DNA from: Modestobacter sp. L9-4
Lineage (GTDB): Bacteria; Actinomycetota; Actinomycetes; Mycobacteriales; Geodermatophilaceae
Direction of reading: 5' to 3'
NCBI RefSeq assembly: GCF_019112525.1
Contig: NZ_CP077800.1
Span: 3,100,001-3,164,000 of the forward strand
Length of the DNA: 64,000 bases
Under the pieces are notes generated by a model that did not search any database, was not told the origin of the DNA, and saw nothing but the letters and a program-made list of their open reading frames with translations. Of the stretch, positions 1-64,000 are shown one piece after another. Numbering within the stretch: position 1 is the first letter of the stretch; each line of letters opens with the position of its first letter. The position numbers and the translations under genes are program-made.

Positions 1-172
1 TCTTGACGTCGGACATCGAGATGCCGCCGACGGCCGCGCCGAAGGTGCCACCGAAGACGAGGATCAGCGGCGGGATCAGGATGATCGCCATCGGGGACGA
101 GCCCTCGAGGATCATCGTGAGCAGGATGGCGCCCATCGCCACGGCGATGCCGATCAGAGTGGCCGGGTCCAT
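1..172 (-). CDS. motA: Flagellar motor stator protein MotA, N-terminal part (runs off the window)
   Basis: Only the first 57 residues are inside the window. They begin MDPATLIGIAVAMGAILL and continue through the first two hydrophobic segments, including the ILEG and PLILVFGGTFGA stretches typical of MotA/TolQ/ExbB-type stator subunits. MotA with MotB forms the proton-driven stator in the cytoplasmic membrane. The ATG at 172 lies just 3 bases after the flbD stop, so it is the last visible gene of the long leftward flagellar run; motB would be expected next. The identification rests on the N-terminus and context. Confidence 0.9.
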   Translation of the reverse strand, partial: MDPATLIGIAVAMGAILLTMILEGSSPMAIILIPPLILVFGGTFGAAVGGISMSDVK

Positions 173-175
173 GGG

Positions 176-466
176 TCAGCGCTCCTGGCGGGTCGGGAAG
201 GGGACGACGGAGGAGTCCGACGTCGCGCCGTCCGTGGTGGTCGGGACCTGCGGGCGGTGCTCGCCGCGGTCCATCGTGAAGGCCAGGGCCTGGATGCCCG
301 CCCGGTAGTGGAGGACGGAGGCGACGACCGCGTCGACGCCCTCGGTCACGACGTACTTCGTGTCGTCGAGCAGCGTGATCACCGTGTCGGGATGGCCCTC
401 CACACGCTGGATCAGCTCAGCGTTGAGCACGAAGTGCTCGCCGTTGAGGCGCGTCAGACGGATCAC
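176..466 (-). CDS. flbD: Flagellar protein FlbD
   Basis: This 96-residue protein starts VIRLTRLNGEHFVLNAELI, the hallmark of the small FlbD family found next to motA and flgE in Gram-positive flagellar operons. Its biochemical role is unclear. The family core (about 70 residues) is followed by a polar tail containing the REHRP-like and VVPFPTRQ segments. I chose the GTG at 466 because AGGAGCT lies just upstream and the family begins here; the frame stays open to 595, but that extension is low-complexity Ala/Pro/Thr. A strong hairpin separates it from flgE, so its level may be set separately from the hook genes. Confidence 0.88.
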   Translation of the reverse strand: MIRLTRLNGEHFVLNAELIQRVEGHPDTVITLLDDTKYVVTEGVDAVVASVLHYRAGIQALAFTMDRGEHRPQVPTTTDGATSDSSVVPFPTRQER

Positions 467-560
467 GGGAGAGCTCCTGGGTTCTGGGGCGGCGGCCGCC
501 GGTGCCGGCGTCGTCGCGGTCGCACTGGTGTCATCGGGAGGTCGTGCGGCGTGCTTGAGG

Positions 561-601
561 CGGGCGGTGCGGTCACCCCGGTGGGGTGACCGCACCGCCC
601 G
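561..601 (-). terminator. Strong hairpin between flgE and flbD
   Basis: A perfect 19-bp stem (561-579 with 583-601) with a 3-base GGT loop begins 10 bases after the flgE stop. There is no clear U tract, as is common in high-GC actinobacteria. It could end hook-gene transcripts or stabilise their 3' end. Confidence 0.75.
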
Positions 602-610
602 GCCCGGTCA

Positions 611-1900
611 TCAGCGCTTGAGCTGGACCAGGTCCTGCAGGATCTCGTCGGAGGTCGTGATCACGCGGCTGTTCGCCTGGAAGCCGCGCTGGGCGACGAT
701 CAGGCCGGTGAACTCCTCGGCCAGGTCGACGTTGGACATCTCCAGCGCGCCGGCCGTGAGGCTGCCGCGGCCGCCCGTGCCGGCCTGCCCGATCAGCGGG
801 TTGCCGGAGTTGCCGGCCGCCCGGTAGGAGCTGTTGCCGGCCTTCTCCAGGCCACCGGGGTTGGTGAAGGTGGCCAGCGCGAGCTTGCCGATCGGCTGCT
901 TGAGGCCGTTGGAGTACGTGCCCACGATGGTGCCGTCGCCGCTGAGCGAGTAGCCCTGGAGCACGCCCATGGCGGAGCCGCCCTGCGCGGTGCCCTTGGC
1001 GGCGGCGTCGCTCTTGCCGCCGTACTGCGTCAGCGCGGACAGGTCGACGGCCACCGGCTTGGTCCAGGCGGCGAAGTTCGCGGTCTGCGCGGGCAGGGTG
1101 TACGTGGCCGGCGTGGGGGCGGCGAGCGTCCCGGCCGGGAGGTTCTTGGTGGGGTCGGCCGGGTCCGGGAACGCGGCGCTGCCGTCGGAGAACTGCAGGG
1201 TGACGGCGCCCAGCTGGGGGGTCGTGGCGGTCGGGTCGGTGAAGGTGACCTGCCACTGGTTGGGGTTCGCCGTCTTCTGCATCGTCACGCTGACCGCGTG
1301 GGCGTTGCCCAGGTCGTCGTACATCGTGATCTGCGAGGTCACGGGGGTGTCGGCGGCGATCGCGCTGGCCGACAGGTTGCCGCTGATCGCCGAGCCGGTG
1401 GTGGCCACCGGGGCGAGCACCTGGCCCGTGGGGATCCGCAGGTCCTCGATCTCGGCGTTGGCGTTGATGACGCCGTTGGCGTTGGCCAGCCAGCCCTGCA
1501 GCTTGGCGCCGTCGGGGGTGACCAGGTTGCCCACGCCGTCGGTGTCGAAGGACCCGGCGCGGGTGTAGAGGTTCTCGGTGCCCTGCTTGGTGACGAAGAA
1601 GCCGTCGCCGCTGATCATGAAGTCGCTGGCGCGGCCGGTGTTCTGGGTGGAGCCCTGGCCGAAGTTGGTGGTGATGCCGGCGACCTTGACCCCCAGGCCG
1701 ACCTGCGCGGGGTTGGTGCCCGCGGTCTCGCCGTTGGGGGAGGAGCCGTTGCGCAGCACCTGGGACAGCGTGTCCTCGAAGACGGTGGTGCTGCTCTTGA
1801 AGCCCACGGTGTTGACGTTGGCGATGTTGTTGCCCGCGACGTCGAGCTTCGTCTGGTGGGCCTTGAGGCCGGAGATGGCCGAGAACATGGAACGCAGCAT
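611..1900 (-). CDS. flgE: Flagellar hook protein FlgE
   Basis: This 429-residue protein builds the hook joining rod to filament. The N-terminus MLRSMFSAISGLKAHQTKLD, followed by VAGNNIANVNTVGFKSS, is the flagellar basal-body/hook rod motif. The C-terminus has the matching FlgE/FlgG-type signature: SNVDLAEEFTGLIVAQRGFQANSRVI and DEILQDLVQLKR. The middle holds the hook-surface domain. It lies after flgD, as usual for FlgD-capped hook assembly, and a strong hairpin follows its stop. The ATG start has GGAG-type ribosome binding sequence (top-strand GGGGAGGACTCCTC) and matches the family start exactly. Confidence 0.96.
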   Translation of the reverse strand: MLRSMFSAISGLKAHQTKLDVAGNNIANVNTVGFKSSTTVFEDTLSQVLRNGSSPNGETAGTNPAQVGLGVKVAGITTNFGQGSTQNTGRASDFMISGDGFFVTKQGTENLYTRAGSFDTDGVGNLVTPDGAKLQGWLANANGVINANAEIEDLRIPTGQVLAPVATTGSAISGNLSASAIAADTPVTSQITMYDDLGNAHAVSVTMQKTANPNQWQVTFTDPTATTPQLGAVTLQFSDGSAAFPDPADPTKNLPAGTLAAPTPATYTLPAQTANFAAWTKPVAVDLSALTQYGGKSDAAAKGTAQGGSAMGVLQGYSLSGDGTIVGTYSNGLKQPIGKLALATFTNPGGLEKAGNSSYRAAGNSGNPLIGQAGTGGRGSLTAGALEMSNVDLAEEFTGLIVAQRGFQANSRVITTSDEILQDLVQLKR

Positions 1901-1957
1901 GGGGAGGACTCCTCGCGATCGGTGATCGGTGTGGTGCGCGTGCGGACGGCGCCGGGA

Positions 1958-2446
1958 TCAGCTGGTGGGCGGCGTGGTGCTGGTCGGCGGCGTGCTCGCC
2001 GGGGTGCTGGTCGTGGGGGTGTCGACCTCGGGGACGGTGATCTCGGTGATCCGGCCCAGCGGGACGGCCTTGTCCCCGACGATCGCGCGGGGTTCCGAGC
2101 CCGCGGACACGAGGACCGAGGACACCGCGCCGGTGACGGTCACCCCGGTGTCGTCGGTGTAGGCGACGTGCTTGCCGACCAGGGCGCCGGCGCTCAGCGA
2201 CCGCTGCAGGGTGAGCAGTTCGGCGTTCTGCGAGGCGATCTCCTCGAGCTTCTCCACCTGGGTGAAGGTCGCGGTCTGCGCCATGAACTCGCTGCTGCTG
2301 GTCGGGTTGCTGGGGTCCTGGTACTTCATCTGCGCGACCAGGAGCTTGAGGAAGGTGTCCTTGCCCATCTGGTCGGCGCGGTCGGTGGTGGAGCTGGCGT
2401 CCTGGGTGGGCTGACCGACGGTGCCGATCGGCGGGATGGTGGTCAT
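1958..2446 (-). CDS. flgD: Flagellar hook-capping scaffold FlgD
   Basis: This 162-residue protein has the FlgD core: MGKDTFLKLLVAQMKYQDP, then EFMAQTATFTQVEKLEEI, in the first 90 residues. FlgD caps the growing hook and helps FlgE subunits polymerise outside the cell. It is short: the usual C-terminal Ig-like/Tudor part is reduced to a small domain (GALVGKHVAYTDDTG...) followed by a Thr/Pro-rich tail. It lies between fliK and flgE, an order seen in many Gram-positive flagellar operons, and shares their strand with short spacing. Confidence 0.93.
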   Translation of the reverse strand: MTTIPPIGTVGQPTQDASSTTDRADQMGKDTFLKLLVAQMKYQDPSNPTSSSEFMAQTATFTQVEKLEEIASQNAELLTLQRSLSAGALVGKHVAYTDDTGVTVTGAVSSVLVSAGSEPRAIVGDKAVPLGRITEITVPEVDTPTTSTPASTPPTSTTPPTS

Positions 2447-2461
2447 CGAGCGTCCTCCTGG

Positions 2462-3889
2462 TCAGACGCGGACGTCCACGCCGGAGGACGTGGACCTGTC
2501 GGTGGTCGGGGTGCCGGCAGCCAGCGGCTCGGGGGCAGCGCCCCACGCCCGCCCGCGGGGTGTCTGCTGGCCGGGCTGTCCGGTGCTGCCCTGCTGCCCG
2601 GCGCGGGCGTCCAGCAGCTGCTGCTGTGCCGAGCGCGAGCCGGGGCCGGAGTCGCCCGTGCCGGTGCCGACCTCCAGGGAGCTGAGCGAGAGCCCGGCTC
2701 CCTCGAGGTCGCGTCGCAGGTCGGGCAGCGCGTCGAGCAGGGCGTGCCGGCCGGCCTCGTGGGCGCCGTGCAGCTTCAGGTCCAGCGTGCCGCCGGAGAC
2801 GGTCACCGCGATGGTCACCTGGCCGAGGTCGTCGGGGGTGACGACGAGGGTCATCGTCTGGCTGCCGTCGGGGGCGTTGCGCAGCACGGCCAGGTGCTGG
2901 CCCAGCTGCTGGGCGACCGGCGGCGGGGGCGCGGCCGGGGCTGCGGGGGTGGGGGTGGGGGTGGGGGTGACGACGGCGGTCGAGGTCGTCACCGTGCTGC
3001 CGCCGAGCGTGAACACCGGCTCGGTGTCGGCCGGTGCGTCGGCGGCGGGCAGGGCCGGTGCGGCCGGCTGGTCCGACGAGGTGTCGGAGCTGTCCGCGGA
3101 GGTGCCCGCCCAGCCGGGGGGCGGGATCAGCACGGGCGGCGGGTCGGCGGCGGGTGCCCCCGGCCCGGGCGTAGGGCCCGGGGCCGGGGCGGCGTCCAGG
3201 ACGACGGTGAGGGCTGCGGTGTCCGTCGACGTGGCCGGGGAGCCCGTGCCGTCCGTCCCCGGGGCGGTCGCCGGCTGCTGCCCGGACGACGCCGGGTCGG
3301 GCAGCGGGACGGCGGGCAGCGGGACGGCGGCGGCCGGCAGCCCGGGGACTGCGGCGGGTGCGACCGGGGCAGTGGCGTCCGGGACGGTGGCGCCCGGGAC
3401 CGTGGCGCCGAGGAGCGTGGCGCCCGGGACGGTGGTGCCCGGGACGGCGGTGGTGCCGGTGACGGCGGCCGGGTCGGCGGGGACGTCCCCGGTCGGTGCG
3501 GTGACGACCGGGGTGGCGGCGGCCAGCAGCGCCCACAGGCCCGGGGCCAGCGGCACCGGGACCGGAGCGGTCGGGTCGGCCGCCGTGCCGGCAGCGGTCG
3601 CCGGGTCGGTGGGCCGGTCCGCGTCCGGGGCGTCCGGGTCCGGCGCGTCCTCGGCGGTCGTGCTCTTCGTCCCCGTGTCCGCAGCGCTGGTCCGCAGGCG
3701 GCCGTCGCGGGACCCCCGCCCGACGGCGTCGTCGGCGGGGGAGTCGCGCGGGGTGTCGCGGGTGCCCTGCAGGGCGTCGCCCAGGGCGTCGGCGAAGGCC
3801 GGCCCGCCGGGGGTGGAGGCGGGGCCGGCCGGGCGCGTGCCGGCGCGGGAGACCGCGGGCATCGACGGCAGGACGGAGGGAGCGGTCAT
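2462..3889 (-). CDS. fliK: Flagellar hook-length control protein FliK
   Basis: This protein is 475 residues long. The first 300 or so are low-complexity Ala/Pro/Thr, including VPGAT-like pentapeptide repeats and a TPTPTP run. The C-terminal 130 hold the recognisable FliK domain (LRNAPDGSQTMTLVVTPDDL, GQVTIAVTVSGGTLDLKLH). FliK measures hook length and switches the export apparatus from hook to filament substrates. The ATG at 3889 overlaps the upstream hydrolase stop by 4 bases (ATGA), which fixes the start and suggests translational coupling. The variable, disordered N-terminus is normal for a ruler protein. Confidence 0.88.
   Translation of the reverse strand: MTAPSVLPSMPAVSRAGTRPAGPASTPGGPAFADALGDALQGTRDTPRDSPADDAVGRGSRDGRLRTSAADTGTKSTTAEDAPDPDAPDADRPTDPATAAGTAADPTAPVPVPLAPGLWALLAAATPVVTAPTGDVPADPAAVTGTTAVPGTTVPGATLLGATVPGATVPDATAPVAPAAVPGLPAAAVPLPAVPLPDPASSGQQPATAPGTDGTGSPATSTDTAALTVVLDAAPAPGPTPGPGAPAADPPPVLIPPPGWAGTSADSSDTSSDQPAAPALPAADAPADTEPVFTLGGSTVTTSTAVVTPTPTPTPAAPAAPPPPVAQQLGQHLAVLRNAPDGSQTMTLVVTPDDLGQVTIAVTVSGGTLDLKLHGAHEAGRHALLDALPDLRRDLEGAGLSLSSLEVGTGTGDSGPGSRSAQQQLLDARAGQQGSTGQPGQQTPRGRAWGAAPEPLAAGTPTTDRSTSSGVDVRV
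2945..2967 (+). repeat. TGGGGG tandem repeat, G-quadruplex-like, inside fliK
   Basis: Four runs of five G separated by single T bases lie on the plus strand, the non-template... complementary strand of fliK mRNA. They encode the TPTPTPTP stretch of FliK. The pattern fits a classic intramolecular G-quadruplex and is also a likely site of repeat-length change (each unit is 6 bases, so the frame is kept). Confidence 0.6.
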
Positions 3890-4866
3890 GACCAGGCCTC
3901 CGCGGCGCTCGTGACCTTGCGGACGTAGGAGGGGGTCTCGCCGTTGGCCGGCACGCCACCGGCGCGCTGCACCGCGCCGGGTCCGGCGTTGTAGGCGGCG
4001 AGCGCGAGCTCGGTCGAGCCGAACTGGCTCGTGAGACTGCTGAGGTAGCGGGCCGCGCCGTCCACGGACGATGCCGGGTCGGTGGGGTCGACGCCCAGGC
4101 TCTTCGCGGTGGCCGGCATGAACTGCATCAGGCCGGTCGCGCCGGCCGGGGAGACCGCCGAGCTGTCGAAGCCCGACTCGGTCTTCGCCATCGCCGCCAG
4201 CAGCGCGGGGGAGACCCCGTACTTGGCTCCCGCCTGGGTGAAGAGGTCGGCGTAGGGCACGCCGCCGAGCGAGCCGCCGCCGGTCGCCGCAGTGGTCGCG
4301 GCGCCCGTGCCGTCGGGCAGCACGCGGCGGATGAGGGTGGGGCTGCCGACGTCCTGCACCTTGACAACCTCGCCCTCCTGGGGCGCGGCGATCATCTTGC
4401 CGCCGCCGACGTAGATGCCGACGTGGTCGATCCCGGAGCGGGACGAGGAGTTGTCGAAGAAGACCAGGTCGCCGGGCCGGGCCTCGGCCAGCGAGGCCAC
4501 GGGACGGCCGGCGGTGGCCTGCTGGGCGGCGGTGCGCGGCAGGTCGACGCCCAGGTCGGCGTAGACGCGTTGGGTCAGCCCGGAGCAGTCCAGGCCGGAG
4601 GCGTCGGTGCCGCCCCACTTGTACGGGACGCCGAGGTACTTCGTCGCCGCGCCCACGACCTCCGCGCCGGTGCCGGTGGCCGCGGAGCCGGTGGCCGCGG
4701 TGGCGGTGGCGGTGGCCGTGCCCGTGGCGGTGGCGGTGGTGCTGCCGGTGAGCCCGGCCGCGGACGCGGCGCTGGCCCACGAGGAGCGGGTGGCCGCGGG
4801 CGCCGGCGGGAGGAAGCGGGCGTGGATCTGGCTGATCCGGGTCTGCACCGCGGCTAGTCCGTCCAC
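3886..4866 (-). CDS. Flagellar-operon wall hydrolase: NlpC/P60 endopeptidase fused to lytic transglycosylase
   Basis: This 326-residue protein sits where FlgJ-like muramidases act in other systems, between fliJ and fliK. A TA-rich linker (about 35-65) is followed by an NlpC/P60 domain (about 65-190: YKWGGTDASGLDCSGLTQ with the catalytic Cys, and IDHVGIYVGGG with the His). A soluble lytic transglycosylase domain follows (about 210-326: KTESGFDSSAVSPAGATGLM with the catalytic Glu, and LALAAYNAGPG). The two domains cut stem peptides and glycan strands. The likely job is opening peptidoglycan for the rod. No clear signal peptide is seen, so export may use the flagellar apparatus. GTG at 4866 has GGGAGAGGA upstream and overlaps fliJ by 13 bases. 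Confidence 0.88.
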   Translation of the reverse strand: MDGLAAVQTRISQIHARFLPPAPAATRSSWASAASAAGLTGSTTATATGTATATATAATGSAATGTGAEVVGAATKYLGVPYKWGGTDASGLDCSGLTQRVYADLGVDLPRTAAQQATAGRPVASLAEARPGDLVFFDNSSSRSGIDHVGIYVGGGKMIAAPQEGEVVKVQDVGSPTLIRRVLPDGTGAATTAATGGGSLGGVPYADLFTQAGAKYGVSPALLAAMAKTESGFDSSAVSPAGATGLMQFMPATAKSLGVDPTDPASSVDGAARYLSSLTSQFGSTELALAAYNAGPGAVQRAGGVPANGETPSYVRKVTSAAEAWS

Positions 4867-5306
4867 GTCGTGTCCTCTCCCTTCGTCCTGGTGCTGTACG
4901 CGCCGGTGACCAGGTCGTCGATCGCCCGGGCCTCGGCCGCGTCGGCGGCTGTCTGCAGTGCGGACACGTGGCGCTCCCGGAGGCGTTCCAGGCCCTTGGT
5001 GCGCTGCGCGGCGGCTGTCCACCGCGCCCGAACCAGCTCTGCCTGTTCCGCCCGGGCGAGCGCGAGTGCCCGTGCAGCAGAGACATCGGCAGCCGCAGCG
5101 GCCGACGCGACCATCGCGGCGATGAACGCACCACCGGAGACGTGCGCGGGCAGCGAGCGGTCGGTGAGCGCGAGGGCGTCACGCTCGGCCCGTTCGGCCG
5201 CCTCGGCCGCCTCCCGGGCCGCCTGCGCCGACGCCAGGGCCGCGGCCTTCTCCTCGGTGCGGCGCAGCCGGAGGACCGGCTCGAGCCGGAAGGCCGGCTG
5301 CTTCAC
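4854..5306 (-). CDS. fliJ: Flagellar export chaperone FliJ
   Basis: This 150-residue protein is almost entirely Ala/Glu/Arg-rich helix, as expected for the FliJ antiparallel coiled coil. The N-terminus FRLEPVLRLRRTEEKAAAL matches FliJ proteins closely. FliJ links the FliI-FliH ATPase complex to the export gate FlhA. It directly follows fliI (40-base gap) and overlaps the next gene. I chose GTG at 5306 because FliJ proteins start a few residues before the FRLEPVL motif; longer in-frame versions run into fliI. Confidence 0.85.
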   Translation of the reverse strand: MKQPAFRLEPVLRLRRTEEKAAALASAQAAREAAEAAERAERDALALTDRSLPAHVSGGAFIAAMVASAAAAADVSAARALALARAEQAELVRARWTAAAQRTKGLERLRERHVSALQTAADAAEARAIDDLVTGAYSTRTKGEDTTWTD

Positions 5307-5346
5307 GGTGCACCGCCGAGGTCGCCGGTGGTCCCGCGACCGGGGC

Positions 5347-6654
5347 TCATGCGGAGGTGGCGATGGCGTGCAGTCGGGCGAACGCCTCCGGCGGCGGGGT
5401 GGCGTCCTCGACCGTCTGGCGCAGGAAGGCGTCGATGGCCGGCACCAGCCGGCGGGCGCGGTCCACGAGCGGGTCGGTGCCGGTCTGGTAGGCACCGATC
5501 TCGATGAGCTCGCGCACGTCGCGCAGCGCGGCCATCATCCGGCGCACCTCCCGGGCGTCGGTCATCTGCGCGCCCGGCACGATCGTGGTGGCCACGCGGC
5601 TGATCGACTCCAGGACGTCGATGGCCGGGAAGTGCCCCTGGGTGGCGAGCTTGCGGGTGAGCACCACGTGCCCGTCCAGGATCGACCGGGCGGTGTCGGC
5701 GATCGGCTCGTTGTGGTCGTCGCCCTCCACCAGCACGGTGTAGAGCCCGGTGATGGAGCCGGTGGTCGACGTCCCGGCCTTCTCCAACAGCTTGGGCATC
5801 ATCGCGAAGACGCTCGGCGGGTAGCCGCGGGTGGCCGGCGGCTCGCCCGCGGACAGGCCGACCTCGCGCTGGGCCATGGCGGTGCGGGTGATCGAGTCCA
5901 TCATCAGCAGGACGTCGCGGCCCTGGTCGCGGAAGCCCTCGGCGATCCGGGTGGCCACGAACGCGGCCTTGAGCCGCACCAGCGGCGGCTCGTCGGAGGT
6001 GGCGACGACGACGACGGTGCGCGCCATGCCCTCCGGGCCGAGGTCCTCCTCGAGGAACTCCCGGACCTCGCGACCACGCTCGCCGATCAGCCCGATGACC
6101 CGGATGTCGGCGTCGGTGCCGCGGGTGATCTGGCTCATCAGGGTCGACTTGCCCACGCCGGAGCCGGCGAAGATGCCCAGCCGCTGGCCCTTGCCGATGG
6201 GCACCAGGGTGTCCAGCGCGCGGACGCCGGTGGCCAGCTGCCGGTCGACCCGGGCGCGGGTGAGCGCGTTCGGCGTCTCGCTGGTGAGGTCGACGAAGCG
6301 GGTGCTGCCGCCCAGCGGCGGGCCGCCGTCCATCGGCCGGCCGAGACCGTCGAGGACCCGGCCGAGCAGCTGTTCCCCGACGGGCACCTGCAGCGGCATG
6401 CCGGTGGCGCGGACCCGCGTGCCGGAGCGCACCCCGGACAGGTCGCCCAGCGGCATGCAGGTCAGCCGGTCCTGGGCGACCGCGACGACCTCGGCGAGCA
6501 GGGGGCGGGGCGTGGTGGCGACCTGGACGAGGTCGCCGACCGCGGCCGAGACACCCTCGACGGTGAGGGTGAGCCCCATCGCGCCGGTGACCGTCCCGGT
6601 GACCTGCGGCCGGGCTGCGGCGCGGGCGCGCTCGAGCACCTCGGCGGCGCTCAC
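5347..6654 (-). CDS. fliI: Flagellar type III export ATPase FliI
   Basis: This 435-residue protein is an F1-beta-like ATPase that powers and unfolds export substrates. It shows the Walker A loop GIFAGSGVGKSTLMSQI (about 165), the FliI/YscN signature VIGLIGERGREVREF, and a Walker B-type LLMMDSITR segment. The length matches the family. GTG at 6654 overlaps the fliH stop by 4 bases (GTGA). A longer in-frame extension exists, but it would cover most of the fliH 3' end and is not conserved. Confidence 0.96.
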   Translation of the reverse strand: MSAAEVLERARAAARPQVTGTVTGAMGLTLTVEGVSAAVGDLVQVATTPRPLLAEVVAVAQDRLTCMPLGDLSGVRSGTRVRATGMPLQVPVGEQLLGRVLDGLGRPMDGGPPLGGSTRFVDLTSETPNALTRARVDRQLATGVRALDTLVPIGKGQRLGIFAGSGVGKSTLMSQITRGTDADIRVIGLIGERGREVREFLEEDLGPEGMARTVVVVATSDEPPLVRLKAAFVATRIAEGFRDQGRDVLLMMDSITRTAMAQREVGLSAGEPPATRGYPPSVFAMMPKLLEKAGTSTTGSITGLYTVLVEGDDHNEPIADTARSILDGHVVLTRKLATQGHFPAIDVLESISRVATTIVPGAQMTDAREVRRMMAALRDVRELIEIGAYQTGTDPLVDRARRLVPAIDAFLRQTVEDATPPPEAFARLHAIATSA

Positions 6655-7535
6655 GGGAGGAGCACCTCGCGGACGCGCTGCAGGGCCGCCGACAGCTGTG
6701 CGTCGACCCGGACGGTGCCGGCCTCGGCCAGCGCGCCGGCGCGCTCGACGTCGGCGTCCCCGACGACGGTGACCGACCCCGGCAGCCCGGCGAGAGCGTC
6801 GGCGGGCACCTCGGCGAGGTCGTCGGGGTGCAGCCGCACCCGCACGGGCACGTCGGTCGGGCACAGGGTGAGGGCGCGACGGACGGCGTCCATGCCGGCG
6901 CTGTCGGCGAGGGTGACCTCGCGGCCGAGCAGGTCGCCGACCAGCAGCACGACCATGTCCAGCACGTCCTCGCGCAGCGCGTCCATCACCGGCTCGGCGG
7001 TGGCGTCCAGGCGGTCGACCGCCGCACCCAGGGCCGCGGTGGCCGAGGCCAGCCGGCGCTCCCACCGGGCCTGCACCTCGGCCAGCCGCTCCTCGGCGGC
7101 CTGCTCGGCGGCGCGGACGACCCGCTCGGAGGCGACCAGGCCCTCAGCGTGCCCGGCGGCCCAGCCGGCACGGCGGGCCTCCTCGCGCAGCACGGCCAGC
7201 TGCTCGGCGTAGACCTCGCCGAGCCGGAGCCCGACGCGGGTGGTGGAGGCGGCGTCGGCGCGGGCGGCGGACCCGTCGGGCACCGGTGCGACCCGGATCG
7301 GGGACGTCGCCGGGCCCGCCGCGGCCGGGGGAGCGGTCACCGGTGCGGCGGGCGCCTCGCTGCGGGGGACCGGGACGGGCTCGGTGACCGCGGGCACCGG
7401 TGCCGCGCCGTCCGTGGCCGCGCGGGGTCCGGTCCGGCGTCCCCACGTGGGCGCACCCTGCCCGGCCCGCTGGTACGGCACGGCGTCGGCGGCCGATGCC
7501 CCGCGCAGGAGCAACGTCTCACGCGACGAAGTCAT
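6651..7535 (-). CDS. fliH: Flagellar assembly protein FliH (regulator of FliI)
   Basis: This 294-residue protein has a disordered Pro/Ala N-terminus (about 1-110). A long helical stretch follows (VYAEQLAVLREEARRAGWAAG, then a GxxxG-like GHAEGL). The C-terminal domain resembles the FliH/V-ATPase E-subunit fold (LVGDLLGREVTLADSA, VRLHPDDLAEVP). FliH holds FliI and docks it at the C ring. The ATG at 7535 overlaps the end of fliG by 17 bases; a GTG at 7547 would add four residues and is an alternative. It lies between fliG and fliI, the normal position. Confidence 0.88.
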   Translation of the reverse strand: MTSSRETLLLRGASAADAVPYQRAGQGAPTWGRRTGPRAATDGAAPVPAVTEPVPVPRSEAPAAPVTAPPAAAGPATSPIRVAPVPDGSAARADAASTTRVGLRLGEVYAEQLAVLREEARRAGWAAGHAEGLVASERVVRAAEQAAEERLAEVQARWERRLASATAALGAAVDRLDATAEPVMDALREDVLDMVVLLVGDLLGREVTLADSAGMDAVRRALTLCPTDVPVRVRLHPDDLAEVPADALAGLPGSVTVVGDADVERAGALAEAGTVRVDAQLSAALQRVREVLLP

Positions 7536-8589
7536 CGTCCCCGCCACGCGAGATGGTCAGGACGCCCTGCTCCTCGAGCACGCGGATGACCGCGACGATC
7601 TTGGCCTGGGCCTCCTCGACGGTGCGGGTGCGCACCGGGCCGAGCAGCTCGATCTCCTCGATGAGGTTCTCCCCGGCACGCTCGGAGAGGTTGCGGACCA
7701 CCTTGTCCCGGACGTCCTGCTTGACGCCCTTGAGCGCGGTGGCCAGGTCGTTGGCCTCGACGTCGCGGAGCACCAGCTGCAGCGACCGGTCGTCGATGGT
7801 GACGATGTCCTCGAAGACGAACATCTGGGAGCGGATCCGCTCGGCGAGCTCGGGGTCGCTCTTCTCCAGCCACTCGAGGATCGAGCGCTCGGTGGGCCGG
7901 GAGGAGCGGTTGATGATCTCCACGAGCGTCTCGACGCCGCCGACGGTGGCCATGTCCTGGTAGGCCAGCAGCGACCCCATCCGGCGGCCGAGCTCCTCCT
8001 CGACCATCCGCACCATCTCCGGGGAGGTGCGGTCCATCATCGCGATCCGGTAGGCGACGTCGGCCTGCTGGTCCGGCGGGAAGCCCGACAGGACCTCGGC
8101 CGACTGCGGGGCCGGGAGGTGGGCCAGCACCAGCGCGACCACCTGCGGGTGCTCGTCCTTGAGGAAGGTGACCAGCTGCCGGACGTCGCTGTTGCGCAGC
8201 GAGGCGAAGGGCAGCTCGGTGTAGACGACGTTCAGCCGGGACAGGATGCCGTCGGCCCGCTCCTCGCCCAGGCCCGCGGCGAGCACCTCGCGGGCGAACT
8301 CGACACCGCCGGTGCCGACGAAGCGGCGGGCGTTCATCAGCGTGTGGAACTCGTTGAGCACGTCGTCGACGTCCCCGCCGTCCACGCCCTGGAGCCGCAT
8401 CAGCTCCCCGGTCAGCTTCTCGACCTCGGAGGGCCGCAGCTGGGCCAGCACGGCGCCGGCCTCCTCCTTGGACAGCTGGGCGAGGAACACCGCGGCCTTG
8501 CGCAGCCCGGGCAGCTCCTTGCGGGGGACCGCCAGCTGCGCGGTCTTGGCCGGGGTGCCGACGAGCTGTTCCACGCTGGCGATGCTCAT
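7519..8589 (-). CDS. fliG: Flagellar motor switch protein FliG
   Basis: This 356-residue protein has the full FliG layout. The N-terminal domain binds FliF (GLRKAAVFLAQLSKEEAGAVLAQL), the middle domain has the HPQVVALVLAHL (EHPQ-like) motif, and the C-terminal torque helix region has VFEDIVTIDDRSLQLVLRDVE. It forms the C-ring rim that MotA pushes against. The ATG at 8589 has no good ribosome binding site. It overlaps the stop of a 29-codon leader ORF that does have one, so fliG is probably translated by coupling. The upstream DNA carries an apparent 86-bp insertion (see findings). Confidence 0.95.
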   Translation of the reverse strand: MSIASVEQLVGTPAKTAQLAVPRKELPGLRKAAVFLAQLSKEEAGAVLAQLRPSEVEKLTGELMRLQGVDGGDVDDVLNEFHTLMNARRFVGTGGVEFAREVLAAGLGEERADGILSRLNVVYTELPFASLRNSDVRQLVTFLKDEHPQVVALVLAHLPAPQSAEVLSGFPPDQQADVAYRIAMMDRTSPEMVRMVEEELGRRMGSLLAYQDMATVGGVETLVEIINRSSRPTERSILEWLEKSDPELAERIRSQMFVFEDIVTIDDRSLQLVLRDVEANDLATALKGVKQDVRDKVVRNLSERAGENLIEEIELLGPVRTRTVEEAQAKIVAVIRVLEEQGVLTISRGGDDDFVA

Positions 8590-8674
8590 GGCCGGACCCC
8601 GAGCGCGTTCCGCTCCTCGGTCGCTGGCGCTCCCTGCGATGCTCGCTCACTCGGTGTGTGCCCGGCGATGCTCA
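8578..8674. repeat. 86-bp intergenic insert flanked by an 11-bp direct repeat
   Basis: GGCGATGCTCA occurs at 8578-8588 and again at 8664-8674, so one copy plus the DNA between them makes an 86-bp unit. The interior is rich in GCTCGC/GAGCG-type words typical of small actinobacterial intergenic repeats. The pattern looks like an insertion with duplication of the fliG start region. Confidence 0.55.
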
Positions 8675-8675
8675 C
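8586..8675 (-). CDS. 29-residue leader ORF coupled to fliG
   Basis: A GTG at 8675 follows a strong GGAGGA site by 7 bases and opens a 30-codon frame. Its TGA overlaps the fliG ATG in the form ATGA. Its first codons (V-S-I-A) mirror those of fliG (M-S-I-A) at the DNA level. I think this is the old fliG start, cut off by a small insertion. It now probably serves to deliver ribosomes to fliG rather than to make a useful peptide. No homologue is known to me. Confidence 0.5.
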   Translation of the reverse strand: MSIAGHTPSERASQGAPATEERNALGVRP

Positions 8676-8736
8676 TGCTCAGTCCTCCTGTCGCTGGACG
8701 CCCGCGGCGTCCCCTTCTTCATCGGCAGTCCGGGAC

Positions 8737-8774
8737 GACGACGGGCCGGGTCCCGAGGGACCCGGCCCGTCGTC
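8737..8774 (-). terminator. Perfect hairpin between fliF and fliG
   Basis: An 18-bp perfect stem (8737-8754 with 8757-8774) ends 6 bases after the fliF stop on the minus strand. No U tract follows. It looks like a terminator or processing barrier inside an otherwise continuous operon, so it would lower expression of fliG and later genes relative to fliF. Confidence 0.75.
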
Positions 8775-8779
8775 CCGGG

Positions 8780-10339
8780 TCACTTCGACTCGGCGAACCA
8801 GCCGCGCAGCATGGTGGCGACCTCGTCGGGGCGGTCGCTGACCATCTCGGAGATCTCGCCGCGGACCTTCTCCCGCTGGGCGGCGGCCAGCTGGGCTGCG
8901 CGGTCGTCGAGCTCGGGGTCGCGGATGCTCTCGACCTGGATGCGCTCGTAGTCGGCCGGCTCGTCGTCCTCGAGCTCCTCGTACTCCTCGCGGTTGCGGC
9001 GCGAGCGGAGCCAGACGATGAGCACGAGCAGGGCGATGCCCAGGGCGATGCCGCCGGTCTTGATCATCGACCACATCTGGGCGGTCTTCTCCGCCTCCCG
9101 CTCGGCGGCGAGGTCGGCGGCTGCCTGCTCGGCCGCGGAGGTGTCGAAGGCCATCGTGGCGACCGAGATCGCGTCACCACGGGCGGGGTCGAGCCCCACG
9201 GCGGTGGCGACCAGGTCCTGCACCTGCTGCTGGTTCAGCGCGCCGGCGACGGCGGAGTCCAGCGCCACCGACACGGTCAGCCGCTGGGTGGTGCCGGGAG
9301 CGGCGGAGACCACCTCGGTGGTCTTGTCCACGGCGTTGTTCGACGTCGTGTTGGTCTTGTCGTAGGCCGAGTCGCCGCCGGGGGTGCCCGCGGTGTCCTC
9401 GGCGCCCAGCACGCCACCGACCGCGCCGGCGGTGCCGGTGTACTTCTCGGTGGTGCTCTGCTCCGACAGCGCGGGGGTGTTCGGGTTGTAGCTGTAGCTC
9501 TCCTTGGTGGTGTCCCGCTTGGCGAAGTCGAGGTCCGCCCGCACCGAGACGACGGACTTGCCGCGCCCCAGGATCGGGTCGAGCACCTTCTGCGCGTTGG
9601 CGGCCAGCCGGGCCTCCTGCGCCTGCTCGGCCTCGGCCTGCGCGTCACCGGTGGCGCCGCCGGCGGCCTCACCGGCCGCCGACAGGACGGCACCGGTGGA
9701 GTCCGCGACCGTGACCGACTCCGGGGCCATGCCCTGGATGCTGGAGGAGACCAGGTGGGTGACCGCCTGGATCTGCTCCCCGTCCAGCTTCGTGCCCGGC
9801 GCCAGGTCCAGCAGGACAGAGGCGGTGGGCTTGCCCTCGTCGGTGGCGAAGACGTCGTCCTTGGGCATCGCGACGTGCACGACCGCCGACCGGACGCCGT
9901 CCAGGGCCTTGAGGGTCGTCGACAGCTCGCCCTCCAGGGCGCGCTGGTAGGAGACCTGCTGCTGGAACTCACTGGTCGTGATGCCCTGCTTGTCCAGCAG
10001 CGAGTAGCCGGTCTCGTTGCCCTCGGGCAGGCCCTTGCCGCTCATCGCCAGGCGCAGGTCGTAGACCTTGTCCTGGGCGACCATGATCGTGCCGCCGCCG
10101 TCGGCCAGCTGGTACGGGACGCCCTCGGCCGTGAGCTCCTCGACGATCGCCGAGGCATCGGAGGAGGCCAGGTTGCTGAACAGCGGCGACAGCGTCGGCG
10201 CGGTGATCCAGCGGGTGAAGACGACGCCTCCGAGCAGCAGACCGGCCAGCAGCAGGCCGATCACGATCTTCTGCCCGAGGCTGATCGTCGACAGCAGGGT
10301 CTTGACCCGGTTCAGCGGGCCGGCGAGGGCGGCGGGCAT
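8780..10339 (-). CDS. fliF: Flagellar MS-ring protein FliF
   Basis: This 519-residue membrane protein has one transmembrane segment near residue 25-45 (LGQKIVIGLLLAGLLLGGVVF) and another near 430-450 (GGIALGIALLVLIVWL). They flank the YscJ/FliF ring-building domains (LAMSGKGLPEGNETGYSLLDK, YQRALEGELSTTLKALDGV). The cytoplasmic tail that binds FliG follows the second segment. The length is normal. The ATG shares one base with the fliE stop (TGATG arrangement). FliF is the foundation ring on which rod, C ring and export gate assemble. Confidence 0.96.
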   Translation of the reverse strand: MPAALAGPLNRVKTLLSTISLGQKIVIGLLLAGLLLGGVVFTRWITAPTLSPLFSNLASSDASAIVEELTAEGVPYQLADGGGTIMVAQDKVYDLRLAMSGKGLPEGNETGYSLLDKQGITTSEFQQQVSYQRALEGELSTTLKALDGVRSAVVHVAMPKDDVFATDEGKPTASVLLDLAPGTKLDGEQIQAVTHLVSSSIQGMAPESVTVADSTGAVLSAAGEAAGGATGDAQAEAEQAQEARLAANAQKVLDPILGRGKSVVSVRADLDFAKRDTTKESYSYNPNTPALSEQSTTEKYTGTAGAVGGVLGAEDTAGTPGGDSAYDKTNTTSNNAVDKTTEVVSAAPGTTQRLTVSVALDSAVAGALNQQQVQDLVATAVGLDPARGDAISVATMAFDTSAAEQAAADLAAEREAEKTAQMWSMIKTGGIALGIALLVLIVWLRSRRNREEYEELEDDEPADYERIQVESIRDPELDDRAAQLAAAQREKVRGEISEMVSDRPDEVATMLRGWFAESK

Positions 10340-10680
10340 CAGACCGGCATCCTCATGATCTCGGTGAAGGCGGCCACGGCGGAGTTCTTCAGCGTGACCA
10401 CGGTGTCGGTGGCCAGCCGGGCCTCAGTGCTGGCGATCATGTAGTCGTGTGCGTCCTGCAGGTCGCCGGTGGCCGCCTGGAGCGCCAGGTGGTCGACGTT
10501 GCCCTGCACGGCGTTCAGCTGGTCGATCTGGCCGGTCAGGATGTCGGCGAACCCACCGTCGCCGGCGGCCGAGGTCGCCGACGGGCTCATCGAGACGCCG
10601 GTGACGCCCGACGTGCCGTCGAGGTTGGGTGCGGGGATCCCGCCGACGAGGGCGGAGATCGCGCCGATGGGCGAGGTCAT
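10339..10680 (-). CDS. fliE: Flagellar hook-basal body complex protein FliE
   Basis: This 113-residue protein links the MS ring to the rod. The recognisable FliE core lies in the second half: DHLALQAATGDLQDAHDYMIA and then TLKNSAVAAFTEIMRMPV, whose IMRM(P/Q)V ending is diagnostic. The first 50 residues are Gly/Ser/Ala-rich. It lies between flgC and fliF, as in most flgBC-fliEF operons, with a 2-base gap from flgC and a 1-base overlap with fliF. Confidence 0.93.
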   Translation of the reverse strand: MTSPIGAISALVGGIPAPNLDGTSGVTGVSMSPSATSAAGDGGFADILTGQIDQLNAVQGNVDHLALQAATGDLQDAHDYMIASTEARLATDTVVTLKNSAVAAFTEIMRMPV

Positions 10681-10682
10681 GG

Positions 10683-11087
10683 TCAGCCCTTCCCGAGCTG
10701 CAGGGCCTGCTGGTAGGCCTCGGTGGCGCTCTTGATGGTGGCGAGGTTCGCCTGGTAGCCGCGCTGGGCCATGAGCAGCTGGGTCATCTGGTCCCCGAGG
10801 TCGATGTCCGGGAGCCGGACGTTGCCGTCGGCGTCGGCCAGCGGGTTGCCCGGGTCGTTGACCACCCGGCCCTCGGCGGAGCCGAGCTCGGTCCGCGCGA
10901 CGCGGACGCCGCCGGTGCCCGAGCCGTAGTCGACCGCCTGGGCGACGACCATCCGCTCCTGGAAGGCGTCCTGGTCCGTCGAGCGGGCGGTGTTGATGTT
11001 CGCGATGTTGTCCGAGACGGCGTCCATCCACTTGCGGTGGACGAACAGCGAGGACCCGGCGATGCCGATCGTGTCGAAGGCGGCCAC
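10683..11087 (-). CDS. flgC: Flagellar basal-body rod protein FlgC
   Basis: This 134-residue proximal rod protein shows FDTIGIAGSSLFVHRKWMDAV followed by SDNIANINTARS, the rod-protein N-terminal signature. The matching C-terminus is DQMTQLLMAQRGYQANLATIKSA. It is a standard-length FlgC. It follows flgB after one base and precedes fliE, so the three are almost certainly translated from one message. Confidence 0.96.
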   Translation of the reverse strand: MAAFDTIGIAGSSLFVHRKWMDAVSDNIANINTARSTDQDAFQERMVVAQAVDYGSGTGGVRVARTELGSAEGRVVNDPGNPLADADGNVRLPDIDLGDQMTQLLMAQRGYQANLATIKSATEAYQQALQLGKG

Positions 11088-11088
11088 G

Positions 11089-11439
11089 TCACTGCGTCCG
11101 GAGTGCGGAGCGGAGCAGGGCGTACTTGCCGTCGAGGGCGTTGAGCGACAGCTGGTACCGCAGCCCGGTCTCGGTGGCGATGACCGTCTCGGTGTCCAGG
11201 TTGACGTTGTTGCCGTCGGTGCGGGTCGGGTCGAGCGAACGGCTCATCGCGGACCGGCCGACCACGGGGGTCTCACCGCTGGCGATCTCGTTCTGCAGGG
11301 CCGACTCGAAGTCCACCCGGCCGGCGAGGAAGCCCGGCGTCTGGACGTTGGCGATGTTGTCGGCGGTCACCCGCTGGCGCTGCTGGAGTCCGGTCAGGGA
11401 CGCGTGCAGCGCGGTCATGGTCGAGTCGGTGATCAGCAC
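11089..11439 (-). CDS. flgB: Flagellar basal-body rod protein FlgB
   Basis: This 116-residue proximal rod protein has LTGLQQRQRVTADNIANVQTPGF near its start and a C-terminus of the form LSLNALDGKYALLRSALRTQ. I chose the GTG at 11439 because it leaves the short lead expected before the ALHASL motif. No good Shine-Dalgarno sequence is visible, and ATG 11418 is an alternative. It is the first gene of the flgBC-fliEF operon. A sigma-28-like promoter lies about 130 bases upstream, beyond an untranslated leader. Confidence 0.9.
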   Translation of the reverse strand: MLITDSTMTALHASLTGLQQRQRVTADNIANVQTPGFLAGRVDFESALQNEIASGETPVVGRSAMSRSLDPTRTDGNNVNLDTETVIATETGLRYQLSLNALDGKYALLRSALRTQ

Positions 11440-11567
11440 CGGGCGCTCGGCAGGGGACGACGGAGCACGGGGATACCTCCGGGTACGGCGGGACGCGCGC
11501 CCAGGGGGTCCTGGGAGCGAAGGGGCCGCCGATCCGTGGCGAGTGTGCTGCGTTCCTTGCCTCCTGG

Positions 11568-11595
11568 TCATCGGCAGGTCGGGTGCCGACCGTGA
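11568..11595 (-). promoter_or_regulatory. Sigma-28-like promoter for the flgB operon
   Basis: On the minus strand the sequence reads TCAC, 16 bases, GCCGATGA. This fits the FliA/SigD/WhiG pattern (TAAA-N15/16-GCCGATAA) and matches three other sites in the window with identical spacing. It lies in the 303-base gap 11440-11742, which otherwise holds only the neighbouring terminator and a long leader. Confidence 0.55.
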
Positions 11596-11638
11596 CCACA
11601 TGCACCCGATCGGACGCATCGAGTCACACAACGCACAC

Positions 11639-11678
11639 GTCCCCCGTGGCCAGAGCGACGCTCGTGGCCACGGGGGAC
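11639..11678 (-). terminator. Terminator after the fliD-fliS-fliT-like operon
   Basis: A 14-bp perfect stem (11639-11652 with 11665-11678) encloses a smaller GAGC/GCTC hairpin. It lies about 65 bases past the stop of the fliT-like gene and separates that operon from the flgB promoter. Confidence 0.75.
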
Positions 11679-11742
11679 GGGGGAGTGCGGTGGGGCTGGT
11701 GTGACGGTGCTCTGCGCCGGGCTCGGGGGAGGGGGTCCCGCC

Positions 11743-12117
11743 TCAGAGCGCCTGGTCGATGAAGGAGGCGACGGGGCGGGTCGGTGCGTAGGACATCCGG
11801 GCGGCCACGTCGCGCTGCTTCTGCGACTGGGTGATCCGCTCGACCAGGGCCTCGGCGACGGCCAGCTGGTGCTGCAGCAGCCGGGCGGCGCGCTCGCGCA
11901 GGTCGTCGGGGAGCGGGCCCAGGCTGCTCGGCGGGATCCAGTCGGTGGACCGGCGCCCCCAGGCGGCGATCTCCTCGGCCCGGCCACGGGCGAGGGTCTC
12001 CTCGGCCTCGTACACGTCGCCCTCGAGGGCGTCGAGGACCGCGGGCCAGCTCTGCGCCCCGGACCGCCGGGCAGGGGGGTCCCCGACCCGGTTGCGCGGG
12101 ACGTGGCCGGAGGTCAT
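11743..12117 (-). CDS. Probable flagellar chaperone, FliT-like by position
   Basis: This 124-residue, mostly helical protein (WPAVLDALEGDVYEAEETLARG..., LRERAARLLQHQLAVAEALVERI) has no domain that I recognise. Its ATG overlaps the fliS stop by 4 bases, exactly where fliT sits in many flagellar operons. Its size and helix-rich composition also fit the FliT group, which chaperones FliD. The conserved-looking part is residues 25-120, and the C-terminus ends FIDQAL. The function is inferred from place and shape only. Confidence 0.65.
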   Translation of the reverse strand: MTSGHVPRNRVGDPPARRSGAQSWPAVLDALEGDVYEAEETLARGRAEEIAAWGRRSTDWIPPSSLGPLPDDLRERAARLLQHQLAVAEALVERITQSQKQRDVAARMSYAPTRPVASFIDQAL

Positions 12118-12500
12118 GCCGACGTCGTGGCGAGGGACGCCGCAGCCTCCCGCCATGCGTCCCGCAGCGGCTCGACGATCCGCCGGCAGTCGCCGATCCG
12201 TCGGACGTCGCCCTTCACGTTGGCCGAGATCAGCTCGGTGAGCAGCCAGGTGTAGAGCGCGGCCAGGCGGGGACCGCCCTCCCAGACGTCGACCCGGAGG
12301 CTGCCCTGCAGCTCCATGACGATCTCCTGGGCGTGCTGGAGCTGCTGGCTCGCCGCCTCGCGGTCGCCGGCGACCAGGGCGGTCTGGCCGCGCTCGAGGT
12401 CGAGGGCGAGACGGTCGTACAGCATGACCAGCAGCTGCTGCGGCGACGCGGTGGTGACGGCGTCGCCCAGGTAGCGGGCCCGCAGGGCGGCGGCACTCAT
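12114..12500 (-). CDS. fliS: Flagellin export chaperone FliS
   Basis: This 128-residue helical protein matches FliS throughout: LRARYLGDAVTTASPQQLLVMLYDRLALDLE near the start, and LYTWLLTELISANVKGDVRRIGDCR near the end. FliS binds the disordered flagellin C-terminus and prevents early polymerisation. It follows fliD with a 25-base gap and overlaps the next small gene, forming a fliD-fliS-fliT-like unit downstream of the flagellins. Confidence 0.95.
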   Translation of the reverse strand: MSAAALRARYLGDAVTTASPQQLLVMLYDRLALDLERGQTALVAGDREAASQQLQHAQEIVMELQGSLRVDVWEGGPRLAALYTWLLTELISANVKGDVRRIGDCRRIVEPLRDAWREAAASLATTSA

Positions 12501-12525
12501 CGGTTCTCCTCCAGGTACACGGGGG

Positions 12526-13908
12526 TCAGGACTTGGACGGGCTGGGCAGCGACGAGAGCTGCGACGACAGCCAGGAGGCCTGGTTCTGCATCGTGCCCAG
12601 TGCCGTCTCCATGGCGGTGAACTGCTTGGTCAGGTTGTCCTTGCGCAAGGCCAGGCGGATGTCCCAGGCGGCGATCTGGTCGGTCAGCGCACTGGCCGCC
12701 ATGTCCTGGCTCTTGGCCAGCAGGATCAGGGTGCCGCCCGTGGAGTCGGTCGCCTTCTTCGACAGCGCGAGCAGCCGCTGGGCGACGCCCGGGACCGCGG
12801 CGACGTCGTCGGCGCTGCCGGCGATCCCGTCCACGTCGGAGGCGGCTGTGCCGTTGACCAGCCGCTGGACCAGCGACGGGTCGGACTGCAGCTTGGCGGT
12901 GAAGACGGCCTTGTCGAACACGAGCGAGCCGTCCCGGTTGAGCTGCAGGCCGGCGGTGGCGGCCGACTTGCCACCGATCGCGTAGCCGACGGCGTCGAGG
13001 ACCTGGGAGGTCAGCCCGCGCAGCGTGCTGTCGCCCTTGAGCACGGCCTTGCTGCCGGTGGAGGTGTCCGTGTTGCTCTTGATGGCCGACAGCACGGCGT
13101 TGGCGGCGGTGACCATCGACTGGACCGCGGTGGCCACGGCGTCGGGGTCGCCCGCGACGCTGACGGTGACCGGGCCGCCGGTCTGGCTGACCGTGATCGG
13201 GGTGCCGCGCATCAGCTCGCTGAAGGTGTTGGTCGACGAGACCGCGTCGAAGCCGGTGGTCGCGTCGCCGACGTGCACCTTCGCGTTGGTGCCGGTGGTG
13301 AGCACACCGAAGGTCGGCGTCGTCTCGCCGGTGGCGGCGAGGGTGAAGCGGGAGGCCTCACCGGTCGCGGTGGAGCTGACCTGCAGCCGGTAGCCGGTGC
13401 TGGTGTTGACCGCGGTGGCGGCGAGCCCGTAGCCGGAGGAGTTGATGGCCGCGACCGTGTCGGCGAGGGTGGCGCCGCTCTTCAGTGCGATCTGCTTGCT
13501 GCTGCCGTCGGGTGCGGTGAGGACCAGCGGGGAGGCCTGACCGAAGGCGTCGGTGGTCTTCGTCCAGGTCCCGGCGCTCAGCACGGAGTGGTTGGCGGCC
13601 AGCGCGGTGACGCTGAACGTCAGCGAGCCGGGGGTCGCGTCCGCGCTGGCGGTGGCGGTCACCGTGGTGGCCGAGCTGGTCGCCTTCGCGGCAGCCCAGG
13701 CGGTCGCCTTGGTGAGGGCCTCGGCGGCCGTGCGCAGCGCGTCGAACTTGGTGTTGATCGCCCGGTACGCGGTGGCGTCGGCCTGGGTGTCGGTCAGCCT
13801 GGTCTTGAGCAGGGTCTGGGGGTTGGCCTCGATCTGCATCAACTGGGTGATGAGAGAGCCGGTGTCCATCCCGGAGATCAGGCCGGTGCTCACGCTCATG
13901 CCTGCCAT
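12526..13908 (-). CDS. fliD: Flagellar filament cap protein FliD
   Basis: This 460-residue protein caps the filament and inserts flagellin subunits. The N-terminus has STGLISGMDTGSLITQLMQIEANPQ, the FliD/HAP2 signature. The C-terminal half has the FliD_C features (GLTSQVLDAVGYAIGG, FTAKLQSDPSLVQRLVNG) and ends with a helical coiled-coil region (LRKDNLTKQFTAMETALGTMQNQASWL). The ATG at 13908 has GAGGAA seven bases upstream. The flagellin A terminator lies immediately before it, so it may have its own weak promoter or depend on read-through. Confidence 0.95.
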   Translation of the reverse strand: MAGMSVSTGLISGMDTGSLITQLMQIEANPQTLLKTRLTDTQADATAYRAINTKFDALRTAAEALTKATAWAAAKATSSATTVTATASADATPGSLTFSVTALAANHSVLSAGTWTKTTDAFGQASPLVLTAPDGSSKQIALKSGATLADTVAAINSSGYGLAATAVNTSTGYRLQVSSTATGEASRFTLAATGETTPTFGVLTTGTNAKVHVGDATTGFDAVSSTNTFSELMRGTPITVSQTGGPVTVSVAGDPDAVATAVQSMVTAANAVLSAIKSNTDTSTGSKAVLKGDSTLRGLTSQVLDAVGYAIGGKSAATAGLQLNRDGSLVFDKAVFTAKLQSDPSLVQRLVNGTAASDVDGIAGSADDVAAVPGVAQRLLALSKKATDSTGGTLILLAKSQDMAASALTDQIAAWDIRLALRKDNLTKQFTAMETALGTMQNQASWLSSQLSSLPSPSKS

Positions 13909-13945
13909 GTCGCTTCCTCGGTTCTCTGGTCGTGCGGGGCACGCA

Positions 13946-13978
13946 GTGAGGGGGGAGGCCGGGGGCCTCCCCCCTCAC
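13946..13978 (-). terminator. Terminator after flagellin A
   Basis: A perfect 15-bp stem (13946-13960 with 13964-13978) with a GGG loop lies 51 bases past the flagellin stop. Almost the same hairpin follows flagellin B, showing that it was duplicated with the gene. Confidence 0.8.
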
Positions 13979-14029
13979 CGGGTGGTGCTGGGACGTGCTG
14001 TGGTGCCGTTCAGGTGGTGCTCAGGCAGA

Positions 14030-14866
14030 TCAGCCCAGGAGCTTCAGGATGCCCTGGGTGGACTGGTTGGCCTGGGCCAGCATCGACGTGCCGGCCTGGG
14101 TCAGGATCTGCGTGCGGGTGAAGTTGGTCATCTCCTGGGCCATGTCGGTGTCGCGGATGCGGCTCTCCGACGCGGTCAGGTTCTCGGCCGTGGTGTTGAG
14201 GTTGTTGATGGTGTGCTCGAACCGGTTCTGGATGGCACCCAGGTTGGCGCGGGCGGTCGACACGTTCTTGATGGCGGTGTCGATGGCACCGATGGCAGCC
14301 GAGGCACCGGCGGCCGTGGTCAGGTCGATGGAGTCCACGGCCAGACCGGTGGAGGAGAAGCTGGTCGAGCCGCTGGTGGCGCTGATCTTGACCGCGGTGG
14401 TGTCGCCGGAGGCGTAGCCGACCTGGAAGGTCTTGTTGTACGACCCGTCGAGCAGCTTGACGTTGTTGAAGGTCGTCTTGTCCGCGATCCGGGTGAGCTC
14501 CAGCTTGAGGGCGTCGCCCTCGGAGTCCATCGCGGCGTTGGAGTTGGCGTCGTTGCCGCCCTCGTTGGCCGCCTGGACGGCGAGGTCGCGCATGCGCTGC
14601 AGGATCGAGGTGGTCTCGCTCAGGCCACCCTCAGCGGTCTGCACGACCGAGATGCCGTCCTGGGTGTTGCGGACGGCGACCTTGATGCCACCGATCTGCG
14701 AGCGCAGGCCCTCGGAGATCGCGAGGCCGGCGGCGTCGTCGGCGGCGCGGTTGATGCGGAAACCGGAGGAGAGCTTCTCCAGCGACTTCGCCATCTGGTT
14801 GTTCGTGGTGCTCAGGTTGCGGTAGGCGTTGAGAGCCGAGGTGTTGGTGTTGACGCTGAGACCCAT
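14030..14866 (-). CDS. fliC: Flagellin, copy A (downstream)
   Basis: This 278-residue short flagellin consists of the D0/D1 domains only. The N-terminus is MGLSVNTNTSALNAYRNLS with the SGFRINRAADDAAGLAISEGL motif. The C-terminus is FTRTQILTQAGTSMLAQAN followed by QGILKLLG. A small variable insert of about 70 residues (150-215) replaces D2/D3. It is exported and polymerises into the filament. Residues 1-105 and the last 70 are essentially identical to copy B, and only the middle differs. The ATG has GGAGGAAACC just upstream, and its leader carries two CsrA-type motifs. Confidence 0.96.
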   Translation of the reverse strand: MGLSVNTNTSALNAYRNLSTTNNQMAKSLEKLSSGFRINRAADDAAGLAISEGLRSQIGGIKVAVRNTQDGISVVQTAEGGLSETTSILQRMRDLAVQAANEGGNDANSNAAMDSEGDALKLELTRIADKTTFNNVKLLDGSYNKTFQVGYASGDTTAVKISATSGSTSFSSTGLAVDSIDLTTAAGASAAIGAIDTAIKNVSTARANLGAIQNRFEHTINNLNTTAENLTASESRIRDTDMAQEMTNFTRTQILTQAGTSMLAQANQSTQGILKLLG

Positions 14867-14871
14867 GGTTT

Positions 14872-14916
14872 CCTCCGTGGAATTCGGGCTGCTGTGTGGA
14901 GACCGCTGCATCCGTG
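14872..14916 (-). promoter_or_regulatory. Flagellin A leader with two CsrA-type sites
   Basis: On the minus strand the leader contains CACGGATG (14909-14916) and CACGGAGG (14872-14879). Both fit CANGGANG, and the second covers the Shine-Dalgarno sequence. The GGA cores are 37 bases apart. This resembles the two-site arrangement by which CsrA represses flagellin translation in Bacillus. Confidence 0.5.
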
Positions 14917-14936
14917 CTGCGGGTGACGCACTGCCT

Positions 14937-14964
14937 GTAACGGCTGCTGGCGGGAGTTCCTTGA
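14937..14964 (-). promoter_or_regulatory. Sigma-28-like promoter of flagellin A
   Basis: The minus strand reads TCAA, 16 bases, GCCGTTAC, close to the FliA/WhiG consensus. Transcription would start near 14928, giving a leader of about 60 bases. The rest of the 325-base gap 14867-15191 holds only the flagellin B terminator. Confidence 0.65.
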
Positions 14965-15120
14965 CCCGAAGCCGGAACTTTTCTCCGGCCTCCCCCCGCC
15001 GGGTGGGGTGTCCGCCCGGGGGTCGGTGTCCGCCGGCCCGTGCAGGACTGCGCGCGGGCACCGCCCGCGGCACGCGGCCGGGTACCGGCCCGGCACCCGG
15101 CGACCTGCCGGGGGACGCAC

Positions 15121-15151
15121 TGAGGGGGGAGGCCGGTGGCCTCCCCCCTCA
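15121..15151 (-). terminator. Terminator after flagellin B
   Basis: A perfect 14-bp stem (15121-15134 with 15138-15151) with a 3-base loop lies 40 bases past the flagellin B stop and is a near copy of the hairpin after flagellin A. Confidence 0.8.
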
Positions 15152-15191
15152 GCGGGTGGTGCTGTTCAGTGCTGGGACGTGCTCAGGCAGA

Positions 15192-16028
15192 TCAGCCCAG
15201 GAGCTTCAGGATGCCCTGGGTGGACTGGTTGGCCTGGGCCAGCATCGACGTGCCGGCCTGGGTCAGGATCTGCGTGCGGGTGAAGTTGGTCATCTCCTGG
15301 GCCATGTCGGTGTCGCGGATGCGGCTCTCCGACGCGGTCAGGTTCTCGGCCGTGGTGTTGAGGTTGTTGATGGTGTGCTCGAACCGGTTCTGGATGGCAC
15401 CCAGGCTGGCGCGGGCGGTCGAGACGTTCTTGATGGCGGTGTCGATCAGGCCGATGGCGGTCTGCGCGCCGGAGGCCGAGGTCAGGCTGACGGCGCTGAC
15501 GCCCAGGTCGCCGGCGTCGAAGCCCACGCCGCCGCTCGCCGACTGGATGGTGACCTTGGTGGTGTCACCGGAGGCGTAGCCGACCTGGAAGTTCTTGTCG
15601 TAGGTGCCGTCGAGCAGCTTGACGTTGTTGAAGGTCGTCTTGTCCGCGATGCGGGTGAGCTCGGACTGCAGCGTCTTGCTCTCGGCGTCCATGGCGGCGT
15701 TGGAGTTCGTGTCGTTGCCGCCCTCGTTGGCCGCCTGGACGGCGAGGTCGCGCATGCGCTGCAGGATCGAGGTGGTCTCGCTCAGGCCACCCTCAGCGGT
15801 CTGCACGACCGAGATGCCGTCCTGGGTGTTGCGGACGGCGACCTTGATGCCACCGATCTGCGAGCGCAGGCCCTCGGAGATCGCGAGGCCGGCGGCGTCG
15901 TCGGCGGCGCGGTTGATGCGGAAACCGGAGGAGAGCTTCTCCAGCGACTTCGCCATCTGGTTGTTCGTGGTGCTCAGGTTGCGGTAGGCGTTGAGAGCCG
16001 AGGTGTTGGTGTTGACGCTGAGACCCAT
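15192..16028 (-). CDS. fliC: Flagellin, copy B (upstream)
   Basis: This is a second 278-residue flagellin with the same D0/D1 ends as copy A. The DNA is identical over 375 bases at the 5' side (15711-16085, including the leader) and about 226 bases at the 3' side. The middle differs clearly (for example GGVGFDAGDLGVSAVSLTSASG here against GSTSFSSTGLAVDSIDLTTAAG-type sequence in A). Both should co-assemble or be alternative filament subunits. The variable middle would face outward and is Ser/Thr-rich, so it could carry glycans. A sigma-28-like promoter precedes it. Confidence 0.96.
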   Translation of the reverse strand: MGLSVNTNTSALNAYRNLSTTNNQMAKSLEKLSSGFRINRAADDAAGLAISEGLRSQIGGIKVAVRNTQDGISVVQTAEGGLSETTSILQRMRDLAVQAANEGGNDTNSNAAMDAESKTLQSELTRIADKTTFNNVKLLDGTYDKNFQVGYASGDTTKVTIQSASGGVGFDAGDLGVSAVSLTSASGAQTAIGLIDTAIKNVSTARASLGAIQNRFEHTINNLNTTAENLTASESRIRDTDMAQEMTNFTRTQILTQAGTSMLAQANQSTQGILKLLG

Positions 16029-16033
16029 GGTTT

Positions 16034-16078
16034 CCTCCGTGGAATTCGGGCTGCTGTGTGGAGACCGCTGCATCCGTG
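16034..16078 (-). promoter_or_regulatory. Flagellin B leader with two CsrA-type sites
   Basis: CACGGATG (minus strand, 16071-16078) and CACGGAGG over the Shine-Dalgarno (16034-16041) lie in a leader identical to that of flagellin A. CsrA encoded at 21681 is the natural candidate to bind here. Confidence 0.5.
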
Positions 16079-16098
16079 CTGCGGGCGTTGCTCAACCC

Positions 16099-16126
16099 TT
16101 AACGGCCGGTGCGCAGCACTCCTTGA
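16099..16126 (-). promoter_or_regulatory. Sigma-28-like promoter of flagellin B
   Basis: The minus strand reads TCAA, 16 bases, GCCGTTAA, the best match of the set to TAAA-N15/16-GCCGATAA. The preceding CGGG and following GGA bases around the -35 are shared with flagellin A. The rest of the 305-base gap 16029-16333 presumably holds the divergent promoter of the glycosyltransferase, which I cannot point to. Confidence 0.7.
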
Positions 16127-16333
16127 CCCGAACCGGGGACTTCTTCCCGCTCCTCGGTCCGGAGGCGGTGCCGCTGTCGTCCGTGCGGCCGGTGCCGTCC
16201 GCCGTGCGCGCTGCCGATACCCGGCCCGATGTCTCCAGCACCGCGTGGTGCAGGCCCGCCCCGACAGCCCCGGCAGCAGGTCAGCCGGTGCCGCGGGCGG
16301 ACCGGGACCCGATCCGGGGAGGACCCGCCGACC

Positions 16334-17407
16334 GTGAACGTCCTGTTGTGCACCACCGTCTACACCGGATCCAAGTACCACCGGATGACCGAACCGGCCC
16401 GCGCCGTGCACGAGGCCGGCCTCGGGATCCAGGTCACCGTCAGCCACGGGATCACGACCACGATGGTCCAGGAGCCGGGGGAGACCGAGCTGAGCGTCGG
16501 GGCGGTCGACGCCCAGGGCGCTGACGTCGTGGTGCTGCAGCTGCCCAAGACGGTCGCGATGCTGCAGGTGCTGCGGTTGCTGCAGGCCCAGGGCGTCGCC
16601 GTCGTGGTGGAGATGGACGACCTGCTCTCCGCCGTGCCCTACGGCCACATGGGCCACTCCGCGCTGATCCGCGGCGGCCTGGACAAGCTGGCCCTGGCCT
16701 GCGCCCGGGAGGCTGACCTGGTCACCGTCTCGACCCCCTCGCTGCTGACCGAGTACGCCACCCGCGGGCGGGGCGTGGTGGTGCCCAACGCGATCCCCCG
16801 CCGGGTCGCCGAGCTGCCGCCGGCCTACGAGCGGGAGCCGGAGACGGTGACCGTCGGCTGGACCGGGTCGGTGCTCGTGCACCCCTACGACCTGCAGGTG
16901 ATGGAGTCGGGGCTGCAGCAGGCGCTGGACCGCACCCAGGGGCAGAGCCGGTTCATGGTGATGGGTGCCGCCGGCGACTCGCGCAGCGTCCTCCGGCTGG
17001 CCGAGGACCCGGTGGTCGTCCCCTGGGTCCGCGAGGTCGACGACTACCTGACCCTGGTGGGCGAGCAGTTCGACGTGGGCATCGCCCCGCTCCGCGACGA
17101 CCGGTTCAACGACTGCAAGAGCTGGCTGAAGGTGATGGAGTACGCCGCCCGCGGCGTCTACGCGGTCCGGTCGCCCAGCAAGGAGTACGAGCGCCTCGGA
17201 CTCGGTCGGCGCGCCAAGGCCCCCCGTGACTGGGCCACCCTCATCGCCGGTGGCGTGCAGCGCCCCGACCAGCGCCGGGAGATGGCCGCGGCCGACCGCG
17301 AGGCGGTGCTGGCCCGGCACCTCACCGAGCACACGGCCGAGCTGTGGGCCGGCGCCTGGCGGCAGGCCCGGGAGAACCGCACCCGCAGCCAGCGTCTCAG
17401 CGCCTGA
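16334..17407 (+). CDS. GT-B-type glycosyltransferase beside the flagellins
   Basis: This 357-residue protein starts VNVLLCTTVYTGSKYHRM. It has two Rossmann-like halves, with VVVLQLPKTVAMLQVLRLLQ and VVVEMDDLL in the first. The second half shows VTVGWTGSVLVHPYDL and DVGIAPLRDDRFNDCKSWLKVMEYAARG, a GT1/GT4-style C-terminal sugar-nucleotide site. GTG at 16334 has GGGGAGGA ahead of it. It is transcribed away from flagellin B and ended by its own terminator. Position suggests flagellin glycosylation, but no sequence feature fixes the acceptor. Confidence 0.8.
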   Translation: MNVLLCTTVYTGSKYHRMTEPARAVHEAGLGIQVTVSHGITTTMVQEPGETELSVGAVDAQGADVVVLQLPKTVAMLQVLRLLQAQGVAVVVEMDDLLSAVPYGHMGHSALIRGGLDKLALACAREADLVTVSTPSLLTEYATRGRGVVVPNAIPRRVAELPPAYEREPETVTVGWTGSVLVHPYDLQVMESGLQQALDRTQGQSRFMVMGAAGDSRSVLRLAEDPVVVPWVREVDDYLTLVGEQFDVGIAPLRDDRFNDCKSWLKVMEYAARGVYAVRSPSKEYERLGLGRRAKAPRDWATLIAGGVQRPDQRREMAAADREAVLARHLTEHTAELWAGAWRQARENRTRSQRLSA

Positions 17408-17420
17408 CCGCAGGCACCAC

Positions 17421-17460
17421 CGACGAGGCCCCCTCCGCAGCAGCGGAGGGGGCCTCGTCG
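17421..17460. terminator. Two-way terminator between glycosyltransferase and sigma gene
   Basis: An 18-bp perfect stem (17421-17438 with 17443-17460) and AGCA loop lie between two convergent genes, so it can serve both. Confidence 0.8.
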
Positions 17461-17549
17461 TGCTGCCCGGGTGCGGATGGGAACCCCGGGCCGGACACGG
17501 CCGTGCCCCCGGACGACGTGGTGTCGGCCGGGGGCACGGGGGAGTGGTG

Positions 17550-18470
17550 TCAGGCGGGCTGGGACGCCGGCGCGCGCGGGGGGACCTGCCAGCCGTGCCC
17601 GCGGCCGCCGGGCCGGGGCGCCGGGAACGAGGGGGCGGCAGCCGCGCGACCCGTCCCGGGCTGCCGGGCGGCGACCCGCTCGACGTAGGCGCGCTGCTGG
17701 TTGCGGGCGCGCACCCCGCCGTCGGCCGCCACCGGCGTGCCGTCCCAGAGCTCGCTCATCGCCGCGTGCAGCAGGGTCAGCGCCCGGGCGCGCATCTGCG
17801 AGACGCGGGACAGGGTGACCCCGAGGGAGTCCGCGATGTCGGTGAGCGACTCGTCACCGAAGAAGTTGCGCTCGACGACCTCGTCGAGCCGGTCGGGCAG
17901 TGCCCGGATCGCCTCGTGCAGGTGCCGGGCCCGCTCACCGCGCATCAGCGCGCGCTCGGGGGAGTCGCCGGTGTCGGGCAGGTCCAGCGACCCGCCGTCG
18001 GTGCCGGACTCGGCGTCCATGCTGACCATCACCGCGCGGTGCACGTCGATCTGCAGCGAGTCCAGCTCCGACCGGGCGACGCCTAGGCTGGTGGCCAGCT
18101 CCTCCTTCGTCGGCGGCCGGCCCAGGCGGATGGTGAGCGCGTCGGTCGCGGCGTCGGTGCGCCGCGCCGCGGCCCGCACCGAGCGGCTGGCCCAGTCGCC
18201 CGAGCGCAGCTCGTCGAGGACCGCGCCCTGCAGGCGGGGGAGGGCGTAGGTGGCGAAGGACGCGCCCGCGGCCGGGTCGAAGCGGCGGGCGACCTCGACC
18301 AGCGCGATGCTCGCGCAGGAGAGCAGGTCGTCCCGGCTCACGTGGCTCGGCAGGGAGATGCGGGAGGCCACCGCGTTCACCGCGAACTGGGCCAGCGGCA
18401 GGTGGGTGGTCACCAGCGCGTCGACGTCGGACGGTCGGCGATCGAGCACGGCGGAGCGGGCTGGGGTCAC
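17550..18470 (-). CDS. fliA: RNA polymerase sigma factor, FliA/WhiG/SigD family (sigma-28)
   Basis: This 306-residue protein has sigma region 2 (LLSCASIALVEVARRFDPAAGASFATYALPRLQGAVLDELR), region 3 (GRPPTKEELATSLGVARSEL) and region 4 (LPDRLDEVVERNFFGDESLTDIADSLGVTLSRVSQM). It would direct RNA polymerase to late flagellar promoters such as those proposed here. About 60 extra residues, basic and Ala/Pro/Gly-rich, follow region 4 and are unusual. The start is uncertain: GTG 18470 or GTG 18449, neither with a strong ribosome site. It diverges from flgN. No FlgM-like anti-sigma gene is visible in the window. Confidence 0.92.
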   Translation of the reverse strand: MTPARSAVLDRRPSDVDALVTTHLPLAQFAVNAVASRISLPSHVSRDDLLSCASIALVEVARRFDPAAGASFATYALPRLQGAVLDELRSGDWASRSVRAAARRTDAATDALTIRLGRPPTKEELATSLGVARSELDSLQIDVHRAVMVSMDAESGTDGGSLDLPDTGDSPERALMRGERARHLHEAIRALPDRLDEVVERNFFGDESLTDIADSLGVTLSRVSQMRARALTLLHAAMSELWDGTPVAADGGVRARNQQRAYVERVAARQPGTGRAAAAPSFPAPRPGGRGHGWQVPPRAPASQPA

Positions 18471-18549
18471 GGCTGTGTACTCGGCGGGTCCACCCCCGTA
18501 CCGGACCGCCGCCGCGCACTTTTCTGCGGTGGGTCCGGTCCAACTCGGC

Positions 18550-18577
18550 TTGATCGTCCCCAGCGGTGTGCCGATGG
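18550..18577 (+). promoter_or_regulatory. Sigma-28-like promoter of flgN-flgK-flgL
   Basis: The plus strand reads TTGA, 16 bases, GCCGATGG, with the same spacing as the flagellin and flgB sites. It lies 77 bases before the flgN start, in the divergent gap with the sigma gene. Confidence 0.5.
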
Positions 18578-18653
18578 TCCACCGACAGCGCCCGCCGGAC
18601 CCGGCAGGCGCAGGCCCCCACGGGTTGCACACGACGACGGAAAGGCGGCGGAC

Positions 18654-19145
18654 GTGGACCACCAGCACCTGTCGACGTTGCTCTGGCGGGAGCAGGAGCT
18701 CCTGGACCTCCTGCTGTTCAAGGCCGAGGAGAAGCAGTACCTCATCATCACCGGCAAGAGCCGGTGGCTGGCGCGCATCGCGCACGAGATCGAGGTCGTG
18801 CTCGAGCAGCTGCGGACCCTCGAGGTCGAGCGGGCGGCGGCGACCGAGCAGATCGCCGGCCGGCTGGGCCTGGCGGTCGACCCCTCGCTCCGGCAGCTGG
18901 CCGACGTCGCGCCGGCGCCGTGGAACGACCTGTACACCAAGCACCACGAGTCGCTGCTGGCCCTCGTCACCGAGCTGCGCTCCCTCTCCGACACCAACAA
19001 GGGGCTCATCGAGGGCGGGCTCGCGGCCATCGGCGACGCGCTGCTGTCGGTGCGCCCGGCGGGGGCGACGGCCGGGACGTACACGCAGGCCGGACGGGCC
19101 ACCGGCAACGCCTACCGCTCGGTCACCCTGGACGGCGCGCTGTGA
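18654..19145 (+). CDS. flgN: Flagellar chaperone FlgN
   Basis: This 163-residue helical protein is of the FlgN type: LSTLLWREQELLDLLLFKAEEKQYLI near the start and a long amphipathic helix EIEVVLEQLRTLEVERAAA. FlgN escorts the hook-filament junction proteins FlgK and FlgL, encoded next. GTG at 18654 has GGAAAGG ten bases upstream. The gap to flgK is 73 bases. Confidence 0.88.
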   Translation: MDHQHLSTLLWREQELLDLLLFKAEEKQYLIITGKSRWLARIAHEIEVVLEQLRTLEVERAAATEQIAGRLGLAVDPSLRQLADVAPAPWNDLYTKHHESLLALVTELRSLSDTNKGLIEGGLAAIGDALLSVRPAGATAGTYTQAGRATGNAYRSVTLDGAL

Positions 19146-19218
19146 GCCGGGTCGTGGGCGGACAGACCAGCACAGCATCCCGGCGGACCTCGCCGGCCGG
19201 CGCCAATGAGGAGCACAA

Positions 19219-20628
19219 GTGAGCACGTTCTCCGGCCTGAACCGGGCGACGACCGCCCTCTGGGCCCAGCAGCGCGGCCTGGACGTCACCGGGCAGAACA
19301 TCGCCAACATCAACACCGTCGGCTACTCGCGGCAGCGGGCCGAGCTCCAGTCGGTGAACGGCAACGTCGTCCCGGCCATCTACTCGGTCAGCAACCAGGT
19401 CGGCCAGGGCGTCGACGCCGACACCGTCATCCGGATCCGGGACGCCTTCCTGGAGAGCCGGGCCCAGGCCGAGACCGCCACCACCGCCCAGATGACCGTG
19501 CGGGACGACACCCTGGCCACGGTGGAGCAGGCGTTCCGCGAGCCGGGCACCACCGGCATCTCGGCCAAGCTCACCAGCGTCTACACGTCGTGGAGCGAGC
19601 TGGCCAGCTCTCCCAAGGAGGACGGCGCCCGCGCGGCGGTGCTGCAGAACACCGCCACCCTCGTCGCCGAGCTGCACACCACCAGCGCCACCCTGGACCA
19701 GCAGTGGACCCAGACCCGCGACAGCCTCGACGTGCTGGCGCAGGACGTGAACGCCAAGGCCCAGGCCATCGCCGACCTGAACGTCTCCATCCGGCGGGGC
19801 ACCCAGGCGGGGCTGCCGGTCAACGAGCTGGCCGACAAGCGCGACGTGCTGGTGATGGACCTGGCGGAGGCGATCGGTGCGACGTCCACGCCCGGCTCCG
19901 ACGGCCAGGTCGACGTGGTGGTCTCCGGCGCCACGCTGATCTCCGGCGGTTCGGCCACCCGGATCAAGGCCGTCGGCACCGGGGACCCGGCCACGGTCAG
20001 CGCCACGAACCCCCGGTTCGAGACCGACCCGGGCAGCACGCGGGTCGCCGTCGGCGGTACCGCGGGCGGCAAGCTCACCGCGCTGACCGAGACGATCCCC
20101 CGCTACCGCACGGAGCTCGACGCGGTGGCCCGGCAGGTGGCGCAGGAGATCAACACCGCGCACGCGCAGGGCTACGACAAGGACGGCGCCCCCGGCGGCG
20201 TCGTGTTCGACGGTGGCGGGGCCGCGACGATCACCGCGGCCACCATCACCCTCAAGATCACCGACACCGCGAAGCTGGCGGCGGCCTCCCGGCCGCCGAA
20301 CGGCACGGACCCCTCCGCGGACAACGGCAACGCCATGGCCCTGGGCAAGCTCAAGGACGCTGCCGGGGGCTCGACCACGCTCTACCGCAAGCTCATCGTC
20401 GCCCTCGGCGTCGAGGCCTCGGTGGCGACGAGCAACCTGGAGACCCAGAAGGTCATCGGCAGTCAGGTCGAGGCGTCCCGGGAGTCCGTCGCGGGGGTCA
20501 ACATCGACGAGGAGATGACGAACATGCTGCAGTTCCAGCACGCCTACCAGGCCGCCGCGCGTCTGATCACCACCATCGACGAGACGCTCGACGTGCTGAT
20601 CAACCGCACCGGCCGAGTGGGGCTGTGA
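19219..20628 (+). CDS. flgK: Hook-filament junction protein FlgK (HAP1)
   Basis: This 469-residue protein has the N-terminal rod/hook motif (LNRATTALWAQQRGLDVTGQN, NTVGYSRQRAEL) and the C-terminal counterpart (GVNIDEEMTNMLQFQHAYQAAARLITTIDETLDVLINRTG). The long middle is coiled-coil and variable, as in FlgK. It forms the first junction ring between hook and filament. A GAGG-type site precedes the GTG start, and flgL follows after 4 bases. Confidence 0.95.
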   Translation: MSTFSGLNRATTALWAQQRGLDVTGQNIANINTVGYSRQRAELQSVNGNVVPAIYSVSNQVGQGVDADTVIRIRDAFLESRAQAETATTAQMTVRDDTLATVEQAFREPGTTGISAKLTSVYTSWSELASSPKEDGARAAVLQNTATLVAELHTTSATLDQQWTQTRDSLDVLAQDVNAKAQAIADLNVSIRRGTQAGLPVNELADKRDVLVMDLAEAIGATSTPGSDGQVDVVVSGATLISGGSATRIKAVGTGDPATVSATNPRFETDPGSTRVAVGGTAGGKLTALTETIPRYRTELDAVARQVAQEINTAHAQGYDKDGAPGGVVFDGGGAATITAATITLKITDTAKLAAASRPPNGTDPSADNGNAMALGKLKDAAGGSTTLYRKLIVALGVEASVATSNLETQKVIGSQVEASRESVAGVNIDEEMTNMLQFQHAYQAAARLITTIDETLDVLINRTGRVGL

Positions 20629-20632
20629 CCTG

Positions 20633-21535
20633 ATGCGGATCACCCAGCGGTCGCTCGCGGCCACGGCGCTGCAGAACCTGAACCGCAACATGGAGGCCAT
20701 CGCCAAGCTGCAGGCCCAGCAGACCTCCGGCAAGTCGATCAACAAGCCCTCGGACGACCCGACCGGCACGAACTCGGCGATGCAGGTCCGTCAGGAGATG
20801 GCCAGCGCGACCCAGTACTCCCGCAACATCGGCGACGCGATCTCACAGCTGGACGCGACCGACTCGGCCCTGACGAACATCACCGCCCAGGTGCAGAGCG
20901 CCCGTGCGCTCACCGTGAAGGGCCTCAACGACGGCAGTCTCTCCGACGCCTCCCGGGTGGCCGTCCAGACGGAGATGAAGGGCATCCGGGAGAGCCTCCT
21001 CGGCCTGGCCAACACCGCGGTCAAGGGCCAGCCGATCTTCGGCGGGGTGACGAGCGGTGCCTCCGCCTACGACGCCGCCGGCGCCTACGTCGGTTACGGC
21101 GGCACCGCGGGGGTGCCGGTGGTCGAGGTCCGCCGGCAGGTCTCCGAGGTCGACTCGGTGCGCGTGGACGTCACCGGCCCCGAGGCCTTCGGCGACCCGG
21201 CGACCGGGGACCTCTTCTCGGTCATCGGGGACATCGCCCGCGACGTCGTGGACGACCCGGCCGCCCTGGCCGGCCACCTCGCCGCACTCGACAAGGCCCT
21301 CGACGGGCTGAAGAAGGTCGCGGCCGACATCGGCACCCGGACCAACCGGGTCGAGACGGCGCAGCAGGTGAACCAGGACCTCCAGCTGACGCTGCAGACC
21401 CGGTCGGCGTCCATCGAGAACATCGACCTGGCCAAGACCATGGTGGACCTGTCGATGATGCAGACCGGTTACCAGGCCGCGCTGGGCGCCACGGCCAAGG
21501 TCGTCCAGCCGACCCTGCTGGACTTCCTGCGCTGA
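20633..21535 (+). CDS. flgL: Hook-filament junction protein FlgL (HAP3)
   Basis: This 300-residue flagellin-like protein has MRITQRSLAATALQNLNRNM and the KLQAQQTSGKSINKPSDDPTG motif near its start. It ends with IENIDLAKTMVDLSMMQTGYQAALGATAKVVQPTLLDFLR, the FlgL C-terminal helix. It forms the second junction ring, on which FliC polymerises. The gene sits 4 bases after flgK and ends in a terminator stem that includes its own stop codon. Confidence 0.95.
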   Translation: MRITQRSLAATALQNLNRNMEAIAKLQAQQTSGKSINKPSDDPTGTNSAMQVRQEMASATQYSRNIGDAISQLDATDSALTNITAQVQSARALTVKGLNDGSLSDASRVAVQTEMKGIRESLLGLANTAVKGQPIFGGVTSGASAYDAAGAYVGYGGTAGVPVVEVRRQVSEVDSVRVDVTGPEAFGDPATGDLFSVIGDIARDVVDDPAALAGHLAALDKALDGLKKVAADIGTRTNRVETAQQVNQDLQLTLQTRSASIENIDLAKTMVDLSMMQTGYQAALGATAKVVQPTLLDFLR

Positions 21536-21562
21536 AACGGCGGCAGGGGCCGCCGTTTCAGC
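21531..21562 (+). terminator. Terminator overlapping the flgL stop
   Basis: A 14-bp perfect stem (21531-21544 with 21549-21562) with an AGGG loop begins inside the last flgL codon. It separates flgN-flgK-flgL from csrA. Confidence 0.8.
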
Positions 21563-21664
21563 GCCGCCCCTGCCGAGAAGAGAGCTGGAGCGCCGACCAC
21601 CCGGGTGGCGGCGCCCCCGTCCCGCCACACCGGCGGGGCACGCCACGGATGGCCCACACGAACC

Positions 21665-21681
21665 CATGGAGGGGTACCCCA
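21665..21681 (+). promoter_or_regulatory. CsrA-type motif over the csrA ribosome binding site
   Basis: CATGGAGG (21665-21672) fits CANGGANG and contains the Shine-Dalgarno sequence of csrA. The palindrome GGGGTACCCC directly follows, so the site sits beside a small hairpin. This arrangement would allow CsrA to repress its own translation. Confidence 0.45.
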
Positions 21682-21932
21682 TGCTCACACTCACCCGCAG
21701 CGTCGGCGAGAGCATCCGGATCGGCGAGGACATCGAGGTCTACGTCGTCGAGGTGCGCGGTGGCACCGTGCGGCTGGGCTTCAAGGCCCCCCGCGAGGTC
21801 GCCATCCACCGCGAGGAGGTCTACCGCCAGATCGCCGAGGCCAACAGCCTGGCGGCCGAGGTGGCAGCCGACGCGCTGGGCGCCTTGGCAGCATTCGCAC
21901 CAGCGTTGAACAGCTCGACTAGCAAAGAGTGA
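21681..21932 (+). CDS. csrA: Carbon storage/translational regulator CsrA
   Basis: This 83-residue RNA-binding protein begins MLTLTRSVGESIRIGEDI and continues through VRLGFKAPREVAIHREEVY, covering all five CsrA strands, including the L4/R44-type RNA contact residues (here LTR and REV). A 25-residue tail follows. CsrA dimers bind GGA motifs in mRNA leaders and block translation. In Gram-positive bacteria its main target is flagellin, controlled by the antagonist FliW, which I do not find here. I chose ATG 21681 over the upstream ATG 21666 because GGAGGGG lies at the right distance. Confidence 0.95.
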   Translation: MLTLTRSVGESIRIGEDIEVYVVEVRGGTVRLGFKAPREVAIHREEVYRQIAEANSLAAEVAADALGALAAFAPALNSSTSKE

Positions 21933-22071
21933 CATGACCGTGATCGATTCGACTCAATAGTCGTTCACCTCAGTTGCCACAGTAGTCACAGGGCGGCGAG
22001 TCTCGCCGTCGGACTGGTCGCTGCTGCGCAACTCTTCCCCCACAGCGCCACCGCTACTGGGGGAGATCGAC

Positions 22072-22650
22072 ATGGCACGCAGCGCACTTGCACAGAACAC
22101 GACCGCTGGCATCGACCTGCACGTCGAGGAGCCCGCTGCCGACGGCCTGCGCCTCGTCGAGGCCGTCGGCAGCGACGTGGACGCGCTGGGCCCCGCCTGT
22201 GCCGAGTCCACCTGGGCCGAGACCGTGGTCGTCCACGTGCAGCTCCGCCCCCGGCGCTCCGGCACCCGCCGCTGCCTGGCCGCCCTCTCCGCGCTGGCCG
22301 GCCGGCACGAGGACGTCTCCTTCTCCCTGACCGGGCTGTCCGGCGACGACCGCGTCGTGCGGGTCACCGTCGGTGTCGAGCTCGGCCCGCGGGAGCTGAT
22401 CGCCAAGTTCTCCGACCAGGCGCAGGCCGCCTACGCCTTCGTCGACGGTCTGTTCACCGACCTCTACGACTTCATGCCGGTCTACGTCGCCGAGCCCAGC
22501 GCGGCCGAGCGCGCCGCCGCCGCCGGCGTCCTCGAGGCCGCCGAGGCCCCGCGCGCCGCCGCCCCCCGGGCGGCCGCGCCGCGCATCCCCTCGCCGCGGA
22601 CCCCCGTCGACGCCGCCGTCACCCGGCGCGCGGTGCCCGTCCCCGCCTGA
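22072..22650 (+). CDS. Hypothetical protein downstream of csrA
   Basis: I do not recognise this 192-residue protein. The N-terminal 130 residues look like a folded alpha/beta domain (AETVVVHVQLRPRRSGTRRCL, VVRVTVGVELGPRELIAKFS, YAFVDGLFTDLYDFMPVYV). The last 60 are a disordered Ala/Pro/Arg tail. No signal peptide or membrane segment is seen. GGGGGAGA precedes the ATG. The 139 bases between csrA and this gene are noticeably less GC-rich and include a short CGACT/AGTCG inverted repeat (21950-21963). It precedes a sigma-like gene by 77 bases, so the two may be cotranscribed. Confidence 0.6.
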   Translation: MARSALAQNTTAGIDLHVEEPAADGLRLVEAVGSDVDALGPACAESTWAETVVVHVQLRPRRSGTRRCLAALSALAGRHEDVSFSLTGLSGDDRVVRVTVGVELGPRELIAKFSDQAQAAYAFVDGLFTDLYDFMPVYVAEPSAAERAAAAGVLEAAEAPRAAAPRAAAPRIPSPRTPVDAAVTRRAVPVPA

Positions 22651-22727
22651 CGGAGGACCCCGGTCCCCCCCGGGCCGACCAGCACCACCCCCCACCCGCC
22701 CCCTGCACTTCCCCTCAGGAGGACCCG

Positions 22728-23867
22728 GTGTCCGAGTTCATCACCGCCCAGCCCGCCCCCACGACGTCCACCCTCCCGGCCGGGCTCGCCCCCGCGGGCG
22801 CCCCCGAGGAGCGCCGCACCCGTGAGCCGCTGGTCTTCGGCGGGATCCCCGAGGCCGACGGCTGGGTCCTGGCCCCGATCACCCCGCGCGACCGGGTGCA
22901 CTTCCGCACCGACCGCGAGCTGCCGCTGGCCGAGTTCCGCGCCGCCTTCCCCGCGGACGTCACCGTCACCCACGACGAGGGCGACGGCCTCTACCGGGTC
23001 GACGGGCAGCCGGGCACCGGTGACGAGCTGGCCGCGCTGACCCGCGCCTGGTGCGCCTCCCACGGCTACGCGACCGTGGGGCTGCGCCCGGAGACCGGCG
23101 TCCGCCGCCGCGCGCCGCGCGACCTGCCCCCGGCCTTCCTCGACGGGCTCTGCCGGCACTACTGCCGGGTCAGCCTCAAGCGCCTGCAGCGGAACATGAG
23201 CACGATCCGGCTGCACCTGCCCGACAACGACGACGTCGACCAGCAGGTCGCCGAGTGGGTGCTGAAGGCCGTGGCCACCTACGACGAGGTTAAGGGCGTG
23301 CCGTTCGGCGCCTTCCTGGCCACGCAGCTGTCCAAGTGGGTGCACGACCTGGGCCGCAACGCCTACGGGCGCACCGCCGCCGACACCGAGAACAAGCAGC
23401 AGAAGGCCATCGCCTCCTTCACCGCCGAGCACCAGCGCCGCCCCAGCGAGAAGGAGCTGGCCGCCTACATGGGGCAGAGCGTCGCCACGCTGCGCCGCAA
23501 CTCCCAGACCGTCGCCACCCTCAACGGGTTGCGCAACCTCCAGTCACTGGACGGCGGCGCCGACGCCGTCGAGTTCGTCGTCCCCGACAGCGCCGAGGTG
23601 CCCGACGAGATCATGGGGGAGGCCGAGCAGACCCTGCTCTCCCACGCCCTCACCGCCGCCTGCGCCCCCGACCCGACGGCCCGCCGCGACCAGCGCGCCG
23701 CGCAGCCGAACGTGCTCGGCTGGGCCACCTGGTACCTGACCACCTGGGGCGGGCAGACCAAGACGCAGCTGTCGGCGGACCTGAACACCTCGGTCCGCAA
23801 CATGAACGTGCACGCCGACCGCGCCGAGCAGGCGCTCAAGGCCCGCCTCTCCGAGCTCGGCGGCTGA
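22728..23867 (+). CDS. Divergent sigma-70-like protein
   Basis: This 379-residue protein has an N-terminal 140 residues of unknown type, then a sigma-like core. The region 2-like part is AVATYDEVKGVPFGAFLATQLSKWVHDLGR (about 187-215), the region 3-like part is RRPSEKELAAYMGQSVATL (about 240), and a C-terminal helix-turn-helix-like part is QTKTQLSADLNTSVRNMNVHADRAEQALKARL. The spacing and key residues parallel those of the FliA-type protein at 17550. It may be an alternative sigma factor or a sigma-derived regulator. The start is GTG with AGGAGGA upstream, and a strong hairpin follows. Confidence 0.6.
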   Translation: MSEFITAQPAPTTSTLPAGLAPAGAPEERRTREPLVFGGIPEADGWVLAPITPRDRVHFRTDRELPLAEFRAAFPADVTVTHDEGDGLYRVDGQPGTGDELAALTRAWCASHGYATVGLRPETGVRRRAPRDLPPAFLDGLCRHYCRVSLKRLQRNMSTIRLHLPDNDDVDQQVAEWVLKAVATYDEVKGVPFGAFLATQLSKWVHDLGRNAYGRTAADTENKQQKAIASFTAEHQRRPSEKELAAYMGQSVATLRRNSQTVATLNGLRNLQSLDGGADAVEFVVPDSAEVPDEIMGEAEQTLLSHALTAACAPDPTARRDQRAAQPNVLGWATWYLTTWGGQTKTQLSADLNTSVRNMNVHADRAEQALKARLSELGG

Positions 23868-23887
23868 CGGAGGACCTCGTCCTCCGT
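23867..23887 (+). terminator. Terminator after the sigma-like gene
   Basis: A 9-bp perfect stem (23867-23875 with 23879-23887) with a CTC loop starts at the stop codon. The gap 23868-24234 otherwise holds a second hairpin and a doubtful short ORF. Confidence 0.65.
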
Positions 23888-24020
23888 GCCCCCTGGGCTG
23901 GAGCAGTGCTCTGCAGGACCCGGCACTCGCCGGCCCGCGGTGGGCCCCGGAGGGGCCGTGCCACGCCGTCACCGCCCCCACGTCCGACCCCGCACCAGGG
24001 GGTCGGCGCAGCACGTCACC

Positions 24021-24054
24021 AGCGCCCCGGACCGCCTCGGCGGGCCGGGGCGCT
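24021..24054. terminator. Second hairpin in the 23.9-24.2 kb gap
   Basis: A 10-bp stem (24021-24030 with 24045-24054) encloses a smaller CCGCC/GGCGG stem. It is probably a further terminator before the next gene pair. Confidence 0.5.
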
Positions 24055-24127
24055 GTGCTGTCCGGGAGTCGAGGAAATCGCCGGTGGTACGGGTCCATCC
24101 GCGTCCTGACCTGCCGATGTACGTGGT

Positions 24128-24238
24128 GTGACCACGCCCCACCGCTCCCGCCGCCCTGCGGAGCGGGCCGGGACGACGGCGGCTCCGCCGCGGCTCCCGG
24201 TGCGCCCGGGCGACCGCCGGCCGGCGGTGCGGGCATGA
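24128..24238 (+). CDS. Possible 36-residue leader ORF
   Basis: A GTG frame (VTTPHRSRRPAERAG...) very rich in Arg, Pro and Ala ends in a TGA that overlaps the next gene's ATG (ATGA). It has no clear ribosome binding site. The overlap is the only argument for its being translated. Confidence 0.25.
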   Translation: MTTPHRSRRPAERAGTTAAPPRLPVRPGDRRPAVRA

Positions 24239-24582
24239 GCGTGCCCCCGGCCGCCGAGCCCGACCAGGTCGTGCTCGTGCCGCACTGGCTGACCGCCGTC
24301 GACCGCTCCGAGGTGGAGCGCGCCGTCACCGAGGCCCTCGAGGTCGGCCCGGTGCACCCGGTCGCCGCCATCCACCTCGGTGACGTCCTCACCGAGCTGC
24401 ACGTGGCCGCCGCGCGCGAGGTCGTCTGGCCCGCGCCCGTGGCCCGCGTCCGCCGGGCGACCGGCTGGGGCGCCGACGTCGTCCCGGTCCGGCTCTCGGC
24501 GCTGGAGCTGGCCAGCGTGCTCTCGCTGCCCGGCCTGGCGTCCGTCGCCCGGGCCGCGCTCACCGGCGGACGCAGCGCGTGA
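24235..24582 (+). CDS. Hypothetical protein, 115 residues
   Basis: I do not recognise the family. The protein is soluble and mildly acidic, with LVPHWLTAVDRSEVERAVTEALE and VRLSALELASVLSLPGLASVARAAL segments that suggest an alpha/beta fold. The next gene starts in a GTGA overlap with its stop, so the two are translationally coupled. Nothing in the sequence gives a function. Lying between the flagellar locus and gltA, it may or may not be motility-related. Confidence 0.6.
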   Translation: MSVPPAAEPDQVVLVPHWLTAVDRSEVERAVTEALEVGPVHPVAAIHLGDVLTELHVAAAREVVWPAPVARVRRATGWGADVVPVRLSALELASVLSLPGLASVARAALTGGRSA

Positions 24583-25340
24583 GCGAGACGCTCTTCGGCG
24601 CCCCCGCCGGTCTCCTCGCCCGGCTGAACCGCAGCGAGGTGCGGGTGCCCGACGTCCGGGCGGCGCTGTCCCGCCTGACCGACGACGAGATCGGCCCGGG
24701 TCTGCGGCTGGACGTCTTCGAGGGCACCGGCACCGGTCCGATGGTGGTGCTCGAGGAGGCCGGCCGCCGCACCCGCGTGCTGCTGGCCGAGCTCGCCGTG
24801 CAGATGACCCGGTCCCGCGTCCCGGCCACCCCCGAGGGCGTCACCGCCGCGACGGTCGCCTGGCTGGCCCGCCGCCCGGTGCCCGACGAGGTGGCCGCGC
24901 AGACCGGGATCGCACTGCTCGACTGGTCCGACCCCCGGCAGACCGTGCTGGGCTGGCGGGTGGTCGTGCGCCGCGGTGAGGTCGGCGTCCCGTGGCGGCC
25001 CTCGCGCACCGCCACGCTGCCGCTGGTCCACCAGACACGCTCCGCCGCGCTGGGCCGGGCGGCCACCGTCGACGCCACGCTGCACGTGCAGGGACCGCTC
25101 GGGCTGTGCACCGCCACCGACGCCCCCGGCCTGGACACCGCGGTGCTCGTGCGCCCCGAGGCGCTGCTGCAGGAGATGGCCGACCGGGGTCTGCGGCTGC
25201 GGGACGGGCACGTGGTGGTCACCCCGCGCCGCCCGGTCGCCGCCGCCGAGGGACCCGTGGCCCGCCGGCTGGCCGCCGAGGCGACCGAGGCCTGCGCCAC
25301 CCTGCCCTGGTGGGCCGTGGCCGACCTCGGCTGGGCCTGA
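24579..25340 (+). CDS. Hypothetical protein, 253 residues
   Basis: I do not recognise this protein. It has no signal peptide or membrane segment. Features include LFGAPAGLLARLNRSEVRVPDVRAAL at the start, many short beta-like stretches (GLRLDVFEGTGTGPMVVLEE, VLGWRVVVRRGEVG), and a C-terminus ending PWWAVADLGWA. It is coupled by a 4-base overlap to the 115-residue gene before it, so the two probably work together. It converges on the NlpC/P60-VanY gene with a 24-base gap. Confidence 0.6.
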   Translation: MSETLFGAPAGLLARLNRSEVRVPDVRAALSRLTDDEIGPGLRLDVFEGTGTGPMVVLEEAGRRTRVLLAELAVQMTRSRVPATPEGVTAATVAWLARRPVPDEVAAQTGIALLDWSDPRQTVLGWRVVVRRGEVGVPWRPSRTATLPLVHQTRSAALGRAATVDATLHVQGPLGLCTATDAPGLDTAVLVRPEALLQEMADRGLRLRDGHVVVTPRRPVAAAEGPVARRLAAEATEACATLPWWAVADLGWA

Positions 25341-25364
25341 GCCCCACCGCGCGGGCAGCCGGGC

Positions 25365-27302
25365 TCAGGCCAGGCTGCCGTACTCCCAGTGCCACGGCTC
25401 CGGGTTCTGCCCGCGGGCCTGCGCCCAGTCCGGGTGCACCCAGCCGAAGTGCCCGGCGTTGAGCTGCATCCAGGCCGTCTGCGCGGTGCCGAAGACGTTG
25501 ATCCCGCCGCAGAGGTCCACCGCGAGCCCCCAGCCGTGGTTCGACGTCCCCGGGACGGCGGTGATCCGCGGCTTGCGGACGTGCGCGTCGACCTGAGCGG
25601 CGAACGAGCGGTAGGAGTCGGTGATGCACAGCGGCGAGCCGAAGGCGGCCTGGTAGGCCGCCGACATCGCGCCGTACGCGGCGGCCGCGTCGCAGCGCAG
25701 CCGCTGCCCCGGGGCGACACCGCACAGCTGGTCGGCCGGGATCTGCCCGTTGGACCAGCCACCCCAGCCGGCCTCGGCCGGGCTGGTCGCGGTGCCGGGC
25801 GCCGGCGGCGGCGCGCTGCAGGTCGCCGGGCCGGTGGTGGCCACCGGCAGCGGGGTGGGGGTCGCCGCGGGCACGGTGACCCGGACGGCGGTGGTCAGGT
25901 CGCCCACGTCGTGCACCGCGACCTGCCAGCGGTCGGCGGAGGCCGACAGCACGCTGGTGCCGCCGAGGTAGAGCCCGACGTCGTCCAGGCCGCTGCCCCA
26001 GCGGGTGCTGAACACCAGGTCACCGACCTGCAGCTGGCTGCGGGGCACGGGGGTGCCCTGCGCCCACTGGCCGGCCAGGTCGCCGGCGATGCCCAGCCCG
26101 GCCTGAGTCCAGGCGGTGCTGGTGAGCCCGGCGCAGTCGTAGCCGTCGGGGCCGCTCTGGCCGGGCAGGTAGGGCCGGCCCAGCTGGGCGAGGGCGGCGC
26201 TCACCGCGGCGACGGTCTCCGCGGGCAGCACGGTGAGGACCTGACCGTCGGCGTAGGCCGACGCCACCCCGGGCACCGGCGTGCCGGAGCCGTCGCGCAG
26301 CGGGGCCAGCCCGGGCGGCAGGTCGTCGGCGTCGGCCAGCTCGGTCGCGGTCGGCGGGGTGATCCCGGCGGCGACCAGCCGGTCCAGGTAGGTCTGCCAG
26401 CCGGTCAGCGCGGTGGCGTTGCGCTCCTGCTGGTCCGCCGACGCCGGGGTCGTGGACAGCCCGGCCCACCGCGCGCTGGTGCGCAGGTCCATCGTGGTGG
26501 CGATGCCGTGGATCTCGGTGAGGACGGCGGCGGCGCGGGCGCGGGCCACGGTGGCGGAGTCCTCGGCCGCGGCGGCCTCGTCGGTGTACTGCGCAGCGTG
26601 CACGGCGGCCCGGCCGGCGCGGGCCACGTCGGCGTCCCGGGCGTCGGCGAGCTGCTCGGTCAGGCCCTGGGCGTGCAGCACGTCGGCGGTGGCGTCGGGC
26701 GCGTCCACGGAGAGCCGGCCCACGGGCCAGCGCTGCCCGGCGCTGCTCATGTAGGCCGCCGCGGCCGCGCTGCCGACGGCGGTGCGGGCGGTGGCCGCGT
26801 CGGCCTCGGCGGCGTGTCCGGCGTCTCGTGACTGCTGGGCGCGTGCGGTGGCCGACGCCGCCTCGGCCAGGGCGGCGCGGTAGCGGGCGGTGGCGTCGGC
26901 GAGCGTGGTGGCGGCGGTCTGCGCGTCGTCGGTGACCGCCCGGGGTGCCTGGCCGGCCTCGGTCGGCGGCTGGGTGAGGGCACCGAGCAGGAGCAGGACG
27001 GCGAGGGTGGCACCGGTGAGCACGCCGAGCCGGTCGCGCCACCGCCGAAGTGCACCGGGGGTGCGGGTGCGCTTCGGGGCAGGACGCCGGGCCGGGGGCC
27101 TGCGCGCCGTGGAGCCCGGCCGGGGAGCACCGCCGCGCGGTCGGGCGGGAGCGGTGCGGGCGGTCGTGCTGCGGGTGGTCGTGCTGCGGGCGGTGCCACT
27201 GCGGGCGGCGCCCGAGCGGGCGGGGGAGGGCGCCGGACGGCGGGGGGCCGTGCCCGTCGTCCGGGGTCGCTGCGCGGTGACCTGCGCGCGTGGTGCGGTC
27301 AC
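25365..27302 (-). CDS. Membrane-anchored wall peptidase: NlpC/P60 plus VanY (M15) fusion
   Basis: This 645-residue protein begins with a basic Arg/Thr/Pro-rich cytoplasmic part (1-85) and one membrane segment (about 95-115: VLTGATLAVLLLLGAL). A long Ala-rich coiled-coil region (120-270) follows. Then come an NlpC/P60 domain (about 375-470: GYDCAGLTSTAWTQAG with the nucleophile Cys, DDVGLYLGG with the His) and a C-terminal VanY-type DD-carboxypeptidase (DSYRSF, SNHGWGLAVDL, EPWHWEY zinc ligands). It should cut peptidoglycan stem peptides at two bonds. GTG 27302 has GGGGGAC upstream. Similar coiled-coil/hydrolase designs (RipA-like) act in cell separation. Confidence 0.82.
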   Translation of the reverse strand: MTAPRAQVTAQRPRTTGTAPRRPAPSPARSGAARSGTARSTTTRSTTARTAPARPRGGAPRPGSTARRPPARRPAPKRTRTPGALRRWRDRLGVLTGATLAVLLLLGALTQPPTEAGQAPRAVTDDAQTAATTLADATARYRAALAEAASATARAQQSRDAGHAAEADAATARTAVGSAAAAAYMSSAGQRWPVGRLSVDAPDATADVLHAQGLTEQLADARDADVARAGRAAVHAAQYTDEAAAAEDSATVARARAAAVLTEIHGIATTMDLRTSARWAGLSTTPASADQQERNATALTGWQTYLDRLVAAGITPPTATELADADDLPPGLAPLRDGSGTPVPGVASAYADGQVLTVLPAETVAAVSAALAQLGRPYLPGQSGPDGYDCAGLTSTAWTQAGLGIAGDLAGQWAQGTPVPRSQLQVGDLVFSTRWGSGLDDVGLYLGGTSVLSASADRWQVAVHDVGDLTTAVRVTVPAATPTPLPVATTGPATCSAPPPAPGTATSPAEAGWGGWSNGQIPADQLCGVAPGQRLRCDAAAAYGAMSAAYQAAFGSPLCITDSYRSFAAQVDAHVRKPRITAVPGTSNHGWGLAVDLCGGINVFGTAQTAWMQLNAGHFGWVHPDWAQARGQNPEPWHWEYGSLA

Positions 27303-27440
27303 CGTCGTCCCCCGGGGCTGAGATCGGTCCGGGCGCCAGGCGGCGTCCGGTGTCCTGATCCCATCGACGGAGGCCGGGGGTCGGTGTAGGTCCCTCACCC
27401 CTCCGGGGGAGGGAGGTCACCCGTCCGGGGGGAGACGCGA

Positions 27441-27476
27441 CGAGGCCCCGTCGTCCGGTTGGACGACGGGGCCTCG
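27441..27476 (-). terminator. Terminator after citrate synthase
   Basis: A 16-bp perfect stem (27441-27456 with 27461-27476) with a GGTT loop lies about 60 bases past the gltA stop. Confidence 0.8.
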
Positions 27477-27537
27477 GTCTCGGTCCCTCTGCAGGGGCCC
27501 GCTGCGAGCGTGCGAGCGGTGGGGGCAGAGGAGTCCT

Positions 27538-28839
<1,302 letters not shown>

Positions 28840-28889
28840 CAAGGCCGGACGGTACTGCCCCGGGCGGGGGAGTGACAGGTCAGGGCACA

Positions 28890-30794
28890 TCAGACGCGCG
28901 CGGGTCCTGGACCCGCGCTCGCCACGCCGCTGGTCGCCTGACCCGAGACGACGCCCCAGCCCGGCGAAGCGAGCACGTGCTCGAGCCAGTCCAGTGCAGT
29001 CGGGCTCAGGGGCAGGTCTCCGGGGAACGCGCGGGGCTCCCCTCGCGGGGCGACGCTGTCGACGCTGATGTCGCCGCAGTCCTCGGGTGTCTGCCCGAGT
29101 CCGGACAGGAGGCCCACCAGGACAGCGGTGCTCTTCGAGCCGGCTGCGTCGTCGCCGGCCGCGAAGGGGAGGCTCACCGCCAGCCGCGGATGGTCCCCGG
29201 CGAGACGCAGCAGGCGAGTGGCCCCCTCCGGTCGTGTCTCCCATCCGGGAGCAGCACGCACGACCAACGACCGACTGCGGCCCCGATCGGTCAACGCGAG
29301 GACGTCGGCGCGCATCGCCGGGTCGTCCAGCTCTGCGACCGGGTGGAGAGCCACCTCGAAGTCGGGCGTCTGGGGGTTCCCGCCAGTGGCGAACGTGACG
29401 AGCATCGAGCCGTACCGGGGGTCCTCGACCCTCTCCCCGAGGTCCTCTGCCCGGACCGCCGAGCTCCCGCGTGCCTGGTCGTACAGCGCCTCCAGGGAGC
29501 TCGTCCAGTTGCTGCCGGCGTGGAGCGATGCCACCGCGGCCTGGACCTCTGCACCTCGTCGCATGCGCAGCTCGGGGTCAGTGACCAGCGCCCGCAGTTG
29601 GCGGACGTACTCCTCGGGGCTCTCTGCACAGGGCTCACCCAGGAGTCCCGGCATGCCGGCCTGGTAGACGAACAGGCGGTCGTCGGCCGGGATGTCGGTG
29701 AGGGCCAGGGTCGGCAGGCCGGTCATGGCGGCCTCCAGCACCGAGGTGCCCGAACGGGTGGGGTAGGACTCGAGGTAGACGTCCGCCGCTCCGTAGTAGG
29801 GAGCCGGGTCCGGCACCACCCCGACGGGCAGCAACCTCCCGGGGTAGCGCGCCGCGAGACGTTCCCAGGCGCCCGTCCGCGACGCCCCCACGAGCACGAC
29901 GACCAGTTGGGGGAACCACGTCAACGCCCGGTCGAGCAGGCGGTCCATGCCGCGGGCTCCCAGGGGGGACATCTTGGCCTCGGTGGCGACGGTCAAGCCC
30001 AGCACTGCGCCGGCCGGGACGCCCAGCTTCCGCCGCATCTCGTCCCGGGGCACCGATGACGCCTCGACGTCGACGGGGATGGGCAGCAGAGCCGACCGCC
30101 CGGCGGCCACGCCGCGCAGCTCGTGCGACAGTCGCTGGCCGAAGGGGCGGAAGTCGCTCACGACGTCGGCTGCGCCGACGCCGAGCCAGTAGGAGTGGTC
30201 GGCGTGGTTCTCCAGGACCACAGGCGGTCGGTCGCCCGGGAGGTTCACCGCAGCGAGGACCACCGCGTCGTACGGGTGCACGTGCAGGACGACCATGTCC
30301 GCCTGGTCCATCAGCCCACGCAACGCCTGGGCCCGTTCCAGCAGGGGGGCGTGCCGTTCCCGCAGCTCGTCGACACGTCCGCCGGACGTGGTGACGGCGT
30401 CGAGCAGCTGCTCCGGGACGGGGCCGTGGTGGTTGGTCAGCGCCACATGGCTGCGACGGTGGTCCCGGCTGATCCACCGTCGGGCGAAGCGGGTGTGCCC
30501 GCCGAAGGCGTAGGCCTCGGACAGGACGTGGAGGACGTGCCCGCCGGACCGGGTGCCGTCCACCACCGGCCCGTCGCCTGCCCGCACGTGCGACAGCACC
30601 ATCCGCTCGAGGACCGGGTCGCTGAGCAGCCCGGGGGGTGCCATCCAGGCGTAGTGGGCGGCCATCGTCGCCGCGCGGAGGACGCGTTCCACGTCGGTCC
30701 CGGTGGCGTGGGCACCGACGACGTCGACCAGCTGCCCGTAGCGCAGTCGGTTCTCGGCGAGCACTCGCTCAGCGGGTGCAGAGGGACGGGTCAC
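28890..30794 (-). CDS. Glycosyltransferase (GT4-like) with extra C-terminal domain
   Basis: This protein has 634 residues. The first 160 include HVLHVLSEAYAFGGHTRFA, and the GT-B core follows (VVLHVHPYDAVVLAA; LGLTVATEAKMSPLG; the nucleotide-sugar site YLESYPTRSGTSVLEAAMTGLPTL near 415-440). About 165 further residues (from VEDPRYGSMLVTFATGG) are not usual for the family and look like a separate alpha/beta domain. GTG 30794 has GGAGACCTC upstream. An ATG at 30887 overlapping the aminotransferase stop (ATGA) would add 31 low-complexity residues and is a real alternative. It probably transfers the amino sugar made by its neighbours. Confidence 0.8.
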   Translation of the reverse strand: MTRPSAPAERVLAENRLRYGQLVDVVGAHATGTDVERVLRAATMAAHYAWMAPPGLLSDPVLERMVLSHVRAGDGPVVDGTRSGGHVLHVLSEAYAFGGHTRFARRWISRDHRRSHVALTNHHGPVPEQLLDAVTTSGGRVDELRERHAPLLERAQALRGLMDQADMVVLHVHPYDAVVLAAVNLPGDRPPVVLENHADHSYWLGVGAADVVSDFRPFGQRLSHELRGVAAGRSALLPIPVDVEASSVPRDEMRRKLGVPAGAVLGLTVATEAKMSPLGARGMDRLLDRALTWFPQLVVVLVGASRTGAWERLAARYPGRLLPVGVVPDPAPYYGAADVYLESYPTRSGTSVLEAAMTGLPTLALTDIPADDRLFVYQAGMPGLLGEPCAESPEEYVRQLRALVTDPELRMRRGAEVQAAVASLHAGSNWTSSLEALYDQARGSSAVRAEDLGERVEDPRYGSMLVTFATGGNPQTPDFEVALHPVAELDDPAMRADVLALTDRGRSRSLVVRAAPGWETRPEGATRLLRLAGDHPRLAVSLPFAAGDDAAGSKSTAVLVGLLSGLGQTPEDCGDISVDSVAPRGEPRAFPGDLPLSPTALDWLEHVLASPGWGVVSGQATSGVASAGPGPARV

Positions 30795-30883
30795 GAGGTC
30801 TCCAGAGCGGCGGTGGGGGAGTTGTCCGGTGCGGCGCCGGGGGCTGCCGGCGGGGGGTGCAGCTGCGGTCGTGTCTCGAACGG

Positions 30884-32005
30884 TCATGCGCGGAACGACC
30901 GCACGGCGTCGATCACCCGGTCCTGGTCGTGCGGGGAGAGCATCGGGTCCATGGGGAGGCTGAGCACCTCGCGCGCGAGCGCGTCCGAGACCGGGAGGTG
31001 GGCCTCCGCCAGGGCGGTGCCGGCGAAGGCACCCTGGCGGTGGCAGGGGATCGGGTAGTGCACGCCGGCCTCGACGCCCGCGGCGGCCAGGTGCTCCTGG
31101 AGGCGGTCGCGGTGGCGACTGCGCACGACGTACAGGTGCCAGGCCGGCGTCGCCCACGCGACCCGCTCGGGGAGGACCAGGTCCAGCCCGGCGAGCCCTT
31201 CGTCGTACCGGCGGGCCACCGCTTCCCGGCGGGCGTTGTGCGCCTCCATGCGGCGCAGCTTCACCGACAGCACGGCTGCCTGGAGCTCGTCCAGCCGACT
31301 GTTCCAGCCGACCTCGTCGTGGCGGTACTTCTCGGTGGACCCGTAGTTGCGCAGCGAGCGGAGCCGCCGGGCCGTCTCCGGGTCGGACGTGGTGACCGCC
31401 CCACCGTCGCCGAGAGCCCCCAGGTTCTTGCCCGGGTAGAAGCTCCAGGCGGTCGCGTGCGTCAGCCCACCCACGGGGCGGTCGCGCAGGCGGGCGCCGT
31501 GAGCCTGGGCAGCGTCGTCGAGGACGGCCAGGTCGTGATCGCGGGCCAGCCGCAGGACCGGGTCGAGGTCGACCGGGTGGCCGTAGAGGTGCACCGGCAG
31601 GATCGCGCGGGTCCGCGGCGTGACGGCCGCGGCCAGGGCCACGTCGTCCCAGTCGGCACGGGCGGAGCGGACGTCCACCGGCACGGGGACGGCGCCGACG
31701 TGAGCGACGGCCAGCCAGGTGGCCACGAAGGTGTGCCCGGGCACCAGGACCTCGTCGCCCGGGCCGATCCCCAGCGCCCGCAGGCCGAGGGAGAGCGCGT
31801 CCAGCCCGTTGCCCACACCGACGGCGAACCGTGCGCCGACCGCGGTCGCCCAGGCCTCCTCGAAGGCGGCGAGCTCGGGTCCGAGGAGGAGTCGTCCGCT
31901 GCGGACGACCCGCAGGGCGGCGTCCTCCAGGTCGGGGGACAGCTCGGCGTGCAGGGCGCCCAGGTCCAGGAGAGGCACCTGCCGCGGGGTCGGCGAGGTG
32001 GTCAC
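30884..32005 (-). CDS. DegT/DnrJ/EryC1 sugar aminotransferase (FdtB/QdtB-like)
   Basis: This 373-residue PLP enzyme starts [22 protein letters not shown] and shows [46 protein letters not shown] and the PLP-lysine segment [17 protein letters not shown]. It ends with the [12 protein letters not shown] region typical of the group. The adjacent FdtA-type isomerase suggests that it aminates C3 of dTDP-3-keto-6-deoxyhexose using glutamate. It starts at a GTG overlapping the fdtA-like stop by 4 bases. RmlA/RmlB for dTDP-4-keto-6-deoxyglucose must come from elsewhere. Confidence 0.9.
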
Positions 32006-32532
32006 CGTGCAGCTGCCGCGCCGCCGACCTCGCCGGCGGCCTCAGCCGCCCGCCGGGCCTCACGGAAGTCGTCGTAGTCGCGGTAGTAGTCGTCCTCGGC
32101 ATAGACCTGGGAGGCGAGCACGAGGCACACGCTGCCGGAGGAGAAGTTGCCGAGCTCCCGCCAGACCAGCCGGGGGACCAGCAGTCCGTGGTACGAGCGG
32201 TTGAGGTGGAACCGCGCGGTCTCCGTGCCGTCGTCGACGACGACGTCGAAGCTGCCGGCCGCGGCGACGATCAGCTGCTGCAGCTCGCGGTGCCCGTGCC
32301 CGCCGCGGGACTCACCGCCCGGCACGTCGTAGAGGTAGTAGACGCGGGCGATGTCGAAGGGCATGTGGACCCCGCCCTCGAGGGACGTCAGGTTGCCCCG
32401 CGGGTCGGTGATCCGCGGCAGGTCGACGATCCTGCAGCCGGCCCCGCTGCCCTCCGGGCGCGGGTTCCAGTCCGTGGCGCGACGGCCCGGGCTGGGGGAA
32501 CGGCGGTCGGGAGGAGTCACGCCCCGGCTCAT
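32002..32532 (-). CDS. fdtA: FdtA/QdtA-type dTDP-4-oxo-6-deoxyglucose 3,4-ketoisomerase (cupin)
   Basis: This 176-residue cupin has [43 protein letters not shown], then [41 protein letters not shown] and [13 protein letters not shown]. These are FdtA/WxcM family signatures, including the conserved His pair in GHGHRE. The enzyme moves the keto group from C4 to C3, so the next gene can make a 3-amino sugar. Whether the product is the galacto (Fuc3N) or gluco (Qui3N) form cannot be told from sequence. The first 40 residues are extra and weakly supported; ATG 32532 is a best guess. Confidence 0.85.
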
Positions 32533-32659
32533 CGGCAGGCGTCGGCAGCTCCGGTACCCGCGTGCGCTGCCCCGGGGGTGGTGTGACGCCAGGTGCCGCA
32601 TGGGACGGTGGGGACACGACGTCCCCCGTGCGGTCGGCGCCGTCGTCCATGGTGGCTCC

Positions 32660-33607
32660 ATGCCCGACACGACCCTGACGTACGAGACGGTGCCCTTCCG
32701 CCTCGACCGCGCCACGTACCCGGCGCTGGCGTCGATGACCGCCACGCTGCGGGACAGGCACCGGTTCGCCGCGGACATCGCCGACCGCTGCGCCGCCCTG
32801 TTCGGGGCTCGCTGGGCCGAGGAGTTCGAGGTCGTCGTCGACGCCCTCTTCCCCACGCCCGAGGCGGTGGCCGCTGCGGTCAAGGGGTACGCCGCCTTCG
32901 CGATGCAGTCCATGCGACTGCAGGCGGCGTTCGAGGTCGAGGGCCACTACCGGTCGAAGACCTACGACCAGGCGGCCAGCGAGGTGTACTTCAACGAGCA
33001 GCACATGATGCGTGAGTACCTGCCGGGCCTGCTGCTCTCGCACTTCCTCTGGCCGCACCACTACCGGCAGCTGCAGTTCTTCGAGACCGCCTTCGTGGAC
33101 GCCATGCGGGTGGCCGGCGCGTCCTCCTTCGTCGAGGTGGGGATCGGCACCGGCCTCTACTCGGGTCTCCTGCTGCGCAGGCTGCCCTGGGTGCGCGGGA
33201 CCGGGTACGACATCAGCCCGTCCTCCAAGCAGTTCACCGAGGACCAGGTCCGCGCGCTGGGCGTCGAGGACCGGTACGAGGTGCAGCTGCGCGACGTCAC
33301 CGCTCGTCCCGTCGAGCCCCGGGCCGACTGGCTGGTGTGCGTCGAGGTGCTGGAGCACCTGGAGGACCCCGTCGCCTTCCTGCGTGGCCTGCGCGCGTCG
33401 CTGGCCCCCGGGGGGAGGGCGTTCATCACGGCCGCGCTCAACGCCGCGCACGCCGACCACATCCACCTCTACCGCACCCCCGACGACGTGCTCGCCCAGC
33501 TCGTGGAGGCCGGTTTCACCCTGGAGCAGTCGTTCGTGGGTGCCGCCTACGCGCCCCGGGCGCCCGGCGTGCCGGTCCCCTCGGCCGCCGCGTTCATCGT
33601 CTACTAG
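32660..33607 (+). CDS. SAM-dependent methyltransferase
   Basis: This 315-residue protein has a helical N-terminal third (about 1-150) and a class I methyltransferase domain: motif I FVEVGIGTGLYSGLLLRRL, TGYDISPSSKQFTED, WLVCVEVLEHLEDPVAFLRGLRASLAPGGRAFIT. It starts the rightward arm of the island and diverges from the fdtA-like gene across 127 bases that should hold both promoters. The likely substrate is a sugar hydroxyl/amino group or the acyl group built by the arm; the sequence does not decide. The next gene follows after 4 bases. Confidence 0.82.
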   Translation: MPDTTLTYETVPFRLDRATYPALASMTATLRDRHRFAADIADRCAALFGARWAEEFEVVVDALFPTPEAVAAAVKGYAAFAMQSMRLQAAFEVEGHYRSKTYDQAASEVYFNEQHMMREYLPGLLLSHFLWPHHYRQLQFFETAFVDAMRVAGASSFVEVGIGTGLYSGLLLRRLPWVRGTGYDISPSSKQFTEDQVRALGVEDRYEVQLRDVTARPVEPRADWLVCVEVLEHLEDPVAFLRGLRASLAPGGRAFITAALNAAHADHIHLYRTPDDVLAQLVEAGFTLEQSFVGAAYAPRAPGVPVPSAAAFIVY

Positions 33608-33611
33608 ACGG

Positions 33612-34202
33612 ATGTCGCCAGCCGTGACCACCGACCCGGTGCTGCGAGGGGAGTTCGTGAACCTGCGCCCACTGCAGGTGGCAGATGCCGAGCTGACCTT
33701 CCGCTGGCGCAGTGCGGCCCGCGCGCGCTTCCTCAACGCAGGCGCCCAGACCGTCGAGCAGCAGGCGGACTGGATCGCCGCTCGCCCGGACTCGGAGCGC
33801 AACCACGTCATCGAGCTGGCCGACGGCCGCCCCGTCGGCATGCTGTCGCTGACCGGTGTGGACCCGGTCAACCGGCACGGCGAGCCCGGGCGCTTCCTGA
33901 TCGGCGACGAGGCCGCGGTGCGCGGCGTCCCGGCCGCGGTGGAGGCCATGAAGCTGCTCTACGGCCTGGCCTTCGACGAGCTCGGCCTGGTCCGGGTGCA
34001 CGGCATCGTCGCCGCCGGGAACACGCCGATGATCAGGTGGCAGAAGTTCCTGGGCATGCAGGTGGAGGGCCGTCTGCGCGACCACCTCTACCTCGACGGC
34101 CGGTTCCAGGACGCCGTCGCGCTGGGCCTGCTGGTGGCCGACTACCGGACGACGACCCTGCCGCGCATGAACGTGCTCATCCACGCAGCCCGCAGCCGAT
34201 GA
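33612..34202 (+). CDS. GNAT N-acyltransferase (RimL/PseH-like)
   Basis: This 196-residue GNAT-fold enzyme has VNLRPLQVADAELTFRWRSAARARFLN at the start, EFRFLIGDEAAVRG-like and LYGLAFDELGLVRVHGIVAAGNTPMIRWQKFLGMQVEGRLRDHLYLDGRFQDAV, the acetyl-CoA-binding and C-terminal features of the RimJ/RimL and PseH groups. PseH-type enzymes acylate amino groups of nucleotide sugars. It is coupled to the carrier protein by a 4-base overlap, so it may transfer the carrier-bound acyl group to the 3-amino sugar. Use of acetyl-CoA is the alternative. Confidence 0.82.
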   Translation: MSPAVTTDPVLRGEFVNLRPLQVADAELTFRWRSAARARFLNAGAQTVEQQADWIAARPDSERNHVIELADGRPVGMLSLTGVDPVNRHGEPGRFLIGDEAAVRGVPAAVEAMKLLYGLAFDELGLVRVHGIVAAGNTPMIRWQKFLGMQVEGRLRDHLYLDGRFQDAVALGLLVADYRTTTLPRMNVLIHAARSR

Positions 34203-34528
34203 CCGACTCCATGGAGGAGACGCCCGTGCTCGACCACGCCGCCGTCCAGGACATCGTCCTGCACGCACTCACCACCCTCAACGAGGAGCGCAGCCCGGAC
34301 GACGCGCTCGTCGTCAGCCCGCAGACCCGGCTCTTCGGCGCCGACGCGGAGCTGGACTCGCTGGCCCTCGTGTCGGTGATCGTCGACGTCGAGGAGGAGG
34401 TCTCCGCCGCTGCGGGCCGCCCCGTCAGCCTCACCGACGACCGCGCCATGAGCCGGGACGTCTCGCCCTACACCGACGTGGAGTCGCTGACCGCCTACGT
34501 GGTGGAGCTCCTGTCGGAACCGGCGTGA
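34199..34528 (+). CDS. Acyl carrier protein, island copy 1
   Basis: This 109-residue carrier protein has the phosphopantetheine site in LFGADAELDSLALVSVIVDVEEE (serine of DSL) and a helical C-terminus (YTDVESLTAYVVELL). ATG 34199 overlaps the previous stop. GTG 34226 (with GGAGGAGA ahead) would give a 100-residue form. It is coupled at both ends, to the GNAT and SDR genes. It should hold the growing acyl chain as a thioester. It differs strongly from copy 2 at 39925, suggesting two different cargoes. Confidence 0.85.
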   Translation: MTDSMEETPVLDHAAVQDIVLHALTTLNEERSPDDALVVSPQTRLFGADAELDSLALVSVIVDVEEEVSAAAGRPVSLTDDRAMSRDVSPYTDVESLTAYVVELLSEPA

Positions 34529-35247
34529 GCGGCACCGGCTCGACCTACGAGGGCAAGCTGACGCTGGTCACCGGCAGCCGGCGCGGCATCGGCCGCATGA
34601 TCAGCGAACACGTCCTGGCCCACGGCGGGCGCGTCGCGGGCTTCGCGCGCGGTGAGTCGACGATCGAGCACCCGGGGTACACCCACGTCCAGGTCGACGT
34701 CGCCGACCCCGCCTCGGTCCAGCGCGGCTTCGCGGAGCTGAAGAAGGTCACCGACGCGGTGCACATCGTGGTGAACAACGCCGCGGTGCTGACCTCGCAG
34801 TACTCGATGATCATGCCGCCGGCGGCCGCCGCGGCCATGGTCAACACCAACCTGCTGGGCGCCTTCATGGTCTCCCGCGAGGCGGCCAAGATGATGCGCC
34901 GCACCAAGTGGGGCCGGATCGTGAACATCAGCTCCATGGCCGTGGGCCTGGAGCCGATCGGGGACTCGATGTACGCCGCCTCCAAGGCGGGGCTCACGAC
35001 GATGGGCAACGTCATGGCCAAGGAGCTGGCGCCGCTCAACGTCACCGTGAACACCCTCGGCGTCAGCGCCATCGCCACCGACATGCTCGCCCAGCTGCCG
35101 CAGGACAAGATCGCCCAGGTCGTGGCGGGTCTCCCGCTGCCCCGCTACGCCGAGCCCGACGACGTGTTCAACGTGCTGGACTTCCTGGCCTCCGAGCGCA
35201 GCAGCTACGTCACCGCGCAGACCATCTACCTGGGCGGGGTGAACTGA
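34525..35247 (+). CDS. SDR-family 3-oxoacyl-ACP reductase-like oxidoreductase
   Basis: This 240-residue short-chain dehydrogenase has the cofactor motif TGSRRGIGR, VVNNAA, the catalytic Ser in NISSMAVG and YAASKAG (YxxxK). The pattern fits FabG-like enzymes that use NADPH, here probably reducing a 3-oxoacyl thioester on the neighbouring carrier protein. The C-terminus YVTAQTIYLGGVN is a FabG-like ending. GTG 34525 overlaps the carrier protein stop by 4 bases. Confidence 0.88.
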   Translation: MSGTGSTYEGKLTLVTGSRRGIGRMISEHVLAHGGRVAGFARGESTIEHPGYTHVQVDVADPASVQRGFAELKKVTDAVHIVVNNAAVLTSQYSMIMPPAAAAAMVNTNLLGAFMVSREAAKMMRRTKWGRIVNISSMAVGLEPIGDSMYAASKAGLTTMGNVMAKELAPLNVTVNTLGVSAIATDMLAQLPQDKIAQVVAGLPLPRYAEPDDVFNVLDFLASERSSYVTAQTIYLGGVN

Positions 35248-35248
35248 C

Positions 35249-35935
35249 GTGACGACCCCCGAGGCCACCGTCGTGGGGCACTGGGGTGGCGGCGCCGTCT
35301 GGCGGGTGACCAGCGGTGCGTTCCCCTCCAACGCCTGGTTCGCCGAGGCCGACGTCCCCGGCGGCGGGGTGCTGGTGGACCCAGGGCTGGACGGCCCGGC
35401 CATCGACGCCGCGCTCTCGGCGCACGGCTTGCGGCCGCACCAGGTGTTCTGCACCCACGGGCACTTCGACCACACCGCCGGCGCCTCGTGGTTCCAGACG
35501 CGCTACGGCTGCGAGGTCCTCCTGCACGAGGCGGACGCCCGCACGATGCGCGGCTCCAACTTCCTGCTGATGGCGCTGCGGATCCCGCAGCGGGTCACGC
35601 TGGCCGACGTCACCCTCGTCGCCGACGACGCGTGCATCGACGTCGCCGGGCACCCGTTGCGCTTCCGCCCGGCACCGGGTCACACCCCGGGGTCCTGCGT
35701 TCTCGAACTGGGCTCGGCCTGGTTCACCGGCGACACGCTGTACCGCCACGGCCTGGGCCTGTCCCAGCTCCCCGGCGCCGACGAGCAGCTGCTGCGCGCC
35801 ACGCTCCTGGACCTGTGGCCCGGGCTCACCGCTGACCGCACGGTGTACCCGGGGCACGGCGACCCGGGTGACGGCGAGGCCGTCCGGACCGGCAACCACG
35901 CGCTCGCCGGCTTCCTCGGGCTGGTCGCCCCGTGA
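35249..35935 (+). CDS. Metallo-beta-lactamase-fold hydrolase
   Basis: This 228-residue MBL-fold protein has CTHGHFDHTAGASWF (HxHxDH metal site), then RPAPGHTPGSCVLELGSAWFTGDTLYRHGLG and VYPGHGDPG, so the metal ligands are complete. It resembles glyoxalase II-type thioester hydrolases. In this operon the sensible job is to hydrolyse a CoA or carrier thioester, either as editing or to release an intermediate. It is coupled to the KAS III gene by a 4-base overlap. Confidence 0.83.
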   Translation: MTTPEATVVGHWGGGAVWRVTSGAFPSNAWFAEADVPGGGVLVDPGLDGPAIDAALSAHGLRPHQVFCTHGHFDHTAGASWFQTRYGCEVLLHEADARTMRGSNFLLMALRIPQRVTLADVTLVADDACIDVAGHPLRFRPAPGHTPGSCVLELGSAWFTGDTLYRHGLGLSQLPGADEQLLRATLLDLWPGLTADRTVYPGHGDPGDGEAVRTGNHALAGFLGLVAP

Positions 35936-36957
35936 CCGCCGCGACCTCCGCCGCGGTCACCATCACCGGCGTCGGGCACGCACTGCCCACCGGGGTCGAG
36001 GACAACGAGACGCTCTGCCGGTCCCTGGACGTGACGCCGGAGTGGATCGTGGAGAAGACCGGGATCGAGCAGCGGTACATCGCCGGCCCCGACGAGACCG
36101 CCTCCTCCCTGTCGGTGGCCGCGGCACAGCGCGCCCTGGCGATGGCCGGCATCGACGCGGACGAGCTGGACCTGATCGTCGCCTGCACGTTCTCCGGTGA
36201 CTACGTCTTCCCACCGCTGTCGGCGAAGGTGCAGCGGGAGTTGCAGGCCGGGGAGGCACAGGTCCTCGACGTCCAGGCCAACTGCACCGGCTTCGTCACC
36301 GGCCTCACCGTGGCCTCCGACCGGATGCGGGTGGACCCCACCGTCCGCAACGCGCTGGTCATCGGGGTGGAGCTCAACTCCCGCTACGTCGACCGCAGCG
36401 ACGTCAACGTCGCCGTCTACCTGGGGGACGGCGCGGGTGCCGCGGTGCTCAGCCGGTCCGCGGACCCGGCCTCGGGGATCCAGGCCTCTGCCTTCCACAC
36501 CGACAGCTCGAACTACGAGGCGGTGCGGATGCGCGGTGGCGGGTCCAGCTTCCGCTCCGCGGGCCGCGCGTACGACCCCGCGGTCGACATGATGGAGATG
36601 AACGGCATCGCCACCTGGAAGCAGGCCATCACCAACCTGCCCAAGGTGGTCCGCAGGGCGTGCGCCAAGAGCGGCGTCGAGCTCGCCGACGTGGACTTCC
36701 TGCTGTTCCACCAGGCCAACCTGCGCATGATCGAGTACGTCGTCCGCAAGCTCGGCTTCGACCTGTCGAAGACGTTCACCAACGTCGCCCGGGTCGGCAA
36801 CACCGGCGCGGCCTCGCTGGCGATCGCGATGAGCGAGGCCGTCGAGCGCGGCCTGCTCAAGAACGGCGACACGGTGGTGCTGGCCGCCGTCGGCGCCGGC
36901 TTCAACTTCGGCGCCTCGGTGTGGCGCTGGCAGCTGCCCGCCTCGGGAGGGGTCTGA
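35932..36957 (+). CDS. Beta-ketoacyl-ACP synthase III (FabH-like)
   Basis: This 341-residue thiolase-fold enzyme has the full triad: Cys118 in VQANCTGF, His260 in FHQANLRM and Asn290 in GNTGAASL. It also has WIVEKTGIEQRYIA near the start. KAS III enzymes start chains by joining an acyl-CoA to malonyl-ACP. Its place among a carrier protein, an SDR and a MaoC domain points to a short dedicated acyl pathway rather than bulk fatty-acid synthesis. The start overlaps the MBL gene. Confidence 0.92.
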   Translation: MTAATSAAVTITGVGHALPTGVEDNETLCRSLDVTPEWIVEKTGIEQRYIAGPDETASSLSVAAAQRALAMAGIDADELDLIVACTFSGDYVFPPLSAKVQRELQAGEAQVLDVQANCTGFVTGLTVASDRMRVDPTVRNALVIGVELNSRYVDRSDVNVAVYLGDGAGAAVLSRSADPASGIQASAFHTDSSNYEAVRMRGGGSSFRSAGRAYDPAVDMMEMNGIATWKQAITNLPKVVRRACAKSGVELADVDFLLFHQANLRMIEYVVRKLGFDLSKTFTNVARVGNTGAASLAIAMSEAVERGLLKNGDTVVLAAVGAGFNFGASVWRWQLPASGGV

Positions 36958-36958
36958 C

Positions 36959-38151
36959 GTGTTCACCGACTACCAGGCGATCAGCGTGGGCGACACCCGC
37001 TCGCTGGTCCGCACGATCACCGAGGCCGACGTCCGCCGCTTCGTGGACATGACCGGCGACGACAACCCGTTGCACGTCGACCCCGCCTACGCGGAGACGA
37101 CCGCGTTCAAGGACGTCGTCGTGCACGGGATGCTCGGGGCCTCCTTCCTCTCCACGGTCATCGGCACGCAGCTGCCCGGCCCGGGCGCGCTGTGGATCTC
37201 CCAGAACACCGAGTTCCTGCTCCCGGTCCGGCTGGGTGACGAGCTCACCGTCAGCGTCACCGTGGCCGCCAAGCACGACCGCGAGCGACTGCTCGACCTC
37301 GACACCCGGATCGTCAACCAGAACCGTCAACTGGTGCTCAGCGGCCAGGGCCGGGTCAAGGTGCTCAGCCCGCCGCAGCCGGTGGCCGAGTCCGCACCGG
37401 ACGACCGGCCACGCGTCGCCGTCGTCACCGGCGGTGCCGGCGGCATCGGCCGGGCGGTCTGCCGCCGGCTGGCCGCCGACGGCCACCACGTCGTCGTCAA
37501 CTACCACCACCGCGCCGACCGCGCGGCCGACCTGGCCGCCGAGATCACCGCCGGGGAGCGGTGCGGGCGATCGCCGTGCAGGCCGACGTCGGCACCGACG
37601 CCGGGGCGCAGGCCCTGCACCGCGCGGCCGTCGGTGAGTTCGGCGCTGTCGGGGTGCTGGTGAACAACGCCTCGCCGCGGATCAACCCCAAGCCGCTGGC
37701 CGACCTGGAGTGGGCCGACGTCCAGGCCCAGCTCGACGTCCAGGTGCGCGGCGCGCTCACGATGACCCGCGCGGTGGCCCCGGGCATGGGCGAGCGCGGC
37801 TGGGGCCGGATCGTGAACATCACCTCCCAGGTCACCGAGGGCCCGCCGTCGGTGACCTGGACCGGCTACGCGATGGCCAAGGGCGCGCTGGCCGTCTTCT
37901 CCCGCTACATGGCCGCCGAGCTGGGCCCACGCGGCATCACCGTGAACTGCGTGGCCCCTGGCATGACCGAGACCGCGCTGATCGGCGACATCTCGGAGAA
38001 GGCGCAGCTGATGGCCGCCCGGCAGACGCCGCTGCGCCGGCTGGCCACGCCGGACGACGTGGCGGCGGCGGTCGCCTGGCTGGTCTCCGACGCCGCGGGC
38101 TTCGTCACCGGCGACACCCTCGCCGTCAACGGTGGGGCGGCGATGCGGTGA
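36959..38151 (+). pseudogene. MaoC dehydratase/hydratase - SDR fusion, broken by a frameshift
   Basis: The first frame (36959-37663) holds a MaoC hot-dog domain (FVDMTGDDNPLHVDPAYAE, VVVHGMLGASFLSTVIG; about 1-135), then the start of an SDR (VAVVTGGAGGIGRAVC). It loses homology after about residue 200. The homology resumes in another frame (from 37561 to 38151) with AIAVQADVGTDAG, VLVNNASPR, ITSQV and YAMAKGA, ending VTGDTLAVNGGAAMR. One added G in the GGGG run at 37553-37556 would restore a single protein of about 397 residues. It would hydrate/dehydrate and reduce an acyl-ACP intermediate. This is either a sequencing error or a true recent mutation. Confidence 0.8.
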
Positions 38152-39932
38152 CCGCCCCCGTCGACCCCCGGGCCGTGCTCGCGGCGCCGGGGAGCACGCT
38201 CTCGGCGGTCATCGGGGCCGTCGAGGCGCTGGAGCAGCAGCCGCAGGAGCGGACCGTGCGCGTCGGGGTCTCCTCGGCGGTCACCGCCGACCTGCTGGGC
38301 ACCTACCTGCGCCGGCACGGGCTGCTGGCCGGCACCGCGGTGCAGGTGGTGGCCGGCAACCACGACGACCCGATCGGCGACGTCGAGCGGTTCCGGCGCG
38401 ACGGGGTCGAGCACATGGTGCTGCTGCCCTTCTTCGACGCGCTGCTGCCCGCCTTCGAGGCGCAGCTGCCCGGGCTGGCCCCGGCTGCGGTCGACGCCCT
38501 GGAGGCCGGCGTCCGCACCCGCTACCGGCTCGCCCTGGAGGCGGCCCGCGAGCTTCGCTCGGTCCACCTCGTCACCTTCCACCGGATGGGCAGCCCGCTG
38601 GACCCCGCCGGCGGGGACGTCGTCGACGTCGTCCTGGCCCGGTTCGACGCTGCGCTCCGCGAGGAGGCGGCCGCCTTCCCCAACACCCGACTGGTCGACG
38701 GCGAGGACGTGGTGCGCACGGTGGGCCGCGACGCGGCCTTCGACCTGCGCTTCTGGTTCCGCGGCCGGGCCCCCTACACCGGCGCCTTCCTCGACGAGCT
38801 GGCCCGCCGGGTCACCGTCGCCGCCCGCGGGTTCGGCGCCCCCTTCCGCAAGGTCCTGGCGCTGGACTGCGACAACACGCTGTGGGGCGGCGTCGTCGGC
38901 GAGGACGGGGTCACCGGCCTCGCGCTGGGCCCGCACGACTCCCCGGGCAACGTCTTCTGGCAGGTCCAGCACGAGATCGCCGCGCTGCGGCGCGCCGGGG
39001 TGCTGCTGTGCCTGGTCAGCAAGAACAACCCGTCCGACGTGGACGAGGTCTTCCGCGACCACCCCGGCATGGTGCTCACCGACGCCGATGTCGTGAGCCG
39101 GAAGGTCGACTGGTCGGACAAGCCGGCCAACGTGCGCGCGCTGGCCGACGAGCTGGGCCTCGGGCTGGACAGCTTCGTCTTCCTCGACGACTCCTCCTTC
39201 GAGTGCGAGGCGATGCGCCAGCAGCTGCCGATGGTGACCACCGTGCAGGTGCCGGCCCGGCTGTCGGACTACCCGCGGGTCATCCGCTCGGTCGGCGAGC
39301 TGTTCCTGGCCGGCGGCGTGACGGCGGAGAGCCAGGACAAGACGGAGCAGTACCGGCAGCGCGCCCGTGCCCAGCAGTTGCAGGCGACGGCGGTCGACCA
39401 GCAGGCCTACCTGGCCTCGCTGCAGCTGACGGTGCAGGTGCGCCGGGACGTCGTCGCGGACGCGGCGCGGGTGGCCGAGCTGTCGCAGAAGTCCAACCAG
39501 TTCAACCTCACCACCCGCCGCTACGGCGTCGCCGACGTCGAGCGCCTGATGGCCGACCCCGCCCACACCGTCCACGCGCTGGTGGTGGGCGACGTGTTCG
39601 GCTCGGCCGGGCTCACCGGCGCGGTGGTCGTCCGCCGGGACGGCGCCACGGCCCACGTGGAGGCCTTCTTCCTCAGCTGCCGGGTGCTCGGTCGCGGCGT
39701 GGAGACCGCGGTGTGGCCGCAGGTGGTCGCCGACGCGGTGGCCGGGGGCTGCCACGAGCTGTGCGCCGAGTACCTCCCCAGCGCCAAGAACGCCCAGGTG
39801 GCCGACTTCTACGATCGCCTCGGGTTCACCCGCACCGCTGCGGCGGAGGACGGGTCCCGCTCCTACCGCATCGCGACGGACGACTTCCGTACCCCACCCC
39901 CTGCCTGGATCGAGATGAGCTCCCTTGGATGA
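38148..39932 (+). CDS. FkbH-type HAD protein (HAD plus GNAT-like domain)
   Basis: This 594-residue protein has an N-terminal region of about 230 residues, then a HAD domain (LALDCDNTLWGGVVGEDG near 238-255, LCLVSKNNPSDVDEVF, FVFLDDSSFECEAMRQQLP). A C-terminal GNAT-like domain follows (SQKSNQFNLTTRRYGVADVERL, FFLSCRVLGRGVE, KNAQVADFYDRLGF). FkbH/OzmB-type proteins take glyceryl units from 1,3-bisphosphoglycerate and load them on carrier proteins. A carrier protein gene overlaps its 3' end, consistent with that role. GTG 38148 overlaps the previous stop by 3-4 bases. Confidence 0.87.
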   Translation: MTAPVDPRAVLAAPGSTLSAVIGAVEALEQQPQERTVRVGVSSAVTADLLGTYLRRHGLLAGTAVQVVAGNHDDPIGDVERFRRDGVEHMVLLPFFDALLPAFEAQLPGLAPAAVDALEAGVRTRYRLALEAARELRSVHLVTFHRMGSPLDPAGGDVVDVVLARFDAALREEAAAFPNTRLVDGEDVVRTVGRDAAFDLRFWFRGRAPYTGAFLDELARRVTVAARGFGAPFRKVLALDCDNTLWGGVVGEDGVTGLALGPHDSPGNVFWQVQHEIAALRRAGVLLCLVSKNNPSDVDEVFRDHPGMVLTDADVVSRKVDWSDKPANVRALADELGLGLDSFVFLDDSSFECEAMRQQLPMVTTVQVPARLSDYPRVIRSVGELFLAGGVTAESQDKTEQYRQRARAQQLQATAVDQQAYLASLQLTVQVRRDVVADAARVAELSQKSNQFNLTTRRYGVADVERLMADPAHTVHALVVGDVFGSAGLTGAVVVRRDGATAHVEAFFLSCRVLGRGVETAVWPQVVADAVAGGCHELCAEYLPSAKNAQVADFYDRLGFTRTAAAEDGSRSYRIATDDFRTPPPAWIEMSSLG

Positions 39933-40158
39933 CGACGCCCTGCGCCAGGTCATGGCCACGGTCCTCCGCGTGCCCGCCGACAGCATCGGCCCCGACAGCA
40001 GCATGGACACCGTGCCCGGCTGGGACTCCCTGCGGCACCTGACGCTGGTGCTGGCCCTGGAGGACGAGTTCGGCGTCCAGATCCCCGACGAGGAGGCCGG
40101 CTCCATCACCTCCTACCCGCTGATCCGGCTGGTGCTCACCGAGCTCCTCGACGCGTGA
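39925..40158 (+). CDS. Acyl carrier protein, island copy 2
   Basis: This 77-residue carrier protein contains DTVPGWDSLRHLTLVLALEDEFGVQIPDEEA, with the phosphopantetheine serine in WDSL. It overlaps the FkbH-like gene by 8 bases and must start at the TTG at 39925, since no ATG or GTG is available in frame nearby. It is probably the partner of the FkbH-like protein or of the AMP-dependent ligase that follows 10 bases later. Confidence 0.87.
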   Translation: MDDDALRQVMATVLRVPADSIGPDSSMDTVPGWDSLRHLTLVLALEDEFGVQIPDEEAGSITSYPLIRLVLTELLDA

Positions 40159-40168
40159 GGTCCGTGGC

Positions 40169-41509
40169 ATGGACTGGCTGACCGAGCGCTTCGCCGGGGC
40201 ACCCGAGCGCACGGCGTTCGTGCACGAGGGCCGGTCGGTGGGCTACGGCGAGGTCGTCGCGACCGTCGACGAGCTCACCGACCGGCTGGCCCGGGCCGGC
40301 GTGGCCGCCGGCGACACCGTGGTGGTGGCCGGCGACTACTCACCCGAGGTCTTCTGCCTGATCCTGGCGCTGGCCCGGCTCCGGTGCGTCGTCGTCCCGC
40401 TGACCCGGTCCTCGGTGGTCGAGGAGTCGGTGGCCCTGGGGGTGTCCGGCTGCGACTGGTACGTCTCCGCCGGCGACGACGGCCAGATCGCCGCCATCGA
40501 CCACCGCGGGCAGTCGAGCGACAACGCGCTGCTGACCGAGTTCCGCGCCCGGCGGTCGCCGGGGCTGGTGCTGTTCTCCTCCGGGTCCTCCGGGGCGCCC
40601 AAGGGGATGCTGCACGACCTGGAGCGGGTGGCGGAGAAGTTCCGCCGGCAGCGCACCGCGGTGGTCGCCATCCCGTTCCTGATGCTGGACCACTTCGGCG
40701 GCATCAACACGCTGCTGGCCATCACCGCCAGCCTCGGCACCGTCGTGACGGTGGCCGACCGCTCGGTCAGCTCGATCTGCGCCGCCATCGCCCGGCACCG
40801 GGTGCAGCTGCTGCCGGCGACCCCGTCGTTCCTGACGCTGCTCATGGCCTCGAACGCGCACCGCGAGCACGACCTGTCCTCGTTGACCCGGATCACCTAC
40901 GGCACCGAGGTGATGCCGCAGACGACGCTGGACCGGGTGCGCGCCGCCTTCCCCGGCGTCGTCCTGCAGCAGACCTACGGGCTCAGCGAGGTCGGCGTGC
41001 TGCGCTCGGAGTCGCGCCCCGACGGGTCGCTGTGGATGCGCATCGGCGGTGAGGGCTTCCGCACCCGCGTCGTCGACGAGGTGCTGTGGATCAAGTCGGA
41101 CTACGCGATGGTGGGCTACCTCAACGCGCCCTCGGAGTTCGACGCCGACGGCTGGTTCAACACCCACGACGAGGTCGAGGTGGACGGGGAGTGGTTCCGC
41201 GTCCTGGGCCGGGTGACCGACCTGATCAACGTCGGGGGCCAGAAGGTCTACCCGGCGGAGGTGGAGGGCGTGGTCCTCGACGTCGACAACGTCTCCGACG
41301 TGGCCGTCCACGGGGAGCGGCACGCCCTGCTGGGCCAGATCGTGGTGGCCACCGTCGTGCTGGACCGCCCCGAGCCGGTGGCCGACGTGAAGAAGCGGGT
41401 GCGGCAGGCCTGCGCCGCGCAGCTGGCCGCCTTCAAGGTGCCGGTCAAGGTGGTGCTGACCGACGGGCCCCTGCACAGCTCGCGGCAGAAGAAGATCCGC
41501 CGGGCCTGA
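40169..41509 (+). CDS. AMP-dependent acyl-ACP/CoA ligase
   Basis: This 446-residue adenylate-forming enzyme has the P-loop-like FSSGSSGAPKGMLHD, the LQQTYGLSEVGVL motif, YLNAPSEFDADGWFNTHDEVE and the hinge region VLGRVTDLINVGGQKVYPAEVE, with C-terminal catalytic lysine region HSSRQKKIRRA. It is shorter than most (500 or more residues) because the N-terminal part is trimmed. It should activate a carboxylic acid with ATP and load it onto a carrier protein. It is the last gene of the rightward arm, followed by a terminator. Confidence 0.87.
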   Translation: MDWLTERFAGAPERTAFVHEGRSVGYGEVVATVDELTDRLARAGVAAGDTVVVAGDYSPEVFCLILALARLRCVVVPLTRSSVVEESVALGVSGCDWYVSAGDDGQIAAIDHRGQSSDNALLTEFRARRSPGLVLFSSGSSGAPKGMLHDLERVAEKFRRQRTAVVAIPFLMLDHFGGINTLLAITASLGTVVTVADRSVSSICAAIARHRVQLLPATPSFLTLLMASNAHREHDLSSLTRITYGTEVMPQTTLDRVRAAFPGVVLQQTYGLSEVGVLRSESRPDGSLWMRIGGEGFRTRVVDEVLWIKSDYAMVGYLNAPSEFDADGWFNTHDEVEVDGEWFRVLGRVTDLINVGGQKVYPAEVEGVVLDVDNVSDVAVHGERHALLGQIVVATVVLDRPEPVADVKKRVRQACAAQLAAFKVPVKVVLTDGPLHSSRQKKIRRA

Positions 41510-41510
41510 G

Positions 41511-41541
41511 CGGGGCGGCGGTGCCCGGCACCGCCGCCCCG
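41511..41541. terminator. Terminator between the island and fumC
   Basis: A 14-bp perfect stem (41511-41524 with 41528-41541) with a CCG loop lies between convergent genes, 2 bases after the ligase stop and 6 bases from the fumC stop. It ends both transcripts. Confidence 0.8.
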
Positions 41542-41546
41542 GCAGG

Positions 41547-42950
41547 TCAGGGGTGGGTCATCGACAGCACGTCGAGGGCGGCGTCCAGCTGCTCCTCGGT
41601 GAGCTTCCCCTGCTCGACGTAGCCACGCTCCACCACGACCTGGCGGATCGTCTTCTGCTCCTTGAGCGACTGCTTGGCCACGATCGCCGCCTCCTCGTAG
41701 CCGATGTACTTGTTCAGCGGCGTGACGATGGAGGGGGAGGACTCGGCATAGGTGCGGCACTGCTCGACGTCGGCGACGATCCCGTCGACGCAGCGGTCGG
41801 CCAGCAGCCGGCTGACGTTGGCCAGCAGCCGGATCGACTCCAGCAGGTTGCGGGCCATCAGCGGCAGCGTGACGTTGAGCTCGAAGACGCCGGTGGTGCC
41901 GGCGTAGGTGATCGCCGCGTCGTTGCCGATCACCTGGGCGCCCACCTGGATGACCGCCTCGGGGATCACCGGGTTGACCTTGCCCGGCATGATCGAGCTG
42001 CCCGGCTGCAGGTCGGGCAGGGCGATCTCGCCGAGCCCGGTGCGCGGGCCCGAGCCCATCCAGCGCAGGTCGTTGACGATCTTGATGAGCCCGACGGCGA
42101 TGGTCTTGAGCTGGCCGGAGCCCTCGACCAGGGCGTCGCGGGAGCTCTGCGCCTCGAAGTGGTTGCGGGCCTCGGACAGCGGCAGCTGCTGGTCGGCGGC
42201 CAGCCGCTCGATGATGGCGGCGGCGAACCCGGGCGGGGTGTTGATGCCGGTGCCCACGGCCGTGCCGCCCAGCGGCAGCTCGCCGATGCGGGGGAGCGAG
42301 GAGTGCAGCCGCTCGATGCCGTAGCGGACCGCCGCGGCGTACCCGCCGAACTCCTGGCCCAGGGTCACCGGGGTGGCGTCCATGAGGTGGGTGCGCCCGC
42401 TCTTGACGACGGTGGCGAACTCCTCGGCCTTGCGCTCCAGGGAGGCCGCCAGGTGCTCCAGCGCCGGCACCAGGTCGCGCACGATCGCGCCGGTGGCGGC
42501 GACGTGGATCGCCGAGGGGAAGACGTCGTTGGAGGACTGCGAGGCGTTGACGTGGTCGTTGGGGTGCACCGGGGAGCCGAGCGCCTCGGTGGCCAGGGTG
42601 GCGATGACCTCGTTGGTGTTCATGTTGCTCGACGTGCCCGAGCCGGTCTGGAAGACGTCGATGGGGAAGTGGTCGTCCCAGTCGCCGCGGGCCACCGCGG
42701 CGGCGGCGGTGGAGACGGCCTCGGCCACGTCGGCGGGCAGGACGCCGAGGGAGGCGTTGACGCCGGCGGCCGCGCCCTTGATCGCGGCGAGGGCGGCGAT
42801 GAGCTCCCGCTCGATCGGGGTGCCCGAGATCGGGAAGTTCTCCACGGCCCGCTGGGTCTGGGCCCGCCACTTGGCCCAGGCGGGCACGCGGACCTCGCCC
42901 ATGGAGTCGTGCTCGGTGCGGTAGTCCCCGCCGGCGGTCTCGGTGGCCAC
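41547..42950 (-). CDS. fumC: Class II fumarate hydratase
   Basis: This 467-residue enzyme interconverts fumarate and malate. It has [44 protein letters not shown] and the superfamily signature [11 protein letters not shown]. The length and all motifs are standard for FumC. It is transcribed toward the island and has a shared terminator. A gap of 156 bases before the next divergent gene should hold its promoter. Confidence 0.97.
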
Positions 42951-43106
42951 GCTGCGCTCCCGGTGTGGTGTGGGTGGTGTTGGTGCTGCGGGAGCGACCC
43001 TAGATCCCCCCGGGGGACGACGCGGCCCGGCCCCGCCGGACCGTCACGACCACCGGAGGGCCGGCCGGCCCTACGCTCCGCCGGACCCCGAGCCGCAGGA
43101 GTGACC

Positions 43107-43688
43107 GTGTCCGCACCGCAGCAGCCGCTCCCCGGGAGCAGCTCCCCGTACCAGCCACCGCCGTCCGGCGGCTGGGGCGCGCCCGGCCCTGGGACGCCTG
43201 GCGAGCCGGGGTCCTGGCCGGCGGGTGCGGTCGCCGTGCCCCGCCCCGCCGGGGTGCGCGGCGTGGTGCTGGCCCTGGCCGGTGCGGCCGTCGGCGCGGC
43301 GGTGGCCGCGCTGGTGGTCTCCGCCGTCCTCGTCTCCGGGGCCCGCGAGCTGGTGCAGGAGGCCGGCACCGCGGCCGGCGAGGGCATCGCGGCCGCCCTG
43401 GCCGAGCAGTCGGACCCGTACGCGTGGTCCTCCGAGGCCCCGGTCGGTGGGGTGCTCGGCACGTACGAGGAGCCGCCGGTCGAGCAGTTCCCGGCCGTCG
43501 CGCCGGGCGTGCTCGGACCCGACCCGGTGCTCGACACCTACGCCACGCAGTGCTTCGGCGGGGACCTGCAGAGCTGTGACGACCTCTACTACGAGGCGCC
43601 GCCGCTGTCGGACTACGAGCAGTACGGCGGCACGTGCGGCGGCCGGGTCAAGGCCGGCTCCGCACCCGCGTGCACCGAGCTCGACTGA
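43107..43688 (+). CDS. Small membrane protein with Cys-containing CDDLY domain, copy 1
   Basis: This 193-residue protein has a Pro/Gly-rich cytoplasmic N-terminus (1-45) and one membrane segment (about 53-78: VVLALAGAAVGAAVAALVVSAVLV). The outside part ends with a short domain, QCFGGDLQSCDDLYYEAP, then SDYEQYGGTCGGR. The same C-terminal pattern is found in the next gene. The function is unknown; the spaced cysteines may form disulfides outside the cell. GTG 43107 has GCAGGAG upstream. The 14-base gap to copy 2 shows that they are one operon. Confidence 0.7.
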   Translation: MSAPQQPLPGSSSPYQPPPSGGWGAPGPGTPGEPGSWPAGAVAVPRPAGVRGVVLALAGAAVGAAVAALVVSAVLVSGARELVQEAGTAAGEGIAAALAEQSDPYAWSSEAPVGGVLGTYEEPPVEQFPAVAPGVLGPDPVLDTYATQCFGGDLQSCDDLYYEAPPLSDYEQYGGTCGGRVKAGSAPACTELD

Positions 43689-43702
43689 GCGGGGGAGGAC
43701 AC

Positions 43703-44302
43703 GTGACGCGACCGCACACCGGGGAGCCGGGCCACCCCGCCGACAGCGGGCAGCCGGGCGCACCGCAGCAGGACTGGGACGCCGCTCCGCCGTGGTCCGG
43801 TCCGCCCGCCCCCTGGGGTCCGCCGGGGTACGGGCCGCCGGCTGCCGGCGGGTACCTGCAGCCACCGCCGTACGGGCCGCCCGGCCCCACCCCGCCGCCC
43901 TGGTCCCCGTACCCGGGCGGTCCGCCGCCGCGCTCGCGGACCGGGCCGCTGTGGACCCTGGTCGGCGTGCTGACCGCGGCCGTCGTCGTCCTCGCCACCC
44001 TCCTGATCGTGGGGTCCGGGTCCGGGTCCGGCTCCGGTGCCGGCCCCGACACCGGGCCGCTGGCGTCGCGGCCGGACCCCGTGCCCGCCCCCGCGGCCAC
44101 GCTGGCGCCCACCGGGCTGGGGGACGACGCCGCGCTGGACCGGCTGGCGCAGCAGTGCTCCGACGGCCAGATGAACCCCTGCGACGACCTGTACGACGAG
44201 TCGTTCCCCGGCTCGGACTACGAGGCCTACGCCGACACCTGCGCCGGACGGCGGCCGCCCGGCCAGGACACGTACTGCGGCGACGACTTCTACGACTCCT
44301 AG
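43703..44302 (+). CDS. Small membrane protein with Cys-containing CDDLY domain, copy 2
   Basis: This 199-residue protein has the same plan as its neighbour: a Pro/Gly/Tyr-rich N-terminus (1-90), one membrane segment (about 95-115: LWTLVGVLTAAVVVLATLLIV), a Gly-Ser linker, and the domain QCSDGQMNPCDDLYDESFPG, SDYEAYADTCAGR. It is a diverged tandem paralogue of the gene before it. The Pro-rich N-terminus resembles that of many actinobacterial small membrane proteins of unknown role. GTG 43703 has GGGGGAGG upstream. It converges on glpX with a 7-base gap. Confidence 0.7.
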   Translation: MTRPHTGEPGHPADSGQPGAPQQDWDAAPPWSGPPAPWGPPGYGPPAAGGYLQPPPYGPPGPTPPPWSPYPGGPPPRSRTGPLWTLVGVLTAAVVVLATLLIVGSGSGSGSGAGPDTGPLASRPDPVPAPAATLAPTGLGDDAALDRLAQQCSDGQMNPCDDLYDESFPGSDYEAYADTCAGRRPPGQDTYCGDDFYDS

Positions 44303-44309
44303 ACCGCGG

Positions 44310-45362
44310 TCAGCTGGTCGAGCCGAAGTCGACAGCGGCGTACTGCTCGAGCTTCTCCAGCGAGTGCAGGCTCTCGATCGAGCGGATGGTGCCCGACCGC
44401 GACCGCATCACCAGCGACTGCGTGGTGCACCCGTCGGCCCGGTACCGCACGCCGCGCAGCAGCTCGCCGTCGGTGATGCCGGTGGCCACGAAGTAGACGT
44501 CGCCGGAGACCAGGTCGTCGATGTGCAGCACCCGGTCCAGGTCGTGGCCGGCGTCGAGGGCCTTCTGCCGCTCGGCGTCGTCCCGGGGACGGAGCCGGCC
44601 CTGCAGCGCCCCGCCCAGGCACTTGAGCGCGCAGGCGGCGATGATCCCCTCGGGGGTGCCGCCGATGCCCATCAGCAGGTCGATGCCGGTGCCCTCGCGG
44701 GCCGCGGCGATCGCGCCGGCGACGTCGCCGTCGGAGATGAAGGAGATCCGGGCGCCGGCGTCGCGCACCTCCTCCACCAGCTGGGCGTGCCGCGGCCGGT
44801 CGAGGACGCAGACGGTGACGTCGCGGGGGGCGACGCCCTTGGCCTTGGCGACCCGGCGGACGTTCTCCGCGACCGGCACGGTGATGTCGACGACGTCGGC
44901 GGCGGCCGGGCCGGTGGCGATCTTGTCCATGTAGAAGACGGCCGAGGGGTCGTACATGGCGCCGCGGTAGGCCACCGCCAGGACGGAGACGGCGTTGGGC
45001 ATGCCCTTGGCCATCAGCGTCGTGCCGTCGACCGGGTCCACGGCCACGTCGAACGCCCCGCCCTGCCCGTCACCGACGTGCTCGCCGTTGTAGAGCATCG
45101 GCGCCTCGTCCTTCTCACCCTCGCCGATGACCACGACGCCGTCCATCCGGACCGTGCCGATCATCGCCCGCATCGCGTCGACCGCGGCGCCGTCGCCGCC
45201 GTTCTTGTCCCCGCGGCCGACCCAGCGGCCGGCGGCCATCGCCCCGGCCTCGGTGACCCGCACCAGCTCCATGGCCAGGTTGCGGTCGGGGTTGGCCCGG
45301 GTGCGCCCGGGCGTACGGGTGGACGGTGTGGGCAGCGGGCCGTCGGGCAGCGGCAGGGACAC
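44310..45362 (-). CDS. glpX: Class II fructose-1,6-bisphosphatase GlpX
   Basis: This 350-residue enzyme of gluconeogenesis removes the C1 phosphate of fructose-1,6-bisphosphate. It shows [57 protein letters not shown] and [28 protein letters not shown], all GlpX signatures with the metal-binding DPVDGT. The first 28 residues are extra and the GTG start is uncertain; a start nearer [12 protein letters not shown] is possible. It diverges from the DUF4245 gene, as is common in actinobacteria. Confidence 0.95.
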
Positions 45363-45430
45363 GGGACCTCCGGAGGGCTGCCCGGCGACGCTGTCGGCGC
45401 CGGGGGGAGCAGTGCTGCGATCCTAGGGGC

Positions 45431-46108
45431 ATGACCGATCCCGGCCAGCCCGGTCAGCACCCCGGCGGGCAGACCCCCAGCAGCCCCTCCGGCGCGACCT
45501 CCGTCGGCGGGCCGGTGGCAGGCGGTGAGCCGTCCGCCGCCACGCAGGCGCAGGCCACGTCGTCCTCGGTGCAGCGGATGCAGCGCTTCACCGCCGCCAA
45601 CATGCTGCGCTCGCTCGGGCCGCTGATCCTGATCTGCCTGGTGCTGGTGGCGTTCCCCGCGATGCGGGCCAGCGAGAGCGACCCGGTCCGCGACGTCGAC
45701 ACCACCAGCTCGGAGCGGGCGACGGCCGAGCTGGCCCGCTACCCGCTGCTGGTGCCGCGCGGGCTGCCGGAGGGCTGGCGGTCCACGAGCGTGCGCACCA
45801 ACGCCGGGTCGGCACAGCAGGGCGACCCGCTGACCCTGCAGATCGGCTGGTTCACCCCGGCCGAGGAGTACGCCGCCTACGTGGTCAGCGACGACCCGCG
45901 GGAGCCCGCCCTCGACGACGTCCTCGCCGGGGCCACCGACGCGGGCACCCAGGAGATCGACGGCGAGACCTGGCAGCGGCGCACCACCGCGCGCGGCGAG
46001 ACCGCCCTCACCCGGGACGACGAGGGCGCCACGATGCTCGTCACCGGCTCGGCCGGGGACGACGAGCTGACCACCCTCGCCGCCTCGCTGGAGCCCTACA
46101 CGCCCTAG
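45431..46108 (+). CDS. DUF4245 membrane-anchored protein
   Basis: This 225-residue protein has a polar N-terminus, one membrane segment (about 60-80: LGPLILICLVLVAFPAM) and an outside domain with RYPLLVPRGLPEGWRSTSVR, LQIGWFTPAEEYAAYVVSD and MLVTGSAGDDEL. These features match the DUF4245 family, which in actinobacteria usually lies between glpX and xseB, as here. The function is unknown. The ATG starts 9 bases inside the short divergent gap with glpX. Confidence 0.82.
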   Translation: MTDPGQPGQHPGGQTPSSPSGATSVGGPVAGGEPSAATQAQATSSSVQRMQRFTAANMLRSLGPLILICLVLVAFPAMRASESDPVRDVDTTSSERATAELARYPLLVPRGLPEGWRSTSVRTNAGSAQQGDPLTLQIGWFTPAEEYAAYVVSDDPREPALDDVLAGATDAGTQEIDGETWQRRTTARGETALTRDDEGATMLVTGSAGDDELTTLAASLEPYTP

Positions 46109-46112
46109 GGCG

Positions 46113-46328
46113 TCACTCGGTCGGCGCGGCGGCGGCCAGGCGCTCGCGGGCGCGGTCCAGCCAGTGCTGGCACACCTCGGCCAGCTGCTCGCCGCGCTCC
46201 CACAGCGACAGCGACTCCTCCAGCGTGAGCCCACCGGTCTCCAGTCGGCGCACCACGTCGGCGAGCTCCTCGCGGGCCTGCTCGTAGGTCTGGGTCGGCT
46301 CGGGCGTCGGCTCCTCGGTGCTGCTCAC
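46113..46328 (-). CDS. xseB: Exodeoxyribonuclease VII small subunit
   Basis: This 71-residue helical subunit has TYEQAREELADVVRRLETGGLTLEESLSLWERGEQLAEVCQHWLDRARERL, the XseB signature. Six or so copies wrap around XseA to form the nuclease that degrades single-stranded DNA. It overlaps xseA by 4 bases, so the subunits are translated in step. Confidence 0.95.
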   Translation of the reverse strand: MSSTEEPTPEPTQTYEQAREELADVVRRLETGGLTLEESLSLWERGEQLAEVCQHWLDRARERLAAAAPTE

Positions 46329-47560
46329 GGTGTCCCATCCTCCCCGGTGGCGGCCCGGTCGACGCGCACCGGCAGCCGTCCACCGGCCACACGCACCTGC
46401 AGCTGCTCGGTGTCGCCCACCTCGGCGGGGTCGCGCACCAGCGCGCCGTCGGCCCGCTGCACCACCGCGTAGCCACGCTCCAGGGTCGCCGCGGGCGACA
46501 GGGCGGTCACCTGCGCGCGGGCGTGGGCCAGGTCGCGGTCGGCGACCTCGATCCGGTGGGTGAGCGTGCGGGTGGCCCGGCTGCGCAGCCCGCTGACGTC
46601 GTCGGCCCGGCCGGCGAGCAGGCGCTGGGGCTCGGCGAACACCGGACGGCTGCGCACCTGCTCCAGCCAGCGCTCCTGCTGGTCCAGCCGGGTGCCCAGC
46701 AGGTGCCGGGCGCGGGCGCGCAGCCCCTCCACCAGCCGCCGCTGCTCACCGATCTCGGGCACGATCCGGTGCGCGGCGTCGGTCGGGGTGGCCGCCCGGA
46801 CGTCGGCGACGTGGTCGACCATCGTCGTGTCCGTCTCGTGCCCGACGGCGGTGACCACCGGGGTGCGGGTGGCGGCGATGGCGCGCACCAGGCCCTCGTC
46901 GGAGAAGGGCAGCAGGTCCTCGACCGAGCCGCCGCCGCGGGCGATCACGATCACCTCGACGGCGGGGTCGGCGTCCAGCTTGCGCAGCCCGGCGATCACC
47001 GACTCCGCGGCGGTCGGGCCCTGGGTGGCGCAGTTGTGCACGGTGAACCGGACGGCGGGCCAGCGGCGTCGGGCGGTGACCAGCACGTCGCGCTCGGCGG
47101 CGCTCTCCCGGCCGGTGATCACCCCGACGACGGCGGGGGCGAAGGGCAGCGGGCGCTTGCGGGCGGCGTCGAAGAGCCCCTCGGCGGCCAGCAGCCGGCG
47201 GATCCGCTCGATCCGGGCCAGCAGCTCGCCGAGGCCGACGGCGCGGATCTCGGTGGCGCGCAGGGAGAAGGAGCCGCGGGCCACGTAGTAGTCGGGCCGG
47301 GCGCGCACGACCACGCGCGCGCCCTCGGTGAGCTCCAGCCCGGGCCGGTCGGCGACGTCCCGCGGGCAGGTGACCGGGATGGACAGGTCGGCGGCCGGGT
47401 CGCGGAGGGTGAGGAAGACGGTGGCGGCGTTGCCGCGCCGGGACAGCTGGGCGACCTGGCCCTCGACCCACACCTCACCGAGCCGGCCGATCCACTCGGC
47501 GACCTTGCGGGAGACCGTGCGCACCGGCCACGGCTGCTCCGGGGAGGAGGGACTCGTCAC
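46325..47560 (-). CDS. xseA: Exodeoxyribonuclease VII large subunit
   Basis: This 411-residue subunit has an N-terminal OB fold (VWVEGQVAQLSRRGNAATVFLTLRD) and the catalytic domain (VVGVITGRESAAERDVL, VIVIARGGGSVEDLLPFSDEGLVRAIAATRTPVVTAVGHETDTTMVDHVAD). A helical region and C-terminal part (LERGYAVVQRADG) follow. The motifs and length are standard. GTG 47560 gives the usual N-terminus before WPVRTVSRKVAEWI; the frame is open far upstream, but without homology. Confidence 0.95.
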   Translation of the reverse strand: MTSPSSPEQPWPVRTVSRKVAEWIGRLGEVWVEGQVAQLSRRGNAATVFLTLRDPAADLSIPVTCPRDVADRPGLELTEGARVVVRARPDYYVARGSFSLRATEIRAVGLGELLARIERIRRLLAAEGLFDAARKRPLPFAPAVVGVITGRESAAERDVLVTARRRWPAVRFTVHNCATQGPTAAESVIAGLRKLDADPAVEVIVIARGGGSVEDLLPFSDEGLVRAIAATRTPVVTAVGHETDTTMVDHVADVRAATPTDAAHRIVPEIGEQRRLVEGLRARARHLLGTRLDQQERWLEQVRSRPVFAEPQRLLAGRADDVSGLRSRATRTLTHRIEVADRDLAHARAQVTALSPAATLERGYAVVQRADGALVRDPAEVGDTEQLQVRVAGGRLPVRVDRAATGEDGTP

Positions 47561-47604
47561 GCGCCCGAGCCTCCCACCCCCGCGGTGGGCGCGGGGCCGT
47601 GCCC

Positions 47605-48477
47605 TCAGCGCACGTAGTCCGGCGCCGCGGGCAGGCCGAAGAACTCCTCCAGGGTCGCGGTGCCGGTGCGCTGCAGCTCGGTGGCCAGCGGCACGCCCAC
47701 GTAGCGCACGTGCCAGGGCTCGTACCGGAACCCGGTGACGTCGGTCTTGCCGTCGGGGTACCGGACGACGTAGCCGTACTCGGCGGCGTGAGCGGCCACC
47801 CAGCGGCCCTCGTCGTTCCGGCCGAAGCACCGGTCGATGTCGCAGCCCCCGCCGCCGACGTCGGCAGCCAGCCCGGTCTGGTGCTCGCTGTAGCCGGGGC
47901 GGGCGACCTGGATCTCCGCCTGCGCCTCGCCGAAGCGGGCGACCTGGGCCCGGAACACGCCCACCTGGTAGTCGTAGGACCGGTAGGCGCTCTGCACCGT
48001 GACGGTCAGCCCGTCGGCCGCGGCGCCGGCGAGCATCGCCTGCATCGCCTGCGCGGCCTCGGCGCGCAGCTCGTAGCCGCCGCCGACCGACACCAGGTCG
48101 GTGGGGGCGTAGTCGATCGGGTCCAGGGGCCGGGCCTTGTCGACGACGACCCACGCGCTGGCCGGGTCGTCGACGGACAGCTGCGCCCGGTCGAACGTCG
48201 GCGCGGCCGGGGCGCTCGAGGACGGCGTCGGGGTGGCCGACGCCGTCGCGGTCGGGGTGGCCGCCGAGGACGTCGGTGCCGTGCTCGCTGCGGCCGCCGA
48301 GGACGTGGGTGCCGTGCTCGCCGCGGCCGCCGGGGCGGGGGTGGACCCGCGCGTCTCCCGGACCACCAGGACGACGCCGGCGGCCAGCGCGAGCACCAGC
48401 AGGCCGAGCAGCAGCCGCAGCGGTCCGCTGCGCCGTCGTCGGCCCCGCGGCCCGCCGGAGGTGTTCGTGTCGGTCAC
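47605..48477 (-). CDS. M15-family D-alanyl-D-alanine carboxypeptidase (VanY-like), membrane anchored
   Basis: This 290-residue protein has a basic N-terminus, one membrane segment (about 20-40: LLLGLLVLALAAGVVLVV) and an Ala/Ser/Thr-rich linker with an ASTAPTSSAAA sequence present twice. The VanY/M15 domain follows: QSAYRSYDYQ, GYSEHQTGLAADV (zinc His and Asp) and EPWHVRYVG. It trims the terminal D-Ala of peptidoglycan outside the membrane. It is a second, separate VanY enzyme in this window. A terminator hairpin lies behind its start, from the neighbouring gene. Confidence 0.88.
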   Translation of the reverse strand: MTDTNTSGGPRGRRRRSGPLRLLLGLLVLALAAGVVLVVRETRGSTPAPAAAASTAPTSSAAAASTAPTSSAATPTATASATPTPSSSAPAAPTFDRAQLSVDDPASAWVVVDKARPLDPIDYAPTDLVSVGGGYELRAEAAQAMQAMLAGAAADGLTVTVQSAYRSYDYQVGVFRAQVARFGEAQAEIQVARPGYSEHQTGLAADVGGGGCDIDRCFGRNDEGRWVAAHAAEYGYVVRYPDGKTDVTGFRYEPWHVRYVGVPLATELQRTGTATLEEFFGLPAAPDYVR

Positions 48478-48541
48478 TGGCGCTCCCCGCTCGGTGGACC
48501 GGCTCCGTCCGCCGGACGGTGCCCGATCCTGGCACCCCGCT

Positions 48542-48580
48542 CCGCCGGGCGGCCGCAGGTGGCTGCGGACGGCCCGGCGG
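48542..48580 (-). terminator. Terminator after the lipid-droplet-type gene
   Basis: A 9-bp outer stem (48542-48550 with 48572-48580) holds an inner 6-bp stem (48553-48558 with 48563-48568). It lies about 25 bases past the stop of the gene at 48603. Confidence 0.6.
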
Positions 48581-48602
48581 GCGGGGTGGCGACGGGGTGG
48601 GC

Positions 48603-49844
48603 TCAGCCGCGGTCGGCGCTGAGCTTCTCCAGCCGGTTCTGCAGCAGGGTCACGTACGGCGCGCGCGCCTGGGTGGCCCGCTCGTAGTCGAGCAGGTCGG
48701 CCACCGTCTCGGCCGGGTAGGCCCGCAGGTGGCCGCGCAGCGCCGGGATGCTGAAGGAGTCGTAGCCATCGACCGGGCTGAGCGGCGCCGGCTCGTCGGC
48801 CGGCTGCTCGACGGCCTCGTCCGCCCCGTCGGCGGTGGTGAGGACGTCACCGCCCTGCGAGCCGTCGTCCACGGTGTCGACGGGGGTGTCGACCGCCGAG
48901 ACGGCGGGGACCTCACCCGCTGCCGGGTCCAGCGCCGGGACCCCGGCCACCGTCTCGTCGGCGTCGGAGGAGGTGTCGGAGGGCGCGGGGGTGTCCTCGG
49001 GCGGGGTGCCGGCGACCACCGGCTCGGCGATCAGCTCCTCGGCGACGGCCTCCTCGATCGACTCCTCGTCCTCGGCCAGGCCGGTGACCGCGTCGGCGGT
49101 GAGGTCCTCGAGCACCTCGGCCGGCACGGCCTCGGGCACCTCGACGGCGACCTCGTCGGCCACCTCCCCGGCCAGCTCGTCGACGACCGCGGTGATCGCG
49201 TCGGCCTCGGGGTCGGCGGGCAGCGACGCGATCTCGGCGGGGGACAGGTCGGCGTCGTCCTCGGCGATGGCCTCGATGAGCGCCTCGGCGGAGACCTCCG
49301 CGGGCGGGTCGTCGAGGGAGACGGTCTCGGGGTCGGCGTCGGCCAGCTCGTCGGCCAGCTCCTCGGCGACGAGCTGCTCGTCGACCAGGTCGGCGTCGGC
49401 GAGCTCCTCGGCGTCGAGCTCCGCGGCATCCGCGGGGCTCTCGGCGAGGAGGGCCTCGACCGCGACGTCCGGGGCCGGGACGTCCTCGGCCACGGTGACG
49501 GCGTCGTCGGCGAGGAGCTCCTCGTCGGGTTCCTCCACCAGGTCGAAGGCCGACGTGCGCAGCCCGCCGGCACCGGCCGGCCGGGCGGGCAGGTCGTCCT
49601 CGTCGTCGTCGTCGAAGGTGGCCAGGCCGCCGTCGGACCCGCCGACGAGCCCGTCGAGCAGCTCGTCGCCGCGGGCGACCAGGCCGGAGTACTGCTGCTG
49701 CAGCTTCAGCGACGACTGCAGGGCCAGCCCGATGAGCCGCACCGGGAGCCCGGGGAGGGTCTCGGGCAGCTTGCGGGCCTCGTCCAGGACGGTGGCGGCC
49801 AGTCCGGCGGCAGCGCGGACCGCCTCGGGGATCTCTCGAGCCAT
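48603..49844 (-). CDS. Acidic protein of the lipid-droplet-associated (Rv1109c-like) type
   Basis: This 413-residue protein begins MAREIPEAVRAAAGLAATVLDEARKLPETLPGLPVRLIGLALQ, an amphipathic helical N-terminus found in the actinobacterial lipid-droplet-associated proteins encoded between xseA and ispH. After about 110 residues comes a very acidic Glu/Asp/Ala-rich middle (about 110-330). The C-terminus is compact (FSIPALRGHLRAYPAETVADLLDYERATQARAPYVTLLQNRLEKL). The middle is unusually long. The function is uncertain; the link to lipid droplets is by family name and position only. Confidence 0.7.
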   Translation of the reverse strand: MAREIPEAVRAAAGLAATVLDEARKLPETLPGLPVRLIGLALQSSLKLQQQYSGLVARGDELLDGLVGGSDGGLATFDDDDEDDLPARPAGAGGLRTSAFDLVEEPDEELLADDAVTVAEDVPAPDVAVEALLAESPADAAELDAEELADADLVDEQLVAEELADELADADPETVSLDDPPAEVSAEALIEAIAEDDADLSPAEIASLPADPEADAITAVVDELAGEVADEVAVEVPEAVPAEVLEDLTADAVTGLAEDEESIEEAVAEELIAEPVVAGTPPEDTPAPSDTSSDADETVAGVPALDPAAGEVPAVSAVDTPVDTVDDGSQGGDVLTTADGADEAVEQPADEPAPLSPVDGYDSFSIPALRGHLRAYPAETVADLLDYERATQARAPYVTLLQNRLEKLSADRG

Positions 49845-49944
49845 GACCCCAGCGTGCCCCACCTGGGCTTCTGCGGCACCACGACGAGACGCCCACCACT
49901 CGTACGGGCCGTCGCGGGGCCCCGGACGCAACTAGCATGGGGGC

Positions 49945-50919
49945 ATGGCTGAACCGCGCGGACGCGTCCTGCTGGCCGACCCCCGGGGCTACTGCGCCGG
50001 CGTCGACCGGGCGGTGATCGCGGTCGAGAAGGCGCTGGAGATCCACGGCGCGCCGGTCTACGTCCGCAAGCAGATCGTCCACAACAAGCACGTCGTGGCC
50101 ACCCTGGAGCGCCGCGGCGCGGTGTTCGTCGATGAGACCGACCAGGTGCCCGAGGGCGCGGTCGTCGTCTTCAGCGCGCACGGGGTCTCCCCGGCGGTCA
50201 AGGAGCAGGCGCGCGAGCGCTCGCTGACCACGATCGACGCGACCTGCCCGCTGGTCACCAAGGTGCACATGGAGGCCAAGCGGTTCGCCAAGGACGACTA
50301 CGACATCCTGCTGATCGGCCACCGCGGGCACGAGGAGGTCGAGGGCACGATGGGCGAGGCCCCGGCCCACACCCAGCTCGTGGACGACGCCGAGGACATC
50401 GCCAACGTGCAGGTGCGCGACCCGGAGAAGGTCGTCTGGCTGTCCCAGACCACGCTGTCGGTGGACGAGACGCTGTCCAAGGTCGACTCCCTCAAGGCCC
50501 GCTTCCCCGGTCTGCAGAGCCCGCCGAGTGACGACATCTGCTACGCCACCCAGAACCGGCAGCAGGCCGTGAAGCAGATGGCCGCCGAGTGCGACCTGGT
50601 GCTGGTCGTCGGCTCGACGAACTCCTCGAACTCGGTGCGGCTGGTCGAGGTGGCGCTGGAGGCCGGCGCCCGCGACTCGCACCTGGTCGACTTCGCCTCC
50701 GAGATCGACGAGGCCTGGCTCGAGGGCGTGCAGACCGTGGGCCTCAGCAGCGGTGCCTCGGTGCCGGAGATCCTGGTCAGCGAGGTGCTCGACTGGCTGG
50801 CCGCGCGCGGCTACCCGGACGTCGAGACGGTCAAGGCGGCCGAGGAGCGCCTGGTGTTCGCCCTGCCGCACGAGCTGAAGACCCGCCGCGCGGCCCTGGC
50901 GGTCGACGAGAAGGCCTGA
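49945..50919 (+). CDS. ispH: 4-hydroxy-3-methylbut-2-enyl diphosphate reductase
   Basis: This 324-residue iron-sulfur enzyme makes IPP and DMAPP in the last step of the MEP isoprenoid pathway. The three cluster cysteines are in [21 protein letters not shown] and [11 protein letters not shown]. The catalytic Glu region ([12 protein letters not shown]) and the [16 protein letters not shown] and [13 protein letters not shown] motifs are all present. Start ATG and length are normal. It is read divergently from the acidic gene and ends at a strong terminator. Confidence 0.97.
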
Positions 50920-50946
50920 CGGCCGGCCCCCGGACAGGGGGCTGGA

Positions 50947-50990
50947 CGCAGGAAGGGCCGGCACCCCGATGGGTGCCGGCCCTTCCTGCG
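50947..50990. terminator. Terminator between ispH and the DUF6542-type gene
   Basis: A 20-bp perfect stem (50947-50966 with 50971-50990) with a CGAT loop lies between convergent genes. Confidence 0.85.
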
Positions 50991-50998
50991 TGGGTGGG

Positions 50999-51652
50999 TC
51001 AGCGGCGGGTGGCCAGCCGGAAGAGCGCGACGACGACGGCGGCCCCGGTGGCGATGCCCATCGCGGGGAAGCCCCGCACCAGCAGGGTGGCGAGGGACGG
51101 CAGGCTGAGCGTGGCCGCGGGGGCCAGCGCCACGTTGACGACCGCCACGAACACGTAGAGCAGCGGCGGGGCGACCACGATGGTCAGCAGGTCGCGCCGG
51201 CGGGTGACCAGCCCGGCGGCCGCCGAGCTCAGGGTCAGCGCGACGACGGTGAGCAGGCCCAGGCCCGAGCCCAGGAACGAGTCGAGGCCAGCGGCCAGCA
51301 GGGTGACCACGAGGGCCCCGAGCACCGCCACCGCACCGTGCACCCGCGGACCCGGGGCCGGCTCGACCCGGCGGCCGGCCGGGGCGCTGGTACGGCGCGC
51401 GTCGCGGGCAGGCGCGGCCTGGGGTCCTGCCGGACGGCGCTGCTCACCGGGGTGGGCGGACCGGCGGGGGTCGCCGGGCACCGGCGGACGGCCCTGCGGA
51501 GCGCGGCCACGCGAGGGGTCGGCGCCGTGTCCCGAGCCGCCCCGGGCGTCGTGCCCGGGTGCGCCGCCGGCGCCGCGTGCTGAGCCTCCGGCGCGTGGGG
51601 ACGGGTAGCCGCGCCCCGAGGCCTGACCGGCCTCGCTGCGTTCTGCACGCAC
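50999..51652 (-). CDS. Membrane protein with four hydrophobic segments (DUF6542-like)
   Basis: This 217-residue protein has a basic, Gly/Arg/Pro-rich N-terminal 100 residues. About four membrane segments follow (GAVAVLGALVVTLLAAGL, LLTVVALTLSSAAAGLV, LLTIVVAPPLLYVFVAVV, IATGAAVVVALFRLA). It resembles the DUF6542 proteins next to ispH in actinobacteria, but the family call is from memory and position. GTG 51652 was chosen because GGGAGGACGCC precedes it. The function is unknown. Confidence 0.6.
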   Translation of the reverse strand: MRAERSEAGQASGRGYPSPRAGGSARGAGGAPGHDARGGSGHGADPSRGRAPQGRPPVPGDPRRSAHPGEQRRPAGPQAAPARDARRTSAPAGRRVEPAPGPRVHGAVAVLGALVVTLLAAGLDSFLGSGLGLLTVVALTLSSAAAGLVTRRRDLLTIVVAPPLLYVFVAVVNVALAPAATLSLPSLATLLVRGFPAMGIATGAAVVVALFRLATRR

Positions 51653-51914
51653 GGCGTCCTCCCGCCTGGCACCGACAGTGACCGGAGCGATGGTGCACCT
51701 CCTCCTCGACGGTGGAGCACCTCGGCGCTCCACCGGTCGGGCCACGGTATCGGCCCTCCCTGAGTGAACGCTGGACCTCGGCCGCGCGGCGGGTCAGATG
51801 TCGCCCGTGTCGGGCACCGCCGGTGTGGGGATCTGCAGAACCGCGCACCAGCCGCACCACCAGCCCCGCGGCTGCCGCCGCCGGACGACGTCGGAGAGGC
51901 GCCGGTCACAGTGC

Positions 51915-51945
51915 CGGCGGAGGGGTGCCGAGCACCCGGCCGCCG
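51915..51945 (-). terminator. Hairpin after rmuC
   Basis: A two-part stem (51915-51920 with 51940-51945, and 51923-51928 with 51932-51937) with a small internal loop lies just past the rmuC stop. The rest of the 299-base gap 51653-51951 shows nothing I can name. Confidence 0.5.
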
Positions 51946-51951
51946 CGGTGG

Positions 51952-53250
51952 TCAGCTGTCGAGGCCGGGCCAGCTCGCCGCGTGGCGTGCGGGCGCGGGG
52001 ACCGCGGGCCGGTCGCTGAGCGGGACGGCGACGGCCGGGAGGGAGCTGCCGGGGACCACGAAGTCGGGCAGTGGCAGCTCACCGGACCGCAGCTCACCGG
52101 ACCGCAGCTCACCGGACCGCCGGTCGTCGGCCCGCGGGCGGTCGAGGTGGTCGGCGCCGGTGTGACCGGGGTCGGCCAGCTCGCCGGCGGGGTCGGCGTC
52201 CGGGCCGGCCGCGGGCTCGCCGTCGGGCACGGAGCGCAGCACCCGCACGGCGCCCTCGACGGGGGAGGGGGCCGGGACCGGGCTGCCGGCGACCCCGAGG
52301 TCGTCGAAGCGGCGGGTCGCCACCAGGACGGACCGCTCGTAGGAGCCGAGCGTCTCGTTGTAGCGGGTGAGGGTGGCGCCCAGCGCCGAGCCCAGCCGGG
52401 TCAGGTGGCCGGACAGGGTGGTCAGCCGGGCGTGCACGGTGCGGCCGACCTCGAGCACCGCGGCCGCGTCCTGGGCCAGCCGCTCCTGCCGCCACGAGTA
52501 GGCGACCGTGCGCAGCAGCGCGAGCAGCGTGCTGGGGGTGGCGATGATGACGTCGCGGGCGAAGCCGTGCTCCAGCAGCCCCGGCTCGGCCTCCAGCGCG
52601 GTGGTGAGGAAGCCGTCGGAGGGCACGAAGAGCACCGTGAAGGGCGCCGACGAGCCGAAGGCGCTGGGGTAGTGGCGGGCGGCGAGCTCGTCGACGTGGG
52701 CGCGCAGCTGCCGGGCGTGGTCGGCCACCCGCTGGGCGCGCACCCCCTGGTCGGTGGCCTGCACCGCCTCGATGTAGCCGGTGAAGGGCACCTTGGCGTC
52801 GACGATCACCTGCCGGCCGTCGGCGAGGGTGACCACCAGGTCCGGGCGCACCCGGGCGCCGTCGGGGGTGGTGCCGGCGGGCTGCTCGACGAAGTCGCAG
52901 TGCTCCAGGAGCCCGGCGACCTCGACCACCCGGCGCAGCTGCAGCTCGCCCCACCGGCCGCGCACGTGCGGGGTGCGCAGTGCCGTGACCAGCGCGGCGG
53001 TCTCCTGGCGCAGCAGCGCCGAGGTCTGGCCGATGGTGCCGACCTGCTCGCGCAGCTCGCCGTGGGCGGTGGCCCGGTCGCGCTCGATGCCGGCGAGCAC
53101 CCGGTGCAGGTGGTCCAGCGACTCGTGCACCGGCTCCAGGGCGTCGGGTGCCGCGGGCTGCCGGCTGCGCAGCGCGACCAGGCCGAGGGTGATCGCCACG
53201 CCCAGCAGCGCACCGACGAGGAGCCCGAGCAGCAGGGAGGCGGCGTCCAT
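51952..53250 (-). CDS. rmuC: DNA recombination protein RmuC homologue
   Basis: This 432-residue protein starts with a membrane segment (LLLGLLVGALLGVAITLGLVAL), then a coiled coil (HESLDHLHRVLAGIERDRATA). The RmuC nuclease-like domain follows: VRGRWGELQLRRVVEVAGLLEHCDF, VRPDLVVTLADGRQVIVDAKVPFTGYIEA, and FVPSDGFLTTALEAEPGLLEHGFARDVIIATPSTLLALLRTVAY. The C-terminal 100 residues are disordered and contain three RSGEL copies (a 15-bp DNA repeat). RmuC limits recombination at inverted repeats; the detailed activity is unknown. Confidence 0.9.
   Translation of the reverse strand: MDAASLLLGLLVGALLGVAITLGLVALRSRQPAAPDALEPVHESLDHLHRVLAGIERDRATAHGELREQVGTIGQTSALLRQETAALVTALRTPHVRGRWGELQLRRVVEVAGLLEHCDFVEQPAGTTPDGARVRPDLVVTLADGRQVIVDAKVPFTGYIEAVQATDQGVRAQRVADHARQLRAHVDELAARHYPSAFGSSAPFTVLFVPSDGFLTTALEAEPGLLEHGFARDVIIATPSTLLALLRTVAYSWRQERLAQDAAAVLEVGRTVHARLTTLSGHLTRLGSALGATLTRYNETLGSYERSVLVATRRFDDLGVAGSPVPAPSPVEGAVRVLRSVPDGEPAAGPDADPAGELADPGHTGADHLDRPRADDRRSGELRSGELRSGELPLPDFVVPGSSLPAVAVPLSDRPAVPAPARHAASWPGLDS
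52080..52124. repeat. 15-bp tandem repeat in the 3' part of rmuC
   Basis: CTCACCGGACCGCAG repeats about three times, giving RSGEL units in the protein tail. The unit is a multiple of 3, so copy-number change keeps the frame. Confidence 0.7.
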
Positions 53251-53323
53251 GGCGACCAGGGTGCAACAGCCCGCCGACAGTTCCGGGGAGCGCACACCGG
53301 TGACATGGCCGAGAGTGCACCCC

Positions 53324-53764
53324 ATGACCGAGCCACTGGCCCAGCCCCGGGCCATCCACCACGTCCGCCTCACCGTCACCGACATCGGCCGGTCCAAGGA
53401 GTTCTACCGCCGGCTGCTGGGCGTCGACCCGGTCATCGACACCAGCGACCAGGCCGGGCAGCCCGGTGTGTCGGAGGACCCGGCGCGCTACTACGGCGGC
53501 TGCATCTTCCCGGTCGGTGACGGGCTGTTCGGCCTGCGCCCGGTCGCCGACGCCGGCGACCGGTTCGACTCGACGAGGGTCGGGCTGGACCACGTGAGCC
53601 TGGCCGTGGGCTCGCGCGCGGACCTGGTGGCCGCCGCGGGACGGCTGGACGCCGCCGGGATCGAGCACGGGGAGGTCATCGACTTCGCCGACTCCGGCCT
53701 GTCGATCCTGTCGCTGCAGGACCCCGACGACATCAACCTGGAGCTGGTCGCGCCGGCGTCCTGA
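53324..53764 (+). CDS. VOC/glyoxalase-family protein
   Basis: This 146-residue protein has a typical vicinal-oxygen-chelate pattern: IHHVRLTVTDIGRSKEFYRRLLG at the start, VGLDHVSLAVGSRADL in the middle, and LSILSLQDPDDINLELV at the end. His and Glu metal ligands are visible at both ends. These proteins bind metal and act as lyases, dioxygenases or resistance proteins; the substrate here cannot be told. It diverges from rmuC over a 73-base gap and converges on the ogt gene. Confidence 0.85.
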   Translation: MTEPLAQPRAIHHVRLTVTDIGRSKEFYRRLLGVDPVIDTSDQAGQPGVSEDPARYYGGCIFPVGDGLFGLRPVADAGDRFDSTRVGLDHVSLAVGSRADLVAAAGRLDAAGIEHGEVIDFADSGLSILSLQDPDDINLELVAPAS

Positions 53765-53768
53765 CGCC

Positions 53769-54305
53769 TCAGCTGCCGGCGTGCGCGGCCTCGTGGTCGA
53801 GCAGCCAGCGCTTGACCGGCGTGCCCCAGCGGAAGCCGCCGAGCCCGCCGCCGCTGGCCAGCACCCGGTGGCAGGGCACGAACAGCGCGGCGGCGTTCCG
53901 CGCGCAGGCCCCGGCGGCGGCCCGCACGGCCGCCGGGCGCCCGCAGCGGGCGGCGAAGGCGGCGTAGGTGTCCGGCGTGCCGGCCGGCACGGTGCGCAGG
54001 ACCTCCCACGCGTCGGTCAGGAAGGGCCCGGAGCGCTGCCGCACCGGGACCGCGTCGATGGCGGTGAGGTCGCCGTCGGAGAAGGCGGTGACCACGTCGA
54101 GCACCGGCAGCGACTCGGCGCGCTCCAGCCCGTCGGGCCGCAGCGAGCGGTGCACGACGGGCAGCAGGTCGGCCACGTCGTCGGTCCAGCCGCTGGCCAG
54201 GACGACGTCCTCGCCGTCCGGGCCGGCGGTGACCAGCACCGTGAACGGGCCGGGCGGGGTGGCGACGGTGGCGTAGCGGGCGGTGCCGGAGGAGGTGCTG
54301 CTCAC
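53769..54305 (-). CDS. ogt: Methylated-DNA-[protein]-cysteine S-methyltransferase (Ogt-like)
   Basis: This 178-residue repair protein takes methyl groups from O6-methylguanine onto its own cysteine in FVPCHRVLASGG. The helix-turn-helix region (TPDTYAAFAARCGRPAAVRAAAGACARN) and the C-terminal GGFRWGTPVKRWLLDHE are standard. The N-terminal 90 residues are weakly conserved, as usual. GTG 54305 overlaps the Ada-AlkA stop by 4 bases, so both alkylation-repair activities are made together. Confidence 0.93.
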   Translation of the reverse strand: MSSTSSGTARYATVATPPGPFTVLVTAGPDGEDVVLASGWTDDVADLLPVVHRSLRPDGLERAESLPVLDVVTAFSDGDLTAIDAVPVRQRSGPFLTDAWEVLRTVPAGTPDTYAAFAARCGRPAAVRAAAGACARNAAALFVPCHRVLASGGGLGGFRWGTPVKRWLLDHEAAHAGS

Positions 54306-55783
54306 GACGGGCTCCGATCGCGGGGGCGGGTGAAGAGGGTCGGGACGGCGAGCGCCCACAGGTGCATGACCGCGTAGGAGCGCCAGGGTTGCCAGCGCGC
54401 GGCGGCGTCGGCGTCGGAGCTGCCGAGGGTGGCGAGGCTGCGGCGCAGGGCCAGGTCGCCGGGCAGCCAGACGTCGGGGTCGGCCAGCCCGCGCATCGCG
54501 ACCAGCGCCGCCGTCCACGGGCCGATCCCGCGCAGGGCCAGCAACGACCGGCGGGCCTCGTCCCGGTCGGCGCCGGGGCCCAGCGACACGGTGCCGTCGG
54601 CCAGTGCGGTGGCCAGCGTGCCGACGGCGGCCCGCCGGGCACCGGTCAGCCCGACGTCGGACAGGTCGGCCGCGGCCAGTGCCGCGGCGCGGGGGAAGGC
54701 GTGGGTGAGCGTGCCGACCGGCTCGGGCAGCGGGGTGCCGGCCAGCGGCAGCAGCCGGGCGGTCAGGGTGCGGGCGCCTGCCACGGAGACCTGCTGGCCG
54801 AGCACCGCGCGCACGGCGACCTCGTCGGCGTCCACGCCGGTGGGCACGCGGCGGCCGGGCGCACCGGCGACCAGGTCGGCGAGCGCGGGGTCGGCACCCA
54901 GCACCGCGTCGACCGCAGCCGGGTCGGCGTCGAGGTCCAGCAGCCGCCGGCAGCGGGCCACGGCCACGCCGAGGTCGCGCAGCTCGGTCAGCTGCAGCCG
55001 GGCGGTGACCGACGCGCCCGCGCCGGGGGACAGCTGCACGACGGCGGGCCCGTGCGGCAGGTCCAGCACCCGGGAGAACGTCGTCCCGTCCCACTCCTCC
55101 AGGCCCGGGACGGCGTGCGCGCCGAGGAAGAGCAGCACCTCGTCGGCGGCGAACGGTGCGCGGGCGGCCAGCCGCAGCGTCAGCCAGCCGGGGGCGCCGC
55201 CCTCGGTGCGCGGGGTCGCGGGCCGCAGCGCCGACGGCGTCGTCCCGAAGACCGACCGCACGGTGTCGTTGAACTGCCGGATGCTGGCGAAGCCGGCGGC
55301 GAAGGCGACGTCGGCCATCGGCAGCCGGGTCGTCTCGATGAGCAGCCGGGCGGTCTGGGCGCGCTGCGCCCGGGCCAGCGCGAGCGGACCGACGCCGAGC
55401 TCGCCGGTGAGCAGCCGGTGCAGCTGGCGCTCGGAGTACCCCAGGCGCGCGGCGAGCCCGCCGACCCCGCTGCGCTCGACCTCGCCGTCGGCGACCAGCC
55501 GCATCGCCCGGGCGACGACGTCGGCGCGCACGTCCCACTCCGGCGAGCCCGGGACGGCGTCCGGCCGGCACCGGCGGCAGGCACGGAACCCGGCCGCCTG
55601 CGCCGCGGCCGCGGTGCTGTGGAAGGTGACGTTGTGCTCCAGCGGCGTGCGCGCCGGGCAGGAGGGCCGGCAGTAGATGCCGGTGCTGCGCACTGCGGTG
55701 ACGAACCAGCCGTCGAAGCGCGGGTCGCGGCCGGCGACGGCGCGGTAGCAGCGCTCCGCGTCCAGGGTCGCCGGCGAGGTCAT
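54302..55783 (-). CDS. Ada-AlkA fusion: alkylation-responsive regulator and DNA glycosylase
   Basis: This 493-residue protein has three parts. The Ada N-terminal zinc domain (Cys38, 42, 69, 72 in STGIYCRPSCPART and CRRCRPD) accepts methyl from phosphotriesters. An AraC-type DNA-binding domain follows (about 90-185: LGYSERQLHRLLTGELGVGPLALARAQRAQ). The C-terminal half is an AlkA/HhH-GPD 3-methyladenine glycosylase (VRAVLGQQVSVAGARTLTARL, LLALRGIGPWTAALVAMRGL ... DVWLPGDLAL). It senses damage, switches on genes and removes bases. The ATG at 55783 and full domain set show it is intact. Confidence 0.93.
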   Translation of the reverse strand: MTSPATLDAERCYRAVAGRDPRFDGWFVTAVRSTGIYCRPSCPARTPLEHNVTFHSTAAAAQAAGFRACRRCRPDAVPGSPEWDVRADVVARAMRLVADGEVERSGVGGLAARLGYSERQLHRLLTGELGVGPLALARAQRAQTARLLIETTRLPMADVAFAAGFASIRQFNDTVRSVFGTTPSALRPATPRTEGGAPGWLTLRLAARAPFAADEVLLFLGAHAVPGLEEWDGTTFSRVLDLPHGPAVVQLSPGAGASVTARLQLTELRDLGVAVARCRRLLDLDADPAAVDAVLGADPALADLVAGAPGRRVPTGVDADEVAVRAVLGQQVSVAGARTLTARLLPLAGTPLPEPVGTLTHAFPRAAALAAADLSDVGLTGARRAAVGTLATALADGTVSLGPGADRDEARRSLLALRGIGPWTAALVAMRGLADPDVWLPGDLALRRSLATLGSSDADAAARWQPWRSYAVMHLWALAVPTLFTRPRDRSPS

Positions 55784-55925
55784 GGCACGAGCATGGCACC
55801 GCCGCGCCACCCTCACTGGCGGCTTTCGGACGCGGTGGTGAGCCGCCCGGTGTCCATCGACTGGTGGACGCCGGACCCACTGCACGACGGTGCCGCGCTG
55901 CCCGCAGCCCGGACAGGCTCGTCCC

Positions 55926-56825
55926 ATGACGACGACAGAGGTGGCCCCGCCGCCCGTGCGCACCGGCGACGCGCCGGCCGTGACGGTCCGCGGGCTGGTC
56001 AAGCGCTACGGCGGGACGACGGTGCTCGACGGGCTGGACCTGGACGTCCGGCGCGGTGAGTGCTTCGCGCTGCTCGGGCCCAACGGCGCGGGCAAGACGA
56101 CGACGATCGAGCTGCTGCTGGGCGTGCTGCCCCGCGACGGCGGCACGGTCGACGTGCTGGGGGAGGACCCGGCGCGGGCCGGGCGCGCGTGGCGGAGCCG
56201 GCTCGGCGTGGTCAGCCAGGGCGAGCCGGCCGGTCAGGCGCTCACCGTGCGGGAGACCCTCGACCACTTCGCCCACTACCACTCCCGGCCGCGCCCGACC
56301 GGCGACCTGCTGGACGCCGTGGGCCTGACCGAGCGGGCCGACGTCCGGGTGGGCGGGCTGTCCGGTGGGCAGCGGCGCCGGCTGGCCGTGGCCCTGGGCG
56401 TGCAGGGCGACCCGGACCTGGTCTTCCTCGACGAGCCCACCACGGGCATGGACCCGGTGGCCCGCCGCCGGTTCTGGGGGCTGGTGCGCGGCCTGCGCGA
56501 CGCCGGCACCACCGTGCTGCTCACCACCCACTACCTCGACGAGGCCGCCGAGCTGGCCGACCGGGTCGGCGTCGTCGCCGGCGGCCGGCTGGTCGAGGTC
56601 GCCGCCCCCGACGAGCTGGGCGGCGCCCTCCGCCGGGTCGCCACCGTCGGCTGGACCGAGGACGGCGCCCGCCGCCAGGTCCGCACCGAGACCCCGGCCG
56701 CCGTCCTGCGCGACCTGCTCGCCGCCGCTCCGCACGGCGAGGTCCCCGGCCTCACCGTCACCCGCCCGACCCTCGAGGACGTCTACCTGACCCTCGTCGG
56801 CGCCACCCCCGGAGGAGACCTGTGA
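55926..56825 (+). CDS. ABC transporter ATP-binding protein
   Basis: This 299-residue ATPase has Walker A GPNGAGKTTTIELLLG, the signature LSGGQRRRLAVAL, Walker B LVFLDEPTTGMDP and the switch His in LLTTHYLDEA. The C-terminal 80 residues are of the drug-efflux/antibiotic-exporter (DrrA/NatA/CcmA) kind. ATG 55926 gives an N-terminus like the family. It is coupled by overlaps to the permease, kinase and regulator, making a four-gene operon. Confidence 0.93.
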   Translation: MTTTEVAPPPVRTGDAPAVTVRGLVKRYGGTTVLDGLDLDVRRGECFALLGPNGAGKTTTIELLLGVLPRDGGTVDVLGEDPARAGRAWRSRLGVVSQGEPAGQALTVRETLDHFAHYHSRPRPTGDLLDAVGLTERADVRVGGLSGGQRRRLAVALGVQGDPDLVFLDEPTTGMDPVARRRFWGLVRGLRDAGTTVLLTTHYLDEAAELADRVGVVAGGRLVEVAAPDELGGALRRVATVGWTEDGARRQVRTETPAAVLRDLLAAAPHGEVPGLTVTRPTLEDVYLTLVGATPGGDL

Positions 56826-57640
56826 CCACCACGCTCGTGCCCACCCCGCCCTCGGCCGCGCGCATCGCGCTGGCCCGCACCGGCCTGGAGCTGCGGCTCT
56901 TCATTCGCGAGCGGCAGCTGCTCGTGTTCACGTTCCTCTACCCGGTGGTGATGCTGGTGGTCTTCGCCTCGCTCCTGGGCGAGGACACCGCACCCGGCGG
57001 GGTCCCGTTCCCGCAGTACTTCCTGCCCGGCATCGCCGCGACCGGGATCATGCTCATCAGCTTCACCGCCGTGGCCACCTCGATCGCCGCGGAGCGGGAG
57101 AGCGGCCAGCTGGAGCGGCTGCAGCTGCTGGGCACCCCGCCGGTGGCCTACTTCGCCGGCAAGGGCGGCCAGGTGCTGGTCACCGTCGCCGTCCAGCTCG
57201 CCGTCCTGCTGCCGGTCGCCCGCTACGGCTACGACGTCCCACTGCCGGCCGACGTCGGCCACTGGCTCACCTTCGGCTGGGTGACCGTGCTCGGCGCGCT
57301 GGCCGGGACGGTGCTGGGCATCGCGGCGTCCGGGCTGGGCGGCAGTGCGTCGGCGGTGTCGACGACGGTGCTGGGGCTCGGCATCGTGCTGCAGTTCTTC
57401 TCCGGGGTGTTCTTCGCCTTCCCGGAGCTCGCGGGGTGGATGCAGCAGGTGGCCGCGGTGCTGCCGCTGAAGTGGATGACCCAGGGACTGCGGTCGGCGG
57501 TGCTGCCCGAGGGGGCCGGCGCGTTCGAGGTCGGCGGCGGGTGGGAGCACGGCAGGACCGCCCTGGTGCTGGCCGGATGGGTGATCATCGGTCTCGTGAT
57601 CTGCGAGCGCACGTTCCGCTGGCGCCGGGTCCGCGGGTGA
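56822..57640 (+). CDS. ABC-2-type transporter permease
   Basis: This 272-residue membrane protein has six hydrophobic segments (for example LVFTFLYPVVMLVVFASLL, VTVLGALAGTVLGIAASGLG, IVLQFFSGVFFAFPELAGW). The motif SIAAERESGQLERLQLLGTPP is typical of ABC-2 (DrrB-like) permeases. With the ATPase it exports an unknown substrate, probably a drug or lipid. GTG 56822 overlaps the ATPase stop. Confidence 0.92.
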   Translation: MTTTLVPTPPSAARIALARTGLELRLFIRERQLLVFTFLYPVVMLVVFASLLGEDTAPGGVPFPQYFLPGIAATGIMLISFTAVATSIAAERESGQLERLQLLGTPPVAYFAGKGGQVLVTVAVQLAVLLPVARYGYDVPLPADVGHWLTFGWVTVLGALAGTVLGIAASGLGGSASAVSTTVLGLGIVLQFFSGVFFAFPELAGWMQQVAAVLPLKWMTQGLRSAVLPEGAGAFEVGGGWEHGRTALVLAGWVIIGLVICERTFRWRRVRG

Positions 57641-58875
57641 GCCTGCGCTCCCGGCTGCAGGCCGCCGCCGTGCCCACCTGGGGTGGGGACGGCGGTGCGC
57701 CGGTGTCCGAGGTCGGCTGGCGGGCCGTCGTCGTCCTCTGGCACGTCGCCTTCGTCGCGATGGTCGGGACGGCGCTCGTGCGGGCCGCGGCCGTGGTGGA
57801 CGCCGACGGCGGCCCGCGCTGGCTGCTGGTGGGGGCGCTCGTGGTGCTGGTGCTCAGCTGGGTCACCCTCGGCGGGCCGGCGCTGGTCAGCCGGGACGCG
57901 GGCCGGGCGACCGCCCACCTGGCCGTGCTGGTGGCCGTGATCGGCGTCGTCGCCTGGATCGAGCCCTCGCTGCTGTTCCTGATGTTCCTGGCCTACCCCA
58001 TGGTCTGGTTCCTGGTGCCCTCCGCGCTGGCCGGCGTCCCGTGGACGGTGGTGCTCGCGGTCGCCAGCACGCTGGGGCCGTTCCTCGCCTTCACCCGCGG
58101 GGAAGAGCCGCTGTGGGGACCGGGGGAGACGCTGGTCGGCCTGGTGTTCAGCCTGGCCATGGGCCTGTGGGTGCACGCGGTGCTCGCCCGCAGCGAGGAG
58201 CGTGCCGAGCTGATCCGGGCGCTGGAGACCACTCGCGCCGAGCTGGCCGAGGCCCACCGGGCGCAGGGCGTGCTGGCCGAGCGCGAGCGGCTGGCGCGGG
58301 AGGTGCACGACACCCTGGCGCAGGGCTTCACCTCCATCGTCGTCCTGGCCCAGACCGCGACGGCCCAGCTGCCCGGCAGTCCGGGTGCGGCGGCCGAGCG
58401 GGTCGCGCTGATCGAGGAGGTGGCCCGGGACAACCTCGCCGAGGCGCGGGCGATGGTGGCGGCCTTCGCGCCGGTGGCGCTGGACTCCACGACCCTGGTG
58501 GAGGCGTTGCAGCGGCTCACCGAGCGCTTCGGCCGGGAGACGGGGCTGGCCACCCGGCTGGACACCGCCGCGCTCGGGGCCGGTGCGGAGCTGACCCGCG
58601 GCCAGGAGGTCGTGCTGCTGCGCGGGGCGCAGGAGGCGCTGACCAACGTGCGCCGGCACGCCGCGGCCAGCGCGGTGGTGCTGCGGGTCAGCCGGGTCGG
58701 GGACGTCGTGGCCGTGCACGTCGAGGACGACGGCGTGGGCTTCGACCCGGCCGGCGCGGTCGGCATCGGGCTGGCCGGCCTGCGCGACCGGGCCGCGGAG
58801 GTGGGCGGCGCCGTGGACGTGGCGTCCGCGCCGGGCCGGGGCACGCGGGTGACCGTCCGGGTGCCGAGCCGGTGA
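57637..58875 (+). CDS. Sensor histidine kinase (NarL-type partner, DesK/LiaS-like)
   Basis: This 412-residue kinase has about five to six membrane segments in the first 180 residues and short loops, so it may sense the membrane itself. The HisKA_3 region has LAREVHDTLAQGFTSIVVLAQ (phospho-His in EVHD), followed by an HATPase part (EALTNVRRHAAAS, VEDDGVGFDPAGAVGIGLAGLRDRAAEVGG). It is coupled to the permease and regulator genes. The design resembles ABC-exporter-linked systems that respond to the exported compound or membrane stress. Confidence 0.92.
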   Translation: MSLRSRLQAAAVPTWGGDGGAPVSEVGWRAVVVLWHVAFVAMVGTALVRAAAVVDADGGPRWLLVGALVVLVLSWVTLGGPALVSRDAGRATAHLAVLVAVIGVVAWIEPSLLFLMFLAYPMVWFLVPSALAGVPWTVVLAVASTLGPFLAFTRGEEPLWGPGETLVGLVFSLAMGLWVHAVLARSEERAELIRALETTRAELAEAHRAQGVLAERERLAREVHDTLAQGFTSIVVLAQTATAQLPGSPGAAAERVALIEEVARDNLAEARAMVAAFAPVALDSTTLVEALQRLTERFGRETGLATRLDTAALGAGAELTRGQEVVLLRGAQEALTNVRRHAAASAVVLRVSRVGDVVAVHVEDDGVGFDPAGAVGIGLAGLRDRAAEVGGAVDVASAPGRGTRVTVRVPSR

Positions 58876-59510
58876 CCCGCGTGCTGGTGGTGGACGACCA
58901 CCCGGTGGTGCGCGGTGGGCTGGTCGGCTGGCTCGCCGCCCAGCCCGACATCGACGTCGTGGGCGAGGCGGGGGACGGGCTCGAGGCGCTCGCCGCGGTG
59001 GCCGAGCACGCGCCGGACGTCGTCCTGATGGACCTGCGGATGCCCCGGATGGACGGCGTGACGGCGACCGGCCGGATCACCGCCGCGCACCCCGGCGTCC
59101 GGGTGCTGGTGCTCACCACCTACGACACCGACGCCGACATCGTGCGGGCGGTGGAAGCCGGCGCGGCCGGCTACCTGCTCAAGGACGCGCCGCTGCCCCA
59201 GCTGGCCGACGCGGTGCGTGCCGCCGCCCGCGGGGAGACGGTGCTGGCACCGCCGGTCGCGGCCAAGCTGATGTCCCGGATGCGCGGCCCGGCGGTCGAG
59301 GCACCGACGGCGCGGGAGCTGCAGGTGCTCGGCGGCGTGGCCCGCGGGCTCACGAACGCCGAGATCGGCCGCGAGCTGTTCATCGGCGAGGCGACGGTGA
59401 AGACCCACCTGGTGCGGGTGTTCACCAAGCTCGGCGTCGACGACCGGACGCGGGCGGTCATGGTCGCCGTCGAGCGCGGCCTGCTGTCCGGCCCCGGGTC
59501 CGCCGGCTGA
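58872..59510 (+). CDS. NarL/FixJ-type response regulator
   Basis: This 212-residue regulator has a receiver domain (VTRVLVVDDHPVVRGGL, phospho-Asp54 in LMDLRMPRMDG, Thr/Lys in LTTYDTD and YLLKDAP) and a LuxR-type helix-turn-helix (TARELQVLGGVARGLTNAEIGRELFIGEATVKTHLVRVFTKLGVDDRTRAV). It is the last gene of the ABC exporter operon and is expected to control it. Start GTG overlaps the kinase stop. Confidence 0.95.
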   Translation: MTRVLVVDDHPVVRGGLVGWLAAQPDIDVVGEAGDGLEALAAVAEHAPDVVLMDLRMPRMDGVTATGRITAAHPGVRVLVLTTYDTDADIVRAVEAGAAGYLLKDAPLPQLADAVRAAARGETVLAPPVAAKLMSRMRGPAVEAPTARELQVLGGVARGLTNAEIGRELFIGEATVKTHLVRVFTKLGVDDRTRAVMVAVERGLLSGPGSAG

Positions 59511-59620
59511 CCGACTGAGCAGTTGATGCCGCCCGCCACGGCGCGCCGTCCCGTGTCGGCAGCGGCAACTGCCCACTCGGGCGGCGTCGGGGTGTCCCTG
59601 CGCCCGTAAGCTCGTCTCTC

Positions 59621-60694
59621 GTGAGTCTCACCATCGGCATCGTCGGTCTGCCCAACGTCGGCAAGTCGACGCTGTTCAACGCCCTGACCAAGAACGACGT
59701 GCTCGCCGCGAACTACCCGTTCGCCACGATCGAGCCCAACGTCGGGGTGGTGGGCGTGCCCGACCCGCGGCTGGCGAAGCTCGCCGAGGTCTTCGACTCG
59801 AAGAAGACCGTCCCGGCCACGGTGTCCTTCGTCGACATCGCCGGGATCGTGCGCGGCGCCAGCGAGGGGCAGGGGCTGGGCAACAAGTTCCTGGCCAACA
59901 TCCGCGAGAGCGACGCGATCTGCCAGGTGATCCGCGTGTTCACCGACCCCGACGTGGTGCACGTCGAGGGCAAGGTCGACCCGGCCGACGACATCGAGAC
60001 GATCAACACCGAGCTCGTCCTGGCCGACATGCAGACGCTGGAGAAGGCCGTCCCGCGGCTGGAGAAGGAGTCGCGCAAGGACAAGGAGCGCAAGGTCCTG
60101 CACGACGCGGCCGTCGCGGCGCAGGAGGTGCTGAACACCGGCAAGACGCTGTTCGCCGCCGGGGTCGACCCCGAGCCGCTCCGCGAGCTGACGCTGCTGA
60201 CGACCAAGCCGTTCCTGTACGTGTTCAACGTCGACGCCGACGAGCTGGGCAACGCCGAGACCCTCGACGAGCTCCGCGCGCTGGTCGCCCCCGCCGAGGC
60301 GATCTTCCTCGACGCGCAGACCGAGTCCGAGCTGATCGAGCTGCCCGCCGACGAGGCCGCCGAGCTGCTGGCCTCCATCGGCCAGGACGAGCCGGGCCTG
60401 GACCAGCTGGCCCGGGTCGGCTTCCGCACCCTGGGCCTGCAGACCTACCTGACCGCCGGGCCGCAGGAGTCGCGGGCCTGGACGATCCCGGTCGGCGCCA
60501 CCGCGCCCGAGGCCGCCGGCGTGATCCACACCGACTTCCAGCGCGGCTTCATCAAGGCCGAGATCGTCGGCTTCGACCAGCTGATGGAGGCCGGCTCCAT
60601 GGCCGTGGCGAAGACCAAGGGCTGGGTGCGCATCGAGGGCAAGGAGTACGTCATGGCCGACGGCGACGTGGTGGAGTTCCGCTTCAACGTCTGA
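59621..60694 (+). CDS. ychF: Redox-regulated ribosome-binding ATPase YchF/OLA1
   Basis: This 357-residue Obg-like P-loop protein has GIVGLPNVGKSTLFNAL (Walker A), FVDIAGIVRGASEGQGLGNKFLANIRESDA, FNVDADE (the altered G4 that prefers ATP) and the C-terminal TGS domain (GVIHTDFQRGFIKAEI, KGWVRIEGKEYVMADGDVVEFRFNV). The length is standard. It acts at ribosomes in the cytoplasm and is a housekeeping gene. Confidence 0.97.
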   Translation: MSLTIGIVGLPNVGKSTLFNALTKNDVLAANYPFATIEPNVGVVGVPDPRLAKLAEVFDSKKTVPATVSFVDIAGIVRGASEGQGLGNKFLANIRESDAICQVIRVFTDPDVVHVEGKVDPADDIETINTELVLADMQTLEKAVPRLEKESRKDKERKVLHDAAVAAQEVLNTGKTLFAAGVDPEPLRELTLLTTKPFLYVFNVDADELGNAETLDELRALVAPAEAIFLDAQTESELIELPADEAAELLASIGQDEPGLDQLARVGFRTLGLQTYLTAGPQESRAWTIPVGATAPEAAGVIHTDFQRGFIKAEIVGFDQLMEAGSMAVAKTKGWVRIEGKEYVMADGDVVEFRFNV

Positions 60695-60824
60695 CCCGCG
60701 GGCCGGCTCGGGATCTCCTGCCGGGTCCCGGGCGTTGGCCTACAGGAACGGCCGCGCCGGGCCGATGTCCCCGACAGCCGGGGGGATCCGGTGCGCCCGG
60801 CCGGGCCGCGATCGAGGAGACCTG

Positions 60825-61022
60825 ATGGACTACCTGCGCCAACTGCAGACGGAACGACCCGTGCTGTTCTACGTCGTGCTGCTGGTGGGCTTCTTCCTGG
60901 CCTTCCAGCTCCTGATGTTCGTCGCCGCGCTGATCATCGGGCCGTTCGGGCTGCCGTCCTGGGTGCCCCTGGTGGTCGTCGTCGGCGGCCTCGTCCTGGT
61001 CGCGAGGCGTCAGCAGCGCTAG
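60825..61022 (+). CDS. Small two-segment membrane protein
   Basis: This 65-residue protein has a short polar start (MDYLRQLQTERP) and two hydrophobic stretches (VLFYVVLLVGFFLAFQLLMFVAALIIG and WVPLVVVVGGLVLVA). A basic end (RRQQR) follows. GAGGAGA lies eight bases before ATG 60825, which is why I prefer it to the upstream in-frame starts. I do not recognise the family. No signal sequence is needed. Confidence 0.55.
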   Translation: MDYLRQLQTERPVLFYVVLLVGFFLAFQLLMFVAALIIGPFGLPSWVPLVVVVGGLVLVARRQQR

Positions 61023-61098
61023 TCCGCCGCCTCGCGCGAGGGCCGGCGCACCGCGGGCACGTCCTCGGTCGCGGTCGTCGTGGCTCCGGGTGGCGTGG

Positions 61099-61569
61099 TC
61101 ACGGGCAGGGGCGCCAGGTGTCGCCGTCCTTGTCCAACGGCAGCACCGTGGTGGTGTCCAGGCCGCCCGCGGTCTCGAACACCACACGGGCCTCGCCCGT
61201 GGTCCTGCCGTTGCTGCTGACGACGCTGATCCCCTCCAGCCGGTAGCCGGTGAGGTCCGTCGTCGAGAACTGCTGCTGCAGGGCGTCCGCGGTGACGGTT
61301 GACCGGTCACGTTCGCAGAGCTGGCTCTGGGCGTCGTCCCACCGGCCGTCGACGAGCGCGGTGGCGTAGTCCTCGGCGGCCCGCTGCGCCGGACCCAGCG
61401 CACCCAGGAACGCGCGGACGCCGAACCAGACGGCCACGCCAACCGCGACCAGTGCGAGCACCCCCAGGGGCAGCCCGATGGTCAGCCAGCGCGACCGCCG
61501 CCGCTGAGCCGGCAGGGCCGGGGGAGCGGTCGGCCAGGGCGGGGCCCACGGTTCCTGCGGGTTCGTCAT
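61099..61569 (-). CDS. Membrane-anchored DUF4878-like protein
   Basis: This 156-residue protein has a Pro-rich N-terminus (WAPPWPTAPPALP), one membrane segment (about 28-50: WLTIGLPLGVLALVAVGVAVWFGV) and an outside domain. That domain (RAAEDYATALVDGRWDDAQSQLCERDRSTVTADALQQQF, then VSSNGRTTGEARVVFETAGG) resembles the NTF2-like/DUF4878 lipocalin-sized proteins of actinobacteria. The role is unknown. It diverges from the exonuclease-TerD gene over 179 bases. Confidence 0.65.
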   Translation of the reverse strand: MTNPQEPWAPPWPTAPPALPAQRRRSRWLTIGLPLGVLALVAVGVAVWFGVRAFLGALGPAQRAAEDYATALVDGRWDDAQSQLCERDRSTVTADALQQQFSTTDLTGYRLEGISVVSSNGRTTGEARVVFETAGGLDTTTVLPLDKDGDTWRPCP

Positions 61570-61748
61570 CGCCGCCGTCTCCCTCGTCGAGGGCACCGGC
61601 CGCTGCCGGCGCCGCGGGGCAGCATGGCGGCTGTTCGGGTCCGGCGGAAGTCCAGTCCACGTCAGGGCTCGGTCGGACGTCGCCGCAGTCAGACGACACG
61701 CCTGCCGAGGAGACGGATCCGCCCGGAAGTCGCGGTTAGGTTGCGGGC

Positions 61749-63581
61749 ATGACGGGGGTCTTGTCCGCACCGGTCCTGCCCGCCGAGGTCGCGCGTCGCT
61801 ACCCGTACGGCTATGCGGTGGTGGACGTGGAGACCTCGGGTCTGCGGGCCACGAGCGACCGCGTCCTGCAGGTGGCGGTCACGCAGATGGCCTCCGACGG
61901 GAGCCTCGAGTCGAGCTGGTCGACCCTGCTGGACCCGGGGTGCGACCCCGGGCCCACACATGTCCACGGGCTGACCCGTGCCCTGCTGCGCGGTGCCCCG
62001 CAGTACGCGGACGTCGCCGACGGGATCGCCCGCCGACTCGACGGCCGCGTCGTCGTCGCGCACAACGCGCAGTTCGACCACCGGTTCCTCGCCGCAGAGT
62101 CCGCCCGGGCAGGTGGCCGCCTGCCGGTGGAGGAACGGCTGTGCACCCTCGCGCTGACCCGCCGGCTGGAGTTGCCGGTCGCCGACTTCAAGCTCTCGTC
62201 GGTCGCCTCCTACTGGGGTGTCCGTGCCGAGCGGGCGCACGACGCCGCCGACGACGTCCGTGTCCTCACCGAGGTGCTGCGGCACTCGCTGGTGGCGGCC
62301 GCCCGACTCGACGTCGACCTGCCGCTCACCCCGTGCACCGACGACGGTCCGACCGTCTTCCCCGCCAAGGCACCGCGCACGCCCTGTCCCTGGCGAGCGC
62401 CGGCGGCCTGGGTCCTCGGCCGACCACTGGTCCAGGGCATGAAGGTGGTCATCACCGGCGGCACCAGCTCGCCGCGGGAGCTCCTCACCCGGCGCTGCAC
62501 CACAGCGGGCCTGGACGTCATGAACACCGTCAGCGGGCGCACACACCTGCTGGTCTGCAACCGTGCCGACGAACTGACGGGCAAGGCGGTGAGAGCGCGG
62601 CAGAACGGCACGCCCGTGATCAGCGAGGCAGAGCTCGTGCGACTGCTCGCGTCCGTCGAGCCGGGACAGCCCAAGGTCGCCGAGCACGTACCGGGGTCCA
62701 CCCCGCCGAAGGCGCCGGCGCCCGCTCGTTCGGCGCCCGTCGGACCCCTGAGCGGCCGACGAGTCCTCGTCCTCGGCGGGACGCACGAGCACGCGGCCGA
62801 GACCCGGACCCGGCTGGTCGACGCAGGCGCCAGCGTCGCGGTGAACCTGACCGGCTCGGTGACCGATGTCGTCAACGGGCCGTCGACCGGGTCGGACCCC
62901 CGGACGGCCAAGGCGCAGTCGCTCGGCATCCGGCTCCTGGACGACCGGACGTTGCTGCCCGTGCCCTGGCCGGTGGCCTCCGGTCCTGCGCCCGTGATCG
63001 AGTCGCCTGGCGCGGCAACACCCGTGGGCACGACCGACAGGTCCCGGAACCTCGTGCGCGGCGAGGTGTTCGTCCTGCCGCCGCAGGACGAGTGGCTGGT
63101 CGAGGTGCGCTGGCAGGCGCCGGGGCGGCACGCGACCGATCGGTTCGACCTGGACGTCGTCGCCTTCGTGGTCGACGAGGACGAGCAGGTCTCCGTCGAC
63201 GAGGACTTCGTCTTCTTCAACGCGCCGGGACACCCGACCGGATCGGTCGCACTGGAGACGGACGTCCCGGGAGAGGCGTTGTGCCGGCTCCGACCGGGTG
63301 ACCTGCCTGCCGGCCAGCGCCGGGTCCTGCTGGCGGCGGCGATCGACGGGGAGGTCACCTTCGGGGATGTCGGCGGCGTCGAGTTGGTTCTCCGCGACGG
63401 CGACGGGGCACCCGTCGCCCGGGCGACCCTCGACGCGGCGACCCAGGAACGCAGCCTCGTGCTCGGACACCTCTACGAACGGCACGGCAGCTGGCGGTGG
63501 CGACCGGTGGGCCAGGGCTACCAGGACGACCTGGGAGCCCTCGCGGTCCGTCACGGTGTGGACGTCGAGGACGCCGGCTGA
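61749..63581 (+). CDS. DEDDh exonuclease - BRCT - TerD fusion protein
   Basis: This 610-residue protein has three modules. The first is a DnaQ-type 3'-5' exonuclease domain (about 20-175) with all five residues visible (VVDVETSG, HNAQFDHRF, HDAADDV). One clear and one probable BRCT-like segment follow (about 225-300, KVVITGGTSSPRELLTRRC; about 335-400, RRVLVLGGTHEHAAETRTRL). The C-terminal module is a TerD/TerE-like stress domain (about 430-610; FDLDVVAFVVDEDEQVSVDEDFVFFNAPG). It suggests a DNA-processing enzyme controlled by a calcium-binding TerD module. The biological role is not known to me. Confidence 0.82.
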   Translation: MTGVLSAPVLPAEVARRYPYGYAVVDVETSGLRATSDRVLQVAVTQMASDGSLESSWSTLLDPGCDPGPTHVHGLTRALLRGAPQYADVADGIARRLDGRVVVAHNAQFDHRFLAAESARAGGRLPVEERLCTLALTRRLELPVADFKLSSVASYWGVRAERAHDAADDVRVLTEVLRHSLVAAARLDVDLPLTPCTDDGPTVFPAKAPRTPCPWRAPAAWVLGRPLVQGMKVVITGGTSSPRELLTRRCTTAGLDVMNTVSGRTHLLVCNRADELTGKAVRARQNGTPVISEAELVRLLASVEPGQPKVAEHVPGSTPPKAPAPARSAPVGPLSGRRVLVLGGTHEHAAETRTRLVDAGASVAVNLTGSVTDVVNGPSTGSDPRTAKAQSLGIRLLDDRTLLPVPWPVASGPAPVIESPGAATPVGTTDRSRNLVRGEVFVLPPQDEWLVEVRWQAPGRHATDRFDLDVVAFVVDEDEQVSVDEDFVFFNAPGHPTGSVALETDVPGEALCRLRPGDLPAGQRRVLLAAAIDGEVTFGDVGGVELVLRDGDGAPVARATLDAATQERSLVLGHLYERHGSWRWRPVGQGYQDDLGALAVRHGVDVEDAG

Positions 63582-63678
63582 CCGGAGCCGTGTGCGGCGG
63601 CGCCGTCCGGTCCTCGCCCGGTCGTGGCGCCATGGGGCAGGATCGCCCTCGTCGTCCGACCTCAACGGGGAGCCTGCC

Positions 63679-64000
63679 GTGACCGTCCCACCCGCACACC
63701 AGCCCCAGGCCGCCATGGTCGTCCCGCTGTTCTTCATCAAGCAGCGGATCACGGTGATGGTGAACCGGTACGAGGTGCGCGCCGCCAACCCCGACGGCAG
63801 CGAGGGCCCGCTGCTGGCGCTGGCCGAGCAGAAGCGGATGAAGCTCAAGGAGGAGGTGGTCTTCTACTCCGACGAGAGCAAGAGCCGCCGCGTCTTCTCC
63901 TTCAAGGCCCGCCAGCGGCTGGACGTCGGCGCCCAGCACGACGTGTTCGACGAGAGCGGCGCCCCGCTGGGCATGTTCAGCAAGGAGTTCGGGGCCAGCC
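63679..64000 (+). CDS. LURP-one-related/phospholipid-scramblase-like protein, partial
   Basis: The first 107 residues are in the window and the frame stays open to the edge. It begins VTVPPAHQPQAAMVVPLFFIKQRI and continues with VMVNRYEVRAANPDG, LALAEQKRMKLKEEVVFYSDESK, VFSFKARQRLDVGAQHDVFDESG and PLGMFSKEFGAS. The regular beta pattern, with a central FSFKARQ strand and DVFDESG turn, is typical of the LURP-one/Tubby-like C-terminal fold. The GTG at 63679 has GGGGAG eight bases upstream. The function is unknown. Confidence 0.75.
   Translation, partial: MTVPPAHQPQAAMVVPLFFIKQRITVMVNRYEVRAANPDGSEGPLLALAEQKRMKLKEEVVFYSDESKSRRVFSFKARQRLDVGAQHDVFDESGAPLGMFSKEFGAS

Follow-up and report, generated by a model that had tools for sequence, protein, structure and literature searches.

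Predicted CsrA operators in the flagellin leaders of Modestobacter, a genus from which FliW appears to have been lost

We analyzed a 64,000-nucleotide stretch of the chromosome of Modestobacter sp. L9-4 (hereafter the window; contig NZ_CP077800.1, positions 3,100,001 to 3,164,000, numbered here from its first letter), a member of the Geodermatophilaceae. The reverse strand encodes two 278-aa flagellins, at 14030–14866 (PF00669 E 4.5e-43, PF00700 1.1e-30) and 15192–16028 (PF00669 E 7.4e-44, PF00700 8e-31), and profile searches found Flagellin_N and Flagellin_C domains in both products. On the same strand lie fliS for the flagellin chaperone (12114–12500, PF02561 9.5e-31) and a gene for a FliA/WhiG-like sigma factor (17550–18365, TIGR02479 6.6e-44, 150.3 bits, under the model cut-off of 189.6), which is likely the reader of the flagellin promoters. 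The forward strand carries flgL (20633–21535) directly upstream of csrA (21681–21932, 83 aa, PF02599 E 3.7e-24). A first-pass annotation of these letters had claimed that both flagellin leaders contain two CsrA-type sites, the second over the ribosome binding site, and that csrA belongs to the same locus; both claims are borne out. Each leader reads CACGGATG (BS1, the predicted upstream site), 29 nt, CACGGAGG (BS2, the predicted downstream site), AAACC and ATG; its two GGAs lie 37 nt apart, and that of BS2 begins 10 nt before ATG. For flagellin 1, BS1 (14909–14916, minus strand) occupies the loop of hairpin CCGCAGCACGGATGCAGCGG (14903–14922), and BS2 (14872–14879, minus strand) covers the Shine-Dalgarno sequence within a short UUCC/GGAA hairpin. 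For flagellin 2, BS1 lies at 16071–16078 (minus strand; hairpin 16065–16084) and BS2 at 16034–16041 (minus strand), again over the Shine-Dalgarno. The leaders thus have the features of the hag type, namely an upstream site in a hairpin loop and a second GGA over the Shine-Dalgarno within 10–63 nt, and BS1 is a stable predicted hairpin near the presumed 5′ end of the mRNA. The leader length of about 60 bases given by the annotation is an estimate that depends on a putative sigma-28-like −10 (GCCGTTA) upstream. The annotation had also drawn on the identity of the two leaders, which holds over 57 nt; an identical 318 nt of coding sequence follows, and 38/60 positions match farther upstream, a pattern that points to recent duplication or gene conversion. 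The second copy is therefore no independent evidence, which has to come from relatives. The leader of the genome's own third flagellin (L109) lacks both CANGGANG and the hairpin.

The csrA product exceeds the curated cut-offs of PF02599 (84.9 bits vs 27) and TIGR00202 (82.4 vs 70.1). Its start, MLTLTRS, lies 15 nt inside the open reading frame listed from 21666. The protein is 96% identical to CsrA of Modestobacter sp. VKM Ac-2986 (L039), and its sequence relatives of known structure include 5dmb and 2jpp (RsmE chain), which we take to be the structure of the hcnA–RsmE complex. The N-terminal MLxLxR motif, an RNA contact of CsrA, reads MLTLTR here. L4, R6, R44 and N55 are all present, R44 being an RNA-contact residue (PMC7652899). 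Motif matches place CACGGATG at 21644–21651 and CATGGAGG at 21665–21672 (both plus strand) in the csrA leader, the latter over the Shine-Dalgarno, which is the layout of E. coli-type autorepression. Inspection of 24 family csrA leaders, and of an overlapping set of 67, showed the first GGA within a short stem and another GGA covering the Shine-Dalgarno; in Klenkia the stems around the first GGA are different. The hairpins as drawn did not form in the predicted minimum-free-energy fold of the window's csrA leader. Among 29 further csrA loci (the start of L011 was not found, and those of L013 and L014 were misplaced), the two-site layout occurred only in L031 (G008, family f11) and in L037, from the window's family, so that L031 is the only clear equivalent outside it. 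The layout shared with the flagellins makes autorepression of CsrA through its own leader plausible; the fold and the single outside equivalent leave it less certain than repression of flagellin.

As raw text the two-site pattern is common. The string CANGGANG-N5..35-ANGGANG-N3..9-RTG occurs 10 times on the two strands of the 4.22-Mb genome, three of these falling at the starts of csrA and of the two flagellin genes, and the reversed pattern occurs 9 times; position and conservation are hence the part not owed to chance. Named genomes with CsrA provided 30 loci, 23 of them from Geodermatophilaceae, which together with the window made 24 family sources; 20 of these yielded 21 flagellin leaders (two from the window, none from L048, L053, L055 and L059). 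All 21 contain the core GCAGCACGGATGCAGC, and all 21 predicted folds hold the GGA in a hairpin loop, which reads ACGGAU as a hexanucleotide (the program closes the A-U pair, leaving CGGA). The spacers vary in sequence and length, and the GGA-to-GGA distances of 33–37 nt fit the 10–63 nt that a CsrA dimer is able to bridge (PMC7652899). BS2 stems in the family vary as well (UUCC/GGAA, AUCC/GGAU, GUCC/GGAU); across 10 distinct forms the outer position pairs in 9/10, the inner in 10/10 and a further outward pair in 0/10. Since BS2 coincides with an ordinary Shine-Dalgarno, GGAGG is expected there anyway and part of its conservation is trivial.

To reach beyond the family, we sampled 394 genomes of the class, finding CsrA in 56 and a Flagellin_N match in 59 (55 over cut-off), a count that is not flagellin-only because the domain also matches FlgL. 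Fifty loci (30 from this Flagellin_N scan and 20 further stretches) supplied 59 distinct leaders. The annotation had named leader conservation in relatives as a check, and the comparison bears it out: CANGGANG was found in 50/59 leaders (5.4% per leader in dinucleotide shuffles), and CANGGANG with at least 5/6 flanking pairs, forming the hairpin, in 44/59 (0.085% per leader in shuffles). In an alignment of 41 BS1 sites, the 7-pair stem had 88.9% of its cells paired, compared with 61.7% in shuffles, and 62 two-sided changes against 19.5. The covariation score was 0.597 (0.159 shuffled, sd 0.023; slid controls ≤0.158), whereas the count of stem pairs showing any two-sided change (6) was not above the shuffles (5.2). 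Selection of the 41 sites by sequence fixes the innermost C-G pair in advance; the other six stem pairs are free, and L114 has U-G at the innermost position. Throughout this alignment the loop GGA is kept while the stems change freely. Nine of the 59 leaders lack CANGGANG, the third flagellin (L109) of the window organism among them. One leader of L095 and that of L114 have variant GGA hairpins; two leaders of L108 come from a 63% complete genome (G370) in which csrA was not found; L120 and L128 are flagellin-like genes in csrA-bearing genomes; and L123 and L125, from csrA-negative complete genomes, are flagellin-like genes 43–45% identical to the query that may not be flagellar. Conversely, L122 (G023, 80% complete) has a leader with the hairpin though csrA was not found in its genome. 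In most of the csrA-bearing flagellate Actinomycetes examined, a predicted GGA-loop hairpin with compensatory stem changes is conserved together with a GGA over the Shine-Dalgarno.

The first-pass annotation had further carried over from Bacillus that FliW relieves the CsrA block, so that flagellin synthesis waits until export is ready. Two profiles were used to look for FliW. PF02623 had no match in the window organism's genome (controls from B. subtilis and T. maritima were positive), in the 23 genomes of Modestobacter (CsrA in 21/23, the other two being ~70% complete), in the nine of Klenkia (g145; CsrA 9/9) or in the one of g141 (CsrA 1/1). Across 112 Geodermatophilaceae genomes, FliW was found in 70 (69 over cut-off) and CsrA in 100. 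A family-specific profile built from 11 family FliWs had no hit with E below 0.15 in any of the 31 FliW-less, CsrA-positive family genomes (control G499, 9.6e-68). Elsewhere in the class sample, FliW is present in 49/55 other csrA-positive genomes; the remaining six (G105, G241, G304, G351, G354 and G366) have no Flagellin_N match either, which leaves the window's own genome as the only one of the 50 with CsrA and a Flagellin_N match to lack FliW. The neighbourhood agrees with the profiles, fliW lying between flgL and csrA in 16/16 Blastococcus and Geodermatophilus loci and in 0/8 Modestobacter and Klenkia sources (window included). These last have gaps of 136–151 nt in its place, the window's being 145 nt (21536–21680, plus strand) and beginning with a strong inverted repeat. 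A TGCCGA stretch in the Modestobacter gap, considered as a fliW remnant, resembles the fliW 3′ end; it lies inside a strong inverted repeat, and no fliW fossil can be claimed. In a tree of FlgK, FlgL, the sigma factor and FlgN, Klenkia branches first, then g141, then Modestobacter beside the FliW-positive genera. The FliW-bearing G499 is nested inside Modestobacter. The deciding nodes have supports of 60 and 78, and the topology would fit several losses of FliW as well as one loss followed by regain. FliW thus appears to have been lost from the genus Modestobacter, and it is very unlikely to relieve CsrA in the window organism, where FliW may nonetheless be present in a form too divergent for either profile to detect.

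Flagellin synthesis in known models awaits completion of the hook, via FlgM at transcription or via FliW–CsrA at translation. FlgM was found in 0/39 genomes, including 27 of the 31 FliW-less ones (controls positive in three), in agreement with the 2008 Kineococcus genome paper (PMC2587704) and with the report that later actinobacterial classes are without FlgM (PMC10746217). With neither FliW nor FlgM found, a FliW-based sensor of flagellin export is very probably not operating here. The relief by FliW postulated in the annotation is not supported, and neither is the coupling of flagellin synthesis to export readiness that was derived from it.

The FliW-facing surface of CsrA gives a second view of this loss. 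Campylobacter CsrA requires V51 and N55 to bind FliW, and N55 is identical in all FliW-bearing species compared (PMC7829508). Residue 55 was N in every FliW-positive CsrA we read, 79/79, comprising 38/38 from the family (of 69 available) and 41/41 from outside it (of 48); it was changed in 17/31 FliW-less family members, which have 14 N, 7 Q and 10 R. These counts share ancestry. All nine Klenkia CsrAs carry R and g141 carries Q, while the 21 from Modestobacter comprise 14 N, 6 Q and 1 R, so that separate changes likely occurred in Klenkia, in g141 and, at least twice (Q and R), inside Modestobacter. By plain counting, five of the six genomes outside the family with neither FliW nor Flagellin_N have R, G, G, P and G at this position, the proteins being divergent there; the CsrA of the sixth, G366, was not recovered, nor was the second copy of G288. 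Among the sequences read, changes at the predicted FliW contact are confined to genomes from which FliW is missing. Since the window CsrA is one of the 14 that keep N55, with 13 other members of the genus, decay at this residue is not seen in the window species itself.

The predicted RNA sites are, by comparison, retained. We collected 40 flagellin starts, drawing on 19 further FliW-less stretches and on eight family loci of which two are FliW-less. The exact BS1 core is present in 24/40, and by inspection ten more have a GGA hairpin on another stem. The remaining 6/40 (L261, L263 and L266–L269) belong to a divergent type of flagellin whose loop contains no GGA; a similar hairpin seen for this type in five relatives has its GGA replaced by GGC. 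A set of ten distinct stems, all taken from FliW-less genomes, gave a covariation of 0.324, compared with 0.170 in shuffles (sd 0.029) and ≤0.133 in slid controls; two of five measures were not above the shuffles, among them the count of pairs showing any two-sided change (2 vs 1.7). Flagellin RNA sites, as judged from these alignments, persist in FliW-less genomes as GGA hairpins with compensated stems.

We also searched for other targets, a sponge RNA and a substitute antagonist. On the organism's own genome, the best of the 20 listed matches to a BS1 hairpin model (26.0 bits, at C1:1230607) scores above the flagellins, has a terminator-like look and adjoins a convergent gene at its stop. 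Of eight matches viewed in context, two (L223 and L224) are followed by a possible start, and further CsrA targets may exist elsewhere in the genome. No CsrB-like cluster of GGA hairpins was seen among the 20 listed matches, an absence that is weak as an argument since the scoring covered just 150 of 3973 first-look candidates. Rfam gave nothing over gathering thresholds between 8000 and 25000 of the window, its matches there, such as RsmW (23.1 bits vs 52), all being sub-threshold. ORF192, a conserved neighbour of csrA considered as a FliW substitute, occurs with and without FliW, which makes it no obvious replacement. Structure comparison likens its predicted core to ferredoxin-like/ACT-type folds, though none of the matches is significant (best Foldseek E 4.4e-3; best VIA Z 8.3); FliW is not among its listed structural matches, which proves nothing.

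From the anatomy and conservation of the leaders we infer CsrA binding and translational repression, the part of the annotation's Bacillus-like control that the comparison supports, and CsrA control of both flagellins is very likely. A CsrA dimer would dock on the high-affinity BS1 hairpin with its ACGGAU loop, bridge 37 nt to the GGA in the Shine-Dalgarno and block ribosome entry, as at B. subtilis hag. CsrA would probably also limit its own synthesis through the two-site layout over the csrA ribosome binding site. As FliW is undetectable in the genus and in Klenkia, repression would most likely be set by the ratio of CsrA to target mRNA: sigma-28-driven flagellin mRNA would titrate the autoregulated CsrA pool, and translation would follow once flagellin mRNA exceeds free CsrA. 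We consider it highly probable that, taken jointly, the leaders are CsrA operators and FliW is missing. To the fuller reading we give an even chance: Modestobacter and Klenkia would run a flagellin checkpoint without FliW or FlgM, with a FliW-independent CsrA, an eroding contact and kept RNA sites, the output being set by titrated, autoregulated CsrA or by another antagonist. Titration as such is a tentative proposal, tied in our estimation with action by another protein or RNA antagonist.

That last alternative, in which CsrA represses flagellin and FliW has been replaced by a protein of another fold or by a CsrB-like sponge RNA, is possible, though we would sooner expect it to be wrong than right. 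The retention of RNA sites without FliW would suit it, as would the antagonism by sRNAs of CsrAs in FliW-less Gammaproteobacteria (PMC7652899); the candidate ORF192 is indifferent to the presence of FliW, and the 20 listed matches held no GGA-hairpin cluster, a weak point given the 150/3973 candidates scored. The Hag–FliW–CsrA partner switch of B. subtilis, in which the onset of export lets FliW relieve CsrA, would account for the leader anatomy, the presence of CsrA, the N55 kept in the window species and the position of fliW beside csrA in sister genera. It is nevertheless largely refuted for the window organism, and we regard it as extremely improbable: neither the Pfam nor the family-specific profile detects FliW, the flgL–csrA gap is only 145 nt, and N55 is replaced in 17/31 FliW-less family members against 0/79 of the FliW-positive CsrAs read.

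Two further explanations dispense with present-day CsrA control. BS1 and BS2 could act mainly on the stability or folding of flagellin mRNA and not through CsrA, as the stability of BS1 and its place close to the presumed 5′ end would allow and as L122 suggests, with its hairpin in an 80% complete genome where csrA was not found. Against this, the loop GGA is kept on freely changing stems; the ACGGAU loop is a recognition element of the CsrA family (PMC4005645), and the csrA-negative L123 and L125 (at 43–45% identity possibly not flagellar) lack the hairpin, so that we think this very improbable. Hardly more credible is that the sites are a relic, a fading inheritance from a FliW-bearing ancestor. 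FliW is indeed gone, the divergent flagellin type of five relatives has GGC for GGA, and the organism's own third flagellin lacks the hairpin, but in the main flagellins read from FliW-less Modestobacter, Klenkia and g141 the loop GGA is retained, in several cases on compensated stems. FliW-independent repression of flagellin by CsrA remains our preferred reading.

If correct, this reading would make these bacteria natural experiments in two respects: on an operator without its sensor, the CsrA sites being kept though FlgM and FliW are undetected, and, in Modestobacter and Klenkia, on the decay of a protein–protein interface (CsrA N55) after loss of the partner. The covarying BS1 hairpin can also be used directly as an RNA motif in searches for CsrA-controlled flagellins. 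FliW loss in Geodermatophilaceae was not found among the listed titles and abstract openings of the open-licence CsrA, FliW and flagellin literature. A 2023 survey of actinobacterial flagella had CsrA and FliW among its queries, and its main text does not include Modestobacter, Blastococcus or Klenkia; one Modestobacter paper, in its accessible part, names csrA and not FliW. CsrA control of actinobacterial flagellin is not a new idea: the 2008 genome paper on Kineococcus radiotolerans proposed it for the flagellin Krad1626 from a BS2-like match (PMC2587704). Kineococcus resembles the present case in that match, in a csrA within a motility island and in having no FlgM (PMC2587704), whereas the BS1 hairpin, its conservation and the question of FliW do not figure in the accessible part of that paper.

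Comparison with E. coli glgC brings out an upstream hairpin site and a Shine-Dalgarno site in both, bridged in glgC by one dimer; unlike in the glgC and csrA systems of E. coli, no CsrB/C-type RNA was seen here among the 20 listed matches (150 of 3973 candidates scored), and the predicted targets are the flagellins and csrA. The hcnA–RsmE complex of Pseudomonas fluorescens presents the same ACGGAU hexanucleotide loop (PMC4005645), although hcnA is not a flagellar gene and the stems differ. A further close parallel is B. subtilis, whose hag leader has two CsrA sites, one over the Shine-Dalgarno (PMC7652899), as predicted here. There csrA is translationally coupled to fliW (PMC6529632), whereas in the window csrA has its own two-site leader and FliW was not found in the genome or the genus. 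What is new in Modestobacter would thus be a known flagellin circuit with its operator kept and its sensor missing.

The genome of Modestobacter sp. L9-4 carries its own internal contrast to the two flagellin genes of the window: a third flagellin gene, located outside the window (L109; 389 aa, GTG start; G000:C1:3272301-3272717, minus strand), whose leader lacks a CsrA-type hairpin. Divergent flagellin paralogues with the start ATGAGCCTG also occur in relatives of the window (L261, L266, L267, L268 and L269). Their leaders fold into a strong hairpin with the loop sequence GGC where GGA is expected, and CCACGGAGG is retained at the Shine-Dalgarno sequence, as if these paralogues had escaped putative CsrA control at the upstream predicted site (BS1). 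L271 encodes the same divergent flagellin type but has a loop with GGA. When the BS1 hairpin model was run over the window's own genome, the top hit lay outside the window (L217; G000:C1:1230607-1230626, plus strand, 26.0 bits) and outscored the flagellin sites genome-wide. This hit does not lie at a flagellar gene and has the look of a terminator next to a convergently transcribed gene.

Immediately 3' of the flgL stop codon, a strong inverted repeat (21536-21575) occupies the place of fliW in sister genera, and other Modestobacter genomes carry analogous, though differing, stems there. The repeat may be a terminator or an mRNA stabiliser. In the flagellar-protein tree, a FliW-bearing genome (L146; G499, genus g146) nests within Modestobacter (supports 93 and 100). 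This placement implies repeated loss of FliW, its regain, or a transfer of the locus. CsrA-like proteins that differ at residue 55 were also found at L237-L241 (G105, G241, G304, G351 and G354), genomes in which neither FliW nor Flagellin_N was matched.

Directly downstream of csrA, ORF192 (22072-22650, plus strand) is kept in 22 of the 23 csrA loci from named Geodermatophilaceae genomes, at loci with and without FliW alike; the remaining locus (L048) stops short of its position. ORF192 matched neither Pfam (E-value 0.001) nor NCBIfam (0.1) families, and its predicted core (residues 51-141) resembles ferredoxin-like or ACT-type folds, with no match significant. ORF379 (22728-23867, plus strand) is well conserved, at 77-96% in relatives, and bears a weak similarity, under the cut-off, to FliA/WhiG sigma factors (TIGR02479, E-value 2.6e-6).
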